The translations under genes were made by a program, and so were the position numbers. From assembly GCF_009601705.1 (NCBI RefSeq), contig NZ_CP045687.1, positions 2,082,001-2,146,000 on the forward strand: 64,000 nucleotides of DNA, given 5' to 3'. The notes under the pieces were generated by a model. The model saw only the letters and a program-made list of their open reading frames with translations. It was not told the origin of the DNA and did no database searches. This document shows, in pieces, positions 1 to 64,000 of this stretch. How positions within the stretch are numbered: the first letter of the stretch is position 1; each line of letters begins with the position of its first letter. The DNA is from Sulfolobus sp. E5-1-F (lineage in GTDB: Archaea > Thermoproteota > Thermoprotei_A > Sulfolobales > Sulfolobaceae).

Positions 1-1503
1 AATGATAAAATTAAGATAGCATTACTCTTAGATGAGCTTGGAGTAGACTATATTGAAGGAGGATGGCCTGGATCTAATCCTAAAGATGAGGAGTTCTTTA
101 AAGAGATAAAGAAATACAAACTATCTAAATCTAGAATAGCAGCTTTTGGAAGTACTAAGAGAAAAGATGTTAGTGTGAAGGAAGATATTAGCCTTAATAG
201 TATAATAAAAGCAGATGTTGATGTTGCCGTAATATTCGGTAAGTCATGGTCACTACATGCTACTGAAGTCCTAAAGGTATCTAAGCAAGAAAATTTAGAT
301 ATAGTATATGATAGTATTAATTATTTGAAATCACATGGTCTTAAGGTGATATTTGATGCGGAGCATTTCTATCAGGGCTTTAAAGAAGATCCAGAATATG
401 CCCTCGAAGTAGTGAGAACTGCGGAGTCTGCTGGGGCCGATGTAATTACTTTAGCAGATACAAACGGTGGGACTCCACCATTTGAGGTTTATGATACAAC
501 AAAGAAAGTTAGAGAAGTACTACACGTTAAGTTAGGTATTCATGCTCACAATGATATAGGATGTGCAGTTGCTAATTCTTTGATGGCTATAAAGGCAGGA
601 GTTAGGCATGTCCAAGGAACAATAAATGGAATTGGTGAGAGAACTGGTAATGCTGACCTAATACAGATAATACCAACATTAATGTTAAAAATGGGATTTA
701 ATGCATTAAAGGGTAGGGATAGTTTAAGGAAATTAAGGGAGGTTTCAAGAATAGTATATGAAATACTAGGATTACCTCCTAATCCCTATCAACCTTATGT
801 TGGCGATAATGCTTTTGCACACAAGGCCGGCGTTCATGTTGATGCAGTAATGAAGGTACCCAGAGCATATGAACATATCGATCCTTCATTAGTAGGTAAT
901 GATAGAAAGTTTGTGATTTCAGAATTGTCAGGGACTGCTAATCTAGTCTCATATTTACAAGGAATAGGAGTAGTAGTAGACAAGAAAGATGAGAGGCTTA
1001 AGAAGGCTTTAAACAAGATTAAGGAACTTGAGGCTAAAGGATATAGTTTCGATGTTGGTCCTGCTTCTGCAATATTGATAGCACTAAAGGAGTTAGACAT
1101 GTATGAGAATTATATAAATCTAGAATATTGGAAAGTAATAAATGAGAGTAATGGTCTTTCAATAGGGATAGTTAAAGTTAATTCTCAGCTTGAAGTTGCT
1201 GAAGGGGTAGGTCCAGTAAACGCGATAGATCGAGCGCTAAGAATTGCACTTCAGCGGATATATCCAGAAATAGGCGAAGTTAAGTTAATAGACTATAGGG
1301 TTATATTGCCTAGTGAAGTTAAGAATACCGAGAGCGTTGTTAGGGTTACTATAGAATTTACCGATAATAAAATGAGTTGGAGGACAGAAGGAGTGTCTAA
1401 AAGTGTTGTGGAAGCTTCAGTAATGGCATTGGTAGATGGACTTGACTATTATCTACAATTAAAGAAGACATTAAAAACATCTGTGGATAATTATATTGCG
1501 TGA
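1..1503 (+). CDS. cimA: (R)-citramalate synthase, 5' end outside window
   Basis: This enzyme of the HMGL/LeuA family condenses acetyl-CoA with pyruvate to citramalate, the entry to threonine-independent isoleucine synthesis. The reading frame is open from base 1, so the start lies upstream; the GTG at 175 is internal. Near the left edge the residues EGGWPGSNPKD are characteristic of the citramalate synthase subgroup and differ from classic isopropylmalate synthases. The metal-binding His-Ala-His-Asn-Asp lies at bases 541-555 at the end of the TIM barrel. The last third (from about base 990) resembles the LeuA allosteric domain, so feedback control by isoleucine is likely. The stop overlaps the start of the next gene by four bases (GTGA). 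2-isopropylmalate synthase is the main alternative. Confidence 0.85.
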   Translation, partial: NDKIKIALLLDELGVDYIEGGWPGSNPKDEEFFKEIKKYKLSKSRIAAFGSTKRKDVSVKEDISLNSIIKADVDVAVIFGKSWSLHATEVLKVSKQENLDIVYDSINYLKSHGLKVIFDAEHFYQGFKEDPEYALEVVRTAESAGADVITLADTNGGTPPFEVYDTTKKVREVLHVKLGIHAHNDIGCAVANSLMAIKAGVRHVQGTINGIGERTGNADLIQIIPTLMLKMGFNALKGRDSLRKLREVSRIVYEILGLPPNPYQPYVGDNAFAHKAGVHVDAVMKVPRAYEHIDPSLVGNDRKFVISELSGTANLVSYLQGIGVVVDKKDERLKKALNKIKELEAKGYSFDVGPASAILIALKELDMYENYINLEYWKVINESNGLSIGIVKVNSQLEVAEGVGPVNAIDRALRIALQRIYPEIGEVKLIDYRVILPSEVKNTESVVRVTIEFTDNKMSWRTEGVSKSVVEASVMALVDGLDYYLQLKKTLKTSVDNYIA

Positions 1504-2408
1504 GTTGGGACCCTGGCGGATTAAACAAGAATACTAAAAATAAATTTTATGTTATTTTACGATTCTTAAGGATAGAACAGACTTTCTTTAGTTTACCTAT
1601 GGCCTATTTAGGAGCTTTCGTTGCAATTAGAGGAGTTCCTCCAATTTCAACGTTAATATTGATTTTTTTAGCTTTATTTTTCTTAAGAACTGCTGGGATG
1701 ACTAACGATAACTTAGCAGACGTGGAGATAGATGCGAAGAATCCCAGAACCAAGAATAGGCCTTTAGTAACTGGTGCGATAAAAATAAGCGAAGCAAAGG
1801 CTATGATTACTATTTCTCTGATTTTATTCTTTATTACTTCATATTTTGTTAATATCTGGGCATTCATCTTATCTCCGGTCGTAGCGGTAATAGTAATGTC
1901 ATACCCTTATATGAAAAGATATACTGCACTAGCTAACTATCATCTGGCATCAATCCAAGGATTAGCAGTATTTAGTGGTGCTGTAGCCGTATTGGGATTG
2001 TACTATGATTCTCTGGTTCAGATTCTTTTAAAAGTCCCATGGTTTTTCGTAATTGGGACAATTTTGTGGGCTGTAGGGTTCGATCTTTATAATCATATAC
2101 CCGATGCCGAATTTGATAAGGAGATGGGTTTACATAGTTTTGCTGTAGTACTAGGGAAATGGGCGTTAATATTTGCTGGTCTTAATCAACTATTCTCTGT
2201 AATACTCGATCTTCTAGGTGACCTATATTATGGATTAGGTCCAATAGCAATATTCGCAACTATCCTTCATGGTGTTATAATGGCATATGCGTATTATTTA
2301 GCATCACAGAAAAATGATTTCGGTAGAGCATTCTATTATAATATATATTCATCTATTGTGTTAGGACTAGGGGTTGATATAGATATCGTTCTAGGTATTC
2401 CATTTTAG
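1500..2408 (+). CDS. UbiA-family membrane prenyltransferase (MqnP-like)
   Basis: This is a polytopic membrane protein of 302 residues that transfers a prenyl chain to an acceptor. The first Asp-rich motif is seen as NDNLADVEIDAKNPRTKNRP (about residues 68-87), which binds the diphosphate through magnesium. A second motif, DLYNHIPDAEFDKE, lies around residues 199-212. The N-terminal pattern RIEQTFFSLPMAYLGA resembles the aromatic-ring prenyltransferases near menaquinone genes (TIGR01475/MqnP type) more than the lipid-forming DGGGP synthase. The GTG start overlaps the preceding stop, so the two genes are translationally coupled. Attachment of the isoprenoid tail of a Sulfolobus quinone such as caldariellaquinone is an inference from family and neighbours. 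Confidence 0.8.
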   Translation: MSWDPGGLNKNTKNKFYVILRFLRIEQTFFSLPMAYLGAFVAIRGVPPISTLILIFLALFFLRTAGMTNDNLADVEIDAKNPRTKNRPLVTGAIKISEAKAMITISLILFFITSYFVNIWAFILSPVVAVIVMSYPYMKRYTALANYHLASIQGLAVFSGAVAVLGLYYDSLVQILLKVPWFFVIGTILWAVGFDLYNHIPDAEFDKEMGLHSFAVVLGKWALIFAGLNQLFSVILDLLGDLYYGLGPIAIFATILHGVIMAYAYYLASQKNDFGRAFYYNIYSSIVLGLGVDIDIVLGIPF

Positions 2409-2449
2409 GAAAAAGTTAAAACCCCCTAATACAAAAAATAAAGTAGAGG

Positions 2450-2513
2450 TATCCAGGGACCTTAGGATAGATGAGAGGAACCCCTTGATATTTCCCCCCA
2501 GGGTCCCTGGATA
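2450..2513. repeat. 12-bp inverted repeat between convergent genes
   Basis: The arm at 2450-2461 (TATCCAGGGACC) is perfectly complementary to 2502-2513 (GGTCCCTGGATA), with a 40-base loop rich in purine or pyrimidine runs. It fills the gap between the convergent UbiA gene and the flavoprotein gene, beginning three bases beyond the latter's stop. Read on the minus strand, the hairpin is followed by a T-rich run (around 2431-2445), which fits a bidirectional terminator. A small structured RNA is the other possibility. Confidence 0.5.
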
Positions 2514-2515
2514 TC

Positions 2516-3418
2516 CTATAGGTTGTAAAGTATACCCATCTTTCCCTTTCTTAAAATGTAATATCTTTCTATAAATCTCTTCATCATTGCTCTTAGTTTC
2601 GATACTTTTACACTTTCAAAATTCCCATTCCACGGAACATTAGACCTTATATGTATAGCTTCTCCTCTACCAGTATCGATAATGTTAATGAAAAGAGGCT
2701 TAAAGCTTTCATTAATTTTTTTAGATAGCAACCTGCCTACATATATACCCTCTCTCATTGCTAACTCTCCTAACTTTGGATAATTCTTTATCATATCTCC
2801 AATTACGAAAACATCGTTCTTATATTCTAATTTGTCATTTATGGGTAAGAACTCTCCAATTACCTCATTAGGTTCACAAGCAGGAATTATATCATCAGAT
2901 TTTTCTGAAAGTCTTATTCCATGCTTCTCTAATAATTCAAGAACTTTAGTACTTACTTTTTCTCCTAACCATTTTAGGACCGGGCCGCTATAAGAGACTT
3001 CCTTATTCAGCTTTCTTAAATAAAAAGCCAATTGAATTCCAAGATACTCGTCTAGATAATTTTCTACACCTATGCTAACTCTATCCTTAACCATGATCTT
3101 TCTTATAACGTCTAATTGATGTTCTCTTTTGCACCCTAGAGCTAGGATTAATTTATACCCCTGAATCTCTGTGCCATTTTCAATTTTTACTGTTTTTCTT
3201 TCTAAATCAATTTCCTTCACCGTGCTTATTATGCTTGGTTTTATACTAGCAGTGTATCGAATATTTTTACCAAATACGAGCTTTTGGAGATATGCAGTAT
3301 AAAATACAAATTGTGCTTTATCAGCTATTAGTGTTTTATCTATATGTCTTGCTAATTCATAATATGCATTAAGCCCTGAGTATCCAGCGCCTACGATTAC
3401 GACTTTTCTGGTTTCCAT
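2516..3418 (-). CDS. FAD-dependent pyridine nucleotide-disulfide oxidoreductase-like protein
   Basis: This flavoprotein of 300 residues is related to type II NADH dehydrogenases and sulfide:quinone reductases. Residues 6-20 hold the N-terminal FAD Rossmann motif, VVIVGAGYSGLNAYY. Near residue 205 is the second FAD-binding signature, VFVIGD. The middle NAD(P)H-binding Rossmann fold normally carries another GxGxxG. Here the corresponding stretch (about residues 130-160, VSIGVENYLDEYLGIQLAFY) lacks it, and the protein is about 100 residues shorter than typical NDH-2. It may therefore use a different electron donor or be non-enzymatic. It is convergent with the UbiA gene and divergent from the MqnA-like gene. 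Confidence 0.65.
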   Translation of the reverse strand: METRKVVIVGAGYSGLNAYYELARHIDKTLIADKAQFVFYTAYLQKLVFGKNIRYTASIKPSIISTVKEIDLERKTVKIENGTEIQGYKLILALGCKREHQLDVIRKIMVKDRVSIGVENYLDEYLGIQLAFYLRKLNKEVSYSGPVLKWLGEKVSTKVLELLEKHGIRLSEKSDDIIPACEPNEVIGEFLPINDKLEYKNDVFVIGDMIKNYPKLGELAMREGIYVGRLLSKKINESFKPLFINIIDTGRGEAIHIRSNVPWNGNFESVKVSKLRAMMKRFIERYYILRKGKMGILYNL

Positions 3419-3494
3419 TTCGGTTATTAGTATAATCTTAATATTCCCTTTTAAAAGATAAGTTAAAATAATGGTTCAATAAAAGTTCTACTAT

Positions 3495-4157
3495 GTGAGG
3501 CTACGTCTAGGATACACGAATGAGAAAGAGTTAGAGGTTATAGGACCTCTATTAAGCAATGAAATCAATAGAAGTGTGGAATTAGAGCCTATGCGTGTTA
3601 AAGAAGACGAATTAAAGTTCAAACTTAAAGAGTTAGACTTAGCTTTTATACCCTTACCCTTAACACTTTTTTATGAAAATATAAGATTTATAAGTAATGG
3701 TGCATTTGTAACTACTAAAATTGGATTAAAGGTTACAAATAATAGATTTGATAGGTTGTGTATTAGTAGCTCGAATTCAACAGAGTATTATTTATTTAAA
3801 ATACTTACAAACTATAAAAACCCAATAGAGATAGTCAGAAGCGAGTCGTGTACTAGCACTGATGTATTAATAAGTTATGAGGATTACAATATTTCTTTAG
3901 ACGAACTTTGGAGAAAGAACTGCGGTGATCTTCCAATAGTCATAAGCTTAATTGGTTCGTTACTTCTAGATGAGCAAACTCTATCTAAAGTTAAAGTAAT
4001 TATTAGAGAAGCTGCATCTTTACAAGAGTCTAGGAGAAAAGTCTCACAGTATAGTAAAGAATTAGGCCTTAAAGGAAGACAAGCAGTAGAGTGTTTCTTC
4101 CAACTCTGTTTAAAAAAGGGTTTATGTAGGAGTATGATTTCTCCTCAGATTCTATGA
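3495..4157 (+). CDS. MqnA-like / DUF3834-type periplasmic-binding-fold protein
   Basis: This protein of 220 residues starts at GTG 3495; the overlapping ATG at 3493 is closed at once by TGA. Residues 45-80 (ELDLAFIPLPLTLFYE, then a segment with SNGAFVTTKIGLKV) follow the pattern of the MqnA/DUF178 family, where the first half contains a DxALVPS-like strand. This suggests a soluble two-lobe substrate-binding fold without a signal peptide. I believe this is the Sulfolobales family DUF3834, of unknown function. Neighbours are a UbiA prenyltransferase and a quinone-reductase-like flavoprotein, so a role in quinone metabolism is possible but unproven. Its 3' end overlaps a small gene on the opposite strand. 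Confidence 0.55.
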   Translation: MRLRLGYTNEKELEVIGPLLSNEINRSVELEPMRVKEDELKFKLKELDLAFIPLPLTLFYENIRFISNGAFVTTKIGLKVTNNRFDRLCISSSNSTEYYLFKILTNYKNPIEIVRSESCTSTDVLISYEDYNISLDELWRKNCGDLPIVISLIGSLLLDEQTLSKVKVIIREAASLQESRRKVSQYSKELGLKGRQAVECFFQLCLKKGLCRSMISPQIL

Positions 4158-4315
4158 AAATTCTTAGTTTTTCTGGTTAATACAAACATTGCTGCAGCTA
4201 TGAAAATTGAGTTAACAGTTAATGCATATTGTAGTGCCTCATTATTTATTTTGATTGAAAAAAGTGATATTGATAACAAGATGAGTGTTATATAGATGAG
4301 TAGTGTAACTTTCAT
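4145..4315 (-). CDS. small two-helix membrane protein, 56 aa
   Basis: This short reading frame starts at an ATG (4315) and codes for 56 residues: a hydrophobic helix at residues 3-20, a short polar turn (KINNEALQY), a second hydrophobic helix at about 31-46 and a basic tail. A TATA-like sequence on the minus strand at 4337-4342 sits about 25 bases before the start, as expected for a leaderless Sulfolobus gene. The last 13 bases overlap the 3' end of the convergent MqnA-like gene. No family is recognised. The promoter position and the amphipathic layout support a real gene. Confidence 0.55.
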   Translation of the reverse strand: MKVTLLIYITLILLSISLFSIKINNEALQYALTVNSIFIAAAMFVLTRKTKNFHRI

Positions 4316-4344
4316 ATTTAATTATATGTAGAATCTAATATAGA

Positions 4345-4371
4345 GTAATCTTAGGTAAGTCCTAATATTAC
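4345..4371. repeat. imperfect inverted repeat upstream of methyltransferase gene
   Basis: GTAAT-C-TTAGG pairs with CCTAA-T-ATTAC around a five-base loop, with one mismatch. It lies between the divergent starts of the small membrane protein (4315) and the methyltransferase (4427), partly over the minus-strand promoter. It could be an operator, or it could be chance in AT-rich DNA. Confidence 0.3.
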
Positions 4372-4426
4372 CTTATGCCTAGATAACGATAAGAATATTA
4401 AACGTCAAACTTGTATTACACTTAAG

Positions 4427-5533
4427 TTGAGTGAGATAGTAAAGTTTTTGGCTACTGTATTATATTACGTGGAAAAGAAGAATTTTCCTTTAGCAGTTGC
4501 ATTTAAACGAGCATATCTATACAACAAGCCAAGGAAGATAGATTCTAATCTTTTATACGATTATAGTAAAAGGTTAATACTATCGTACTATGCCTTACCT
4601 CAAGGCAAAAGGTCATTTAAGGTAAGATATTGGCTTGAAAATAAGGAAAATATCGAAATTAAGTTTCCTAACTGGATGGAGGAGAAACTATCCACATTAT
4701 TAGATATTAAAGCTCTAAAGGGAAAATTAAAGGAAAGATGGGTGTGGGCTCGTATAAATCTCCTCAAGACCGATATTGATAAAATATATAGAGAGTTGGA
4801 GGGTAAAAATATAGAATTTGAGTCCGATAAGGATTTTTATTATATGATAAAGATTAAAAAGTCATCAGTGAGATTATCTTCTTTGAGCATAGTTAAAGAT
4901 TGTAAATTAATAATTCACGATAAAGGTAGTTCTTTAGTGGTAGAGGCGCTTAAGCCAGAGATTGGTGAAAAAGTGGTTGATCTATCTTCAGCACCAGGGA
5001 TTAAAGCTTCTTTATACATGATGCTCACGGAAAACAGAGCTGAAATTTTCCTAGCGGACGTTGATTTTAAGAGGTTACTGAAAGAGTATAGTTTGTTAAA
5101 ACGATGTGGAGTAGATTTAAGTAAGATTCATATAATATATCAAGACTCCACAAAAAATAGTGTCATAAGATCAGATAAGATATTGTTAGATGCACCATGC
5201 TCCTCCTCCGGGATGATAAATAATGATCCTTCTATTTTATTGAAATTATGGGATAATGAAAAAATAGAAAGATTTGCTAAATTACAGAAATCTTTACTAA
5301 GTGAATCATTAAAGATTACTGCAAATAAGCTTGTTTATGCAGTATGTTCGTTGTTTCCAGAAGAGGGTGAAAAAGTAATAGAAGATTATTATGAAATTGC
5401 TGAGAAGCCATTCTCTAATTATCAATCCGGTTATTCATTATTTAAGGTAGGAGAGAAATCTAATAGGACTTTTCCTCATACTGATTCGACTGAAGGGTTC
5501 TTTATATCAACTTTAAATTTGACCAAATTATAA
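4427..5533 (+). CDS. RNA cytosine-C5 methyltransferase (NOL1/NOP2/Sun family)
   Basis: This SAM-dependent enzyme methylates cytosine C5 in rRNA or tRNA. The 368-residue protein has an N-terminal RNA-binding part (1 to about 165) and a Rossmann methyltransferase domain. Seen there are the SAM-binding motif I, VDLSSAPGIKAS (about residues 184-195), then LADVDFKR, the motif IV DAPCSSSGM with the product-release cysteine, and motif VI YAVCSLFPEEGE with the catalytic cysteine. The TTG start is followed at once by a conserved-looking helix. It lies directly upstream of the ups pilus genes but ends 47 bases before them, and upsX has its own TATA box. The exact RNA target cannot be told from the sequence. 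Confidence 0.8.
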   Translation: MSEIVKFLATVLYYVEKKNFPLAVAFKRAYLYNKPRKIDSNLLYDYSKRLILSYYALPQGKRSFKVRYWLENKENIEIKFPNWMEEKLSTLLDIKALKGKLKERWVWARINLLKTDIDKIYRELEGKNIEFESDKDFYYMIKIKKSSVRLSSLSIVKDCKLIIHDKGSSLVVEALKPEIGEKVVDLSSAPGIKASLYMMLTENRAEIFLADVDFKRLLKEYSLLKRCGVDLSKIHIIYQDSTKNSVIRSDKILLDAPCSSSGMINNDPSILLKLWDNEKIERFAKLQKSLLSESLKITANKLVYAVCSLFPEEGEKVIEDYYEIAEKPFSNYQSGYSLFKVGEKSNRTFPHTDSTEGFFISTLNLTKL

Positions 5534-5553
5534 ATTCACCTTGCTCTCCGTAT

Positions 5554-5562
5554 TTTTATAAA
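5554..5562 (+). promoter_or_regulatory. TATA box of upsX
   Basis: TTTTATAAA begins 26 bases before the upsX ATG at 5580, the standard spacing for a leaderless transcript. No ANTTTC damage-response hexamer was found in the hundred bases upstream on this strand. Confidence 0.55.
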
Positions 5563-5579
5563 GGATTAAAAAAGAATGT

Positions 5580-7652
5580 ATGGAAATTCCATATTTTATA
5601 CATTATCAGAAATTAGATTTAAATTTTATCTCAAAATTTAATTGTTGGTTTGAATTAAAGGATGACGATTACGTCCAGTTGATGTGTAACGTTTTACGTC
5701 AACCATCAATTACTATTAATGAGTCTGGAATAAAAATGAGTGATAATAAATGGATTTACAGAAAGGGCAACTTTCTCGTTATGGTTGAGGACGATAAGGA
5801 GACGATAATTAGGAAAGATGAAAACGAAAACGTAGTAGATTATATTATGTATAATGATAGTGAATTTTATCCAATCTATCTAAGGGGAAGAAAATATTAC
5901 TTGAATGGAGAAGAGTATGAGAAATATGTATCTTATCTAGATAAAAAAATTTTGATAGGGAAACATAAGCTAACCATAATATTAGGAAACAAACAGCTGG
6001 ATGTGGATCGTGGAGACCAAATATATGTTTCAAGATATTATATTTCTGTAACATATGATAGCGGTACTAAAGTTATTGATAGGGAAGGTAATGCATTATA
6101 TTTTAATTTTAAAGGAGATTATCTAGGTTTTATTCAATCCTATGGTAATATATATAGGTCAAGTGAAGGAATAATAGTCTCTTCTAAGAAAGGAAATATT
6201 GGAATATGTATCGATAATGCATATTTAATTGGAGAGTTTTCTGGAGGATTGCTAATTTTGTGTGGTGAAAGCTTGAAGCAGTATTATAATACTGGTTGGA
6301 GAGAGATTGAGAGAAATATAGAGTCAGAGTTATTCGTTAACTCAAATAAAAACTTGCTTGGAATTCTAAAGAATGGTAAACTTTATATTTTTGATAATAA
6401 TTTTCATAAAATATCCATTTTTGATAATGTAATTTCATTCAATTTTAACTCTAAAAGGATTTATCTGGTATCTAGTGATGGAATTATTGGAATAGCCAAA
6501 TTCGAAGGGAATTATAAACCGATCAAAATTATAAATAGAAACAATAGTATCCAGAATCCAATTATTCTACAAGTTGACGAACATTATTTCCACAATTTTA
6601 ATATAAAAAATGGAAAGGTATTAGATATTAAGGTTAGTGAAGATAAAAGGAAAATTGTATTAATAGAACCTTTTGAATATACTAAAGGTTTGCTAGAAAT
6701 CTCTGCTGGAAATTTATTCTTCTCTTTTATGCATACTATTCCTTATACTTCTCAACTCCCAAAAATCGAATTCTCCGATGTGAAGATACTTGCAGCAGAT
6801 GAAGGGGGAACATTAATTGGCAATCCAAACAAGAATGCGTTATTAGTGTTTAATATTAAATATTCCATTCCTACTAGATCTCAAATAACGTTTACAGTAG
6901 AGGCTCTAAGTCAAACATTTAAGTTTACTACTATGGAAAATCATGGCGAGAAATTACTTGAAATACCGCTAAGTATTAGTAATTTAAAGCTCCCAGATGT
7001 TCAGGTTAAGGTTTACGTTAATGTAGATGAGCGATTAGTTATGTCATTAGAATTTTTAGCACCTATAGAAATAGCTAGGAAGGAGGCTAATTTGAATAGA
7101 AGCAAAATTATAATTATAAATAATAGTATTGAGAAGGAAATTGCTATAGTAAAAAACGAAATTTTTGAATGGAAGGAGTTATTCGAATACCCTTTAGAAT
7201 ATACAGGGATATTATTTGGAAAAGTAGGTGAAGAAATTGAAGTTGATGGTGAAAAGATAATCGTAAAAGACGGATATAATTTGATCAAGATTGTAAAAAA
7301 TAGTGGAAGTTATGTTAGAGAATACTTGTTAATTGGTGTTAAAAACCCCATTAAATCAGTCAACGCTGAGTTGAAAGGAGATTATCTAATAATAAAAATA
7401 AATATGGAGCCTAATATTCCTTTTGAGTTATTTTACGGACCTCACTCATTTAGGGGTATATCTAAAGAAGTAAATCATATTGTTTTTCCGATAGAGCCTA
7501 CATATAATTCAATAAAAATCAGCGCTTATTCGTATGGTTTTAAGTGGGAGTCACGATATGATTTAGGTAATATTATTAACTTATCAATCTCTATAGCTTT
7601 AAGTGAAGCAATGACTATTAAGGAAATTTTGAGTAATTTCGGTATTGTCTGA
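5580..7652 (+). CDS. upsX: UpsX, large protein of the UV-inducible pilus operon, function unknown
   Basis: This soluble-looking protein of 690 residues has no signal peptide, no membrane segment and no nucleotide-binding motif. Residues 1 to about 330 are a succession of short beta strands with repeated aromatic and Lys/Asp turns, suggesting a beta-propeller or beta-sandwich array. Residues 400-690 look like several immunoglobulin-like beta domains. The name rests on position: it is directly upstream of the pilus ATPase in the upsX-E-F-A-B order described for Sulfolobus. Published work on the ups operon reports UV induction; to my knowledge deletion does not abolish pili, so its role is open. 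Codon use is as AT-rich as the neighbours. Confidence 0.8.
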   Translation: MEIPYFIHYQKLDLNFISKFNCWFELKDDDYVQLMCNVLRQPSITINESGIKMSDNKWIYRKGNFLVMVEDDKETIIRKDENENVVDYIMYNDSEFYPIYLRGRKYYLNGEEYEKYVSYLDKKILIGKHKLTIILGNKQLDVDRGDQIYVSRYYISVTYDSGTKVIDREGNALYFNFKGDYLGFIQSYGNIYRSSEGIIVSSKKGNIGICIDNAYLIGEFSGGLLILCGESLKQYYNTGWREIERNIESELFVNSNKNLLGILKNGKLYIFDNNFHKISIFDNVISFNFNSKRIYLVSSDGIIGIAKFEGNYKPIKIINRNNSIQNPIILQVDEHYFHNFNIKNGKVLDIKVSEDKRKIVLIEPFEYTKGLLEISAGNLFFSFMHTIPYTSQLPKIEFSDVKILAADEGGTLIGNPNKNALLVFNIKYSIPTRSQITFTVEALSQTFKFTTMENHGEKLLEIPLSISNLKLPDVQVKVYVNVDERLVMSLEFLAPIEIARKEANLNRSKIIIINNSIEKEIAIVKNEIFEWKELFEYPLEYTGILFGKVGEEIEVDGEKIIVKDGYNLIKIVKNSGSYVREYLLIGVKNPIKSVNAELKGDYLIIKINMEPNIPFELFYGPHSFRGISKEVNHIVFPIEPTYNSIKISAYSYGFKWESRYDLGNIINLSISIALSEAMTIKEILSNFGIV

Positions 7653-7663
7653 GTGTATTTTTT
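7635..7663 (+). promoter_or_regulatory. putative UV-responsive promoter of upsE
   Basis: AATTTC at 7635-7640 matches the ANTTTC hexamer reported upstream of DNA-damage-induced Sulfolobus genes. It is followed by a TATA-like GTATTTTTT at about 7654-7662, some 26 bases before the upsE ATG at 7679. The hexamer lies in the last codons of upsX. The match is short and could be chance. Confidence 0.4.
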
Positions 7664-7678
7664 CGTATCATCAATATT

Positions 7679-9100
7679 ATGAATATTCTTCAAGAGTATT
7701 CTGTTCTAACTGCTAAAGTTATTATATATGAGGATAATGGAATTGGTTATTATAAAGTAGAGGAACCTAGCCTAGATCAGAAGGAAATTGAACTACTTAA
7801 TTCTATACTAGAATATATCTATTCAACTCCTAATTTAACTAATATAGAAGAGACAGTAATTAAGATACTTAAAAATAAAGGTATCAGCGATCAAGGAATT
7901 ATTGAAAAAATGATCTATCATTTGAGAAAAAGGTTAGCTTATGATGAGTTAACGGTTCCACTAGCAGATCCTTATGTTGAAGAAGTAGAATGTAAGGGGT
8001 TCTCATATCCTGTGACTGTAGTTCATAGAATTGTTACGAGATTTCCAAGATTGTATACCAACATAGTCTTTGAACAAGAGGATCATGTATTAAAGGTTAT
8101 TGAAAAACTTGCAAATAAAGCAGATAAACCAGTCAGTATTGCTAAACCATACCTTGAATTTTCGCTACCTGAGGGTCATAGAGTTGCCGCTACGGTATCT
8201 CGTGAAGTTTCATTACCTGGCTCCACGTTTGATATAAGAAAATTTCCTTTGAAGCCAATAAGTCCTATATTACTGATTAAAAACGAATCGATAAGTTCAC
8301 TAATGTTAGCTTACATTTGGTTTTTGCTGGATTATAAACCGTTCTATTTAGTAATTGGTTCTACGGGATCTGGAAAGACTACTTTGCTTAATTCGATACT
8401 TAGTATGGTTAATCCTTTCTTTAAGGTAATTACTATTGAAGATACTCCAGAAATAAACATAGTTCATGACAACTGGATAAGGTTTTTTGCTAGGCAATCA
8501 ATTTCTTCCCAATTTGAAGTATCGTTAATGGATTTAGCTAAACTATCATTAAGATATAGACCTGATTATCTTGTAATAGGTGAGATTAGAGGCAAGGAAA
8601 TAGAGGCGTTAGTTCATGCGTCAGCTTCTGGTCATGGCTCGTTGGCTACATTTCACGCGGGAAATCCACAGGAAGCTCTAACCAGATTAATTAGTCTTTT
8701 AAATAAGGATGTCGCTAAATTGTTTTTACAAAATCTATGGGGTATTATAGTTTTAGGAACGTTAAGAGATCGTAATGGAAACATAAGGAGGATTATAAGG
8801 TCGATTTATGAAATAGTTTACGTTAAAGGTAAATTAAGATTCAGACCAGTTTTCAAGTGGTCTTTTTCCTCTAACACATTCTTACCTAACAATGTTAATG
8901 ATTTAGTTAAAAAATCCTATAGGATTAATTATATATCAAAAACATATGAAATACCAATTTCAGAAATAATTAAGGAGATTAGTAGCAGAGTTAAAATCCT
9001 AGAGAACTTAGTAAACAATGATGTCTTAGATCTAGAAGATTTTAGCATTTATCTAAAGAAAATAACTCAAGGTGGTCAAGTTGAGACAAAAGCTATTTGA
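7679..9100 (+). CDS. upsE: UpsE, type IV pilus assembly ATPase
   Basis: This cytoplasmic hexameric ATPase of the GspE/VirB11 secretion superfamily powers assembly of the UV-inducible pilus. The 473 residues include a Walker A motif GSTGSGKTT (about 227-235), an Asp box TIEDTPEI, a Walker B segment YLVIGEIRGKE (about 296-306) and a His box GHGSLATFHAG (about 318-328). The N-terminal 1-130 is the variable domain that docks on the membrane platform. Length fits archaeal pilus ATPases. The stop overlaps the start of upsF, so the two are coupled. Confidence 0.93.
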   Translation: MNILQEYSVLTAKVIIYEDNGIGYYKVEEPSLDQKEIELLNSILEYIYSTPNLTNIEETVIKILKNKGISDQGIIEKMIYHLRKRLAYDELTVPLADPYVEEVECKGFSYPVTVVHRIVTRFPRLYTNIVFEQEDHVLKVIEKLANKADKPVSIAKPYLEFSLPEGHRVAATVSREVSLPGSTFDIRKFPLKPISPILLIKNESISSLMLAYIWFLLDYKPFYLVIGSTGSGKTTLLNSILSMVNPFFKVITIEDTPEINIVHDNWIRFFARQSISSQFEVSLMDLAKLSLRYRPDYLVIGEIRGKEIEALVHASASGHGSLATFHAGNPQEALTRLISLLNKDVAKLFLQNLWGIIVLGTLRDRNGNIRRIIRSIYEIVYVKGKLRFRPVFKWSFSSNTFLPNNVNDLVKKSYRINYISKTYEIPISEIIKEISSRVKILENLVNNDVLDLEDFSIYLKKITQGGQVETKAI

Positions 9101-10592
9101 AAAAATTAATTTATTTAACTTAATGGCTACAAGAATAAATGAAAATATTAAATATTATGGTGATGACATAGAAAAGCTCCGTAGAGAATATACTAGGATA
9201 CTGTTTTTAATACCTATTATCTCCATTATCTCCGTTATCTTCTATTTGAAACTTAATCCATATTTTTTACTATTAAATATAATGAATTTTTTCATTTATT
9301 TTTATCCCGTATTGATTACTCAAATTAGAAAGGACGAACAAAGAAAGATTATAGAAAACGAGATACCTATTTTCTTACTATTTGCATATGTTAATAGCCT
9401 TTTAGGTAGAAATTTATATAAAACGTTTGAGGAAATAAAGAACTCTAAGGTATTTAAAGGTTTAAGAAGAGAGGCTATGTTACTACTCAAAGAGGTAGAA
9501 GTTTTAGGGAAATCCTCTATCTCCGCAATGGAGAGTAGAGCTAAGGTTCATAGAAGCGACTTCTTAGGTAAGATTTACACAACTTATACGAGTGGCGAAT
9601 CAATAGGGATTTCTATGTCTGAAAGACTAAAGGATCTTTTAAATGAAACAATTGATGACTTAAATCTGAATTTTGAGAGCTATATTGAAAAAGTAAACGA
9701 AATAGTCGAGATCTTATTCATGCTGTTTTTAGTGACTCCAATGATTTTACTAGCTTTTCAGTACATTTCAGCATCTATAGATATTTTTGAGCTTATATTT
9801 CCTCTTTTACTCTCTCCAATTATTTTCTTTTATATCTCACTGATACAACCAAATATAGGATATAATATAAAAATTAATATCGAAGAGATTAAAAGGTCAT
9901 TATATATAATCCCTATTCCTTTCATATTTATGTTTATCTTTCATCTCAATTTAGAATATAAAATATTACTATTTTATTCGATGTTTGTAGTGTTCTCCTT
10001 TATTATATATCGTAAGATATCAGATGCTGATAAGATCCTTAATAATTTGCCATATATATTGTCAGATATTGCAGACTATTTGAGAATAGGCTATAGTATA
10101 AAAAGTGCAATACTGAAACTTAATGTTGATAGTACAGAATTTAGGAATTTTTTGAGGGAGCTCGCTACAAAAATTAGGAAAAATGAAGCAATGTCTAATG
10201 TAAAAACAAATATCTGGATTATAAATGCTATTTTAGAACTTATGGAAAATATTGATAAAAAAGGTTTTGCTGACACCTACACTTTCAAAGATTTGTCGTT
10301 AATTCTTAATAATTATATTTCATTACGGAAAAAAGTATTGCAGAATCTTCGCATGTTCAATATTCTAGCAATCATAACTCCCATAATATTCTATTTTGCA
10401 CTAGGGATAATGACTAAGATTAAGGCAGTGGGTAACCTAGATTTGATTATCGTTCTATATTCGATAGCGCTTAGTATAATGTACGCTAAAATATCTCGCT
10501 TTACTATTTTTAACTTCCCATTACTTGTTTTGGTTTTAGTGAACTTGATACTGATCCTATTTTTCGGAAACGCTATCCTAACCTTTATCTAG
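9081..10592 (+). CDS. upsF: UpsF, pilus assembly membrane platform (GspF/TadC family)
   Basis: This integral membrane protein anchors the pilus and couples to UpsE. It has two repeats of the T2SSF domain. The first has membrane helices near its start, a cytoplasmic helical stretch rich in charged residues (about residues 85-200) and further helices. The second repeats the layout from about residue 310. I prefer the TTG at 9081 because GGTGGT (9071-9076) lies four bases before it; the GTG at 9072 would overlap that ribosome-binding site. It overlaps upsE by 20 bases and is followed by the pilin genes after 55 bases with their own promoter signals. Confidence 0.9.
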   Translation: MRQKLFEKINLFNLMATRINENIKYYGDDIEKLRREYTRILFLIPIISIISVIFYLKLNPYFLLLNIMNFFIYFYPVLITQIRKDEQRKIIENEIPIFLLFAYVNSLLGRNLYKTFEEIKNSKVFKGLRREAMLLLKEVEVLGKSSISAMESRAKVHRSDFLGKIYTTYTSGESIGISMSERLKDLLNETIDDLNLNFESYIEKVNEIVEILFMLFLVTPMILLAFQYISASIDIFELIFPLLLSPIIFFYISLIQPNIGYNIKINIEEIKRSLYIIPIPFIFMFIFHLNLEYKILLFYSMFVVFSFIIYRKISDADKILNNLPYILSDIADYLRIGYSIKSAILKLNVDSTEFRNFLRELATKIRKNEAMSNVKTNIWIINAILELMENIDKKGFADTYTFKDLSLILNNYISLRKKVLQNLRMFNILAIITPIIFYFALGIMTKIKAVGNLDLIIVLYSIALSIMYAKISRFTIFNFPLLVLVLVNLILILFFGNAILTFI

Positions 10593-10605
10593 CAGAGGTA
10601 ATATT

Positions 10606-10637
10606 ATTTTCGATGTTCTCTGGGTAAGATATTTTTT
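10606..10637 (+). promoter_or_regulatory. putative UV-responsive promoter of upsA
   Basis: ATTTTC at 10606-10611 matches the ANTTTC damage-response hexamer, 37-42 bases before the upsA ATG. A T-rich AGATATTTTTT element follows at 10627-10637. The latter is rather close to the ATG for a leaderless transcript, so the exact start of transcription is uncertain. Confidence 0.4.
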
Positions 10638-10647
10638 GATATAGAAA

Positions 10648-11100
10648 ATGATGAAAGGAGTTAATAATTTAAAAAAGAGAAAAGGTCTTTCATCAATTTT
10701 AGGTACGGTAATAGTATTAGCCATAACTCTGGTGCTAGGCGGTTTACTCTATGCCTACTCAAATGGTTTATTTAGCTCATTAACACAAAATACAAATCTT
10801 CAGACTCAACTAAGTATCTACGTCAATCCTAATACTGGACAAGCATATTTACAATATTATATCTCAAATACAGGGAACACGCAGGTATATCTAAACAGTA
10901 TTATAATTCTCAATGGGACTAAAAATATTCAAATATCACTTAATAACGACCTCCTACAACCAGGCCAGTCAATTCAAAATATAACATTAATTAATGGTAA
11001 AATAACTGCCGGCCAGTATTATACTGTCGAAGTTGTTGGCAATTTACCTAATGGAAAACCATATAGTGTTGTTCAGAACGTGCTAGCTTCGATAGCATAA
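10648..11100 (+). CDS. upsA: UpsA, UV-inducible type IV pilin
   Basis: This pilin subunit of 150 residues carries a class III signal peptide. A basic leader (KKRKG) is followed by LSSILGTVIVLAITLVLGG, so PibD should cleave after the Gly, leaving the hydrophobic helix that packs in the filament core. The rest is a Thr/Asn/Ser-rich beta domain with several N-glycosylation sequons (for example NGT and NIT), as usual for surface pilins of acidophiles. UpsA and UpsB together form the pilus, which drives species-specific aggregation after UV. Two adjacent ATG codons at 10648 and 10651 are possible starts. Confidence 0.92.
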   Translation: MMKGVNNLKKRKGLSSILGTVIVLAITLVLGGLLYAYSNGLFSSLTQNTNLQTQLSIYVNPNTGQAYLQYYISNTGNTQVYLNSIIILNGTKNIQISLNNDLLQPGQSIQNITLINGKITAGQYYTVEVVGNLPNGKPYSVVQNVLASIA

Positions 11101-11115
11101 ATAAGGTGGGTTTGT

Positions 11116-11520
11116 TTGAAAGCTATTTCATCTATTTTTTCAACATTAATAGTGGTTATGATTACACTCTCACTAATTGTTCCATTATACTTATTTTTCG
11201 TGCAGAATTATTCAACTAGTTCAATCCAGGCTAATAGTGAATACGATAGTTATCTAAACAATGTTAATGTAAAAATAAGTGTAATATATTTAGGGAATTC
11301 TACTAATACCACTTTCGTATATAACTATGGAAGTATCCCTGTCATGATAAATAAAGTTATAGTTAATAACGTGTCATACAACGTAAAATATGAGATATTA
11401 CCCGGTAACTTAGTTCCATTAAGCGTAATAACAAATAATAACATACTCATTAATGAAAACGCTACAATAATTTTACAGATTAATGGAAACTACTACTATT
11501 TTAACTTTGGATCAGATTAG
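11116..11520 (+). CDS. upsB: UpsB, second UV-inducible type IV pilin
   Basis: This second pilin of 134 residues starts at TTG 11116 just after an AGGTGG ribosome-binding site. The short leader M-K-A followed by ISSIFSTLIVVMITLSLIV is a class III signal, cleaved by PibD after Ala, with a core helix to about residue 28. The mature part is rich in Asn, Ser, Tyr and sequons (NST, NTT, NVS, NAT). It lies 15 bases after upsA in the same transcript. The last 20 bases overlap the 3' end of a convergent winged-helix gene. Confidence 0.9.
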   Translation: MKAISSIFSTLIVVMITLSLIVPLYLFFVQNYSTSSIQANSEYDSYLNNVNVKISVIYLGNSTNTTFVYNYGSIPVMINKVIVNNVSYNVKYEILPGNLVPLSVITNNNILINENATIILQINGNYYYFNFGSD

Positions 11521-11764
11521 GTTTTACGAATACATGTAATTCATATCCCTTTTTTAATCCTTCAAGTATTTCTTCTCCTTTTTTAGTAAGTCGAAACGCC
11601 TTATGTGATCCCTTAGAGTATATTGGCTCTATTAAGCCTAATTCCTCTAAAATATGGAACAGAGCTAAAACCTCATATCTAGGTAGCCCAGTTTTGATTA
11701 CTGCATCTCCAGGATTTACAGCACCTTCCTTTATTGCATTAAGAACTATCTCTATTTCGTACAT
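11501..11764 (-). CDS. small winged-helix DNA-binding protein inside the ups locus
   Basis: This protein of about 87 residues consists of one winged-helix domain. Helices at residues 3-12 and 17-24 (NPGDAVIKTG), a recognition helix around 27-41 (RYEVLALFHILEELGL) and a wing with YSKGSHKAFRLTKKGEEIL are visible. ATG 11764 is preferred over the overlapping TTG at 11767. It sits antisense between the pilin genes and the repair genes and shares a palindromic TATA element with the endonuclease III gene. It may be a local regulator of the pilus or repair genes, but no target is shown. The 3' end overlaps upsB by 20 bases. Confidence 0.7.
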   Translation of the reverse strand: MYEIEIVLNAIKEGAVNPGDAVIKTGLPRYEVLALFHILEELGLIEPIYSKGSHKAFRLTKKGEEILEGLKKGYELHVFVKPNLIQS

Positions 11765-11790
11765 CAAATAATAACTTAGCTTAAGAATTC

Positions 11791-11798
11791 CTTATAAG
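11791..11798. promoter_or_regulatory. palindromic TATA box shared by divergent genes
   Basis: CTTATAAG is a perfect palindrome centred about 25 bases before the GTG start of the endonuclease III gene (11820) and about 30 bases before the ATG of the winged-helix gene (11764). It is the only good TATA element in the 55-base gap. Confidence 0.5.
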
Positions 11799-11819
11799 CT
11801 GAGTTGCTTATTCAAATTC

Positions 11820-12521
11820 GTGAATTGTACTCCCGAAATAGTTTATCGTAAACTTTCCGCTATCTATACTATAAAAGAGGAAGATTATATTGCATATTAT
11901 GTCTGGCTTAAGACTAGGGATTGTTTCAAAGTACTTGTAGCCACTATCTTATCTCAAAATTCTACGGATAAATCAGCACTTAAAGCCTATTTAGAGTTGG
12001 AAAAGAAAGTTGGCGTTAGTCCGGAAAAATTATCCGGTGCAGATTTGAGCGATATAGAAATTGCATTAAAAATATCAGGTCTTTATAAAACTAAGGCCAG
12101 AAGGTTAAAAACAATCTCAAAAATAATTCTTGATAAATATAATGGATCGATAGACATTCTGTTAAATAGCACTAATGCGAGAGAGGAATTATTAAAATTC
12201 GAGGGAATAGGAGAGAAAACTGCAGATGTAATATTGCTAACTTGTAGGGGATACAAAGTTTTCCCCGTTGATACTCATATAACCAGAGTTAGTAAAAGGT
12301 TAGGGATAGTTCCCATGAACGCTAAATATGATTTAATATCATCTACTTTTAAAGAACTTTTTTCAGCTTATGATCTTCTCCATCTTCATCATTTGTTAAT
12401 TGCACATGGAAGACTAACTTGCAAGGCTAGAAAACCTTTATGTAATTCATGTATAATTAAAGAATGTTGTGAGTACTATTCGCATAGAGATGGAGAAACC
12501 CGAAAATCTAATACCTCATGA
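11820..12521 (+). CDS. nth: endonuclease III family DNA glycosylase/AP lyase
   Basis: This base-excision repair enzyme removes oxidised pyrimidines and cleaves abasic sites. The 233 residues show the helix-hairpin-helix with the catalytic Lys (FEGIGEKTADVILL, about 128-141), the catalytic Asp in FPVDTHITRV about 15 residues later, and a C-terminal iron-sulfur motif with the exact spacing C-x6-C-x2-C-x5-C (from about residue 201). The GTG start has a TATA box 26 bases upstream. It opens a UV-related set, overlaps the ParB-like gene by 53 bases, and corresponds in position to the endonuclease III linked to the ups operon in S. acidocaldarius. Confidence 0.93.
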   Translation: MNCTPEIVYRKLSAIYTIKEEDYIAYYVWLKTRDCFKVLVATILSQNSTDKSALKAYLELEKKVGVSPEKLSGADLSDIEIALKISGLYKTKARRLKTISKIILDKYNGSIDILLNSTNAREELLKFEGIGEKTADVILLTCRGYKVFPVDTHITRVSKRLGIVPMNAKYDLISSTFKELFSAYDLLHLHHLLIAHGRLTCKARKPLCNSCIIKECCEYYSHRDGETRKSNTS

Positions 12522-13053
12522 GGACATAATACTTGATAAAGTTGCTAATATTTCTTTAGAAGTGCAGAAAGTAAGGGCTATAAAACCTATTATAGTGGAT
12601 GAAAAAACACATGTTATCTTAGATGGTCATCATAGGTTTACTGCTGCTTTACGTCTTTCACTACAAAAAATACCTGTGATTTATGTGAATTATAATTCTA
12701 CTTCTATTAACGTTAGTATATGGTATAGAAGATTTTCAAAGCCCTCTGTTGTAAAGAGTATATTATCATCAATTTACTCTAGTGGTGGAATATGTGCTAG
12801 ATTTGATCATATCCGTATTTGTGACGATAGTTTGTATAAGCTTTATTGGAAACTAGAAAAATTAGAAAGTTTTCTACAGTCGATAGGGATAATTGTCGAA
12901 AAGGATACAGTTGGTCATTTAGAACCACCTTCGATATATAAGGAAGATGTTATAAGTATTGCTAATAGGGGCTTAAGATTTCCACCTAAGACTACAAGAC
13001 ACGTATATGAATTTATTATTCCCCAAAAGGCAATATCAATAGATGATATTTAA
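12469..13053 (+). CDS. ParB/SerK-like nuclease-fold protein of the ups repair island
   Basis: The 194-residue protein has an N-terminal ParB/sulfiredoxin-like domain. The signature LDGHHRFTAAL (about residues 50-60) is typical of this fold and binds nucleotide phosphate. It is also close to the ADP-dependent free serine kinase SerK of Thermococcus, and the later motif RFPPKTTRHVY (about residues 168-178) also fits that subgroup. The function is therefore either a DNA-related ParB-like activity or a small-molecule kinase. The start is GTG 12469 or ATG 12490; neither has a clear ribosome-binding site. The large overlap with nth and the 11-base overlap with the glycosyltransferase show one operon. 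Confidence 0.75.
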   Translation: MSTIRIEMEKPENLIPHEDIILDKVANISLEVQKVRAIKPIIVDEKTHVILDGHHRFTAALRLSLQKIPVIYVNYNSTSINVSIWYRRFSKPSVVKSILSSIYSSGGICARFDHIRICDDSLYKLYWKLEKLESFLQSIGIIVEKDTVGHLEPPSIYKEDVISIANRGLRFPPKTTRHVYEFIIPQKAISIDDI

Positions 13054-14419
13054 CATTTTACTTAATCTTGCGATATTCATAATACCTTCTCTAGTAGTTT
13101 GGAATCAGATAATTTTCTATATTTATGGTAAGAATGATAATCTAGTTAATCTAGTTTTACATGGGAACGAGATTAGTTTACCTAAATTATCAATTATAGT
13201 ACCGACGAAGGGAGAACGAATAGATGTGATCCAAGGACTAATTAATAATATATATGAGGCTGAGTGGGATAAAAATAAGTTAGAGATAATAATTGTATCA
13301 GACGATGATCAAGCATATTTTGATAAATTACTATCAACTTTAGTTATTCCTCCAGGATTAGATGTAAAGATATACAGAAGAGAGAAGAAACTTGGCTATA
13401 AAAGTGGTGCACTAGCATTTGGCTTACAGAAAAGTACTGGTGATTTAATTCTAACATTAGACGTAGATGCTAGGATCGAAAAGGATTCTTTAATAAGAGC
13501 TTACTATCATATGTTAAATTTGGGTTGTGATGCAATTACTATGGAATGGCACGGTTACTCTAATGTTAGCACATCTCTAGCAAGAGCGTTAATGGTATCA
13601 ACGTTACTTACTAGTAGATCTATACTGAGAGGAAGGTATAAATTAGGGTTAAAAGTATTGCCAATAGGATGTGGAACAATCTTTAAGCGTAGTGCGCTAG
13701 AGGCGGTAAACGGATGGGATTATACTATGATTCAAGACGATTATGAACTTGGAACTAGACTAATAAATAGGGGATTTAGGATTTGCGCATCTTCATCCCC
13801 AGTTTATGTGGAAGTTCCAGGTGATCTAATAGCGTTTTACGTTCAGCAGACTAGATGGGCAATGGGGACAATGGAGGTTCTTTTAAGGAGATTTAAATAT
13901 ATTGTTAGTAGCAATATGAAAATTTGGCAAAAAATAGAGATTATAGCTTATCTTTCTCAATACATTCCAATTCTACTAACATTTATAAGTGCTACCATTT
14001 TTGCAATAGCTGGTTTTCTAGGTATTAGACTTAGTATGAGTTTGCCAATGTTTGTTCTATGGGCTATAACATTATCAACTTATGCTATTATTTTTGTCAA
14101 TAGTGCTAGGAAATCCGGATTGAATGCTGTAACAGCTATAAAAGCACTGGGAAGACTATCCGCTTACACTGTTGCAATTTCACCGTTTTTACTTATTGGT
14201 ACTCTTAATGCATTCAAGAAAACTAGGACATATATTGTTACTCCAAAAGGTAAGAAGGCTAAGAGCAACATAGGTTATCCAATTTTAGCTTTTGGTGTTC
14301 TCTTTGTTTTGTCAGCTTTCCTTTATATGTTTAGAGGCGACTTTCTAACCTTTATTTGGCTAGCTTATTATTCGATAGCTTACCTTTACACCTTTATAGC
14401 ATATATTAAAGGATTATGA
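13043..14419 (+). CDS. membrane GT2 glycosyltransferase of the ups repair island
   Basis: This processive-type family 2 glycosyltransferase has 458 residues. An N-terminal membrane helix is followed by the cytoplasmic GT-A domain: IVPTKGE, IIIVSDDDQ, the metal-binding DxD as LTLDVDARIE (about 144-153), the acceptor segment QDDYELGTRL and the Q-x-x-RW motif (QQTRWAMG), which in cellulose and hyaluronan synthases binds the growing chain. At least four helices follow at the C terminus. It probably makes or extends a surface polysaccharide or lipid-linked glycan. Its place among UV-response genes suggests a link to cell-cell recognition through pilus and S-layer glycans, which is inference. Confidence 0.85.
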   Translation: MIFNILLNLAIFIIPSLVVWNQIIFYIYGKNDNLVNLVLHGNEISLPKLSIIVPTKGERIDVIQGLINNIYEAEWDKNKLEIIIVSDDDQAYFDKLLSTLVIPPGLDVKIYRREKKLGYKSGALAFGLQKSTGDLILTLDVDARIEKDSLIRAYYHMLNLGCDAITMEWHGYSNVSTSLARALMVSTLLTSRSILRGRYKLGLKVLPIGCGTIFKRSALEAVNGWDYTMIQDDYELGTRLINRGFRICASSSPVYVEVPGDLIAFYVQQTRWAMGTMEVLLRRFKYIVSSNMKIWQKIEIIAYLSQYIPILLTFISATIFAIAGFLGIRLSMSLPMFVLWAITLSTYAIIFVNSARKSGLNAVTAIKALGRLSAYTVAISPFLLIGTLNAFKKTRTYIVTPKGKKAKSNIGYPILAFGVLFVLSAFLYMFRGDFLTFIWLAYYSIAYLYTFIAYIKGL

Positions 14420-14460
14420 AAGAAATATTTTTTAAATCATAATCTGAAAGGCACTATAGG

Positions 14461-17088
14461 TTGAGTGATACCTACTTTTACTCTGATGAAGAAATATACA
14501 ATTTACTTAGACCATATGTAGCCAAATGGTTTAAAGAGAAATATGTTACGTTTACTCCTCCTCAGCGAGCAGCAATACCGTTAATAAAGCAGAATTATAA
14601 CGTATTAGTATCCAGTCCTACAGGGAGTGGGAAAACTTTAGCAGCATTTCTAGGAATTTTAGATTCGTTATTTGAATTAGGTGATAACAACGAGTTGGAA
14701 GATAAGGTTTATGCGGTCTATATTTCACCGTTAAGGGCACTAAACAATGATATGCAAAGAAACCTATTAGAACCTCTTAGTGAGATAAGGCAGATAAATC
14801 CAAAATTACCAGACGTTAGGGTAGGAATAAGAACTAGTGATACGACATCCTATGAAAAGCAAAAAATGTTAAAGAAACCTCCACATATCTTAATAACGAC
14901 ACCAGAATCTTTCGGAATCTCCATAACTTCGCCGAAATTTAGTCAGAAATTAACTGATGTGAAATGGGTTATAGTCGATGAAATTCATGAACTAGCTAAT
15001 AGTAAGAGGGGAGCTTATCTTTCTGCAATGTTAGAACTATTTAGAAGCTTAGTTGCTAAGAAAGAATTTGTAAGAATAGGTCTGAGTGCAACTGTATCAC
15101 CTCTTGAAGAAGTAGCGCAATTTCTTGTGGGTAAAGGAAGAGAATATAGAATTGTTGATGCTAGATTTGTAAAGCCTATCGATATTAAAGTGATTTCCCC
15201 AGTTAAAGATCTAGTTCACTCTTCTGAAAGCGAGGTAGATAAGGGAATATATAAGACTATCTTAAATGAAGTAAAAAAGCATAGGACTACTCTTATCTTT
15301 ACTAATACCAGACATGCTACGGAGAGAGTAGCGTACAAGTTGAGAAAGTTAGCTGAAAGTGAAAAAGTCTTTGATGCTGATGCGATAGAAGCTCATCATA
15401 GTAGTCTTAGTAGAGATGTGAGACTGGAAGTTGAAGATAAGCTTAAGAAAGGAATTTTAAAAGTTGTTGTCTCTTCAACTAGCCTAGAATTAGGAATAGA
15501 CATAGGCTATATAGATTTAGTTATTTTGCTAAGTAGTCCTAAGAGCGTAAGTAGATTATTGCAAAGAATAGGAAGAGCTGGTCATCATATAAGGAGTATC
15601 AGTAAAGGAAGAGTGATTGTCGTTGACAGAGATGATTTGGTTGAGTGTTCTGTATTAGCTAGGTTGGCTAGAGAAAGGAAGATTGATAGTATTCATATTC
15701 CTAAAAATCCATTAGATGTTTTATCACAAGTAATAGTGGCTGCTAGTTTAATTTCTCCGATAGATAAGGAAGAGTTATTTAATATTCTAAAGAGGTCATA
15801 TAATTTCTCTGATCTTAGTGAATCTGAGTACTCTTTAGTATTAAGATACCTTAGTGGTGATTTCTTTGGAGTTGAGTTAAAAAACGTTTATGCTAAAGTA
15901 AGACTAAAAGAGGAGAAGATTATATATCCCAAGAAAGGTAGTAGATTAATATTTTATACGAATAGTGGAACAATTCCAGATGAGGCTATGATAAGCGTAG
16001 TTACTGAAAATAATAAATATGTTGGCAATTTAGAAGAAGAATTTGTTGAAATATTATCACCCGGCGATATTTTCGTATTAAGTGGTAGGACTTATGAATT
16101 TATTGGAAGTAAAGGTTCTAAAGTAATTGTAAAAGAGGCCATAGGTCAAAGACCAACGGTTCCGAGTTGGTTTTCAGAAATGCTTCCATTAGCCTATGAA
16201 TCAGCACTAGAGGTTGGTAAGTTTAGAAGAGAGGTAGCTGACATGATCAAGAAAGGGGTAACACATGCAGAGATAATACAGAATATTTCTAAGGAGTATG
16301 AAATTGATAAACATGCTTCCACCTCAATATATACCTATATTTTAGAACAGTATCTTTTCACGAATGGAAAAGTTCCCTCTGATAATTTAATTTTAATAGA
16401 AATTTACGATGACGAAGAAGGAATTAGGAATTATATATTTCACGCACTATATGGAAGAAGAGCATTAGATGCTCTTTCTAGAGCCTTCGCATACATGCTT
16501 AGTGAAGAATTGAATACAGACGTTAAAGTTTCTGTTACTGATAATGGATTTATGCTTAGTGTAAAAAGAGACATTCCCTTAAATTATGACATTAAGAAAC
16601 TATTTGAAAAGGTTAATCCGGATAACGTTTATGAGATAGTTACAAAGGCCATTATGAGGACAGAAATGCTAAAGAGAAGATTCAGACACTGTGCAGAAAG
16701 ATCATTTATGTTATTGCGAAAATATAAAGGAAAGGAAACTAATCTAGAGAGAAGAGAGTTAAATTCTGAGACGCTATTAAAGGCTCTACGAGAAATTGAA
16801 AATTTTCCAGTTATTAAGGAAACTATTAGGGAAATTTTGGAAGATCATATGGATATAGTAAGGGCTAAGGAGATTCTCAGAAAAGTTGCTGATCATGAAA
16901 TAGCGGTTGATGTATTTGGACCAACTACCATTCCTAGTCCATTCTCCCATAGTATAATACTTAAAGGGCATTCAGATGTAGTATTAGCTGAAGATAGAAG
17001 AGAATTAATGAAGAAGCTTCATGATAGAGTTGTAGAGTTCTTGAGACAGAAAGGAGTTAATATCGAGCTCGAGTATACTTCCGTTTGA
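14461..17088 (+). CDS. superfamily 2 DNA helicase, Lhr/Hel112-like
   Basis: This ATP-dependent DNA helicase has 875 residues. Motifs seen are Walker A SSPTGSGKT (about 51-59), TTPES, the DEIH box VDEIHEL (about 172), LSATVS (about 206), a second RecA domain with SSTSLELGIDIG, and motif VI LQRIGRAGHH (about 365). From about residue 430 the winged-helix and long C-terminal region match Lhr-type helicases. Length and locus agree with S. solfataricus Hel112 (SSO0112), called RecQ-like in the literature, and with the helicase linked to ups-mediated DNA exchange. A TATA-like TTTTTTAAAT around 14427-14436 gives it its own promoter before the TTG start. The 3' end overlaps a convergent gene by 84 bases. 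Confidence 0.88.
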   Translation: MSDTYFYSDEEIYNLLRPYVAKWFKEKYVTFTPPQRAAIPLIKQNYNVLVSSPTGSGKTLAAFLGILDSLFELGDNNELEDKVYAVYISPLRALNNDMQRNLLEPLSEIRQINPKLPDVRVGIRTSDTTSYEKQKMLKKPPHILITTPESFGISITSPKFSQKLTDVKWVIVDEIHELANSKRGAYLSAMLELFRSLVAKKEFVRIGLSATVSPLEEVAQFLVGKGREYRIVDARFVKPIDIKVISPVKDLVHSSESEVDKGIYKTILNEVKKHRTTLIFTNTRHATERVAYKLRKLAESEKVFDADAIEAHHSSLSRDVRLEVEDKLKKGILKVVVSSTSLELGIDIGYIDLVILLSSPKSVSRLLQRIGRAGHHIRSISKGRVIVVDRDDLVECSVLARLARERKIDSIHIPKNPLDVLSQVIVAASLISPIDKEELFNILKRSYNFSDLSESEYSLVLRYLSGDFFGVELKNVYAKVRLKEEKIIYPKKGSRLIFYTNSGTIPDEAMISVVTENNKYVGNLEEEFVEILSPGDIFVLSGRTYEFIGSKGSKVIVKEAIGQRPTVPSWFSEMLPLAYESALEVGKFRREVADMIKKGVTHAEIIQNISKEYEIDKHASTSIYTYILEQYLFTNGKVPSDNLILIEIYDDEEGIRNYIFHALYGRRALDALSRAFAYMLSEELNTDVKVSVTDNGFMLSVKRDIPLNYDIKKLFEKVNPDNVYEIVTKAIMRTEMLKRRFRHCAERSFMLLRKYKGKETNLERRELNSETLLKALREIENFPVIKETIREILEDHMDIVRAKEILRKVADHEIAVDVFGPTTIPSPFSHSIILKGHSDVVLAEDRRELMKKLHDRVVEFLRQKGVNIELEYTSV

Positions 17089-17355
17089 ATATAGTATACC
17101 TTTTATACATTTTTTAGATATAATGATCCAAGGTACGTTCCATATTTTCATTGATATGATATCTTTGTAGCTAGGTTCACAACTTTCCTCATGAGTGTGG
17201 ACTATTGCTTGTATTTTGTTATCACATTCACTTTTTATAAGGGTATAAAAATCAGAGGGGTCACATATAAATTCATATTCTAGGCGACTTATATTTTTTA
17301 ACTCATAAAAAGTATTATTGCAGATTATTCCGCACTTCTCTTTCAAGATGTCCAC
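17005..17355 (-). CDS. JAMM/MPN-like metalloprotease-fold protein
   Basis: The 116-residue protein shows the core of a JAB1/MPN/Mov34 zinc peptidase: IVHTHEESCEPSYKDI at about residues 51-66 gives His-x-His followed by Ser-x-x-Asp. The usual spacing is HxH-x7-S-x2-D, but here only six residues separate the second His from the Ser, and the Pro after HxH is Glu. A Glu upstream (EYEF region) could complete the site. Known relatives remove ubiquitin-like modifiers such as SAMP/Urm1. GTG start, overlapping the HTH-CBS gene by 13 bases, so the two are coupled. The C-terminal 28 codons overlap the end of the helicase gene on the other strand. Confidence 0.6.
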   Translation of the reverse strand: MDILKEKCGIICNNTFYELKNISRLEYEFICDPSDFYTLIKSECDNKIQAIVHTHEESCEPSYKDIISMKIWNVPWIIISKKCIKGILYSNGSILELDINSFLSQELYNSIMKLLH

Positions 17356-18245
17356 AAGCCTTCTAGGCCCGCAATAGATCTCAAAATATCTGTTCTGGTT
17401 ACAATACCTACTGCTTTATTATTACTATCCAACACTAGTAATCTACCAACATTGTAAATTATCATTTTCCTAATTGCATCTAACAAATCTTCATTTTCAT
17501 TTATACTTATTACATTGGTCTTCATATAGTCTGAGACTTTAGCTGTATAATTTCCTTCAAAGAAGGCTTTAATTATATCTGCTGTAGTTAGAATTCCTAC
17601 AACTTTTTCGTCTTTATTGATAACAGGCGCACCTCTTATTGCCTCCTTGTAGAAGATCATGGAGGCCTCTCTTAAGCTAGTTTCCGGCTTTAACGCAATT
17701 AGTTTCTTGGAGATAAGATTTTTTACTTTCTCCTTTGGAATACTTATCATTCTTTTTACATCTACTACGATTTCTTTACTGTTCTCATCTAAGTGCAATA
17801 CTAATCCTTCTATAACTAACCTACTATAGGGTGTAGGACCCAATCTTACGGCATCTCCTATTTTTAATTTTCGTAGATCTCCCTCTACCTTTAGGAGAAC
17901 CCTATTTGCCGAAGGATTAGTAATATCAATTATTTCAATATTTTCTACTTTTATATCAGTTTCTATCATTCCTTTATAGAGATTTAGCTTATCCAGTATT
18001 GGAGTTAATGTAGGATTACTGATAATTTCATACGCTTTTAGTGTTGGCATATAGCCTCCATTAGGTCCTGGTTTAGATTCTACTAGACCTAATACCTTTA
18101 AGCTTAGTATAATGTTTCTAACCGTTCCCTCATCTTTTCCTATAATATCAGCTACTTCCTTACTTTTTATCATTCTTTTTTGCCTATTATAAAGATCTGT
18201 AAGGGCTAACAATATTTCCCTTTGTGTAGGCGAGAGATTCTGCAT
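17343..18245 (-). CDS. HTH-CBS transcriptional regulator
   Basis: The 300-residue protein has an N-terminal winged helix (about residues 5-75, with KSKEVADIIGKDEGTVRNII as the recognition region), a central beta-rich domain (about 95-165) and two CBS repeats at about 175-235 and 240-298 (motifs GILTTADIIKAF and GIVTRTDILRSI). CBS pairs bind adenosyl ligands such as AMP, ATP or SAM, so this is likely a ligand-sensing repressor or activator. This architecture is widespread in archaea but without a known regulon. It is co-transcribed with the JAMM gene downstream. Confidence 0.8.
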   Translation of the reverse strand: MQNLSPTQREILLALTDLYNRQKRMIKSKEVADIIGKDEGTVRNIILSLKVLGLVESKPGPNGGYMPTLKAYEIISNPTLTPILDKLNLYKGMIETDIKVENIEIIDITNPSANRVLLKVEGDLRKLKIGDAVRLGPTPYSRLVIEGLVLHLDENSKEIVVDVKRMISIPKEKVKNLISKKLIALKPETSLREASMIFYKEAIRGAPVINKDEKVVGILTTADIIKAFFEGNYTAKVSDYMKTNVISINENEDLLDAIRKMIIYNVGRLLVLDSNNKAVGIVTRTDILRSIAGLEGLWTS

Positions 18246-18286
18246 AACTCAATTATAATTTATTTAGTAGTTTAAAATATCTATGC

Positions 18287-18982
18287 TTATACCTTTATAC
18301 CTAAAACCTTATTCAAAATCTTCTTATTTACGTTAAATACCTCTTTAGCTATTAACGCGACATAATTAGCTTTTGGTAAAGGATACTCAATACCTATTGA
18401 TATAGCTATAGCCTTTTTAGTAGCAATATAAGTTAGCCTATCCCTCACTATTCCCTCAGCTATACCTTCTGCGAGCTTAAATGCAGTATAAAATCTTGAG
18501 AAACTTCTTGAAGTATGCTTTATTTCGTCCTTTTCTGAACTGTTTAGATTTCTTAGTGATTTATACATTTTATCTTCTGATTCAAAAGAAAATATTATTT
18601 TGGTAAATGTTGTTCTTAATGCTCTAGCTAATACCTCTTTGTTATTACCAGACTTCTCAAAGGCTTCATTTACATTTCCATTTATGATTAACTTTGAGAT
18701 CTTATCGTAGTCTTCCTCTCTAGATAATAATTTATCAAATATTTCTTTATTATCTTCAAAAAGACCTAGTCCATATTTTCCTACCACAAACAAGCTTATT
18801 AGCTCCTTCTCATATAATCCATCCGCATTAAACCCTCTAAAAGGCTTAAGATTTTTCTTAGTGTAAGCATTTTTAACGATTTCAATAACATCTTCTCGAC
18901 TCAATGATTCCCAACTTTGCATTAATAAACTCCAAATGTCAGTAAGTACTTTTATCCTCTCTCTGTAAATTTCCTTTACCAT
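18287..18982 (-). CDS. DUF2192-type crenarchaeal conserved protein
   Basis: The 231-residue helical protein has no membrane segment or recognised catalytic motif. It is rich in Lys and Glu and looks all-alpha, with a conserved-looking end that includes [17 protein letters not shown] assign it to DUF2192 (crenarchaeal, unknown function) from its general pattern. ATG start at 18982. It lies 41 bases upstream of the HTH-CBS gene in the same direction, and may share its transcript. Confidence 0.55.
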
Positions 18983-19049
18983 TCCTGACTACCTCGTTAA
19001 GTTTATGTGCACATTTCTTTATAAGGTATACTATATTAAGTAGTTTATC

Positions 19050-19442
19050 ATGAGTTCAGAAACAGAGGATAATTTAAAGCCAAATATTGTGCTTCTTTCA
19101 ACTTCTGATCTAGAGCAAGAAATAAGACAACTAACAGAGGAACTAAAGAGCATGAAAGATGATAATGAGGAAGAGCATAAAAAAATCTATGTTATGATCG
19201 ATAATATAGCGAGAACTTTAAACTGGATTAATATAGCAAAATCTCAAAGCATATGGAAATCAAAAACCTGCAAACATGCTATAAACTTTGTATGCCAAGC
19301 ATGGAATATAAGCGATGAAAATAAGCTTGGAATTCCCAGTGATGTAATAGTAGTAAATAATGATGGTACTAAAAGAGTTGTTGTATCTAAATTTTCAGAA
19401 ATATGCATTGCATGCCCACTATACGAACCTAGAAGAAGTTGA
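19050..19442 (+). CDS. coiled-coil protein with four cysteines, unknown
   Basis: The 130-residue protein has an acidic N-terminal half predicted to form a coiled coil (about residues 18-50, EQEIRQLTEELKSM pattern) and a C-terminal part with four cysteines (CKHAINFVC and CIACPLY) that could bind zinc or an iron-sulfur cluster. A TATA-like CTATATTA lies about 20 bases before the ATG. The 3' end overlaps a convergent HTH gene by 24 bases. No function is known to me. Confidence 0.6.
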   Translation: MSSETEDNLKPNIVLLSTSDLEQEIRQLTEELKSMKDDNEEEHKKIYVMIDNIARTLNWINIAKSQSIWKSKTCKHAINFVCQAWNISDENKLGIPSDVIVVNNDGTKRVVVSKFSEICIACPLYEPRRS

Positions 19443-19787
19443 TAACACTTTATCAAATGCTTTGTCAAGTAATTTTTTAAGTTTCTGTACATTTTCATTT
19501 TCCAATATGTTTTCTATATTTACGTTTCCTAATAGTTCTAATAAAGCCTCACTTATATCATTGATTATTATTTTAACTATCTCATAATATTCCTCCTCAT
19601 TAGCAATTTCAATACACTTCTCTATTATTTCATCACTCGGATGCGTAGTTCCCTTTAAGTATTTAGTAATTGCTGCTGGAGTTATACCAAGCTCCTCAGC
19701 AAGTTCTTTTTTGCTTCTGTTTTGCAAAAGAATGTGGATAATGTGTAGTCTAGCATCTTTCCCCAGATTATGAATTGCCTTTTCCAT
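19419..19787 (-). CDS. XRE-like HTH regulator
   Basis: The 122-residue protein has a helix-turn-helix at about residues 26-50 (SKKELAEELGITPAAITKYL), followed by a helical, probably dimerising, C terminus. On the minus strand a TATA element at about 19805-19812 lies 18-25 bases before the ATG. The 55-base gap to the divergent dehydrogenase gene contains overlapping promoters for both directions, so this protein could control itself and that gene. That is inference. It is convergent with the Cys-rich protein gene. Confidence 0.75.
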   Translation of the reverse strand: MEKAIHNLGKDARLHIIHILLQNRSKKELAEELGITPAAITKYLKGTTHPSDEIIEKCIEIANEEEYYEIVKIIINDISEALLELLGNVNIENILENENVQKLKKLLDKAFDKVLSTSSRFV

Positions 19788-19842
19788 CGTAGAATGAATT
19801 CAATTATAAAATTTAATAAGCAGTAAGAGTTATGTCCCTTAA

Positions 19843-20706
19843 ATGAAAGCTGTGGTATTTAATTTAGGTATTACAATAAATGATGTTCCAGAAAAACAAG
19901 TTAATAGAGATTATGTATTATTAAAGCCAAAAAGAGTGTTAGTAAATGGATTAGAAAACTCAATATATGTAGGGTTATTATGGATAGAACCAACTAGAAT
20001 ACTAGGTTCAACTGGAATAGGTAGAGTTGAAAGCGTTGGATTAGATATTGACAAGAGTTTAGAAGGAAAATTAGTTCTCGTCTTACCATATTCTCAGACG
20101 TACGGAGGGATTGGGACTGAGATAGATGGTATTTTGGCAGAAAAGGCTACCGTACCTTTAGACAGTATAGTAATCCTTCCTCAATCTAATTTCAATGAGA
20201 AATATGTACTTTATCCTTACGTGAGTTTTGCATTACAATTACCTAAATATATTAACAGTGGCAATACCCTAATAATAGGTAGTGGACTTTACGGAATAAT
20301 CTCCGCCCTTTATTTAAGAGATATAGTCAGTAAAGTTGCTGTATATAGAGAGGATGGGATTAATCCACATATAGTAGGGGTTGAGGAGATTCGACATCTT
20401 TCTCAAGAGTGGGATAATATAATAATTACAACCTTTAGGTCTTGGATCAGAGCTTTCGTAGACGACATTTCTAAATCAAATACTAAGATAATAATGCCTA
20501 AGTTGATGAATACATGGCCAATAGTTTCATCTACCAAAGCGATATTTATTCCTCCTAAAGAAGTTGATGGTGTTCTTGAATTTATAGACAAAAAAATCAC
20601 CGATAAATTATTTAACGAGATTGTATCATTTTCCAATGATCTTTTGGCTTCTTTTCCATCACCAAAGGCTGGGGTAATAATAAATGTTGAAGAAGTTTTT
20701 AAGTAG
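19843..20706 (+). CDS. degenerate MDR (alcohol dehydrogenase-like) protein
   Basis: The 287-residue protein follows the medium-chain dehydrogenase plan: a GroES-like first half (1-125) and a Rossmann second half with [15 protein letters not shown] (about residues 144-158). The catalytic zinc ligands are absent: there is no GICGTD or GHE motif, and the corresponding segment reads [13 protein letters not shown]. It is also about 50 residues shorter than typical. It may be a zinc-free quinone reductase-like enzyme or a non-enzymatic relative. TATA TTTAATAA lies about 26 bases before the ATG. The 3' end overlaps the convergent aminotransferase gene by 8 bases. Confidence 0.6.
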
Positions 20707-21904
20707 AGAGCTCTTGTTTTATTGTATCTCCTAATCTCTTAATTCCCTCTACTATCTCTTCTCTCTTAGGAAAACTGAAATTTATCCTCATGGTGTTCTT
20801 TCCGCTATAGTCGGCATAAAAGCTAGAACCCGGTACATAAGCTACACCTCTTTGTAAAGCTTTTTCTAGCATCTTAGTGGTATCTATTTTTTGTGGTAGC
20901 CAAGCAAATACAAACATTCCACCGACTGGCTTTGTCCACCTAGCATCCTTGGGGAAATAAGTTTCGATAGCCTCTAACATTATGTCTCTCTTTTCCTTAT
21001 ATACTCTCCTTATCTTAGGTAAATTATTTTGAATTATACCTCTCCTTATAGCCTCCATTGCGATATATTGTGATAATGAAGGTGTATGTAAATCAACATT
21101 TTGTTTGTATAATTCCATTTCCCTAATGAAATCTTCATGAGCAACTACCCATCCTAATCTTAAACCTGGTGCAAGTATCTTACTAAATGTGCTAGTATAA
21201 ATTACTCTTCCTTCTTTGTCAAAGGCCTTAATTGGTGGAGGACTCTCTCCCTCGAACACTAAAAACCCATAAGCATCGTCCTCAAAAATTAGGAAATCAT
21301 ATTTTGATGCAATTTCCAAGAGTCTTTTCCTATCTTCTGTACTTATTGTCGTACCTGCTGGATTCTGGGCTGTTGGTATTACATACATTAACTTGATTTT
21401 TTTACCATCGTTATGTGTATTTCTTATTTTTCTTTCTAACTCATCCAGATCTGGTCCTCTTTCCGTTACGGTGACCGATATGAAATTCGGTTTTCTGGTT
21501 CGCATTGCATTTAAAGCAGCTAAATAAGTTGGTGCTTCGACTATCACATTGTCTGCAGGATCTATTAATATATTAAATAGCATGAAAAGTGATTCTTGGC
21601 TTCCTACCGTGACAAATATATTTCTTTCGTCTATTCCACCAATTCCCCTTAATCGAGATAAGTTCACTAGTTCTTTTCTAAATTCAGATATTCCAGAAGT
21701 TGCAGTATATTGTAATGCTTTATCAGCACTATTCAATAAAACATCATCTACTATTTTTTTGATCTCTTCTACCGGAAAAGTCTGAGGATCAGGTAAACCG
21801 CCCGCAAGGCTAATTACATTTCTACCTTCGGTTAACTTTAATAAATCTCTTATTTCTGATGTGCGTAAATACTTGGTTTCGTTGGATAAAAATCTCTCAA
21901 ACAT
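20699..21904 (-). CDS. PLP-dependent aminotransferase (2-aminoadipate/aromatic, class I)
   Basis: This fold-type I aminotransferase of about 400 residues belongs to the LysN/ArAT-like subgroup. Seen are [13 protein letters not shown] at the start, the PLP phosphate region [31 protein letters not shown] with the PLP-ring Asp, and the Schiff-base Lys in [22 protein letters not shown] near the end supplies the carboxylate-binding Arg. The homologue in S. solfataricus is, as I recall, called a multiple-substrate aminotransferase. I prefer ATG 21904 over the TTG at 21913. It is divergent from the CinA-like gene, with only 40 bases between the starts. Confidence 0.88.
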
Positions 21905-21944
21905 GAAGGTCAATTTTTAATTGGCCCCGATAGTTAATATTTTT

Positions 21945-22739
21945 ATGGATTATTGGTTAGCGGAAATTATAACTATAGGTAATGAAGTATTAAGTGGAAA
22001 GACTGTAAATACTAATGCTTCACATATCGGTCGTAGACTTACATCATTAGGGTTCACCGTGAGAAGAATAACTGTAATTATGGATGATGCAGACGAAATT
22101 GCATCAGCCTTCAGAGAGGCAATAGATAGGAGGCCGAAAGTCATAATATCTTCTGGTGGTCTTGGGCCTACATGGGATGACAAGACAGCGGAAGGGCTGG
22201 CGAAGGCATTGGGAGTTGATTTGGAGTTAAATAAAACAGCCTTTAATATGATTCTGGAAAAGTATACCAAAAGAAATATTCCTCTTACGGAAGAGAGGAA
22301 GAAAATGGCTTATATGCCGTATGGCGCTATTCCCGTTGAAAATAATGAGGGAATAGCTCCTGGGATTTATATTTATCACAATAACATTGATATATTAGCT
22401 GTACCAGGTGTACCTAGAGAGATGGAAAACGTATTAGAGAATTTTATAAACAAAATGCTAAGGAATAAGCCTAATTTGAAATATCTGGAGGACTTCATAT
22501 ACGTTGAGAACGTGATGGAATCTGCATTGGCACCATATGTTAAGGAACTGGTGAAAAAATATGATATTTATATAAAAACACATCCAAAAAGTTATGAGTT
22601 GTCACGCCCTATACTAGAAATACAGATAGCGGGAAGCGGGAGAGAGGAGGAAGAAATTAAAGCAAAAATAGAAAAAGTAAAAAATGAATTAGTAGATGTT
22701 ATAAAGAAATTAAACGGAATTATAAGAAATTCTTTATGA
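21945..22739 (+). CDS. CinA/MoCF-domain protein (YfaY-like)
   Basis: The 264-residue protein has the molybdopterin-binding MoaB/MogA-like fold of the CinA N-terminal domain. Seen are [17 protein letters not shown] at the start, [22 protein letters not shown] (shared by CinA and MogA, nucleotide binding) and VPGVPREME in the middle. Bacterial CinA N-terminal domains act as ADP-ribose or CoA pyrophosphatases in NAD turnover; the NMN deamidase domain is missing here. ATG 21945 is preferred to the upstream TTG at 21921, because that codon would add eight poorly conserved residues. It ends 20 bases inside the convergent hydrolase gene. Confidence 0.75.
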
Positions 22740-23481
22740 TATCAGATAACAATGACGGATTCTCGAAATTAAGAAAGTGACCATAGCCTTCTATAGTTTT
22801 CAATTCCACATTTTTCATGTTATTCTTAAATACATTTATATTTGTTATTAATCCGTCATAAGATCCGTACACTAGAAGAGTGTTAACGTTTATTTTCTTG
22901 AGTTCGTCTGAATAGTCTTTTGCCTTCAATAACCCTTCTACTGCGTTTTTATAACCTATTGGCGTTGTTTCTTCATATACTTCTAAAAGAGAATTCCATG
23001 CATGATAGTTACTTACTAATGTATCTGCAAACTCTTTATGTAATCTTCTATATTCTGCTAAGGCTCTTAATCCGAAATTCACTGCTATTCTTACATACTT
23101 CTCATAAACTTCTGGGGATGGTGCTTTATATAAAGCACCAACTAATATTAATTTCTCCACTGGATATTTTAAAGCATAGTCTATTGCAATTAAAGAACCT
23201 ATTGAATGTCCTACTAATATTGGTTTTTCTATACCTAGTTGAACTAATAAACTTCTTAAATCACTGGAGTGATCTTCGATACTATAAGGCGAATTTGGAG
23301 CTGAAGATCTGCCATGTCCTCTTAAGTCGTAGGCAACTACAGTACTATCTAATGTCAATTTTGGAATAACAAATTTCCAGCTCTTATAGCTTCCTGCTAA
23401 ATGGTGGATTAGTACAAGCGGTTTTCCATTCCCTCTTACTTCATAATATAGCCGAATATCATTTGTAATTATAAAGGGAAT
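22720..23481 (-). CDS. alpha/beta hydrolase with apparent AUU start
   Basis: Residues typical of an alpha/beta hydrolase are all present: the oxyanion strand [10 protein letters not shown], the YDLRGHGRS loop, the nucleophile elbow LVGHSIGSL, the acid in YGSYDGLI and the catalytic His in GYGHFLNFE. The first usual start codon in frame, TTG 23358, would remove the oxyanion strand. Upstream, the frame stays open to TAA at 23484-23482, and the first codon after that stop is ATT at 23481. A perfect Shine-Dalgarno sequence (GAGGTGA, 23494-23488) sits six bases before that ATT. I therefore place the start at ATT. It follows pheT by a few bases and is likely co-transcribed. The substrate (an ester or similar) is unknown. 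Confidence 0.7.
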
Positions 23482-23499
23482 TTAGTATCACCTCGTCTA

Positions 23500-25137
23500 T
23501 TATCTTTGATTGTGAAGTTTTTTAGCTATTTGTGAAATACATAATTCAGCAATTACTGTAGGATATTCGATACCAAATTTTATTAATATGTCAGGGTTAA
23601 CTTCACCTATTATTCCCATTTTTTCGTTCTCATAAACTATAGACGCTGAACGCCCTTCGATGAAAATGTTATTATTTTCTTCCTTATAAGTTACTTCCAA
23701 GCCTAAGGATTTTAGAATGTAATGGATTGGTGCTTGTATGTCCTCATAGCTTACCTCGTTGTCCATTATTGCATACGTAGCTCTTTTATCATTTCTAAAT
23801 CCTGTATCTGTAGAAGAGTCATAAATTACCACATCTCCAGTCTCAAAAACTCTAATAGGGAATTTCGCATGTTGATTTTTAGATAGGAAATCTAATATTA
23901 CCGGAATTAGCGAATCCCTTACTGCATTATATTCCTCAGTAATAGGATTGAGAATTTTTACATATTCATTACTGAGTAGCTTTCTATCTTTAATCAATAC
24001 GAAGTTAAATATTTCTACAAATCCTGCTCCGATACCTAGTTCTCTTATTTTCCTTTCTACCAATGTTATGTAATCATAAGAACCGTAATTAATTGAAATA
24101 TACTTATTAGGTTCTAGGTTATTATAACCGATACTCATTGCAATATCCTCTACTACGTCAATTTCATTTAGAATATCTACCCTATATTGAGGCACAGTTA
24201 CTCTTATAACTCCGTTTTCTATGTCGCAATTCATTCTCATCCTCATAATATGTTTACATATCTCTTCTTCACTAATTTTAATTCCTAAAACTCTCTTTAC
24301 ATAGTCCTCTCTAACGTTCTGAATCTTATGTATAAGCAAGGGAGAGGATGATTGAGAAGAATTAGTAGATTTTAAAACTTTTACTCTTCCTATAGTCCCT
24401 CCTGCTTCTGCTAAGTTTGAAACAATTATATCCAGAGTTTGTGCAACGGCTTCAAATGAAGTTCCAGTTACATCTATAAAGAAATCCTCTGTGCTTTCAT
24501 CCAGTTTGGTTTTATTAGAGTTGATTATTGGAGGTATACTCAATACTTCTCCATTTTCTTGGACTATAGCTGGGGATACTCCATTAGCTATTGAGATATT
24601 TCCATAAAGTTTTCCTTGCTCAGTTTTATCTAATATCTCGCTAATTGTGAGTTCTTTATTTCCATACAATGGAATAAATTTATAGGAAAGAGGAACTTCC
24701 TTATATTCTATCGTCTTCGTATCTACTTTCCTTAGATCATGTATACCTATTGCTACCTTTTTTCTCTTTCTTCCTATAGTACCATGAAGTTTTTCTTGAA
24801 ACTGTATCAATTCTTCAAGGTCTATTTTAGCGTTATAGACTACAGCAGCTAATGCATAAGGCCTTGTTCTAACATGATCGACAATCAGAGTATATTCCGT
24901 ATCTATAACATTATATTTTGCTTCGCCTAGCTCTTTTTCTAATAAACCTTTGATCGCTCTAGCTATTCCATCAGAGGAAAGTAGATCTAGTCGATCAGCG
25001 TTTATTTCTATTTCAATATTACTTTCATCGATAGGTTTCACTTCTGATTTTAAGTTAAACAATAGATCCTCTAGTTTCTGTTGACCAATACGTATTTTAT
25101 CTAATAATTTATATTTATTTAATATTATAGTTACCAT
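23500..25137 (-). CDS. pheT: phenylalanyl-tRNA synthetase beta subunit
   Basis: This is the 545-residue archaeal-type beta chain of the alpha2-beta2 Phe-tRNA synthetase. It carries the B3/B4 tRNA and editing module in the first half, B5 domains and a catalytic-like core near the end (FNFVLIKDRKLLSNEYVKILNPI). It lacks the extra anticodon-binding domains of the long bacterial form. The ATG at 25137 follows the pheS stop by five bases, so the pair is one operon. The alpha/beta hydrolase gene follows downstream. Confidence 0.93.
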   Translation of the reverse strand: MVTIILNKYKLLDKIRIGQQKLEDLLFNLKSEVKPIDESNIEIEINADRLDLLSSDGIARAIKGLLEKELGEAKYNVIDTEYTLIVDHVRTRPYALAAVVYNAKIDLEELIQFQEKLHGTIGRKRKKVAIGIHDLRKVDTKTIEYKEVPLSYKFIPLYGNKELTISEILDKTEQGKLYGNISIANGVSPAIVQENGEVLSIPPIINSNKTKLDESTEDFFIDVTGTSFEAVAQTLDIIVSNLAEAGGTIGRVKVLKSTNSSQSSSPLLIHKIQNVREDYVKRVLGIKISEEEICKHIMRMRMNCDIENGVIRVTVPQYRVDILNEIDVVEDIAMSIGYNNLEPNKYISINYGSYDYITLVERKIRELGIGAGFVEIFNFVLIKDRKLLSNEYVKILNPITEEYNAVRDSLIPVILDFLSKNQHAKFPIRVFETGDVVIYDSSTDTGFRNDKRATYAIMDNEVSYEDIQAPIHYILKSLGLEVTYKEENNNIFIEGRSASIVYENEKMGIIGEVNPDILIKFGIEYPTVIAELCISQIAKKLHNQR

Positions 25138-25142
25138 TTATA

Positions 25143-26549
25143 TCACTCTATTTTCACTTTTACATCTCTTATATATTCTATATTATTCGAGTAAAGTAGT
25201 CTAATATCACTAATGTTCAGAAAACTCATAGCAAGCCTTTCAATTCCGATTCCCCAGGCTCCAGCCATGCTGTGTATTCCAACCGAACTTAATATTTCTG
25301 GCCTTAACAGTCCGGCTCCACACATCTCCACCCAGCCTAATTTTTCTAGATATCCGTAAACTTCTACGCTAGGTTCTGTAAATGGGAAGTATGCTGGTTT
25401 AAATTTAATTTCTTTAATTCCTAACCTATAAAATATTTCCTTCAGAACACCTAATAAGTCTCTAAACGTGAAATTATCATCTATAACTACACCATCTAAT
25501 TGGTGAAACTCTATCAAATGAGTCGCGTCTATTGCATCTGGTCTGAAGACTTTACCTAAAGTAAACACTTTTTGAGGAGCCTTTGGTCTTGAGGCTAGGA
25601 GCCTCGCAGTAGTTGCAGTAGTTTGACTTCTTAACATTAACCTTAGCGTAATATCTTGTTTCCACTCATACTTCCAGAATTTCTCGTGAATCTCCTTTAC
25701 ATTATTTAACAACTCTTTATCCTCTATTTTTCCCAAACCTTCTACTGAAAAGCTATCGTGAATTTCCCTGGCGGGATGATCTTGCGGTTGGAATAGAAGG
25801 TCAAAATTATAAAATTCCATTTCAATATAACCTGTATTAATCTCTTTAAATCCTAAGCTAATCATAATATCCTTAACTTTTTCTAGGAATTCTTTAAAAT
25901 AGTGTTTTTTACTAATAGTATAATAGGGAGGAAATGCTTCTACATTATACTTTCTAAGTTTATACTTTTTCCACTCTCCACTAACTATCATTTCTCTATT
26001 AAGATTTGAAATCCCTACCTCAAACTCTTTAGGTTCTTTTATTAACTCTATGTTTACTACTTTCCTTTCCTTTTCTTCTATGAGCCCCCTTTTTTTAAGC
26101 AAGTTTATTGTATTAGTATCAGCTTTTTCGAGATTTGACAGAGCAAGATACTCAGGTGACGTGTAAGTTTTTACTTTAGGTATTACTTTTCCTTCTTTTA
26201 TCTCTATTAATCCTTTTCTCCTTGCCCAACTGATTGCAATATTAAAGTCCTCATCAAGAATATTTTTTATCTCGTTTAGATCTTTTTCTTGTCCATTTAA
26301 TGTATTTATTAAAATGTCTTCGGGCAATCCGCTTTCCTTTCTTTTCCTTCCCTCTTCAGTCAATATGTAGTATTTTTCAGATTTTATCTCTGTTTTTACA
26401 TACCCCTTTTCTCTCAGTAGCTCGATTAAACTTAATACCGAACTTTCTGGAATACCTATTTTTGTCGCAATTTCTAGAGAAGTTGCTCTTTTAAGATCCC
26501 TTAAAAAAAATAATATCTTAGCTTCGTTCTCACTTAACATCAATATCAC
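25143..26549 (-). CDS. pheS: phenylalanyl-tRNA synthetase alpha subunit
   Basis: This is the catalytic subunit, 468 residues, class II synthetase. The first 180 or so residues are winged-helix DNA/tRNA-binding modules ([22 protein letters not shown]). The class II core shows motif 1 near [15 protein letters not shown], motif 2 around [22 protein letters not shown] and motif 3 at [15 protein letters not shown]. The GTG start overlaps the stop of the preceding metallo-hydrolase as GTGA; the ATG at 26540 is an alternative. It charges tRNA-Phe together with PheT. Confidence 0.94.
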
Positions 26550-27229
26550 AACGTTATAGTTTGACCGGGCTGTAGCACTATGGGATTATATCCTTTAGTT
26601 TTAACTAGTTTAACGAAGTCATTTACGTCAACTTTAATTAAATCCCAAGTATTATAGTGTATTGGTATTACGCCTTTTTTGGGCTTAATAAACTCGACGC
26701 TTATTGATGCTTGATAAGGATCCATCGTGAATCTTCCGCCAATAGGTAATAGTGCGTAATCAGGCTTAAATACTTCTCCAATTAATTTCATATCCTCAAA
26801 TAATCCAGTATCCCCTGCATGATATACGGTAATTCCTTCTGCAGATACTATTGCACCAGTTGGATCGCTATGTGTGCTTGAATGTACAGCTTTAGTTAAT
26901 GCTAGCTTTATTCCATCCACTTCTACAAATCCCCCTACATTAGCTGGTATAATGCTTTCCTCGGATATCTTGTAGGTCTCTGCCAAATATGCTTCTAGAT
27001 CGTAAGTTGCATAGAGTTTTGCTTTAGGATTCATTTTTAATAACTCTACAGTATCTCCTAAGTGATCGTAGTGGTCATGAGTTACAATTATAATGTCCAA
27101 ATTATTTTTAAAATAGTCTATTTTTACCGGGCTTAATGGGTTATTCTTTATCATCGGGTCTATTATTATATTCTTATTTCCAAATGTTAACAAGGTTGCA
27201 GCATGGCCTAACCATCTTAACTGTGCCAT
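26546..27229 (-). CDS. metallo-beta-lactamase-fold hydrolase (UPF0173)
   Basis: The 227-residue protein belongs to the UPF0173 group of metal-dependent hydrolases. The signature H-x-H-x-D-H is seen as [11 protein letters not shown] (about residues 50-60), with later metal ligands at [17 protein letters not shown] and near IPIHYNTWD. The substrate is unknown. It is the first gene of an apparent operon with pheS, pheT and an alpha/beta hydrolase, overlapping pheS by four bases. It is divergent from the methionine aminopeptidase gene. Confidence 0.85.
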
Positions 27230-27282
27230 ACAAAAGATTTTTATGAGAAAAAAATAAAGCTTATACCCCGAAAACTACATTC

Positions 27283-28188
27283 ATGACTGAGGACGAACTT
27301 AATAAGCTCTTATTAGCAGGGAAAATTGCAGCTAAGGCAAGAGATGAGGTTTCCTTAAACATTAAAGCGAATGCAAAAGTTTTAGATATTTGTGAAGAGG
27401 TCGAGAATATAATAATCGAAAATAAGGCGTTTCCATCGTTCCCATGCAATATATCCATTAATTCAGAAGCAGCTCATTATAGTCCAGTTATAAACGATGA
27501 AAAGAGAATCCCAGAAGGTGCAGTAGTTAAGTTAGATTTAGGAGCTCATATTGATGGATATATTAGTGATACCGCCACTACAATCAGTTTAGATGCTAAG
27601 TATCAAAGGTTGTTAGACGCTTCTAAAGCCGCTCTTGAAGCTGCAATTGCCAATTTTAAGGCTGGATTAAGTGTAGGTGAGATAGGTAAAGTTATTGAAA
27701 GAATGATAAGAGCTCAAGGCTATAAGCCGATAAGGAACCTAGGGGGACATCTTATAAGGCGCTATGAACTTCACGCCGGCGTCTTTATACCCAATGTCCA
27801 TGAAAGGGGATTTGGAGTTATACAATCTGATTCTGTTTACGCTATAGAACCATTCGCTACCGATGGTGGTGGTGAGGTAATAGAAGGAAAAGATGTTACG
27901 ATATATTCTTTAAAAAATCCTAATGTAAAAGGCCTTTCTGCCAAGGAGAATGAACTTCTAAATTTTATATACACGCATTTCAATTATCTGCCATTTTCAG
28001 AGAGATGGCTTAAGGAATTTTCTACAAATGTCGACGAATTAAGAAATAATATAAAAAATTTAGTTAAAAAAGGTGGATTAAGGGGATATCCTATCTTACT
28101 TGAGATAAAAAAAGGCGTTGTTTCCCAGTTTGAACACACTGTTATAGTCAAGGGTAATTCAATTATAGTATCTACAAAGTCCCTTTGA
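27283..28188 (+). CDS. map: methionine aminopeptidase, type II
   Basis: This enzyme removes the initiator methionine from nascent proteins. The 301 residues show the pita-bread fold with all five metal ligands: two Asp in [18 protein letters not shown] (about 86-103), a His in [12 protein letters not shown] (about 155), a Glu in YAIEPFAT (about 190) and a Glu in FEHTVIV near the C terminus. The roughly 65-residue helical insertion typical of type II enzymes lies between the last two. ATG start, TATA-like AAAAATAAAG about 30 bases upstream. Confidence 0.94.
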
Positions 28189-28231
28189 AAAAAGTTTAAT
28201 TAATTCGAATGAGTAAAGGTTAGCGATAAAA

Positions 28232-29362
28232 ATGAGTTTAATTGCTTTAGCACAAACATCTTTAAATCAAGCAAGTTCTCTTTACTACGTTTTAACGTAT
28301 GTACTATTCTTTGTTTTATTATTTCTACTATATTTACCTGGTGTTAATACAAGGCTAACTGTATCGATGCTAGCTAGAGGTATAGAAGGTCAGCTAAGTA
28401 TGATTGAAAAATACTTGAATGAGTCCAAGAGTAAAATGGAGCAGCTATTAAAAGAAAGAGGTGTTCAAGATCCAAAACCATTTATTGAAAGAGTGTCTGA
28501 AATGTTTATAATAGATCCAGTAAATGTAGAGCCAACGGATATAATAAGTAGAATGAGATTACTACTTAGAAGTGGAGAAGATAAGATAAGAGACCTTATA
28601 ACGCTTATGGTTCCAAATATAGACAATGTTAATAGAAGTAAATTGGAAGTCTCTGCAGAAGTAGTGAATTCGTTAAATCTAATATACAAAATAGTAAGGC
28701 ATTACTTAATTTTAGCTAAAAAGCTAAATAGTGTGGTTCTCCTATATCAATTACAGTTTGTTGTTCCACAACTTGTCAAGATATCCGAAGCATACTCAAA
28801 GGCCATGAATACTTTCATAAGAGGAATACCAGTAGGGGATTCATTAGGTCCGTTAGTGGCGGCTTATCTATTTATGAAGGCTGATAAAAAATGGAATCCT
28901 AGTAGAGATACTGTTGCAGGAGAGGTAGAATTTGAAGGTAGAAAATTAGTTGTAATAAAGGCTGAGGGTCCAATGGCTACAGTAGGAAGACCTGGAGAGG
29001 CGGTGGAGAATGCTGTAGAGGAGTATAAAGGTAAAGTTACAAGAATCATAACCGTAGACGCTGCGTTGAAATTAGAAGGGGAAAACACTGGGGCTATAGC
29101 TGAAGGTACTGGAGTTGCAATGGGTGATCCGGGTCCAGAAAAGATAAGCATAGAGAGGGTTGCCGTAAAATATAACATACCGATAGATGCAGTAATAGTG
29201 AAGATGAGTATGGAGGAAGCAATTACCGAGATGAGGAAGGAAATTTATCAGGCTGCATCTAAGGCATTAGAATTAGTAAAGAAGATAATTCTAGAAAGAA
29301 CTAAACCTGGAGATGTGGTGGTGGTAGTAGGAGTGGGGAATACAGCAGGGGTGGCTCAGTAA
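28232..29362 (+). CDS. DUF1512 membrane-anchored crenarchaeal protein
   Basis: The 376-residue protein has one membrane helix near the N terminus (about residues 17-36, [18 protein letters not shown]) and a long cytoplasmic part. It begins with charged helices and ends in a mixed alpha/beta domain with two Gly-rich segments, [16 protein letters not shown] and [14 protein letters not shown], which look like nucleotide- or ligand-binding loops. I recognise it as the archaeal family DUF1512, with no known function. It stops directly before the start of a 64-residue partner gene, which suggests coupled expression. Confidence 0.7.
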
Positions 29363-29557
29363 ATGTCCTCTAACCAACAACAAACTGTAAACGTTTATAC
29401 GGTAATAAAATGCGTTAATGGGGATTATGAAACGGAAAGATCTTTCCAAGATGGTGATTATGTTCTTAAATTAGTTGGCACTTGTCCAAAAGATGGAGGT
29501 AACTTGTATATAGTAGGTATATATGCAGTAGTACCAGAAGAAAAGAAGGGTAGTTAA
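29363..29557 (+). CDS. small conserved beta-rich protein, 64 aa
   Basis: The gene starts with ATG on the base after the DUF1512 stop, so the two are translationally coupled. The 64 residues form several beta strands (TVIKCVNGDYETERSF, GDYVLKLVGTCPKD, LYIVGIYAVV) with two cysteines 33 residues apart, and a Lys-rich tail. It may be a partner of the DUF1512 protein. The promoter of the 5S rRNA gene begins only a few bases after its stop. Confidence 0.65.
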   Translation: MSSNQQQTVNVYTVIKCVNGDYETERSFQDGDYVLKLVGTCPKDGGNLYIVGIYAVVPEEKKGS

Positions 29558-29560
29558 TTT

Positions 29561-29568
29561 TTTATATG
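29561..29568 (+). promoter_or_regulatory. TATA box of the 5S rRNA gene
   Basis: TTTATATG is centred about 25 bases before the first base of the 5S rRNA, as expected for an archaeal stable RNA promoter. Confidence 0.65.
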
Positions 29569-29588
29569 CGTTATGATTAGTTTTTATT

Positions 29589-29713
29589 GCCCACCCGGCC
29601 ACAGTGAGCGGGCAACACCCGGACTCATTTCGAACCCGGAAGTTAAGCCGCTCACGTTAGTGGGGCCGTGGATACCGTGAGGATCTGCAGCCCCACTAAG
29701 CTGGGATGGGCTT
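29589..29713 (+). rRNA. rrf: 5S ribosomal RNA
   Basis: About 125 bases closely matching the known Sulfolobus 5S rRNA. The 5' end GCCCACCC pairs with the 3' end GGGATGGGC to form helix I. The internal stretch with CATTTCGAACCCGGAAGTTAAGC is the conserved loop B/C region, and AGTGGGGCCGTGGATACCGTG lies in helices IV and V. The gene stands alone, far from any 16S or 23S gene in this window, as is usual in Sulfolobales. A T-rich stretch after 29711 is the likely terminator. The 3' end is uncertain by a few bases. Confidence 0.95.
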
Positions 29714-29749
29714 TTATATTTCTCTGATTTTAAGATTAGTCTGAGTTCA

Positions 29750-30949
29750 ATGAAGAAAGTATATGACGAGATTTATGGTTATATTAAACTTGACGATAGA
29801 GAGGCGAAGATAATTGACATGCCTGAGCTTCAGCGCTTAAGGAGAATAAAACAGACAAGTTTAGCGTACTTAGTATATCCCGGTGCTACCCACACTAGAT
29901 TCAGTCACACATTAGGGACCTTTTATCTCACCACAATTTTAGGTGAAAAATTCAAGCAATCAGGAGTAATAACTGATGAAGAGTCAACTTATCTAAAGTA
30001 CTCTGCATTACTCCATGATGTAGGTCAATTTCCTTTTAGTCATAGCCTTGAGCCTCTATATCTAGAAAAAGGATTATCAAATAAGGATTTAAGATATATG
30101 ATAATTTCTAAATCACCTAACCTTAGGGATTTTTTTGACAAAGAATCAATTGACTATAATAAGATAATAGAAATTTTAAATGGGAATTCTATGATTTCAT
30201 CAATTATAAATAGTGATGTAGATGTTGATAGAATGGATTATCTAGTCAGAGATTCAAGGCACACTGGAGTACAATTAGGCAATATTGATTTATATAGACT
30301 TCTGGATACTATTTTTTACGGAAATAATAACGAAATTATTGTTCAAGATAAAGGTATATACAGTTTAGAAAATTTTTTCATATCCAGACTTCACATGTAT
30401 CAAGCTGTATATTATCATAAGACGATAATAGGTTATGAGTTAATGCTAAGAGAAATTTTTAGAACTATTTATGATTGCTGCGATTCGTCAATTTTAAGCG
30501 TTAGGAATTTAAGAGATCTTATATACGACTCCTCAATATCGTATTGGGATGATGAATGGGTCTTCATGATTCTTTATACATATCTATATTCCTCTAACTC
30601 TCCCCTTTATTTAAAAGAGAAAATAAGGAATTTCTTGAATAGAAGAGGTCCCAAGGTGGTTTATGAAGAGGTTTCCTATAATAATGAGACGAAAGGAGGA
30701 GATATTGAAATTAAAGAGTTGGTTGAGAGATTGGAGAGAAATCAAATACCTAGAATTTCAATATATCCAATTGAAGAGAAAATAAAAATACTCAGTAAAG
30801 ATAAAATAAATATAATTTCGAAGAATAATGAGATGAATATAATCAAGTATAAATCCACTTTAATTAATCACATACCAGAGACTTTAACTATTAGAAGAAT
30901 TTATGTAGATTACGAATACGCCAAGAGAGCTAGAGATGTGGTTTCATGA
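29750..30949 (+). CDS. HD-domain phosphohydrolase (SAMHD1/dGTPase-like)
   Basis: The 399-residue protein shows an HD metal site: ATHTRFSHTLGTF (first His, about residue 50), LLHDVGQFPFSH (HD pair, about 86-97) and DVDVDRMDYLVRDS (last Asp, about 160). The first residues (DEIYGYIKLDDREAKIID, then QRLRRIKQTS) follow the pattern of COG1078 HD hydrolases related to SAMHD1 and dNTP triphosphohydrolases. A role in nucleotide pool control or in cleaving another phosphate ester is likely. It overlaps the phosphatase gene by four bases. Confidence 0.85.
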   Translation: MKKVYDEIYGYIKLDDREAKIIDMPELQRLRRIKQTSLAYLVYPGATHTRFSHTLGTFYLTTILGEKFKQSGVITDEESTYLKYSALLHDVGQFPFSHSLEPLYLEKGLSNKDLRYMIISKSPNLRDFFDKESIDYNKIIEILNGNSMISSIINSDVDVDRMDYLVRDSRHTGVQLGNIDLYRLLDTIFYGNNNEIIVQDKGIYSLENFFISRLHMYQAVYYHKTIIGYELMLREIFRTIYDCCDSSILSVRNLRDLIYDSSISYWDDEWVFMILYTYLYSSNSPLYLKEKIRNFLNRRGPKVVYEEVSYNNETKGGDIEIKELVERLERNQIPRISIYPIEEKIKILSKDKINIISKNNEMNIIKYKSTLINHIPETLTIRRIYVDYEYAKRARDVVS

Positions 30950-31632
30950 TAAAGTTAGTTTTAATGGATTTAGATGGAACGTTAACCGAAGATAGAAATT
31001 CTACGAGAATTGACCTACATGCGATTTATGCAATAAGGCTCTTGCAGAAAAAAGGTATTAAAGTAGGTTTAGTTAGCGGAAATTCTTATCCAATCCTTAG
31101 AGGGCTTTACACATATCTTTATTTGGATGGAGGATTAGTTGCAGAAAACGGATGTATAGTATTTTACAAGGAAAAATATAGGTTATGTAAACAAATGGAA
31201 AAGAGTTTAGTGATTGAATTTAAATCTCTCTTTAAGTTAAGGGATACATGGCAAAACGAGTATAGAGAATGTGATTATGGTTTCGTTCCCGCAAAATTAA
31301 CTGATGAGATGATAAATTGGGCTAAAGAAAAGAATCTGTATATTAAAAGTAGTGGATACGCGGTTCACATTGCATATAATCCAGCTGGGAAAAGTGTAGG
31401 AGTGGAAAAGTTACTTCAATTACAAAGTTTAAAGAAAGAAGACGTAGCAGCTATCGGGGATTCGTCAACTGATGTAGAATTGTTTCAGCAAGTAGGATTT
31501 AAAGTAGCAGTGGGAAATGCAGATGATGAACTGAAAAATATGGCTGATTATATAACAAGAAATAAAAGCGGAAAGGGCGTAAGGGAATTTGTGGAAAAAT
31601 TACTAAAAGGGGAACTTAATGGCATCAAATGA
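30946..31632 (+). CDS. phosphoglycolate phosphatase, archaeal HAD type
   Basis: This HAD-superfamily phosphatase has 228 residues. Motif I is [13 protein letters not shown] (nucleophile Asp about residue 8), motif [13 protein letters not shown], the Lys of motif III lies around [13 protein letters not shown], and motif IV is [13 protein letters not shown]. The cap domain type and length match the archaeal phosphoglycolate phosphatase group. Its ATG overlaps the stop of the HD gene (ATGA), and it overlaps gltX by 14 bases. Confidence 0.85.
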
Positions 31633-33346
31633 CTTACGAGAGATCATATATAAATACGCTCTCCAGAACGCAGTAAAGCATAATGGTAAAGCTGAGACTG
31701 GCCCGGTGATGAGTAAGATAATAGCGGAGAGACCAGAATTAAGATCGAATGCAAAAGAGATTGTAAAGATTGTCAAGGAGATTATAGATCAAGTTAATTC
31801 ATTAACATTAGAACAACAAATAGCTGAAATTGAAACAAAGTATCCGGAGTTGTTAGAAGAGAAGAGGCATGAAGAAAAAAAGAAAACACTACCACCCCTT
31901 CCTAATGTTAAAGGACAAGTAGTAACTAGATTTGCACCTAATCCAGATGGTCCTCTTCATTTAGGAAATGCCAGAGCTGCTATCCTATCTTATGAATACG
32001 CCAAAATGTACAACGGTAAATTCATACTGAGGTTTGACGATACAGATCCTAAGGTTAAAAGGCCAATTCTAGACGCATATGATTGGATTAAGGAGGATCT
32101 GAAATGGTTAGGTATTAGATGGGAACAAGAGCTTTACGCTTCAGAAAGGCTCGATATATATTACAAGTATGCCCATTATTTGATAGAAAAAGGATATGCT
32201 TATGTTGATACATGTGATAGCAGTACTTTCAAGAAGTTTAGGGATAGTAGAGGTAATATGAGAGAGCCAGAATGTTTACATAGAAGCTCTTCAGTAGAGG
32301 AGAATCTAGAACTTTTTGAAAAAATGCTAGGAGGGACATTTAAAGAAGGAAAAGCTGTAGTTAGGTTAAAGACTAATTTAATGGACCCAGATCCCTCTCA
32401 AATAGACTGGGTAATGCTTAGAATAATCGATACTGATAGAAATCCTCATCCACGAGTAGGGAGTAAATATTGTGTATGGCCTACCTATAATTTCGCTTCT
32501 GCAATAGATGATCATGAACTTGGTGTTACACATGTATTGAGAGCTAAAGAACATATGTCAAATACAGAAAAACAAAAGTACATTTCCGAATATATGGGAT
32601 GGGAATTTCCAGAAGTCTTACAGTTTGGAAGACTAAAACTTGAGGGATTTATGATGAGTAAGTCTAAAATAAGGGGAATGTTAGAGAAAGGTACCAATAG
32701 GGATGACCCTAGATTACCAACTTTAGCTGGACTTAGAAGAAGGGGAATCTTACCAGATACTATTAAAGACGTAATAATTGATGTCGGAGTAAAGGTAACT
32801 GATGCTACTATAAGTTTTGAGAATATAGCAGCAATTAATAGGAAAAAACTAGATCCTATAGCAAAAAGAATACTGTTTGTAAAGGACGCCGAAGAGTTTA
32901 CTATCGAACTACCTCAAACAATGAAGGCTAAGATACCTTTAATTCCTTCTAAACAAGAAGAAGGGGATAGAACTATCATTGTTACTTCTGGGGATAAAAT
33001 TTTGATTGAATCTATCGATGCAGAAGATGATAGCATATTAAGGCTAATGGAATTGTGCAATGTCAAGGTTGATAAACGTAATCGTAAGCTTGTTTTTCAT
33101 AGCAAAACGTTAGACGAGGCTAAGAAAGTCAATGCAAGAGTAGTTCAATGGGTAAAAGCGGATGAAAAAGTTCCAGTAATAGTAGAAAAAGCTGAAAAAG
33201 ACGATATAAAAATAATAAATGGGTACGCAGAGAGAATTGCAAAGGATTTGGTGATAGATGAAATTGTGCAATTTTATAGGTTTGGATTTGTAAGAGTAGA
33301 TAAGAAAGACGGTAATAAGGTATCTGTAGTCTTTTCACATGATTGA
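31619..33346 (+). CDS. gltX: glutamyl-tRNA synthetase, archaeal type
   Basis: This class I synthetase of 575 residues, of the archaeal/eukaryotic GlxRS branch, charges tRNA-Glu. The N-terminal 100 residues are a helical extension. The HIGH-equivalent is [11 protein letters not shown] (about residues 114-124) and the KMSKS-equivalent [10 protein letters not shown] (about 344). The C-terminal third is the beta-barrel anticodon-binding domain of the GlnRS-like type. Archaea with this enzyme usually also misacylate tRNA-Gln for amidation by GatDE. Confidence 0.95.
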
Positions 33347-33383
33347 CCTCCTTTATACTATCCCAAGGAGATTAACATAATCG

Positions 33384-33428
33384 TTCTCATGTCACAGCTG
33401 AAAGCCTGACCCATTATGACAGGGAGAA
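33384..33428. repeat. interrupted inverted repeat downstream of gltX
   Basis: TTCTC-A-TGTCA at 33384-33394 is complementary to TGACA-GG-GAGAA at 33417-33428, with a 22-base loop that contains CAGCTG. It lies 38 bases after the gltX stop and may be a 3' end structure. The remaining 180 bases up to the L7Ae leader hold no reading frame or RNA gene that I can support. Confidence 0.35.
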
Positions 33429-33611
33429 TGTTAAACTTACTATTTAACTAGCATGTAAGAAGAACAGTGAGTAAAAACTCTCTCATATAAATACAGAATT
33501 TATTATTTTTATAGACTTTAAGACCTTGACGTTAACTCCTCTCTCTAAAAGGGTTAAGCTTTTGCCTTGTTCGGTAGTAAACTTTATTTTTGCTCATTCT
33601 TTTAAAGACTT

Positions 33612-33640
33612 GCGTGACGAAATAGGAGGAGGATGAACGC
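33612..33640 (+). promoter_or_regulatory. possible kink-turn in the L7Ae mRNA leader
   Basis: The outer stem GCGT (33612-33615) pairs with ACGC (33637-33640). The 5' strand then has a three-base bulge GAC followed by GA (33619-33620), opposite GA (33635-33636). That is the three-nucleotide bulge and tandem GA arrangement of an L7Ae-binding kink-turn. The loop contains the GGAGGAGG ribosome-binding site of the L7Ae gene itself. The inner helix is weak, only an A-U pair. L7Ae has been reported to bind its own mRNA in archaea, so an autoregulatory element is plausible. Confidence 0.45.
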
Positions 33641-33641
33641 A

Positions 33642-34025
33642 ATGTCAAAAGCTAGTTATGTGAAATTTGAAGTACCGCAAGATCTAGCAGATAAGGTGTT
33701 AGAGGCAGTAAGAAAAGCTAAGGAAAGTGGAAAGATAAAGAAAGGTACAAATGAGACGACAAAAGCAGTAGAAAGAGGTCAAGCTAAATTAGTAATTATT
33801 GCCGAAGATGTACAGCCTGAGGAAATAGTCGCACACTTACCGTTGTTATGCGATGAGAAAAAGATACCCTATGTATACGTTTCCTCTAAAAAAGCTTTAG
33901 GTGAAGCTTGTGGATTGCAAGTGGCTACAGCATCTGCTGCTATCTTAGAGCCAGGAGAAGCTAAGGATTTAGTTGATGAGATAATTAAGAGAGTAAACGA
34001 AATTAAAGGTAAAACTTCAAGCTAA
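33642..34025 (+). CDS. rpl7ae: ribosomal protein L7Ae / kink-turn binding protein
   Basis: This RNA-binding protein of about 127 residues belongs to the 50S subunit, box C/D and H/ACA RNPs and archaeal RNase P. It recognises kink-turns through the segment [19 protein letters not shown] (about residues 30-50), with the conserved NETTKA contact to the sheared G-A pairs, and LGEACG later in the protein. ATG 33642 is preferred because GGAGGAGG lies 9-16 bases before it; the ATG at 33633 touches that site. The start directly follows the possible kink-turn. Confidence 0.95.
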
Positions 34026-34087
34026 ATTCCAACAATATTTTTTACCATTAAACTTATTTTGTTTTTAGTCTTATCTAATACTAGTAA

Positions 34088-34226
34088 GGGCCCGTAGCTT
34101 AGCCAGGTAGAGTGCTGGGCTCCAGATATCAATGCTAGACATTGGGTCTAAAGACCCTTTATGGGGATGAAGTGTATCTGGAGAGGAGAGACCCAGTGGT
34201 CGCGGGTTCGAGTCCCGCCGGGCCCA
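34088..34226 (+). tRNA. tRNA-Trp (CCA) with 65-base intron
   Basis: The acceptor stem GGGCCCG (34088-34094) pairs with CGGGCCC (34219-34225), followed by discriminator A. The anticodon stem CTGGG (34115-34119) pairs with CCCAG (34192-34196), and the anticodon CCA is at 34122-34124. An intron of 65 bases (34126-34190) follows position 37. CCAGATA pairs with TATCTGG at 34175-34181 to give the central helix of the bulge-helix-bulge splice motif, and the intron contains the hairpin GGGTC-TAAA-GACCC. CCA is not encoded at the 3' end. Confidence 0.95.
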
Positions 34227-34283
34227 TACATTTAAACGAAAAAGAAGACAGACTTTAATTTTTGCTAAGTTATCTAATTGTTG

Positions 34284-35762
34284 ATGAATTGGGACGAAAG
34301 GAGGCTAAAAATCGTTGAAGAACTAAGAAAAAATGGTATTGAGCCATATCCTCATAAATACGAAATAACCCATTCGATCAAAGATATTAAACTTCTTGCC
34401 TTATCACAAGGTAACAAATCTCATGAACCGTTTATGTTTAATATATCTACAGCGGGACGTGTAGCTAACATAAGAAGGCATGGAAAAGCATCATTTGTAG
34501 ATATATTTGATGAAGGTGAGAAATTACAAATATATTTGAGGGTTGATGAGCTTAAAGAGAAATATGACAGATTCTTCACATATGTTGGTAGAGGAGATAT
34601 AATAGGTGTAAAAGGCGATTTATTCTATACGATGAAAGGAGAATTAAGTCTACTTGTAAAGGATTATCAGTTATTATCGAAAGCCCTTATAGAGCCTCCA
34701 GATTGGTCTAAGCTTTCCCCAGAATTTAGATATGCACATAGATATGTTGATTTCCTCTATAACGATAACGCTAGGAGGGCTATGGAAATAAGATATATGA
34801 TCATAAGAGAAATTAGAGAGTTTCTCTATTCTAAAGGCTTTATCGAAGTTGAAACGCCTATAGTTCAACCAGTATATGGTGGGGCATTAGCAAAACCGTT
34901 CAAAACGCATGTAAATTACTTAAATGAAGATTGGTACTTAAGAATAGCATTAGAATTGTACTTAAAAAGATACATAATAGGTGGATTTAACAAAGTTTTC
35001 GAAATAGGGAAGGTCTTTAGAAATGAAGATATCGACGTAACTCATAACCCCGAATTTACTCTCTTAGAGCTCTATTGGGCGTACGCCGATTACAATGATA
35101 TAATGAATTTAACTGAAGAGTTGCTTAAAAGTGTGATCAAAAAGGTTACAAATAGTACTAAGATAGTATATGGAAAATATGAAATAGACTTCGAAGCTCC
35201 CTTTAGGAGAATTAGCATGTATGATTCTTTATCTGAAGTTTTAGGTAAGAATATTGAAAATATGAGTGATGATGAACTTAAGGAGTTAATGAAAAGATAT
35301 AATTTGATTCCTAGAGGAAATCAGTATGTTAGAGGACTAATGATAGAGAAATTATTCGATAAACTAGTTACACCTACTTTAACCAACCCAACCTTTGTAA
35401 CTGATTATCCAATAGAGACTACACCTCTTTGTAAACCGCATAGGAATAAACCTGGACTAGTAGAAAGATTTGAGATGTTCATAGCGGGCATGGAAGTTGC
35501 AAATGCGTACACGGAACTAAATGATCCTATATTGCAAGATAAATTGTTTAGAGAAGAACAAGAGATGTTTAGAAGAGGTGATGAGGAGGCTCATCCTTAC
35601 GATAAGGACTTTGTTAGAGCCTTAAGTTATGGAATGCCACCTACTGGAGGTTTAGGTATTGGCATAGACAGAATAGTTATGTTAGTAACAAATAATTATA
35701 GCATCAAAGAAGTTATTCCTTTCCCCATGATAAGTAGTAAGGTTATCCTAGAGGACGATTAG
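34284..35762 (+). CDS. lysS: lysyl-tRNA synthetase, class II
   Basis: This class IIb synthetase has about 492 residues. It has an N-terminal OB-fold anticodon-binding domain (about 40-145, with [18 protein letters not shown]) and the catalytic core with motif 1 ([17 protein letters not shown]), motif 2 ([18 protein letters not shown]) and motif 3 ([13 protein letters not shown]). ATG 34284 is preferred over the two TTG codons just before it. It ends 20 bases inside the convergent site-2 protease gene. Some archaea use a class I LysRS; this one uses the bacterial/eukaryotic form. Confidence 0.95.
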
Positions 35763-36897
35763 AGAGGAATATAGCAAATATGAAAATCAGGAGGAACAGT
35801 GACTGTAAATAATACGAAATTTTTTCACCATTTCTTTCACCTAATACTCTCTTTAATAATTCAGTAAAGAGTTTTCCTCCATCGGTTATTATAAGAGGAG
35901 CAGCGTTAAACACAGCCAAGCTGAAATTCACTATAAACAACCATGTAAAGAAAGTTAAAATCACAACTAAATAATCTGGAATATAGTATGTTACATAGAC
36001 ACCTAAAAGGTGATCAGGAATGTTAACAGTTACGTTACTTAAAGTACCATTAGGATGTTTAAGAGTTATAAGGACGGTATTGTATTTATAAAGAAGTTGA
36101 TGAAGCTGAGATAATGTCGTTACACGATAACCATTTATGTAATATATTACGTCTCCTGCGTGAATTGATGCGTTAGCAGCCGGAGATCCATTAACTATCC
36201 CCTCTATTATTATTCCTTGAGAGAGTGATGAGGGTAAATATGGAAGTTCGAATGATAACGGAAGCGCTATTAATGCCAAAACTAAATTAATTACTATTCC
36301 TGCAGCAATTATTTTAAGTTTTGCATCAGATGTGGATTTATTAAAATCATCTTCATCTGGTTCTACAAATGCTCCAGGGAATATTCCAAGTAACAGAACT
36401 CCTCCATTTTTTACCTTTACGTTATTTGATGTGGCAGATAATGCGTGAAAAATCTCATGTATAGCTACTGAAACCCCTATCGCTAGTAGTATATATGGTA
36501 ATTGAGAAATACTTATCGTTAAACCTGGAATTATTGGTTTTAGTGCTATTGTTGGAGTTTGATTGGGTTTGATGGTCAACATTTCTACTATTACATATAA
36601 TATTGTTGAGATCCCCGCTATCATAAGTAAGAAACCTACAGGTAGGGCAATTTTTTCATAAATCCTATAACCTTTTGATCTGGAAAATTTTGGAAACCAA
36701 TATTCTCTGGCTTTTTTCCTCCATAAAATAAAAAATGGATAAACGGTTAGGTTATATTTCTCTAGTTTTCTTCTTAAAATATAGATGATCAGCCAAAAAG
36801 ATAAGAAAATCGTTACAGCTAGGTATATTTGATCCACAAATCTAATAATGTATTTAGAAATTAAAAAGATGTGCAAATAGAGTATACTAAACGTCAT
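35743..36897 (-). CDS. site-2 protease family membrane metalloprotease (M50) with PDZ domain
   Basis: This integral membrane zinc protease has 384 residues. The HExxH site is in [12 protein letters not shown] (about residues 144-155) and the third ligand region is [14 protein letters not shown] (about 329-342). A PDZ domain lies between them ([30 protein letters not shown]). Such proteases cut membrane proteins, for instance anti-sigma-like factors or signal peptides. The start is uncertain: ATG 36897 overlaps the divergent nucleotidyltransferase gene by 27 bases, and a TATA-like TTTAATA (36906-36912) suggests initiation further inside, for example at TTG codon 8 or GTG codon 21. Confidence 0.88.
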
Positions 36898-37527
36898 TGG
36901 AAGGTATTAAATGACAAGAGGAAGAAGGCTATTGAAGTTCTTTCGCTTATAAAACAATATGGAATGGAAGGGTACGTTTATGGTTCTGTAGCCCGAGGTG
37001 ATGTAAATGAGAAAAGTGATATAGATATTATAGTTTTTAACCCCAATCAAATTCTATTGGATACGCTAAATGTACATCATAAATATATTATTCAGGCTAC
37101 GCCTAATTCCATACCTAAGGCCTATCTATCATTAGATGAAGAGGAAACTGTAGTTATTTCCTTTCCATTAGGCAGATTAAGAAGAAATGAGATTGAATTT
37201 TATTCATTTGGTGGTTTAGTAAATTTAAAGGATCTTCTAGAAAATAGACGAGTCCCTGGCGTTAATAAGAAATTAATGTTAATAATCCCAACAGAAAATG
37301 GCCATATGGAAATTCCATTAGAAGGAAATGAGGATTACGCTTCAAAACTTCTTAAGATATCATTAGATACTATAATGGAAAGAAAAAAGCTATTGACAAA
37401 GAGAATTGAACGAGGACATACCGGCATCTTTTTAAGATATGATTTAAGCGGCAATGAAAGTATTTACGACGCGTTTAATAGGATGTATAAGTCCAATAAA
37501 TTTTTCAAGAGGATGGTAGATGTCTGA
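36871..37527 (+). CDS. nucleotidyltransferase-domain protein
   Basis: The 218-residue protein has the DNA polymerase beta-like nucleotidyltransferase signature VYGSVARGDVNEKSDIDIIV (about residues 36-55), with the metal-binding Asp pair in DIDI. It is larger than the minimal MNT toxin-antitoxin enzymes and lacks a neighbouring HEPN gene, so a toxin system is unlikely. The C-terminal half is conserved-looking, with SLDTIMERKKLLTKRIERG. GTG start. It overlaps the DUF1122 gene by eight bases. Confidence 0.8.
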   Translation: MQIEYTKRHWKVLNDKRKKAIEVLSLIKQYGMEGYVYGSVARGDVNEKSDIDIIVFNPNQILLDTLNVHHKYIIQATPNSIPKAYLSLDEEETVVISFPLGRLRRNEIEFYSFGGLVNLKDLLENRRVPGVNKKLMLIIPTENGHMEIPLEGNEDYASKLLKISLDTIMERKKLLTKRIERGHTGIFLRYDLSGNESIYDAFNRMYKSNKFFKRMVDV

Positions 37528-38098
37528 GCTTAATGGAGTAAGTCTTAGTTCCTACTATAAGTTAAAAGTAAGAGATTTGAAAAACACTCATATAAAGGAA
37601 CTTGTGTCATTTAATCTTGTATTAAGTGATGATAGATTAATAGGTAAATGCAATTATTTTAAAGGCAGGGGTTATTACACTCCTTGGTTAGAGATAGACT
37701 ATTATCCTATTTTAAGAAAGGAAAATCTGGAGGAAAATTTTTTCAAAATCATCTATAACTTCCTCTCTCCGGGAAGCAAACTATTTGTAACCTACATTAG
37801 GGATAATGAAACTCGTGAGATGTTATACAAGGGTGCTCATCCAGTTGAAACTCCTTTAGGTTTATCACTATTATTAGCAGGTTTCACCTGGTTTAAGGAT
37901 TGGTATTTTCCCGAGGGTGGTAATGAGGGTTTTCCTAAGCTGCAGTCAAATAAACCCCTTAACGGTGATGAGGGGATTAGGCAGTTGGAAATAATAAGAG
38001 AAGAAATTAAAAACGTGAATATACTCAAAAGAATAGATGAGTTAATTGACCATTATAGGAAATCCAGAGATAGGATTATACACTGGGAAATTACCTAA
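37520..38098 (+). CDS. DUF1122 archaeal conserved protein
   Basis: The 192-residue protein has a mixed alpha/beta pattern. Features are WLEIDYYPILRKENLEENFF, the strand KLFVTYIRDNETREML, and the motif GAHPVETPLGLSLLLAGFTWFK with a PEGGNEG loop, which I associate with archaeal DUF1122 (possibly a GNAT-like fold). The function is unknown. It lies between a nucleotidyltransferase and a radical SAM gene and overlaps the latter by 53 bases, so the three form one operon. Confidence 0.7.
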   Translation: MSELNGVSLSSYYKLKVRDLKNTHIKELVSFNLVLSDDRLIGKCNYFKGRGYYTPWLEIDYYPILRKENLEENFFKIIYNFLSPGSKLFVTYIRDNETREMLYKGAHPVETPLGLSLLLAGFTWFKDWYFPEGGNEGFPKLQSNKPLNGDEGIRQLEIIREEIKNVNILKRIDELIDHYRKSRDRIIHWEIT

Positions 38099-39098
38099 AG
38101 GATGTGAACTCTGTAGACTAGGAGGTAAATTAGTCCTCTTTATCACTGGTGAATGTGATGATAACTGTTATTATTGTCCCGTAAGTGACGATAGATTTGG
38201 AAAAAATAGGATATTTGCAAATGAAACCGAAGTAAAAGACACTATGGACATAATATATGAGGCATATAGGATGAAAGCTCTAGGTGCTGGAATAACAGGT
38301 GGTGATCCTATTCTTGAAATAGGCAGAGTAACTCAGATTATTGAGGAGCTAAAGAATGAATTCGGTTCGGATTTTCATATCCATCTTTATACTACTGGAC
38401 GTTATGTTAATGACGATGTAATGAAAGAGCTGGTTTATGCAGGATTAGATGAGATACGATTTCACCCAATAAAAGAGGTATATTTAAATGCAGTAAAGAT
38501 AGCTTTAAAGTACGATATTGATGTAGGTCTAGAATTACCAGCTATTCCTAATGAGGGGGATAAAATTGTCAGATTGGTTAAATGGGCTGAGGAAAACAAT
38601 GTTAAGTTTGTAAATTTGAATGAACTAGAGCTAAATGCTAGGAACTATTTAAATCTAAATAGTAAAGGTTTTCATGCTAAACATGGAATAACGGGAGTAG
38701 AAGGTAGTTTTGATACTGCCTTTGATGTTCTAAAAAAATTTGAGGAAAACAAAAAGATTACTGTCCATTATTGCAGTTCTATTTATAAGGATCTGGTCGA
38801 AACTAGAACTAGATTTTTTAGAATAATTAAATATAATTCAAAACCGTATGAGGAATATACTAATGAGGCCACGATTGTAAGAGCAATAGTTAAAACCAAT
38901 TATAAGATTCCCTTATTGGAGAATTTTGGAGAATTTAATGGCTCAGGTGAATATTCTGTTTCGCCAAGTATTATCAAAGATCTATTAAATGAGTACGCTA
39001 ATTTAATAGATGAAATCTATATAGTTGAGGAACATCCGGATTCCAGAAGATTGAGAGTAGGAGAAAAACTAATTTATTCTAAATCTAAGAATTGCTAA
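38046..39098 (+). CDS. radical SAM protein
   Basis: The 350-residue enzyme binds a 4Fe-4S cluster through C-x3-C-x2-C in [13 protein letters not shown] (about residues 36-48). A second pair of cysteines just before it ([19 protein letters not shown]) is typical of a pyruvate-formate-lyase-activating-like archaeal subgroup. SAM binding is suggested by [10 protein letters not shown] and the TIM-barrel strands that follow ([19 protein letters not shown]). The substrate is unknown. TTG start inside the DUF1122 gene. The 3' end overlaps pelota by 30 bases in the opposite direction. Confidence 0.85.
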
Positions 39099-40103
39099 TA
39101 TGCCAGTAAGATTCTTTAGCTCAAAATAGATTGGTGATTCCCTAGGCACTAATATTATTTCTCCTCTTTTATTTTCTATATCTTCAAGGAGTCTTTCAAC
39201 TGTTAGCCTCTCTTGATCATTTGAAGATAATAGGTCTTCGATTATTAAAACTGTTTCTACTGCACCCATTTCAACAGCATTCTTTACTTGTTCTAAGCCA
39301 TAGGTTACTAGTTCTGGCTGTTTAGCCAAAAGTTCCATAGCCTTTTCCATTTTCTTGGTTCCAATTGCAATCTCATAATCTTCCATTATCTTGTCTATTA
39401 TATCTCTCTTTAATATCTCGTGAAGGCCAGCTCTAGTGGCAGATGATACACTATCAATATAAATCTTTTTATTTTTTAAAATATTATTTAGTTTTTTAGC
39501 TACTTCCTCTTTAAAGAACCCTGGGCCAGCTAATAGTATAGCATCTGGATTGTATTGTTTTACATATTCTGCAACCTCTATTGCAACTTCTAACGCATTT
39601 TGGTCTATTATTCCTTCTTCCTCACTTAACGATCTTAATAATTTCTCCGAGAGTATTTTTATTCCTTGGTCAAACGGTATTGCAATTAAATATTCATCAA
39701 AATCTGCTAATACAATTATTATCTTGCTTCTCTTACTACTTTGCCTCTTAAGTTTATCTAACGCATACTTACTCCATTGTTGTTTTACGATGATAATCTC
39801 ATCTCCTATATCCAAATTGATAGTGTGATGAGCTCCCCTTATTCCAAATTTTTCGGGTGCGTCTTCTATAATTCCATGGATTCGTAATCTATTGGTAAAC
39901 TCTTGGAACTCTGTATAATCTACTTTAAGAACAATTGTCATTGGTATTCTTCTACTCTCTTTTCCTAATCCTATGTCTCGAGTAGTTTTTGCTACTACTT
40001 TATCATCTTTTTCTATAATTAAATGTAAAATCCACAAATCGTCTTCTGACTCTACATGTAATTTGATTGCTTGACGCTTCTCATCAAATTCTAATATTCT
40101 CAC
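39069..40103 (-). CDS. pelA: aPelota, ribosome rescue factor
   Basis: This archaeal Pelota/Dom34 protein of 344 residues recognises stalled ribosomes with an empty or mRNA-filled A site and works with aEF1A and ABCE1 to split them. It has an N-terminal Sm-like domain (1-130, with [14 protein letters not shown] and [16 protein letters not shown]), an eRF1-like central domain ([14 protein letters not shown]) and the C-terminal L7Ae-like domain (about 240-344, ending [24 protein letters not shown]). In archaea it also serves in tRNA quality control. It is convergent with the radical SAM gene. Confidence 0.93.
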
Positions 40104-40121
40104 AAATTATAGTTTCATAGT

Positions 40122-40577
40122 ATGGTAATTATAACTGATGCAACAGAGGCAGATTTAGGTCAGATATTCCAAATAGAGAAGGAAAGCTTTGAAGATCCGT
40201 ATCCCTATTCGTTATTAAGAGCGTATTTGTTTATTGCGACTAAACTTTATTTAGTTGCTAAAGAGAGAGAGAAAATAATAGGATATATAATAGGTGTAAT
40301 TCAATATGGTTATAGAGGGCACATAATTTCAATAGCTGTAAGACCCGCATACAGAAAAAAAGGTGTTGGTACTAAACTATTGAATGAGATTGAAGAAAGA
40401 TTTAAGCAGAATGGAGTAAAATACTCCTATTTAGAAGTCAATATTAATAACCTTTCCGCAATTTCCTTCTATCGAGAAAATGGTTATCTTGTAGCTTATA
40501 TACGTAGGAATTATTATGGTAAAGGTAAGCATGCATTTGTGATGATGAAGAATTTATATTATAAATTTTTAGATTAA
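40122..40577 (+). CDS. GNAT N-acetyltransferase (RimI-like)
   Basis: The 151-residue acetyltransferase shows GNAT motif A with the acetyl-CoA pyrophosphate loop VRPAYRKKGVGTKLL (about residues 68-82) and motif B around YLEVNINNLSAISFYRENGY. Sulfolobus modifies many protein N termini; the main Ard1 enzyme is encoded elsewhere, so this one likely serves another protein target such as a ribosomal protein. It starts at ATG 40122, 18 bases from the divergent pelota start, so their promoters overlap. Confidence 0.85.
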   Translation: MVIITDATEADLGQIFQIEKESFEDPYPYSLLRAYLFIATKLYLVAKEREKIIGYIIGVIQYGYRGHIISIAVRPAYRKKGVGTKLLNEIEERFKQNGVKYSYLEVNINNLSAISFYRENGYLVAYIRRNYYGKGKHAFVMMKNLYYKFLD

Positions 40578-40628
40578 TTGTTAGAAACTTTGAATAAATT
40601 AAAAAGCCAGTCATTTGGTTAGTAATAT

Positions 40629-42920
40629 ATGATTAAGGATTTCTTTATATTAGACTTCTCCTATGAAATCAAAGAAAACACCCCATTAATTTACATTTGG
40701 GCCGTTGACAATGAAGGGAATAGTTGCGTTGTTATAGAGAGAAATTTTAAACCATATTTTTATGTTGTATACGAGGGTAATGAGAGGGAAATAATTGAAA
40801 ATATAAGAAAGAATTGTGAAACTGTCCAAATTACTAAAGTTAAAAGGAAATACTTAGGCAATGTTGTAGATGCTCTACTTATACAAACTTTCACACCTGC
40901 TCAAATTAAGAGATGTAGAGAAAAGATCAGTAAGACAAACAATATAAAGGGTGTATTTGATGCCGACATAAGGTTTACTATGAGATACTCAATCGATTTC
41001 GATTTAAGACCATTTACTTGGTTTAGAGCTGAAGTGAGCGAGATAAAGCCAGAGGGTTTTCGCACAAAAAAAGTATATATTTTAGATAAGATTCTCTCGC
41101 AATATGAAGGTAAGATACCAGAATTAAAGGCTATTGCTATCGATTTTCAGATCTATAGTAAATATGGATCCTTGAATCCTAGAAAAGATCCAATAGTAGT
41201 TTTAAGTTTGTGGAGCAAAGAAGGTGGCATACAGTTTAGCTTAGATGAAGATGTGGACGATCTCAAAATTATAAGAAAATTTATTGACTACATATTAAAT
41301 TATGATCCTGATATAATATATGTCTTTGATATAGATATTTTTCACTGGAAATATATTATGGAAAGAGCCAATTCGTTCGGAATAAAAGTAGATGTAGGGA
41401 GGAAAATAGGCTCCGAAGTGAGTCAAGGTAGCTATGGACACTACTCTGTTTCTGGAAGGCTTAACGTAGATTTAGCTGGTTTACTAATAAATGAGAAGTC
41501 GACTTCCCATGTAGATTTGAACGACATAGCAAATTATTTAGGTATATCTCCTAAGCGTTACTCGTTAAAGTGGTACGAGATTTCGAGATATTGGGATAAC
41601 GAGAAGAATAGAGATTTAGTCAAACAATATAGTCTAGAAAATGCTAAATCTATTTATTTATTAGGTAACTTTCTATTATCAACTTATAGTGAATTGGTTA
41701 AGGTAATTGGCCTACCTTTAGATAAATTATCAGTAGCGAGTTGGGGAAATAGGATCGAGGCTTCACTAATAAGGATTGCTGCAAAATCTGGGGAGTTAAT
41801 CCCAATTCGAGTGGATAATCTTAATAGTTCTTCAAAAATAAAGAAAATCGTTATTGAACCAAAAATTGGTATCTATAATGATGTTTATGCTGTTGATATA
41901 TCATCAATTTATCTATCAGTAATAAGAAAATTTAATGTAGGCCCAGATACTTTAGTCAAAGGAGAGTGTGACAATTGTAATGTTTCCTCAATCTCTAATC
42001 ACAAATTTAAGAGAGAACCGTCGAGTCTTTATAAAACATTTTTGCAAGAACTAAATAATATTCGTGATACTAAAAACTCAAAGGCAATTGAGGAATTAAT
42101 GTCATCATTTTACGATTATATTCATTGGACAAACTCAAGGTGGTACTCAAAAGAGATTGCAAGTGCAGTTGACGAGTTGAGTTATGAAATAATTAATTCT
42201 ATCGTAGAGCTAATTAAAAACTCGGGTTTTGAAGTCATTTTAGCTAATGATCTCTTATTATTTGTGAAAGGAGGATCTAGAGATAAACTTAATGAGTTAA
42301 TATTGAAGATAAATAGCCTATATGATCTCAGCCTTAGGGTAATGAAAACCTACAGCTCATTGCTAGTTTTAGGCAATGATAGGTACGCTGGGTTATTAGA
42401 AGGAGATAAGATAGATATTGTAAGAATAGGTAAAGAAGATATGTATCTTTGTGAATTACTTAAGAATATAAAAAGAAAAATTGTAGAAGAGATATTAACT
42501 AGCAAAGATATTAGGAAAGCAGTAAAGTTAGTTAAGTCCACTATAATCAAGCTGAGAAGAGGTGAATTCGATATCGAAGAATTAATAACTTGGATTAATA
42601 TAGAAAGAGATCTTAGTGAGTATAATAATCAATTACCTTTTGTAGCTGCTGCAAGAAAAGCAATTCAATCTGGTTATTTAATATCTAAAAATTCAAAAAT
42701 AGGTTATCTTATAGTAAAAGGTCATGGTAGCATTCATGATCGTGCCGAACCTTTCTTTTTTGTCAAAGAGAAAAACAGGGTAGATATTGAATATTACATT
42801 GATCAACTGCTCAAAGAATCTCTAAAGATTCTTGGACCTTTAGGAGTAACTGAGGAGAGTTTGAAAAAAACTAATATAACTGATATATTGGATATGTTCG
42901 GAGCTTCTAAGAAGAAATAA
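40629..42920 (+). CDS. family B DNA polymerase 3 (PolB3/Dpo3-like), catalytic motifs degraded
   Basis: The 763-residue protein has family-B architecture: N-terminal domain, 3'-5' exonuclease domain (about 165-345) and palm/fingers/thumb (about 415-763). Length and neighbours (pelota, dnaG) match S. solfataricus Dpo3. Key residues are changed. Exo I is IAIDFQI (Glu to Gln), Exo II DIDIFHW lacks the Asn-Asp pattern, and Exo III is YSLENAK (Asp to Asn). Polymerase motif A AVDISSIYLS keeps one Asp, motif B lacks the Lys and NSxYG, motif C is LANDLLLF instead of YxDTD, and KKRY is NDRY. A non-catalytic, structural or accessory role is therefore likely. Weak activity has been reported for Dpo3. Confidence 0.85.
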   Translation: MIKDFFILDFSYEIKENTPLIYIWAVDNEGNSCVVIERNFKPYFYVVYEGNEREIIENIRKNCETVQITKVKRKYLGNVVDALLIQTFTPAQIKRCREKISKTNNIKGVFDADIRFTMRYSIDFDLRPFTWFRAEVSEIKPEGFRTKKVYILDKILSQYEGKIPELKAIAIDFQIYSKYGSLNPRKDPIVVLSLWSKEGGIQFSLDEDVDDLKIIRKFIDYILNYDPDIIYVFDIDIFHWKYIMERANSFGIKVDVGRKIGSEVSQGSYGHYSVSGRLNVDLAGLLINEKSTSHVDLNDIANYLGISPKRYSLKWYEISRYWDNEKNRDLVKQYSLENAKSIYLLGNFLLSTYSELVKVIGLPLDKLSVASWGNRIEASLIRIAAKSGELIPIRVDNLNSSSKIKKIVIEPKIGIYNDVYAVDISSIYLSVIRKFNVGPDTLVKGECDNCNVSSISNHKFKREPSSLYKTFLQELNNIRDTKNSKAIEELMSSFYDYIHWTNSRWYSKEIASAVDELSYEIINSIVELIKNSGFEVILANDLLLFVKGGSRDKLNELILKINSLYDLSLRVMKTYSSLLVLGNDRYAGLLEGDKIDIVRIGKEDMYLCELLKNIKRKIVEEILTSKDIRKAVKLVKSTIIKLRRGEFDIEELITWINIERDLSEYNNQLPFVAAARKAIQSGYLISKNSKIGYLIVKGHGSIHDRAEPFFFVKEKNRVDIEYYIDQLLKESLKILGPLGVTEESLKKTNITDILDMFGASKKK

Positions 42921-44115
42921 TGTCAATAAACGTTAATATGTCAACGTTTGGTGGTCTCTTGTTTATTCCACCAATTCTAGCCCCTATTATCATCTTAACA
43001 TTCTTCTGAGACGCCAGATCTAATAGTCTCTGAGTTATCACTCCGTCAAATACTATGTATGCCACCTTATTGTCTTCATAAGCCTCTAGTTTAGGTATTA
43101 TATCTCGCACCTGAACTCTCTCAATTAAATTCCAATTATTATTATAGAGAACGCCTTCTAGAGTCCCTGGAAGTTTTTTGATCTCTTCTAAAACGTTCTG
43201 TGGCAAAGTTATCTGTACGAGCTGTTGCGAAGCTTCAGATTGAATTGGCTTTTCCTCTTTTGCAATCACGTTTTTAGCTATTGCTTCTTCTGCCTCTTGA
43301 ATCTTCTTCAGATATTGAGTTAGTGGCATCATATTAGATAGCGCTTTTGCGATCTCTTTCCCTGTTAGCTCCTCTACTTCTCTTCCTACCGGTGCTCTTG
43401 CCACATAATCTATCTTTACATTATTGCTCAATAATTCTTTGAGTATTAGATCTCCACCGTGATCTCCGTCTAAAAACGCTATTACTGTCTTCTTCATCTT
43501 AGATAGGTTAACGACTGTGTCTGGTATCCTTGATGTTGCTCCCTCTATAGCTATTACGTTTTTATAACCATATCTTAATAAGTTTATTACATCAGCTCTT
43601 CCCTCTACAATTATCAAATTAGGATCTTTATCTACGTCTGGACCGGCAGGTAATTTCTCTGGTCCATACTCTGTTATTTCACCTACCTTTACTGCACTAC
43701 TTATCTCGTTTATTACCTCCTTTATATCTAACGATTTCTCTTTACTCCAGCTTGATAAAATTCCTTTTGCTCTTTCTATGATTTTTTTAAGTTTTTCAGC
43801 TCTAATGTCTTCTATTTCTATAAGTTCAAATTTTGAATTATATGGCCCTACCTTATCTACACTTTCAACCATCGCAGCAATTAACGCAGTCTCAATCCTA
43901 TCTAAGTTAGATGGTATTATTATTTCTCCTTCGCTTTTTCCTCCTTTGGTTTTAATCTCTACGATAATTCTTCCTAATCTTCCTTTATCTTGTAATTCTC
44001 TTAGGTCAAATTCATCTCCAAACAAGTTTTCAGTCTGACCAAATATTGCTCCTATTACATCGGTTTTTTCAACTATACCATCTACTTCAAATTTTAACTT
44101 TATATCATATTTCAT
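42907..44115 (-). CDS. dnaG: DnaG-like primase / exosome subunit
   Basis: The archaeal DnaG has about 402 residues with the TOPRIM domain. Seen are LIIVEGRADVINLLRYGYKN (catalytic Glu, about residues 170-189), then AIEGATSRIP, and the acidic pair in IAFLDGDHGGDLIL (about 214-227). In Sulfolobus it has primase activity in vitro and is a stable component of the RNA exosome, binding Csl4 and poly(A). ATG 44115 is preferred, because AGGTGAG lies seven bases before it and the GTG at 44127 is part of that site. The 3' end overlaps polB3 by 14 bases. Confidence 0.93.
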   Translation of the reverse strand: MKYDIKLKFEVDGIVEKTDVIGAIFGQTENLFGDEFDLRELQDKGRLGRIIVEIKTKGGKSEGEIIIPSNLDRIETALIAAMVESVDKVGPYNSKFELIEIEDIRAEKLKKIIERAKGILSSWSKEKSLDIKEVINEISSAVKVGEITEYGPEKLPAGPDVDKDPNLIIVEGRADVINLLRYGYKNVIAIEGATSRIPDTVVNLSKMKKTVIAFLDGDHGGDLILKELLSNNVKIDYVARAPVGREVEELTGKEIAKALSNMMPLTQYLKKIQEAEEAIAKNVIAKEEKPIQSEASQQLVQITLPQNVLEEIKKLPGTLEGVLYNNNWNLIERVQVRDIIPKLEAYEDNKVAYIVFDGVITQRLLDLASQKNVKMIIGARIGGINKRPPNVDILTFIDIISS

Positions 44116-44134
44116 TTGTAAGCTCACCTTTACA

Positions 44135-45220
44135 TTACCTTGTTACACTTTTAGATATCTTCTGAATCATTTCCTCGAATTCGGGTTTCTTTTCTAAACT
44201 CTTTCTTATAGGTTCTAATATCTCATTTAATCTTCTAACAGTGGCCTTCTTTAAATCCATCGGATGTATTTTCCCTTCAATGTAAGCTCTTTCTAACTCC
44301 TCGTAATCCTTAAATTCAACGTCCCCACCATATCTGATATCTCTTTCAATCTTTACAAAATTATAGCGTGGAAATATAATATACTTTAGTATTTGAAGAA
44401 TTGGATTGTTTTCTGCTATACCTTTAGGACAATACGCACTCATTATTTTTTTCTCCACATCCTCTCTACTATCATTAACGAAGATCGCAGATTCTGGCTT
44501 CGATTTGCTCATCTTTATCTCAGCCTGGATGTCATCTTCTTCCATTCCTTCCGTTATGCTCATTCTCTGCCCTCCTTGAAGCCCAACTAAAAGAGGTGTA
44601 TGTATTGATATTACCTTCTTCTTGCCCATTTTTTCTGCTACGTCTCTTGCTAACATGTGAGCTTTTCTCTGGTCTGTTCCTCCTAATGCAATATCTAAAT
44701 CTAGGTAAAATATGTCACTAACTTGCATGGCTGGATATATCAGTTTTGATGCATCTATTTCAGCCTCTTCTGCTCTTCTTCCCATTATTGTTAGTGCTCT
44801 TTTTATTCTGGCTAGACTAGCGTTTTTAGCTACTTTTATTACAAGAGCCCAATAATCTTTCTCCTTAACTATATCGTCAGCATCCACTATGTTTAACTTA
44901 GTTGTATCAACTCCGTAATTCTTTATTACCTCAATTGCGTAATCAGCTGCTATCTTTATTAGGTTAATATCTCCACCTAACTTATCGTTAATCCATGCAT
45001 GCCAAGTTGCCCTTAATAAGGTCATATTAACGCCTGCTTCCACTAAATCTTTTACTTTTTGTGTCCATATCAACCATCCAATGTGAAAGAGCCCGCTTGG
45101 CTCAAATCCTATATAACCTTTTAATTTTTCGCCAGATTCCAATTTTTTCCTTAATTCATCTATAGTTATTATTTCGGCTGTATTTCTCGTTATAAGCTGT
45201 AACCTTTGATCGATACTCAT
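44135..45220 (-). CDS. tyrS: tyrosyl-tRNA synthetase
   Basis: This class I synthetase of about 361 residues is of the archaeal/eukaryotic TyrRS type. The HIGH-like segment is GYIGFEPSGLFHIGWL (about residues 36-51), the tyrosine and ATP pocket includes YPAMQVSDIFYLDLDIALGGTDQRKAH, and the KMSKS loop is EIKMSKSKPESAIFV. The arrangement GIAENNPILQ and HPMDLKKATVRRLNEILEPIRK matches the C-terminal anticodon domain of TyrRS, not TrpRS. I prefer ATG 45220 to the TTG five codons upstream. It lies 19 bases before dnaG in the same direction. Confidence 0.93.
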   Translation of the reverse strand: MSIDQRLQLITRNTAEIITIDELRKKLESGEKLKGYIGFEPSGLFHIGWLIWTQKVKDLVEAGVNMTLLRATWHAWINDKLGGDINLIKIAADYAIEVIKNYGVDTTKLNIVDADDIVKEKDYWALVIKVAKNASLARIKRALTIMGRRAEEAEIDASKLIYPAMQVSDIFYLDLDIALGGTDQRKAHMLARDVAEKMGKKKVISIHTPLLVGLQGGQRMSITEGMEEDDIQAEIKMSKSKPESAIFVNDSREDVEKKIMSAYCPKGIAENNPILQILKYIIFPRYNFVKIERDIRYGGDVEFKDYEELERAYIEGKIHPMDLKKATVRRLNEILEPIRKSLEKKPEFEEMIQKISKSVTR

Positions 45221-45265
45221 AATCAGTTTCCCCAAAAAGTAAAGAGAAGTTTAAGTAAAAAAGCA

Positions 45266-45607
45266 CTAATCATCTTTGAATTGTTTCAAAAAGAGAACAA
45301 TTGGATGCGTATTTCCTAGTTTTTTCTCGAGATCATCTACTACATATTCAAAATCTAGGTCCGTCTCAAGTATTCTCCTTAAAAGTACTTTGATGAATAA
45401 GTAACTATTTAACATTACTTTTTCATTTAAAATAAATTTGTGATCACTATCATCGTCATCTTTAAATAATTTAAACGAAGCGTAGTTATTGTTATTGTTA
45501 TTATTAGTTAGTAAATTGTAAATATAATCATCTACTAGTTTTTGAATACAACTCTCACTTTCACAATCATACAATTTTTCAAAAGGAGGTTTGTTTGTGG
45601 GTGGCAA
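45266..45607 (-). CDS. hypothetical acidic protein with an Asn tract, 113 aa
   Basis: The 113-residue acidic protein begins at a TTG and contains a run of seven Asn (around residues 35-41, coded by a mixed AAT/AAC triplet repeat at about 45483-45505) followed by DDDDSD. The C terminus (YLFIKVLLRRILETDLDFEYVVDDLEK) is a probable helical domain. No family or function is recognised. The triplet repeat can change length by replication slippage. It lies upstream of tyrS in the same direction. Whether it is a real gene is moderately certain. Confidence 0.5.
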   Translation of the reverse strand: MPPTNKPPFEKLYDCESESCIQKLVDDYIYNLLTNNNNNNNYASFKLFKDDDDSDHKFILNEKVMLNSYLFIKVLLRRILETDLDFEYVVDDLEKKLGNTHPIVLFLKQFKDD

Positions 45608-45825
45608 TTTTTTGTCCCATATTTATTACGCTGATACTACTAAAAAAGCTATTATTATCCCGTTATTTTACGATAAACTCGTCCTTAATAATTACATGGA
45701 TCCTATTTGGTTGCTAATTGAAAAAATTATAATATAGTAGTTTAGTTAATATTGTATTTTAAAACAAAATATATCTAATCATCTGATGAGAAAAATATAT
45801 TATAACGCAATACATACTGCCTTTA

Positions 45826-47103
45826 ATGGATTTAGAGGGAGTAGTAAGAAGACTTTATCCGGATGTTGAAAAAGCAAAGAGGAAACTAATAGAAGAAATA
45901 AGGTTTTACAAGGGTGATAATTATAATGCAGAAGAGATTTCTAATGTTATTTTAACAGAAGTTATAAATTCCATGAAAGCCGATAGCATGTTTAGTTTTC
46001 CTAAGACTACCATAAGAGCTGGAGAAGCAGGATTAGGATCAAGAGGAATAGGGGACAATTTAATACATACCAAGTTATTTGAGTTAGCTGGAAAGCAAAT
46101 TGAGGAGTATGATGATGCTGGGATAAGGGAAAACATAGTTGTCTCTATAGACGGTATTCATTCGAGATTATCTTATTTTCCGTTCCTAGCCGGTTTCTAC
46201 GCTACAAGAGCAACATTGAGGGATATAATGGTTAAGGGTGCTTATCCATTGGGTTTAATCGTAGACATACATCTTTCTGATGATAGTGATGTAGGAATGT
46301 TAATAGACTTTGAAGCAGGTGTTACTACAATTAGTAAAGCGTTAAATGTGCCAATATTGAGTGGTAGTACGTTAAGGATAGGTGGAGATTTGGTTTTAGG
46401 AGATAGGATAAGTGGGGCCGTAGGTTCAATAGGAGTATTGAAGTCTAAGGATTTCTTAAGGAGAAGAGTAAGGAAAGGATTAAACATAGTCATGACTGAA
46501 GGAAATGGCGGTGGAACCATTGCCACTACAGCCATTTATAACGGTATGCCCGAGGTGATTTTGGAGACGCTGAACATTAAGGACTTGCTCACTTGTATCG
46601 TAGTTAGGGATCATTTGTCGAGTAATGTTTATTCTATGACAGACGTTACTAATGGTGGGATACGTGCTGATGCTCTAGAGGTTTCAAAAATAACTAATCT
46701 AAGTTTTGTGATAGATGACGAGAAGTTTCTCTCATTAATAAATCCAAAAGTAAGAAAAATGCTAGAAGAGATTAACATAGATCCTTTTGGTATATCAATT
46801 GATTCAATACTTATATTTACTGACAATCCAGATTTAGTTAAAGAGAGATTAACTCAACATAATATTAGAAGTGAAGTCATAGGTTATATAGACGATTTTA
46901 GACAATATCCTATAATTACATATGGAGGAAAAGAACTTAAACCACAATTTAGGGAAAGTCCTTATACTCCTATAAAGAAATATATTGGGAATTATTCTCC
47001 TTATAGTATAGAATATATATCAAATCGTTTAGATTATGCAATAGCCGAGGCAAAAACAAAAATGGAAAACGTATTGAAAAACTTAAAAACTAGTTTTACA
47101 TAG
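45826..47103 (+). CDS. AIR-synthase-related (PurM/HypE/SelD superfamily) protein
   Basis: The 425-residue protein has the two-domain fold of ATP-dependent PurM, HypE, SelD and ThiL. The start region GLGSRGIGDNLIHTKLF, then ENIVVSIDGIHSRLSYFPFLAGFYATRATLRDIMVKGAYPLGL, fits the substrate-binding Asp and the first domain. MTEGNGGGTIATTAIYNG and VYSMTDVTNGGIRADALEV fit the second. The exact substrate is unknown; this archaeal group may serve cofactor or tRNA-thiolation chemistry. The ATG at 45826 stands alone before the ribosomal operon, with a stop 20 bases before S13. Confidence 0.8.
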   Translation: MDLEGVVRRLYPDVEKAKRKLIEEIRFYKGDNYNAEEISNVILTEVINSMKADSMFSFPKTTIRAGEAGLGSRGIGDNLIHTKLFELAGKQIEEYDDAGIRENIVVSIDGIHSRLSYFPFLAGFYATRATLRDIMVKGAYPLGLIVDIHLSDDSDVGMLIDFEAGVTTISKALNVPILSGSTLRIGGDLVLGDRISGAVGSIGVLKSKDFLRRRVRKGLNIVMTEGNGGGTIATTAIYNGMPEVILETLNIKDLLTCIVVRDHLSSNVYSMTDVTNGGIRADALEVSKITNLSFVIDDEKFLSLINPKVRKMLEEINIDPFGISIDSILIFTDNPDLVKERLTQHNIRSEVIGYIDDFRQYPIITYGGKELKPQFRESPYTPIKKYIGNYSPYSIEYISNRLDYAIAEAKTKMENVLKNLKTSFT

Positions 47104-47123
47104 ACCATACAAGCTGATACTTA

Positions 47124-47624
47124 ATGAGTCAACAGTTTAAGTACGTTGTTAGGATTTTCGGACAAGATGTAGATGGAACTATGAAATTACCTTACGCCTT
47201 AGCGATGGTAAAGGGAGTTGGTTATAATACTGCTAAAGCAATTATACGAAAACTAGGAATGGATCCGAACGCGAGATTAGGTGAACTATCCGATGCCGAT
47301 ATAAAGAAAGTTGAGTCTGTAATAAGTGATCATACAATTAAAGGTTTACCTAGTTGGTTATATAATAGGCGTAAAGATTACGAGAGTGGTTTAGATATGC
47401 ATTTAGTGACTTCTGATCTAATCTTTTACGTAAGAAATGATATAGAAAGAGAGAAGAAGAGTAGAAGTTGGAGAGGAGTTAGACATTCGTTAGGCTTAAA
47501 GGTTAGAGGTCAAAGAACTAGGACTACGGGAAGGACTGGTATGACTGTAGGTGTGGCTAGAAAGAAAGCTGCGCAACCACAAGCTCAACAATCTTCTTCC
47601 CAACAACAGCAGAAATCCTCTTAA
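47124..47624 (+). CDS. rps13: 30S ribosomal protein S13
   Basis: The 166-residue archaeal S13 contacts the head of the small subunit and the P-site tRNA. Typical are the helix-hairpin-helix [20 protein letters not shown] (about residues 19-38), [11 protein letters not shown] and the basic tail [17 protein letters not shown] glutamine- and serine-rich end follows ([17 protein letters not shown]). It is the first gene of a long co-directional operon. Confidence 0.97.
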
Positions 47625-47634
47625 GGTGGTCTAG

Positions 47635-48163
47635 ATGGGAGATCCGAAAAAAAGTAGGAAAAAATGGGAAAGTCCAGGTCATCCATGGATAAAAGAAAGA
47701 ATAAGCTATGAGCAAGAACTATTAGGAAAATACGGTTTAAGAAATAAAAGGGAAATCTGGATAGCGCAAACAATAATTAGAACGTTTAGGCATCAAGCAA
47801 GATCATTATTAGCATTACCACCTGCAGAAAGAGTGGTCAGAGAAAAACAGTTAGTAGGGAAGCTGTTGAAGATGGGCTTATTAAAGAGAGAAACTGCAAC
47901 TGTTGATGATATTCTAAGTTTAACCGAGCAAGATCTATTGGAGAGAAGATTACAGACTATAGTGTATAAGAAAGGATTGGCAAGTACAATCTATCAAGCT
48001 AGGCAGTTAATAACTCATGGTCATATTGCAGTTAACGGTAAAAGAGTTACATCTCCAAGTTATATTGTTAATGTAGACGATGAAAATTTAATAGATTATT
48101 ATGTTACTTCCTCATTTAAATCAAGACCACCAGTAATGTCACAACAAGAGGGAGGTGAGGTAG

Positions 48164-48180
<17 letters not shown>
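47635..48180 (+). CDS. rps4: 30S ribosomal protein S4
   Basis: The 181-residue S4 is an assembly initiator of the small subunit. The S4 RNA-binding domain is seen near [20 protein letters not shown] and [21 protein letters not shown] (about 105-140). ATG start preceded by GGTGGT eight bases before. It overlaps S11 by 17 bases, so translation is coupled. Confidence 0.97.
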
Positions 48181-49723
<1,543 letters not shown>

Positions 49724-49727
<4 letters not shown>

Positions 49728-50173
49728 GTACACAAGTTCAGGAGCAAGAAGTAGTAATCAATGCTGAAGGTCAGATCTTAGGTAGGATGGCGAGTAATGT
49801 AGTTAGATTGCTAAAGGAAGGTAAAAAGGTAGTTATAGTCAATGGAGAAAAAGCAGTAATAAGTGGGGACAAAAACAGAGTTATTCAGTCCTATAAATTA
49901 CTTTTAACAGTAAGAACACTTTTCAATCCTTATAGAAATGGGATTAGAAGGCCTAGATCACCAATAAATATTGTTAAAAGGACTATTAGGGGAATGTTAC
50001 CTAAAAGTAGTAAAGGACGTAGAATGTTAAAGAATGTTAAGGTATATATTGGAGTACCAAAGGAATTTGAGGGGAGACAATTTATTAAATTTCCAGACGC
50101 TGATGTGAGTAGACTTAAAGGTAAGTATGTTACAGTAGAAGTGGTTTCAAAAGAACTAGGGTGGAGTAGATGA
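49724..50173 (+). CDS. rpl13: 50S ribosomal protein L13
   Basis: The 149-residue L13 is an early assembly protein. Seen are [40 protein letters not shown] and the archaeal [22 protein letters not shown]. It is coupled by four-base overlaps to L18e before and S9 after. Confidence 0.96.
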
Positions 50174-50583
50174 GTGAAGAACAGAAAGTAATTATTTCAA
50201 GCGCTAGGAGGAAGACTGCTAGAGCCACATGTTATATATTCCCGGGAAAAGGAAGAGTGTTAGTAAATAATGTACCAATTGAGTTAATACCAATTGAGAT
50301 GGTAAGATCAAAAATCATGGAACCATTGCTTTTAGCTGGAAATGATGTTAGATCAAAAATTGATGCTAAAATAGTAACTTATGGAGGTGGAATAATAGGA
50401 CAAGCTGATGCAGCCAGAATGGCTTTGGCTAGGGCACTAGTTAAGTTTACTGGTAGTGAGGAATTAAAGAAGATATATAGGGCTTATGATAGGACAATGT
50501 TAGCTGGAGATCCTAGGCAGACGGAATCAGAAAAATGGATGAGATATAGCGCCAGGAGATGGAGGCAGAAATCATACAGGTGA
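50170..50583 (+). CDS. rps9: 30S ribosomal protein S9
   Basis: The 137-residue S9 has a basic C-terminal tail that reaches the P-site tRNA. Conserved parts are ISSARRKTARATCYIFPGKG, VTYGGGIIGQADAARMALAR, DPRQTESEKWMRYSARRWRQ and the end KSYR. The ATG overlaps the L13 stop. Confidence 0.97.
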   Translation: MSEEQKVIISSARRKTARATCYIFPGKGRVLVNNVPIELIPIEMVRSKIMEPLLLAGNDVRSKIDAKIVTYGGGIIGQADAARMALARALVKFTGSEELKKIYRAYDRTMLAGDPRQTESEKWMRYSARRWRQKSYR

Positions 50584-50589
50584 ATTGAA

Positions 50590-50790
50590 ATGATGATCCC
50601 AATTAGATGCTTTACATGCGGTTCATTGATTGCTGATAAGTGGCAGCCATTTATAACAAGAGTTAACGCAGGGGAAAATCCAGCGAAGGTTCTTGATGAA
50701 TTAGGCGTGAAAAGATACTGTTGCAGAAGAATGCTTTTATCTCACATAGATATAATTAATGAAGTGATACATTACACTAGACCAATTTGA
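50590..50790 (+). CDS. rpo10: RNA polymerase subunit Rpo10 (RpoN)
   Basis: This zinc-bundle subunit has 66 residues. The zinc site is formed by CFTCG near the start (residues 7-11) and the pair in [12 protein letters not shown] (about 44-45), as in eukaryotic Rpb10. It stabilises the Rpo3-Rpo11 platform. Two adjacent ATG codons at 50590 and 50593 are possible. It ends before S2. Confidence 0.96.
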
Positions 50791-50803
50791 AAGGGTGAGC
50801 AAT

Positions 50804-51484
50804 TTGAGCGAAAAGGAAGAAAGAGAAGGGGAATTAACTGAGGCAGAGAAAGAGGAGTTGAAAAAATCCGAAAAAGGTACAATAATAGAGTTATTAGTCC
50901 CAGTAGAGACTTATCTTTCAGCTGGAGTTCATATAGGTACCCACAGTTGTACTAAATATATGCAGAGTTTCGTATACAGAGTAAGAGCAGAAGGACTGTA
51001 TGTATTAGATGTTAGAAAGATAGATGAAAGATTAAGAGTAGCTGCTAAGTTCTTATCAAGATATGAACCACAAGATATAATTGCAGTAGCTAGTAGACCT
51101 TACGCATATAGGCCAGTCCAAAAGTTTGCAGAAATTGTGGGAGCTAGAGCATTAGTAGGTAGAATAATACCGGGAACTTTTACAAATCCATACTTATCAA
51201 CATATACAGAGCCAAAGGTGTTATTAGTATCCGATCCTAGAACTGACACTCAAGCAATAAAAGAAGCTGCTAAGGTAGGAATACCAATAGTTGCCTTTGC
51301 CGATACTGATGCTAAAATTGATTATATTGACCTCATAATACCTGCAAATAACAAAGGTAGAAAATCATTGGCACTACTATATTGGGCGTTGGCTAGGCAA
51401 ATACTTAGGGAGAGGAGAGTAATTCCTCCAGATGGTGATTTGTCAGTACCCGTAAGTGAATTCGAGATGAGGCTTGTTCAATGA
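50804..51484 (+). CDS. rps2: 30S ribosomal protein S2
   Basis: The roughly 226-residue S2 has a charged N-terminal extension ([20 protein letters not shown]) and the S2 core with [56 protein letters not shown] and the end RIIPPDG-like segment. I place the start at TTG 50804, because GGTGAG at 50794-50799 is its ribosome-binding site; the GTG at 50795 is inside that site. It overlaps the Memo gene by four bases. Confidence 0.96.
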
Positions 51485-52335
51485 AGAGGTTACCAGCAGT
51501 TGCGGGTTCTTTTTATGAATCAGATCCAAAGAAACTTAAAGCACAGATCGAATGGTCATTCAGACATAATATAGGTCCAGGGAATATTCCTGAACAATCT
51601 AATAAGGAGAAGAAAAGAGATAATCTATTTTTTGTTGTACCCCATGCGGGATATATTTATAGTGGACCTGTCGCAGCTCACTCGTATTTCCACTTAGTTT
51701 TAGAAGGTAAGCCAGATGTAGTAATAATATTAGGCCCTAACCATACAGGTTTGGGTTCTTATGTTTCAGCCTGGCCTAAGGGAGAATGGGAAACTCCATT
51801 AGGTAGTGTGAAAATAGATGAGGAAATTTTAATGCAATTAGTAAGGGAATCTGAGGTAATAGACTTAGATGAGAAATCGCACTTATACGAGCATTCAATA
51901 GAGGTTCAATTGCCATTTTTGCAGTACTTTTTTGATGATAACTTTAAGATAGTTCCAATTGTTATTATGATGCAAACTCCCGAGATTGCGGAATTCCTAG
52001 CTGATGCAATTTATAAGGTTATCCAAAGGAATCCGGACAAGGATATAGTAGTATTAGCAAGTAGTGACATGAATCATTACGACCCACATGAGATTACGGT
52101 GAAGAAGGATGAGGAAGCAATAGAAAAAATCCAGCAATTAGATTATAAGGGTTTATATGAGGTTGTAGAAAATAAAGATGTTACTTTATGTGGTTATGGT
52201 CCTATAATGGTTAACCTAATCCTAGCTAGGAAGTTTGGTAAAAAAGCCTATATCTTGAAACATGCAACTTCTGGTGATACCTCGGGTCCTAAAGATTCAG
52301 TTGTGGGCTATCTTGCAACGCGATTTGGAAGTTAA
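51481..52335 (+). CDS. MEMO1 family protein
   Basis: The 284-residue protein is related to extradiol dioxygenases and human MEMO1. The start [18 protein letters not shown] is typical of the family. The metal-site residues are seen in [17 protein letters not shown] (His), [15 protein letters not shown] (His) and [15 protein letters not shown]. The reaction is unknown; relatives occur next to AMMECR1 and radical SAM genes, but none is directly adjacent here. It follows S2 in the archaeal order S2-Memo-lipid genes. Confidence 0.9.
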
Positions 52336-52935
52336 AGTTCCGTTTCTCGGAATCCCTCTTAAAGGGGTAAACAATCCAATTTTGGTACTTGACGGAATCA
52401 TAGAGCCATTAAAGATTTTTGTGAAGACTGAGGCAATAGACCAGTTTATAAGACAATTTAATGAGGCAATTGGCTTTCAGTGCGTTAGAAAGGAGGAATA
52501 TTGGGATTCCTCTGTTCCTTTCTCTTCTTATTATATTTACATTACTGAGAAGTTGGCAAATGATGCGGCAAAAAATTGTGAGGTCCCAATAAGTGAAGAA
52601 GAGAAATTTGAAATTCTTCACTTGGTAGATGAGGCAATATTTCCCCAAAACTCTTTAGTTAAGGCACTTAGAACTTCGCAACAACTTAATTCTCCCATCC
52701 TCTTTAGAGATGGTGAAGAGCCAATTAGGCTTCAATATGAACCAATTAAAATAAAAGTAGTTTCATCATATCCTTTTGATGGTAATCCTAAACACTTAGA
52801 TAATTCGTTAATTCATTTAACTGGTATTATTCCAGTTGAATATGCTGAGAGTAAAACACGAAATTTAATAGAATTTGAAAATGGGCTATGGAGTGCTATA
52901 TATTCTTTACCGTATTTACAAATAAATAATTGGAA

Positions 52936-54754
<1,819 letters not shown>

Positions 54755-54755
54755 A

Positions 54756-55751
54756 ATGAGTGATGAGTTAAGTTTATATTTTAATGATATAATTAATAAT
54801 GTAAATTTCTTGATAAAAAATTTTGTAAAGAGCAATGTTAGAACGCTCGAGGAAGCGTCGTTTCATTTGTTTACAGCTGGAGGCAAAAGACTTAGACCTT
54901 TAATTCTAGTTTCATCATCAGACTTAATTGGCGGAGATAGGCAAAGGGCATATAAGGCAGCAGCAGCCGTGGAGATTCTTCACAACTTTACTCTGGTCCA
55001 TGATGACATAATGGATAGGGATTACTTAAGAAGAGGATTACCAACTGTTCATGTAAAGTGGGGTGAACCATTGGCAATACTTGCGGGGGATTACTTACAC
55101 GCCAAGGCGTTTGAAGCCTTAAATGAGGCACTAAAAGGTCTTGATGGAGATACGTTTTATAAAGCCTTCTCTGTATTTATTAATTCTATAGAGATAATAT
55201 CGGAGGGCCAAGCAATGGATATGTCATTTGAGAATAGGATAGATGTAACTGAGGAAGAGTATCTCCAAATGATAAAAGGAAAGACTGCAATGCTATTTTC
55301 ATGCTCAGCAGCATTAGGCGGTATAATTAACAAGGCTAGCGATGACATAATCAAAAATTTAACTGAATATGGATTAAATTTAGGGATATCATTCCAAATA
55401 GTAGATGATATTTTAGGGATTATTGGAGACGAAAAGGAATTAGGGAAACCAGTTTACAGTGACATTAGAGAAGGTAAAAAGACAATTCTAGTTATAAAGG
55501 CTTTAAGGGAAGCTACGGACGATGAAAAGACAATTCTGGTCTCTACTCTTGGGAATAGAGAGGCTAAAAAGGACGATCTTGAGAGAGCATCAGAAATAAT
55601 AAAGAAGTATTCATTGCAATATGCATACAATTTAGCTAAAAAGTACTCAGATCTAGCGTTAGACTACTTACGTAAAATTCCAGTTTCCAATGAAACTGCT
55701 GAAAAGGCTTTAAAATATCTAGCACAGTTTATCATTGAAAGGAGAAAGTAA
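54756..55751 (+). CDS. gds: geranylgeranyl diphosphate synthase
   Basis: The 331-residue trans-prenyltransferase makes the C20 chain for archaeal ether lipids. The first Asp-rich motif is LVHDDIMDRDYLRRGLP (about residues 80-96) and the second is FQIVDDILGI (about 214). The residue five positions before the first motif is Phe, the one known in S. acidocaldarius GGPP synthase to set the C20 product length. ATG 54756, two bases after the idi2 stop, is preferred over the upstream codon at 54729. It ends directly before the AglH-like gene. Confidence 0.94.
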   Translation: MSDELSLYFNDIINNVNFLIKNFVKSNVRTLEEASFHLFTAGGKRLRPLILVSSSDLIGGDRQRAYKAAAAVEILHNFTLVHDDIMDRDYLRRGLPTVHVKWGEPLAILAGDYLHAKAFEALNEALKGLDGDTFYKAFSVFINSIEIISEGQAMDMSFENRIDVTEEEYLQMIKGKTAMLFSCSAALGGIINKASDDIIKNLTEYGLNLGISFQIVDDILGIIGDEKELGKPVYSDIREGKKTILVIKALREATDDEKTILVSTLGNREAKKDDLERASEIIKKYSLQYAYNLAKKYSDLALDYLRKIPVSNETAEKALKYLAQFIIERRK

Positions 55752-56720
55752 ATGAGAATATCGGGAATACTCCTTTCAATTTTTATATCCTTTTTCATAA
55801 GCTATGCTACAACAATCTGGGTAATAAGACAAGCAAAAAAGGCTGGACTTGTAGGTAAGGATGTAAATAAACCAGATAAACCAGAAATACCCCTAATGGG
55901 CGGGATAGGTATAATAGCTGGGTTTATAGCTGGATCCTTCTCCTTATTACTAACTGATGTAAGAAGTGAGAGAGTAATTCCCTCGGTAATACTTTCCTCA
56001 TTGCTTATAGCATTTCTTGGGCTTTTAGATGACATATTTAACGTTAGGCAATCAGTAAGAGCATTTCTGCCGGTTTTCGCGTCAGTTCCGTTAATAATTT
56101 ACAGCGTTGGACATTCCATAATATCCATTCCATTTATAGGTCCAGTAAATTTCGGAATATTATATTATGTCATAATAATACCTTTTGCACTAACAATAAC
56201 ATCTAATGCCTTCAATATGCTGGAGGGTCTAAACGGGTTGGGTGTAGGTATGGGGATTATAATGTTATCTGCATTAGCATATATAGGGCTAACTCATAGT
56301 GGTCCTACGTATCAAGCTGGCTTAATAGCACTTTCAGCAACTTTTTCACTAGTAGCGTTTCTCATATTTAATAGATATCCTGCCAAAATATTTCCGGGTA
56401 ATGTTGGTACGTATTTCATAGGAGCATTGATAGGAGCCATAGGAATTGCGGGCTTCATGTATACTGCGTTAACGATTCTCTATATACCATATGTTGTGGA
56501 GTTCATATTAAAGTTAAGAACAAGCTTCAAAGGTGTATCGTTTGGCAAAGTGGACTCTAATGGAAGATTATATTGGGATGAAAAGCCTCACTCATTAACA
56601 CATGTAGTAATGAAAATGGGAAGATTTAAGGAGTATCAAGTGGTTATAATTTTATGGGGAATAGAAGCAATATTCGCAATAATAGCTGTGATTCTGCAAA
56701 GTACAACAATAGTAATATAG
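55752..56720 (+). CDS. aglH: GlcNAc-1-phosphate transferase of N-glycosylation (GT4, AglH-like)
   Basis: The 322-residue polytopic membrane enzyme of the MraY/WecA/ALG7 family moves GlcNAc-1-phosphate from UDP-GlcNAc to dolichyl phosphate. Seen are PEIPLMGGIGIIAGFIAGS (about residues 44-62), the Asp pair LGLLDDIFNVRQ (about 91-102) and SNAFNMLEGLNGLGVGMG, all conserved in the family, with about ten membrane helices. AglH has been studied in S. acidocaldarius as the start of its N-glycan. Following GGPP synthase with no gap, it joins lipid-carrier and glycan synthesis. Confidence 0.88.
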   Translation: MRISGILLSIFISFFISYATTIWVIRQAKKAGLVGKDVNKPDKPEIPLMGGIGIIAGFIAGSFSLLLTDVRSERVIPSVILSSLLIAFLGLLDDIFNVRQSVRAFLPVFASVPLIIYSVGHSIISIPFIGPVNFGILYYVIIIPFALTITSNAFNMLEGLNGLGVGMGIIMLSALAYIGLTHSGPTYQAGLIALSATFSLVAFLIFNRYPAKIFPGNVGTYFIGALIGAIGIAGFMYTALTILYIPYVVEFILKLRTSFKGVSFGKVDSNGRLYWDEKPHSLTHVVMKMGRFKEYQVVIILWGIEAIFAIIAVILQSTTIVI

Positions 56721-56774
56721 TAGAACTCTTGGCCTCTATCAATACTCTTAAAAATCATTAAAAGAAATATATAG

Positions 56775-57087
56775 ATGGGGCCAGGGAGGGTGGGGGATCT
56801 CGCCAATCCCTGTGACCCGCATGGCGTAATGCGGGCACCAGTAACTCCTACTCTATGGTGTCTCCTATCTATAGGTCCCAGTGGAGCGATGAAGGCTGCC
56901 CAGCGGGGCTTGGTGGTCGTGGGCTTCCTCTCCGGAGGGAGGGGAAGTACCACGTTAGCTGGGGGAATCGGTGAGGCCCGGAAGGGAGCAGCCGTGCCCG
57001 GACGCCAGCGTTCGCTGGTCAACAGCCAGAGTAAAACTGGGGTAAGCCTATAGATAGGTAGGCCATGGAGTAGGGGGTCTGGCCCCA
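56775..57087 (+). ncRNA. ffs: signal recognition particle RNA (7S RNA)
   Basis: A GC-rich RNA of about 313 bases. The 5' end GGGGCCAG pairs with CTGGCCCC near 57085, closing the archaeal helix 1. The S domain is recognised by GTGACCCGCATGGCG and the later GGGGAATCGGTGAGGCCCGG, and SRP54 contacts the helix 8 segment CCCGGAAGGGAGCAG. It directs nascent membrane and secreted proteins with SRP19 and SRP54. A TATA-like CTTAAAAA at about 56748-56755 lies about 23-26 bases before the start. Reading frames across it are artefacts. Confidence 0.94.
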
Positions 57088-57125
57088 TAAAGCATAAAAG
57101 GGATAAAGCATACTATTAAAGTAGT

Positions 57126-57210
<85 letters not shown>

Positions 57211-57252
57211 CATATCTTCCATTTCTATTTTGGTTAAACTCTGAGTGATAAG

Positions 57253-57360
57253 ATGGCGGTAGCTAAATATGAGAGTGAAAGTGAGTATATAACAAATTGT
57301 AGGAGAAGGTTGTTAGAATACTTAGCAAAGAGTGCTCTGTATGTTTTTCTCAATAAATGA
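57253..57360 (+). CDS. possible tiny protein between tRNA genes, 35 aa
   Basis: ATG 57253 to TGA 57360 codes for 35 residues, with the basic helix NCRRRLLEYLAKSALYVFL. No homologue is recognised and no ribosome-binding site or TATA box is obvious. It could be a gene remnant in a gap between tRNA-Ser and tRNA-Pro, or chance. Confidence 0.2.
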   Translation: MAVAKYESESEYITNCRRRLLEYLAKSALYVFLNK

Positions 57361-57448
57361 ATAGCCATTTTGAAGACCAAGAAACAATCTCACCTTGTCT
57401 TTATCAAAAGAGTAAATCATTTATAGCCTTTAGAAACTATTATTAGAG

Positions 57449-57524
57449 GGGGCCGTAGTCTAGCCTGGACTAGGACGCCAGGCTTGGGCCCTGGTGATCG
57501 CGGGTTCAAATCCCGCCGGCCCCA
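57449..57524 (+). tRNA. tRNA-Pro (TGG)
   Basis: The acceptor stem GGGGCCG pairs with CGGCCCC, followed by discriminator A. The anticodon stem CCAGG-CTTGGGC-CCTGG gives anticodon TGG. The T arm is CGGGTTCAAATCCCG. No intron. A TATA-like TTTATA at 57420-57425 lies 24-29 bases before. Confidence 0.93.
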
Positions 57525-57542
57525 TATCGCGGGTTTGAAATT

Positions 57543-57980
57543 ATGACAAGAGATAAAGCAAAAGCACTTATTACAAATTCAATGAAAAGAATAAAGGTGA
57601 GCCTGTTTTACCTTGAGAATGACATGATCGAAGAGGCTCGTAAAGAAACACAAAAATCTTGGAGGCAAATAATGTCATCGCTGCTGATCCTAAATATATA
57701 TAACAAAGAGGAAAAACAAATTACACAATATAACGTGCCTAGGTCAAAGATTTTCAGCGTATCAAAGTCACTAGAAGATAAGGGCTTTAGAGATCTTGTT
57801 AAAATCTCATCAATGTACTTTTCTTCCTTGCAAGATTTGCCTAAAAGTGAGATAAAGATTCTTATAATCACCTTAATTAAAGAAGAGATAGAACACATTA
57901 AGGAATGGTTTAGGATAATATGGGATGAGAAATTAGATGAGGAGTTAAACGAGATAAAAAAGAAAGTAATTAGTAGCTAA
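57543..57980 (+). CDS. small all-helical HEPN-like protein
   Basis: The 145-residue all-alpha protein consists of four or five long helices; the first (AKALITNSMKRIKVSLFYLENDMIEEARKETQKSWRQIMSSLLIL) has the repeated layout of PaREP1/HEPN-type archaeal proteins. The RNase motif R-x4-6-H of toxin HEPN proteins is not seen. It begins 18 bases after tRNA-Pro. No partner nucleotidyltransferase is adjacent, so a toxin-antitoxin pair is not indicated. Function unknown. Confidence 0.5.
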   Translation: MTRDKAKALITNSMKRIKVSLFYLENDMIEEARKETQKSWRQIMSSLLILNIYNKEEKQITQYNVPRSKIFSVSKSLEDKGFRDLVKISSMYFSSLQDLPKSEIKILIITLIKEEIEHIKEWFRIIWDEKLDEELNEIKKKVISS

Positions 57981-58054
57981 TACTACTTTTTATAAAACTT
58001 CTACTTACGTTAACCGAAGATAACTTTTTAATCCATTATTAGTATTTTTATTAC

Positions 58055-58141
58055 GCCGGAGTAGCTCAGTTGGCAGAGCGCCCGGCTGTTATGCCGGGTG
58101 CAGAAACCGGGTGGTCGGAGGTTCGAGTCCTCCCTCCGGCG
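58055..58141 (+). tRNA. tRNA-Asn (GTT) with 14-base intron
   Basis: The acceptor stem GCCGGAG pairs with CTCCGGC, then G. The anticodon stem CCCGG (58081-58085) is followed by CTGTTA with anticodon GTT (58088-58090). An intron of 14 bases at 58092-58105 is inferred after position 37, because a seven-base loop and normal variable region then result with CCGGG at 58107-58111. The heptamer CCGGGTG occurs twice, once in the intron and once in the mature part. TATA-like CTTTTTAAT lies about 26 bases before. Confidence 0.92.
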
Positions 58142-58377
58142 CTATTTTCCTATCACATGCTCACTTTGGAAATACTAGATAATTGTTGGATAAAACTAGT
58201 AATTACAATTTACTATTAATTATTCTTAAAGCTACTTTCTTACGCCTAAACGTATTGTGTACTCACACTAGAGCTACATTTTTAAGTTAATAAATACCTT
58301 ATTCTGATCAACTTTCTTCCTCATCATTTGTTGAGAAATTATCATGAAGTAGCTCTTTTTGGAATAATGAAGTTGTT

Positions 58378-59106
58378 TTAGATAATAAGAAGTTCACTTA
58401 TGAAAACAGATATAATACCGGATACAAATATACCATCAAACGTGCCCATTCCACCTATGCTAATAACCTGAGGCCTTGCCTCATTAATAATTTTTCTTAG
58501 GTTAAGTAAATCTGCACCTATTAATGTACCTAATACGCTACCTATATATGCAGATAAGGGTATAAGAATGTGAAATTTATAGAAAAGAATATAGCTGGTT
58601 ATTACTGAAAATACGCTAGGTATTATGGGATGCATTGCAACTCCAACTCCTCTGATCACCCTAGAGAAAATCTTTGAAACAATAATCACAACTATTATAT
58701 TCATTATAAAATATATAATATAGTCACGTAATTCATACATTAAAAACAGCGATATTGCTGAAGGAATCAAGGCTCCACCCAGATTTATGGCTACTAATGT
58801 ATTCATATTGCGTCTAGACATATGTGGTATGAAGATGGGAAACCCAAAGATGAATATAACTTCTTCCTCTATTGTGATAGCCTCCTTTTTTACTTCTTTC
58901 AAAACTAAGTTAAAAGGGCTACTAAATAGACTTAGAAATGAAATAGTAATTGAGACAAGTATTGCAATATCTCTATTAATTCCAACTATTGAAAAAAGCT
59001 GGGAAAAATATCCTGCAGATATCAAGGCCATAATGAGGCCTAACAAAAAGTATAATATAGATCTAAAGAGACCTCTAAAAGGCGAGAGAACAATTATTCT
59101 TTTCAA
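58378..59106 (-). CDS. DUF1614 membrane protein
   Basis: The 242-residue protein has about seven membrane helices. The end of the sequence, RPQVISIGGMGTFDGIFVSGI, is the marker of DUF1614, an archaeal and bacterial membrane family of unknown function. It overlaps the CobY-like gene by four bases and lies in a set with an AIR-synthase-like gene, as last gene of that operon. It might transport or process the product of the set. This is inferred from position. Confidence 0.75.
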   Translation of the reverse strand: MKRIIVLSPFRGLFRSILYFLLGLIMALISAGYFSQLFSIVGINRDIAILVSITISFLSLFSSPFNLVLKEVKKEAITIEEEVIFIFGFPIFIPHMSRRNMNTLVAINLGGALIPSAISLFLMYELRDYIIYFIMNIIVVIIVSKIFSRVIRGVGVAMHPIIPSVFSVITSYILFYKFHILIPLSAYIGSVLGTLIGADLLNLRKIINEARPQVISIGGMGTFDGIFVSGIISVFISELLII

Positions 59107-59597
59107 AGCATATTACACTCCTTATTTGCCTTAATATAATCTTCCCAAGTATTTATGTTATATAATCTCTTCTTTACTTCAATATCGGCATAATTTGAAA
59201 AATTTAACCCAATCCAATACGAGACGCCAAGGTAATTCCCATAACTTTTGAGACTACATACATCAAAATTACACTTGTCGATTAAAGTTTTTATAACACT
59301 ATCTTCTATGAACGCTAGATCGATAGGCATAACTAGTAGTGGTGGTTTTAGATTATCAACTACATATTTGATATCGTTTTCATAACTAATATCTGGTGTA
59401 GGAAATATTTTGAAAATAGAATCTTTAAATATTGGAAATAACGGATGGGATGGACTAATACCTAAGTATACCTCATCACATATCTTATTTACTGCGTCAA
59501 AAACCCATGAAATTAACGGTTTACCACAGACCACTAAAAAGGGCTTGAATAACGTTATCCTTTTACCCTTTCCCCCAGCTAAGATAATTGCTTTCAA
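59103..59597 (-). CDS. CobY/MobA-like nucleotidyltransferase
   Basis: The protein of about 164 residues has the MobA/GlmU-type nucleotide-binding loop LKAIILAGGKGKR at its start, KPFLVVCGKPLISWVFDAV and a metal Asp in LVMPIDLAF. Archaeal CobY, the GTP:adenosylcobinamide-phosphate guanylyltransferase of B12 salvage, is the closest type by size. I choose TTG 59597, because it brings the loop to the N terminus as usual; ATG 59627 is the alternative. It overlaps the preceding AIR-synthase-like gene by 35 bases. Confidence 0.65.
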   Translation of the reverse strand: MKAIILAGGKGKRITLFKPFLVVCGKPLISWVFDAVNKICDEVYLGISPSHPLFPIFKDSIFKIFPTPDISYENDIKYVVDNLKPPLLVMPIDLAFIEDSVIKTLIDKCNFDVCSLKSYGNYLGVSYWIGLNFSNYADIEVKKRLYNINTWEDYIKANKECNML

Positions 59598-60519
59598 ATC
59601 TGACCAATTCCTCCTCGAAGTCTTCATTAAAAGTTCCAACTCCCTTAATCTCTAAAACTGGATCTCCCTTCTTAATCTCACCTATTACGTATGCCTCACT
59701 TATTTTCTCAAGAATATTTTCAGGATGACTAGATATTGCAATAAAAGATCCTGAGGAAATTAGTCTTAAAGGATCAATATTCAGAGCCTTAGTTATAATT
59801 TTCGTCTCATATCTTAACTCAATCTTTTCTAAATCACTAGAAACAGTGTACCCGGTAGCTTTTGCAATCTCAAGCAATGCTTGCATTACTCCTCCCTCTG
59901 TAGCGTCATGCATTGCAACTACATAATCTAAAATACTTAAAGCTCTCTGTTGGACTATTATGTCCTTCTTAAAATTCTTTGCATTTTCAATAACTTTTTT
60001 ACTCACGCCCTTTTCCAATAACAATTCGCCATAATCTTTAGCTAAAATCCATGTTCCCTCTATCCCTGGGCTTCCAACAAGTATAACTTTCATACCCTCT
60101 TTTACATTCTTGTAACTCAAAAACTTATTAGAAATACCCATTGCGGTAGTAATTATAATGTCTTGTTTAACATTACCAGTAACCTCTGTATGACCACCTA
60201 CAACTTTACAGCCTATTAAGTTACACGCTTCTGATATTTCAGAAATTATACCATTTAGGTGGGAAATATCTGAAAGTAAGATAACGTTGTTTACCCATCT
60301 ACACTGAGCTCCTTTCATATTTATGTCGTTACATGCAACGGCGATTGAAAGGAAACCATTATCACTCTTAGCTTCAGTAATAGGATCTGAATGCACGATC
60401 AAATATTCGCCTTTTGCCTCGAGAACTGCAGCATCTTCACCTATCGATGGACAAGTGAGACAGTCTCCTATTGGTAAATTATAAATAAATTTATTGATAG
60501 AAACTTTACCGAAATTCAC
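59563..60519 (-). CDS. AIR-synthase-related (HypE/SelD-like) protein
   Basis: The roughly 318-residue protein has the PurM-type two-domain ATPase fold. Seen are SIGEDAAVLEAKGEYLIVHSDPITEAK (phosphate Asp), AVACNDINMKGAQCRWVNNV, CKVVGGHTEVT and MHDATEGGVMQALLEIAK, which are the equivalents of HypE and ThiL motifs. No maturation hydrogenase genes lie near, so its substrate is probably another thiocarbamate or phosphate compound. GTG 60519 is preferred, because CATATATG (about 60543-60550, minus strand TATA) lies 26 bases before it. An upstream start would overlap the divergent ABC gene. Confidence 0.75.
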   Translation of the reverse strand: MNFGKVSINKFIYNLPIGDCLTCPSIGEDAAVLEAKGEYLIVHSDPITEAKSDNGFLSIAVACNDINMKGAQCRWVNNVILLSDISHLNGIISEISEACNLIGCKVVGGHTEVTGNVKQDIIITTAMGISNKFLSYKNVKEGMKVILVGSPGIEGTWILAKDYGELLLEKGVSKKVIENAKNFKKDIIVQQRALSILDYVVAMHDATEGGVMQALLEIAKATGYTVSSDLEKIELRYETKIITKALNIDPLRLISSGSFIAISSHPENILEKISEAYVIGEIKKGDPVLEIKGVGTFNEDFEEELVRFESNYLSWGKG

Positions 60520-60547
60520 ATTAACTATTATAAAATAATTAGCATAT

Positions 60548-61288
60548 ATGAGTAATGTTGCGGTAGAGGTCAAGGATTTATATAAAAATTATAAAAACAA
60601 AGAAGTACTAAGGGGGATCTCATTTACGGTCTATAAAGGAGAAATATTCTCGTTGCTAGGTCCTAATGGAGCAGGAAAGACAACAACTGTGAAAATACTT
60701 TCTTGTGTAATAAAACCAACTAGGGGAGATGTTACGGTATTAGGATATAAGGTACCGAAGGAGTGTGGGAAGATTAGAGAAAAGATTGGAGTAATGCCCC
60801 AAGATTACCAAGGTTTTCTAGATCTAACTGTAAGGGAGAACATAGAATATTTCGTTAAATTATATAATGGAAATAAAACGCAGGTAGATGAGTTAATTTC
60901 ACTATTAGACTTAAGTGAAGTGAAAAATCAAAAATTGAGATACTTATCCGGGGGGTATATGAGAAGAGTAGGTCTTGCATCAGCATTTGCTGGTAATCAA
61001 GAAATTTTATTTTTAGATGAGCCAACTGTGGGTTTAGATCCTAAGGCTAGAAGAGAATTTTGGGAAATCATAAGGATGATGAAAAATAAAGGAGTAACAA
61101 TCTTCCTAACAACACATTATTTGGATGAGGCACAAAAGCTATCAGATAGGGTTGCAATACTCTATGGGGGCAAGCTGATTAAAGTTTCCACTGCAGCAGA
61201 GATTATAGCAGAATTTAAGACTACTAATTTAGAAGACGCTTACCTAGAATTGATTAAGTCTTTAGAGAATGGTGAGAATGATGAATAG
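60548..61288 (+). CDS. ABC-2 exporter ATP-binding protein
   Basis: This ABC ATPase of 246 residues belongs to the drug/daunorubicin-type exporter family. Walker A is LLGPNGAGKTTTVKI (about residues 37-51), the Q-loop MPQDYQG, the signature LSGGYMRRVGLA (about 136), Walker B ILFLDEPTVGLDP and the switch His in FLTTHYLDEA. The gene overlaps its permease partner, with GGTGAG at 61271-61276 serving the permease start. Confidence 0.92.
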   Translation: MSNVAVEVKDLYKNYKNKEVLRGISFTVYKGEIFSLLGPNGAGKTTTVKILSCVIKPTRGDVTVLGYKVPKECGKIREKIGVMPQDYQGFLDLTVRENIEYFVKLYNGNKTQVDELISLLDLSEVKNQKLRYLSGGYMRRVGLASAFAGNQEILFLDEPTVGLDPKARREFWEIIRMMKNKGVTIFLTTHYLDEAQKLSDRVAILYGGKLIKVSTAAEIIAEFKTTNLEDAYLELIKSLENGENDE

Positions 61289-62282
61289 GATATTATTAAC
61301 AGTTTCTGCATTGGTTAAGGATAATTTAAGGAATAGATTTGTAATCTTCTGGATAATTATATTTCCTATTATCATAACGTTACTATTCGGTCTCGTATTT
61401 GGGGGGTTTAGTAGTTATTTTCACGTTACTGTTGCAGTTGAGGGAGATTATGGTCTAGCTAAGTATCTTAATTCTACGGAGATATTCCAGGGAGTAACAA
61501 ACGTAAGTTTAAACTACGCAGTAGAGCATGATTATATTTACGTTAAGGTGAATGGGAATAATTTCACAATATATACTAGTAAGCAAAATCAAGAGTTTGT
61601 GCCAGTATTAGAGTCAGTTATTGAACAATATTATCAAAAAGTTAATAATACACGTGACTTTACAGTGTTACAAATATCAAGCTATACTTATTATTATTAT
61701 TTGATATCTGGAATAATAGGGATAATATCACTATCTAATGGAATACTTAGTACAATAGGAGTTTCGGCAAGTTATTTTAGAGATAGAATAATCGAAAGGC
61801 TAGCTACATCTCCATTGAAGAGTTATGAATGGGTTATCTCACTAATAATCTACGTGATCATTATAACACTAATTTCTACGGCTACAGTAATAATTTTGGG
61901 AATTCTATTTGGTTTTATACCAATAATAGGTATAGAATTCTTAGGATTCTTAGCAATTTCAACCTTATTATTTGGTGGTCTAGGAGCGATAATCTACGGA
62001 TTAACACCAAAGGATAAGATATTTCTTTCAGAGATAGTGGCTAACGTTTTAGTATTTCCACTGATGTTCTTGAGTAATGCTTTCTTCCCTCCTAGTGTAT
62101 ATCCACCAATAGTAAGAACATTTGTCGAATACCAACCATTATCTGTAGTTATAACAATTATACGGGATTTAATAGTATATGGTGTATCACCAAATCCCAT
62201 ACTGGTCTCTATAGTGTCCCTCTTAACTATAATTTTCCTTTATACCGGAGGTCTGCTTTTGAAGTTAAGAGAAATTAGCTAA
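61281..62282 (+). CDS. ABC-2 type exporter permease
   Basis: This integral membrane partner of the ATPase has about 333 residues. Layout: one N-terminal helix (about residues 17-38), an extracellular loop of about 110 residues with several NxT/NxS sequons, and five further helices in the last half. ATG 61281 follows GGTGAG by four bases; the ATG at 61278 and 61269 are alternatives. The stop overlaps the convergent crotonase gene by four bases. The exported substrate is not deducible. Confidence 0.88.
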   Translation: MNRILLTVSALVKDNLRNRFVIFWIIIFPIIITLLFGLVFGGFSSYFHVTVAVEGDYGLAKYLNSTEIFQGVTNVSLNYAVEHDYIYVKVNGNNFTIYTSKQNQEFVPVLESVIEQYYQKVNNTRDFTVLQISSYTYYYYLISGIIGIISLSNGILSTIGVSASYFRDRIIERLATSPLKSYEWVISLIIYVIIITLISTATVIILGILFGFIPIIGIEFLGFLAISTLLFGGLGAIIYGLTPKDKIFLSEIVANVLVFPLMFLSNAFFPPSVYPPIVRTFVEYQPLSVVITIIRDLIVYGVSPNPILVSIVSLLTIIFLYTGGLLLKLREIS

Positions 62283-63028
62283 AACCAAGGAGGGTTAGTC
62301 TTATTAAGGAAGCTTAATAAACCCTCTCTTGCTTCCTCACTCTGGATCTGTACAGTAAGATCATTGAAAGCTTTATCAATATAATCTCTAAATGGTCTAA
62401 GCATATTTCTTTTTATATACAAAGTTGCAGAAGGCGAAGAAATTGATAATTCTTTAATCAATTCGAAAGTTGCCTTATCAAAATCGTCATTAACAATATG
62501 TACTAGGCCTATAGATTTAGCCTCATTCGCATCAATAACTTCACCTTTCATTGCTATTCTTTTAACGTTATTATAACCTAATATAAATTGACCAATCGAT
62601 GATAGGACTGGGGGGAATAAACCTATTTTTACACCTGGTGTTGCAAAAACTGCCTTGGATTCTGATATCACGTAATCTGACAGCAATAGTAGCTCCATGG
62701 AAGCCCCGTAGGCTATCTTTTTTACCTGAGAAATAACTATTTTATTTATATCTAGCATTTTGTGAAATACCTCCCTCATGTAAGTGAAGAATGTAACTGC
62801 GAATTCACTATCATTAGAAGCTTTAATCAGTTCTCTGATATCTGCACCCGCACCAAAGTTATCTTCTCCCCTAATAATAAGAAATCTTTTACTCTTGTTC
62901 TCATTTATTGTTGATAAAGTATCTATCATCTGTGTCATGAACTCAACATTAAATAAATTATATTTATCTTCTTTTGGGTAAAATTTCAATAAAATATAGT
63001 TATCATATTCATAAACTTCAATAGGCAT
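62279..63028 (-). CDS. enoyl-CoA hydratase/isomerase (crotonase) family protein
   Basis: The 249-residue crotonase-fold protein has the oxyanion-hole segments EDNFGAGADIRELIKA (about 55-70) and KKIAYGASMELLLLSDYV (about 106-123). The first catalytic Glu equivalent (in GASMELL) is present, but the second (GQPE in hydratases) is replaced, giving FATPGVKIGL. A plain hydratase reaction is therefore doubtful; isomerase, decarboxylase or thioesterase activity is possible. No other fatty-acid or CoA gene is nearby, but a PadR regulator is adjacent. Confidence 0.8.
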   Translation of the reverse strand: MPIEVYEYDNYILLKFYPKEDKYNLFNVEFMTQMIDTLSTINENKSKRFLIIRGEDNFGAGADIRELIKASNDSEFAVTFFTYMREVFHKMLDINKIVISQVKKIAYGASMELLLLSDYVISESKAVFATPGVKIGLFPPVLSSIGQFILGYNNVKRIAMKGEVIDANEAKSIGLVHIVNDDFDKATFELIKELSISSPSATLYIKRNMLRPFRDYIDKAFNDLTVQIQSEEAREGLLSFLNKTNPPWF

Positions 63029-63061
63029 ATTGATAGTAAATATAACTTAATAAATAAAAAT

Positions 63062-63457
63062 CTATCGCATAACTTTACTTAACTCATCCAAAATGTTTTT
63101 CACTTTTCGTTTATCTTCATCGCTTAATTTTTCTAGATTCTCGACTATATATCTAGCAGAGAATTCTAATTGCTCTATTGCTTCCTTAACTTTATCCTCC
63201 TCTGACATAGCTCCAATAGCTCTTCTGCCCTCTTCCGTCAATTCGTAAAACTTTTTCCATCCGTCAATTTTGCTAATTCTTATCAAACCTTCAGCTTCCA
63301 GAGCGTCTAATGCAGGATAAACAGATCCGGGTGATGGTCTCCACATACCATAACTTGTCTTCTCGATTTCATCCATAATTTGAGCACCGGTCATTGGCCC
63401 CTTAGATAATACATATAATATAATCCACTTTAAGCCTCTTCTCCTATGCCAAAACAT
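63062..63457 (-). CDS. PadR family transcriptional regulator
   Basis: The 131-residue protein has the PadR winged helix at the N terminus: LKWIILYVLSKGPMTGAQIMDEI and the typical WRPSPGSVYPALDALEAEGLI (about residues 34-54), followed by the wing with KKFYELTEEGRRAIG and a C-terminal dimerising helix. PadR proteins often control ABC exporters or phenolic stress genes; the ABC-2 exporter is 780 bases away, so such a link is only possible. ATG start. Confidence 0.9.
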   Translation of the reverse strand: MFWHRRRGLKWIILYVLSKGPMTGAQIMDEIEKTSYGMWRPSPGSVYPALDALEAEGLIRISKIDGWKKFYELTEEGRRAIGAMSEEDKVKEAIEQLEFSARYIVENLEKLSDEDKRKVKNILDELSKVMR

Positions 63458-63524
63458 TAATACTTACTTATTATATTAAAGCTTTTAAAGCTAAAGTGCC
63501 AAAAATGGAAAAGCTCAGAAAAAA

Positions 63525-63914
63525 TTACAATGGCTTAAACTCCTTTTCAACTAGTTGTGCCATCTTATCTGCACAATCTTTTATATCACTAAGCATCTTG
63601 CCTTTAAGCTCATTGTAATCTCTAGCCTTGTATAAATATCTTGGTCTTCCAGCCTTATTACCAGGCTCCTTTATCCTCATTACTAATCCCATTTCAAGTA
63701 ACTTATTCAAACTTCTATTAATTGAAGCTTTAGAAAGCTTAAGATCACTTTCCAATTCTTCAGTACCTCTAGCATCGCCTTTCATTAGCGCTAATAATAC
63801 CGTGACATCAGTTTCCGATAGACCATAGCAAAATGACAAAATATCTACTAGACCAGCATCCTTTCCAGATGGTAACTTTATTCTAGTACCCTCACTTAAT
63901 TGGGTTTCCGACAT
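63525..63914 (-). CDS. Lrs14/TrmB-like winged-helix regulator
   Basis: The 129-residue regulator starts with RIKLPSGKDAGLVDILSFCYGLSETDVTVLLALMKG, followed by a recognition helix LKLSKASINRSLNKLLEMGL and the wing with NKAGRPRYLYKARDY, then a helical dimerisation tail. The pattern matches the crenarchaeal Lrs14-like regulators, which control biofilm and metabolism genes in Sulfolobus, and is also close to TrmB-type winged helices. ATG start, with only 86 bases left in the window upstream. Confidence 0.7.
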   Translation of the reverse strand: MSETQLSEGTRIKLPSGKDAGLVDILSFCYGLSETDVTVLLALMKGDARGTEELESDLKLSKASINRSLNKLLEMGLVMRIKEPGNKAGRPRYLYKARDYNELKGKMLSDIKDCADKMAQLVEKEFKPL

Positions 63915-64000
63915 TTATCTCACTAATAAAGAATCTAACAAGTCACATATAAAAATTTTTTCCAACCACAGTAAGGTAACTATTGAATCTATAAACCTCT

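Follow-up and report, generated by a model that had tools for sequence, protein, structure and literature searches.

In bacteria, the gene infC, which encodes translation initiation factor IF3, starts at an AUU codon led by a Shine-Dalgarno (SD) sequence; this start is conserved between species, and the gene is autoregulated and lies near pheST. For Saccharolobus solfataricus, one study gives AUG, GUG, and UUG as the start codons (PMC7531240), and aIF1 is said to favour the rejection of non-canonical ones (PMC6237735, PMC8211752). AUG very rarely gives way to AUU, having done so in 1 of 61,358 reconstructed AUG starts (PMC5622118). A search of the open-access literature, subscription papers being outside its scope, returned no report of AUH starts (AUA, AUC, or AUU) in Sulfolobales, and curators may have assigned single AUH starts in database annotation. 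Non-canonical initiation itself is known; what would be new here is non-canonical initiation that is family-wide and found on essential genes.

The hydrolase gene downstream of pheT

The locus lies in a window, the whole stretch of DNA analysed, of 64,000 nucleotides from the thermoacidophilic archaeon Sulfolobus sp. E5-1-F (genome G000). Its features are listed below in window coordinates.

25143-26549, minus strand: pheS (Phe-tRNA synthetase alpha), with which the series of cistrons opens, identified from the initial annotation and the sequence
23500-25137, minus strand: pheT (Phe-tRNA synthetase beta), the upstream cistron, identified on the same two grounds
23487-23494, minus strand: SD sequence GAGGTGAT, complementary to the 16S 3' end GGATCACCTCA
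23482-23484, minus strand: in-frame TAA closing the hydrolase frame directly ahead of ATT
23479-23481, minus strand: ATT, putative AUU start of the hydrolase and first codon past the in-frame TAA, aligned with the ATG/TTG/GTG starts of orthologues
23356-23358, minus strand: TTG, the first canonical in-frame start (codon 42), from which the protein would lack its N-terminal strands and its oxyanion loop
22720-23481, minus strand: alpha/beta hydrolase coding sequence, 253 codons plus stop (TAA 22722-22720), Pfam PF00561

The pheT cistron ends with TAA 23502-23500, 18 bases 5' of ATT, and the in-frame stops TAA, TAG, TGA, and TAA exclude that the hydrolase of the window is made by read-through as a fusion to pheT. 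The initial annotation had placed an in-frame TAA at 23484-23482 followed by ATT at 23481, as well as a perfect SD, GAGGTGA, six bases ahead of ATT, and both readings were verified. The 16S gene of this genome ends in GGATCACCTCA, to which the hydrolase SD is an eight-base match. The six-base spacer between GAGGTGA and ATT equals 7 bases from the GGTG core, the modal distance of the genome, whose ATG, GTG, and TTG genes most often start 5-8 bases from this core. No ATG, GTG, or TTG occurs in the hydrolase frame for 41 codons after ATT, and near-cognates are found at codon 4 (AUA) and at codons 5 and 9 (AUU). On these sequence grounds, initiation would occur at exactly ATT 23479-23481, and the initiating residue would probably be Met, the Ile codon being read as initiator Met.

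The encoded protein matches Pfam PF00561 (Abhydrolase_1; E 7e-27, 95 bits, above the gathering score of 25.8). The nucleophile motif GHSIG (codons 91-95), the Asp in GSYDG (206-210), and the His in GYGHF (232-236) follow each other in the expected order, and by analogy with the family these residues probably form the catalytic triad. The oxyanion loop HHLAG covers codons 26-30 (23406-23392) and precedes the TTG of codon 42, in agreement with the previous claim that the conserved N-terminal strand and oxyanion region lie 5' of every canonical start. In alignments with solved alpha/beta hydrolases, the match covers the protein read from AUU as of residue 2 (5egn) or residue 6 (5a62), so that the segment 5' of TTG belongs to the fold. 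For codons 2-41, comparison with three close species yields a dN of 0.04-0.07, a dS of 0.5-1.0, and a dN/dS of about 0.05-0.11, and these codons are under strong purifying selection. With an intact gene and an N terminus selected as protein, it follows that the N-terminal segment is translated; the predicted N-terminal peptides after the initiator are PFIITNDIR and PFIITDDIR. The best NCBIfam match is TIGR02427 (PcaD, 3-oxoadipate enol-lactonase), with which the hydrolase has the fold and catalytic motifs in common, but its 113.2 bits are far under the curated cut-off of 255.85, too few to assign it to PcaD or to a substrate. A wider search of genome contigs for related loci reports only distant bacterial hydrolases. 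At its 3' end (22720-22739), the gene overlaps a convergent ORF (21921-22739, plus strand) by 20 bases.

Start codons of the orthologues

A genome search identifies the hydrolase orthologue throughout the genus (7 of 7 genomes) and in 25 of the 31 family genomes. At the aligned start position, the genus has ATT in G000, G003, and G004, ATC in G002, and ATG in G001, G005, and G006. A second genus has ATT in both of its genomes, G022 and G023, and the remaining family orthologues have TTG, GTG, or ATG there. The comparison with orthologues proposed in the initial annotation therefore places AUU or AUC at a conserved position in six species of two genera, and ATG, TTG, or GTG exactly there in the others. 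The refuting outcome named in the initial annotation, orthologues with a normal start elsewhere, was not found, the canonical starts falling at the codon 1 position.

In G000, G004, G022, and G023, no in-frame canonical start stands ahead of the conserved region. G002 and G003 have one in-frame GTG within the SD and one base fewer between SD and start, an indel that shifts all upstream frames, leaves the protein unchanged, and makes a conserved frameshift from an upstream start implausible. The GTG within the SD could serve as a start in these two genomes; as the start of the gene it was rejected, being in frame only there and having no SD of its own. In G022 and G023, the SD GGTGAT contains the TGA that ends pheT, and ATT follows six bases on, with the same six-base spacer. 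A maximum-likelihood tree resolves the AUH state into two changes, each forced by well-supported branches, so that on this tree the AUH start of the hydrolase arose independently at least twice. An SD of at least six bases is present in 6 of 6 AUH orthologues and in 3 of 15 ATG orthologues (Fisher p = 0.0015, on few and related sequences), which suggests that AUH is tolerated only where the SD is strong. Frame, orthologues, and selection together bear out the proposal of a hydrolase whose conserved N terminus can only be made from a start other than AUG, GUG, or UUG, with AUU at ideal SD distance.

AUH codons at Shine-Dalgarno distance in other genes

A total of 2.44 Mb of G000 was scanned for codons located at SD distance, with an SD of at least six bases and without a canonical start within 8 codons. 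AUU, AUC, and AUA account for 11 of the 24 such codons, versus 11.2% expected (binomial p = 2e-5). The same scan at distances 9-12 returns AUH for 0 of 22 codons, and scrambled SDs return 2.1 AUH on average, with 1 of 200 scrambles reaching 11. The resulting gene list, which is one of candidates and not an exhaustive census, comprises among its conserved genes FEN1 (ATA), TBP (ATC), uS3 (ATA), SucD (ACG), and a NusA-like protein (CTG), and an HSL-type arylesterase (ATT) turned up with a five-base SD. An ABC-transporter ORF (CAT 1183830), a dehydrogenase subunit (1483112), uS5 (1600549), and a mevalonate-type decarboxylase (2437210) were rejected as cases of non-canonical starts, a good downstream canonical start being apparent in each by sequence inspection. 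The principal candidates are given below by position on contig C1 of G000, with L-numbered positions in brackets.

2049804-2050856 (L180:9804-10856), minus strand: FEN1, candidate ATA start
1457920-1458513 (L150:17920-18513), plus strand: TBP (TATA-binding protein), candidate ATC start with SD
1594410-1595096 (L157:14410-15096), plus strand: uS3, candidate ATA start
535252 (L104:15252), plus strand: SucD, candidate ACG, or nearby AUA, start
565840 (L106:5840), plus strand: HSL-type arylesterase, ATT at the Met1 position of PDB 5l2p

FEN1 is the strongest case. In each of the 29 Sulfolobaceae genomes encoding it, a canonical start is absent ahead of the conserved GVDL, and the codon just before this motif is ATA in 25, ATC in 3, and ATT in 1. 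The SD is at distance 7 in 27 of the 29, the exceptions being the close relatives G020 and G021 with an SD-like GGGGGAT, and the AUA aligns with position 1 of TIGR03674. Among 229 genomes of the class Thermoproteia, the pattern ATA-GGN-GTN is found in 22 of the 31 family genomes and in 0 of the 198 others, versus 0 of 31 and 67 of 198, respectively, for ATG-GGN-GTN (Fisher p about 2e-21 on matched genomes, which are related and so non-independent; genomes matching neither pattern are uninformative). The predicted N-terminal peptide is GVDLADLVK. The FEN1 ATA overlaps a TAG of another frame, which may end the upstream gene. The solved S. solfataricus FEN1 (PDB 2izo, chain A) lacks GVDL, its first residue corresponding to about residue 6-7 of the protein read from AUA, and looks as though the annotated start was wrong.

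TBP has no ATG, GTG, or TTG before codon 17 and would start at ATC, ATA, or ATT with an SD; a canonical start is lacking in 20 of 30 family genomes, and the predicted N-terminal peptide is SNSAVSYKPIVN. In the genus, uS3 has ATA or ATT in four species and ATG in three, with SD and spacing identical throughout. Its predicted N-terminal peptide is PNIKRYFLEK, and the protein is nearly identical to a chain in 9fhl, which, following PMC11698992, we take to be the S. solfataricus ribosome. The next canonical start of the HSL-type arylesterase lies 96 codons downstream of ATT. From pattern matches only, as far as the relatives are concerned, SucD has ACG in seven genomes of two genera (five of the genus plus G022 and G023), a zinc protein of 74 residues has ATT at the same SD distance in eight genomes of two genera, and the CTG of the NusA-like protein is common to G000 and G004. 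The SucD start overlaps the apparent sucC end (GDAVRS stop).

Further frames were noted beside these candidates. An FAD-type protein with a GGGLAG motif (C1:1718471; L163:18471, plus strand) has no canonical start for 140 codons and exhibits ATC-ATC after TAG and TGAGG. In ftsY (C1:1902168; L173:2168, plus strand), the expected Met codon before FDKIKKAF is TGT, and an ATA two codons before it is too near the SD. A 221-residue frame beginning ATT-GTA (C1:1695286; L162:14624-15286, minus strand) has no canonical start in its first 60 codons and returned no Pfam match.

Competing explanations and known systems

The hydrolase is very probably translated from AUU, as one case of a Sulfolobaceae trait of SD-led AUH starts predicted from frame, spacing, and orthologues. 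Pairing of the GAGGUGAU SD would hold on the mRNA either the ribosome that has completed pheT or a new 30S subunit, and would thereby bring AUU into the P site. There, the CAU anticodon of Met-tRNAi would pair with A and U, the third-position mismatch presumably being tolerated, and the product would begin Met-Pro-Phe; G000 has two CAU tRNA-Met genes. In the SD-led, mostly internal cistrons of Sulfolobaceae, AUA, AUC, and AUU would be usable as starts, as would sometimes ACG or CUG, and AUH would be interchangeable with AUG over evolution, given a strong and correctly spaced SD. The published work on S. solfataricus cited in PMC6237735 and PMC8211752 counts against this reading.

Among the other explanations, an unlikely one that survives best assumes that selection maintains AUU because it is a weak start, limiting or regulating the third cistron, as in infC. 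The retention of AUU/AUC in six species, four from the genus and two from another, would fit, as would S. solfataricus aIF1, which is said to favour discrimination against non-canonical starts in vitro (quoted in PMC8211752). However, relatives of the same genus have ATG at the same position, the hydrolase SD is strong and not weak, and uS3, a stoichiometric ribosomal protein made in step with the others, also uses AUA/AUU, so that low expression is no necessary consequence of AUH. The suggestion of the initial annotation that AUU is a special, rare device limiting hydrolase expression thus finds no support, FEN1, TBP, uS3, SucD, and others in the family using the same start class. Autoregulation of the infC type finds no evidence, and the product is a hydrolase, not a factor discriminating against non-AUG starts.

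There is little probability that initiation occurs slightly downstream, at AUA 4, AUU 5, or AUU 9: these near-cognates are in frame and near codon 1, and the frame alone allows them, but they lie 16-31 bases from the SD core, where the peak is at 5-8, and it is codon 1 that alternates with ATG/TTG/GTG among orthologues; such a start would be non-canonical too. A short isoform of 212 residues from the TTG of codon 42 is still harder to credit. Although this TTG is the first canonical start in the frame, its product would lose the N-terminal strands and oxyanion loop that align with solved structures, together with codons 2-41, which are under strong purifying selection, and the canonical starts of orthologues sit 41 codons upstream. 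Finally, ATT and ATG differ by a single base, but a sequencing error, a strain-specific mutation, or a pseudogene is hardly conceivable given ATT/ATC in six species, a full-length frame, intact GHSIG and His motifs, and low dN/dS; the point mutation from ATG in one strain, previously named as the simple alternative, is excluded, AUU/AUC being fixed in six species of two genera.

Beyond translation of the hydrolase from AUU, it is reasonably likely that a relaxed start rule evolved in Sulfolobaceae, by which SD-led cistrons accept any AUN and some ACG or CUG, and that essential genes such as FEN1, TBP, uS3, and SucD inherited their starts of this kind from the ancestor of the family or of the genus. 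If this is true, a lineage-specific change may be expected in one of the factors aIF1, aIF1A, and aIF2, in the initiator tRNA, or in the P site of the ribosome, and N-terminal misannotation would be systematic in these model archaea. If AUA, AUC, and AUU are stable on essential genes with a strong SD, start selection would amount to SD placement plus two base pairs, and start-codon fidelity would become a problem of comparative genetics with natural variants in each direction. Gene finders may shorten or miss AUH-started proteins, as exemplified by the FEN1 chain 2izo, and textbook start-codon rules and many Sulfolobaceae annotations may be wrong.

Similar to the hydrolase, infC has an SD-led AUU start kept between species. 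In contrast, infC is a single, special, autoregulated gene, whereas the hydrolase has no link to initiation factors, its relatives switch to ATG, and the predicted trait extends to many genes unrelated to each other; that bacterial infC lies near pheST is a matter of coinciding gene order and no shared system. The pheT stop 18 bases ahead of ATT, and within the SD in G022 and G023, recalls archaeal termination-reinitiation coupling (PMC6728339), of which the known cases overlap as ATGA/TGATG. The SD-led distal cistrons of S. solfataricus, for which the accessible text of PMC7531240 and PMC11698992 gives AUG, GUG, and UUG starts only and leaves AUH unmentioned, resemble the hydrolase in being internal cistrons with standard spacing and an SD that matches the 16S 3' end.
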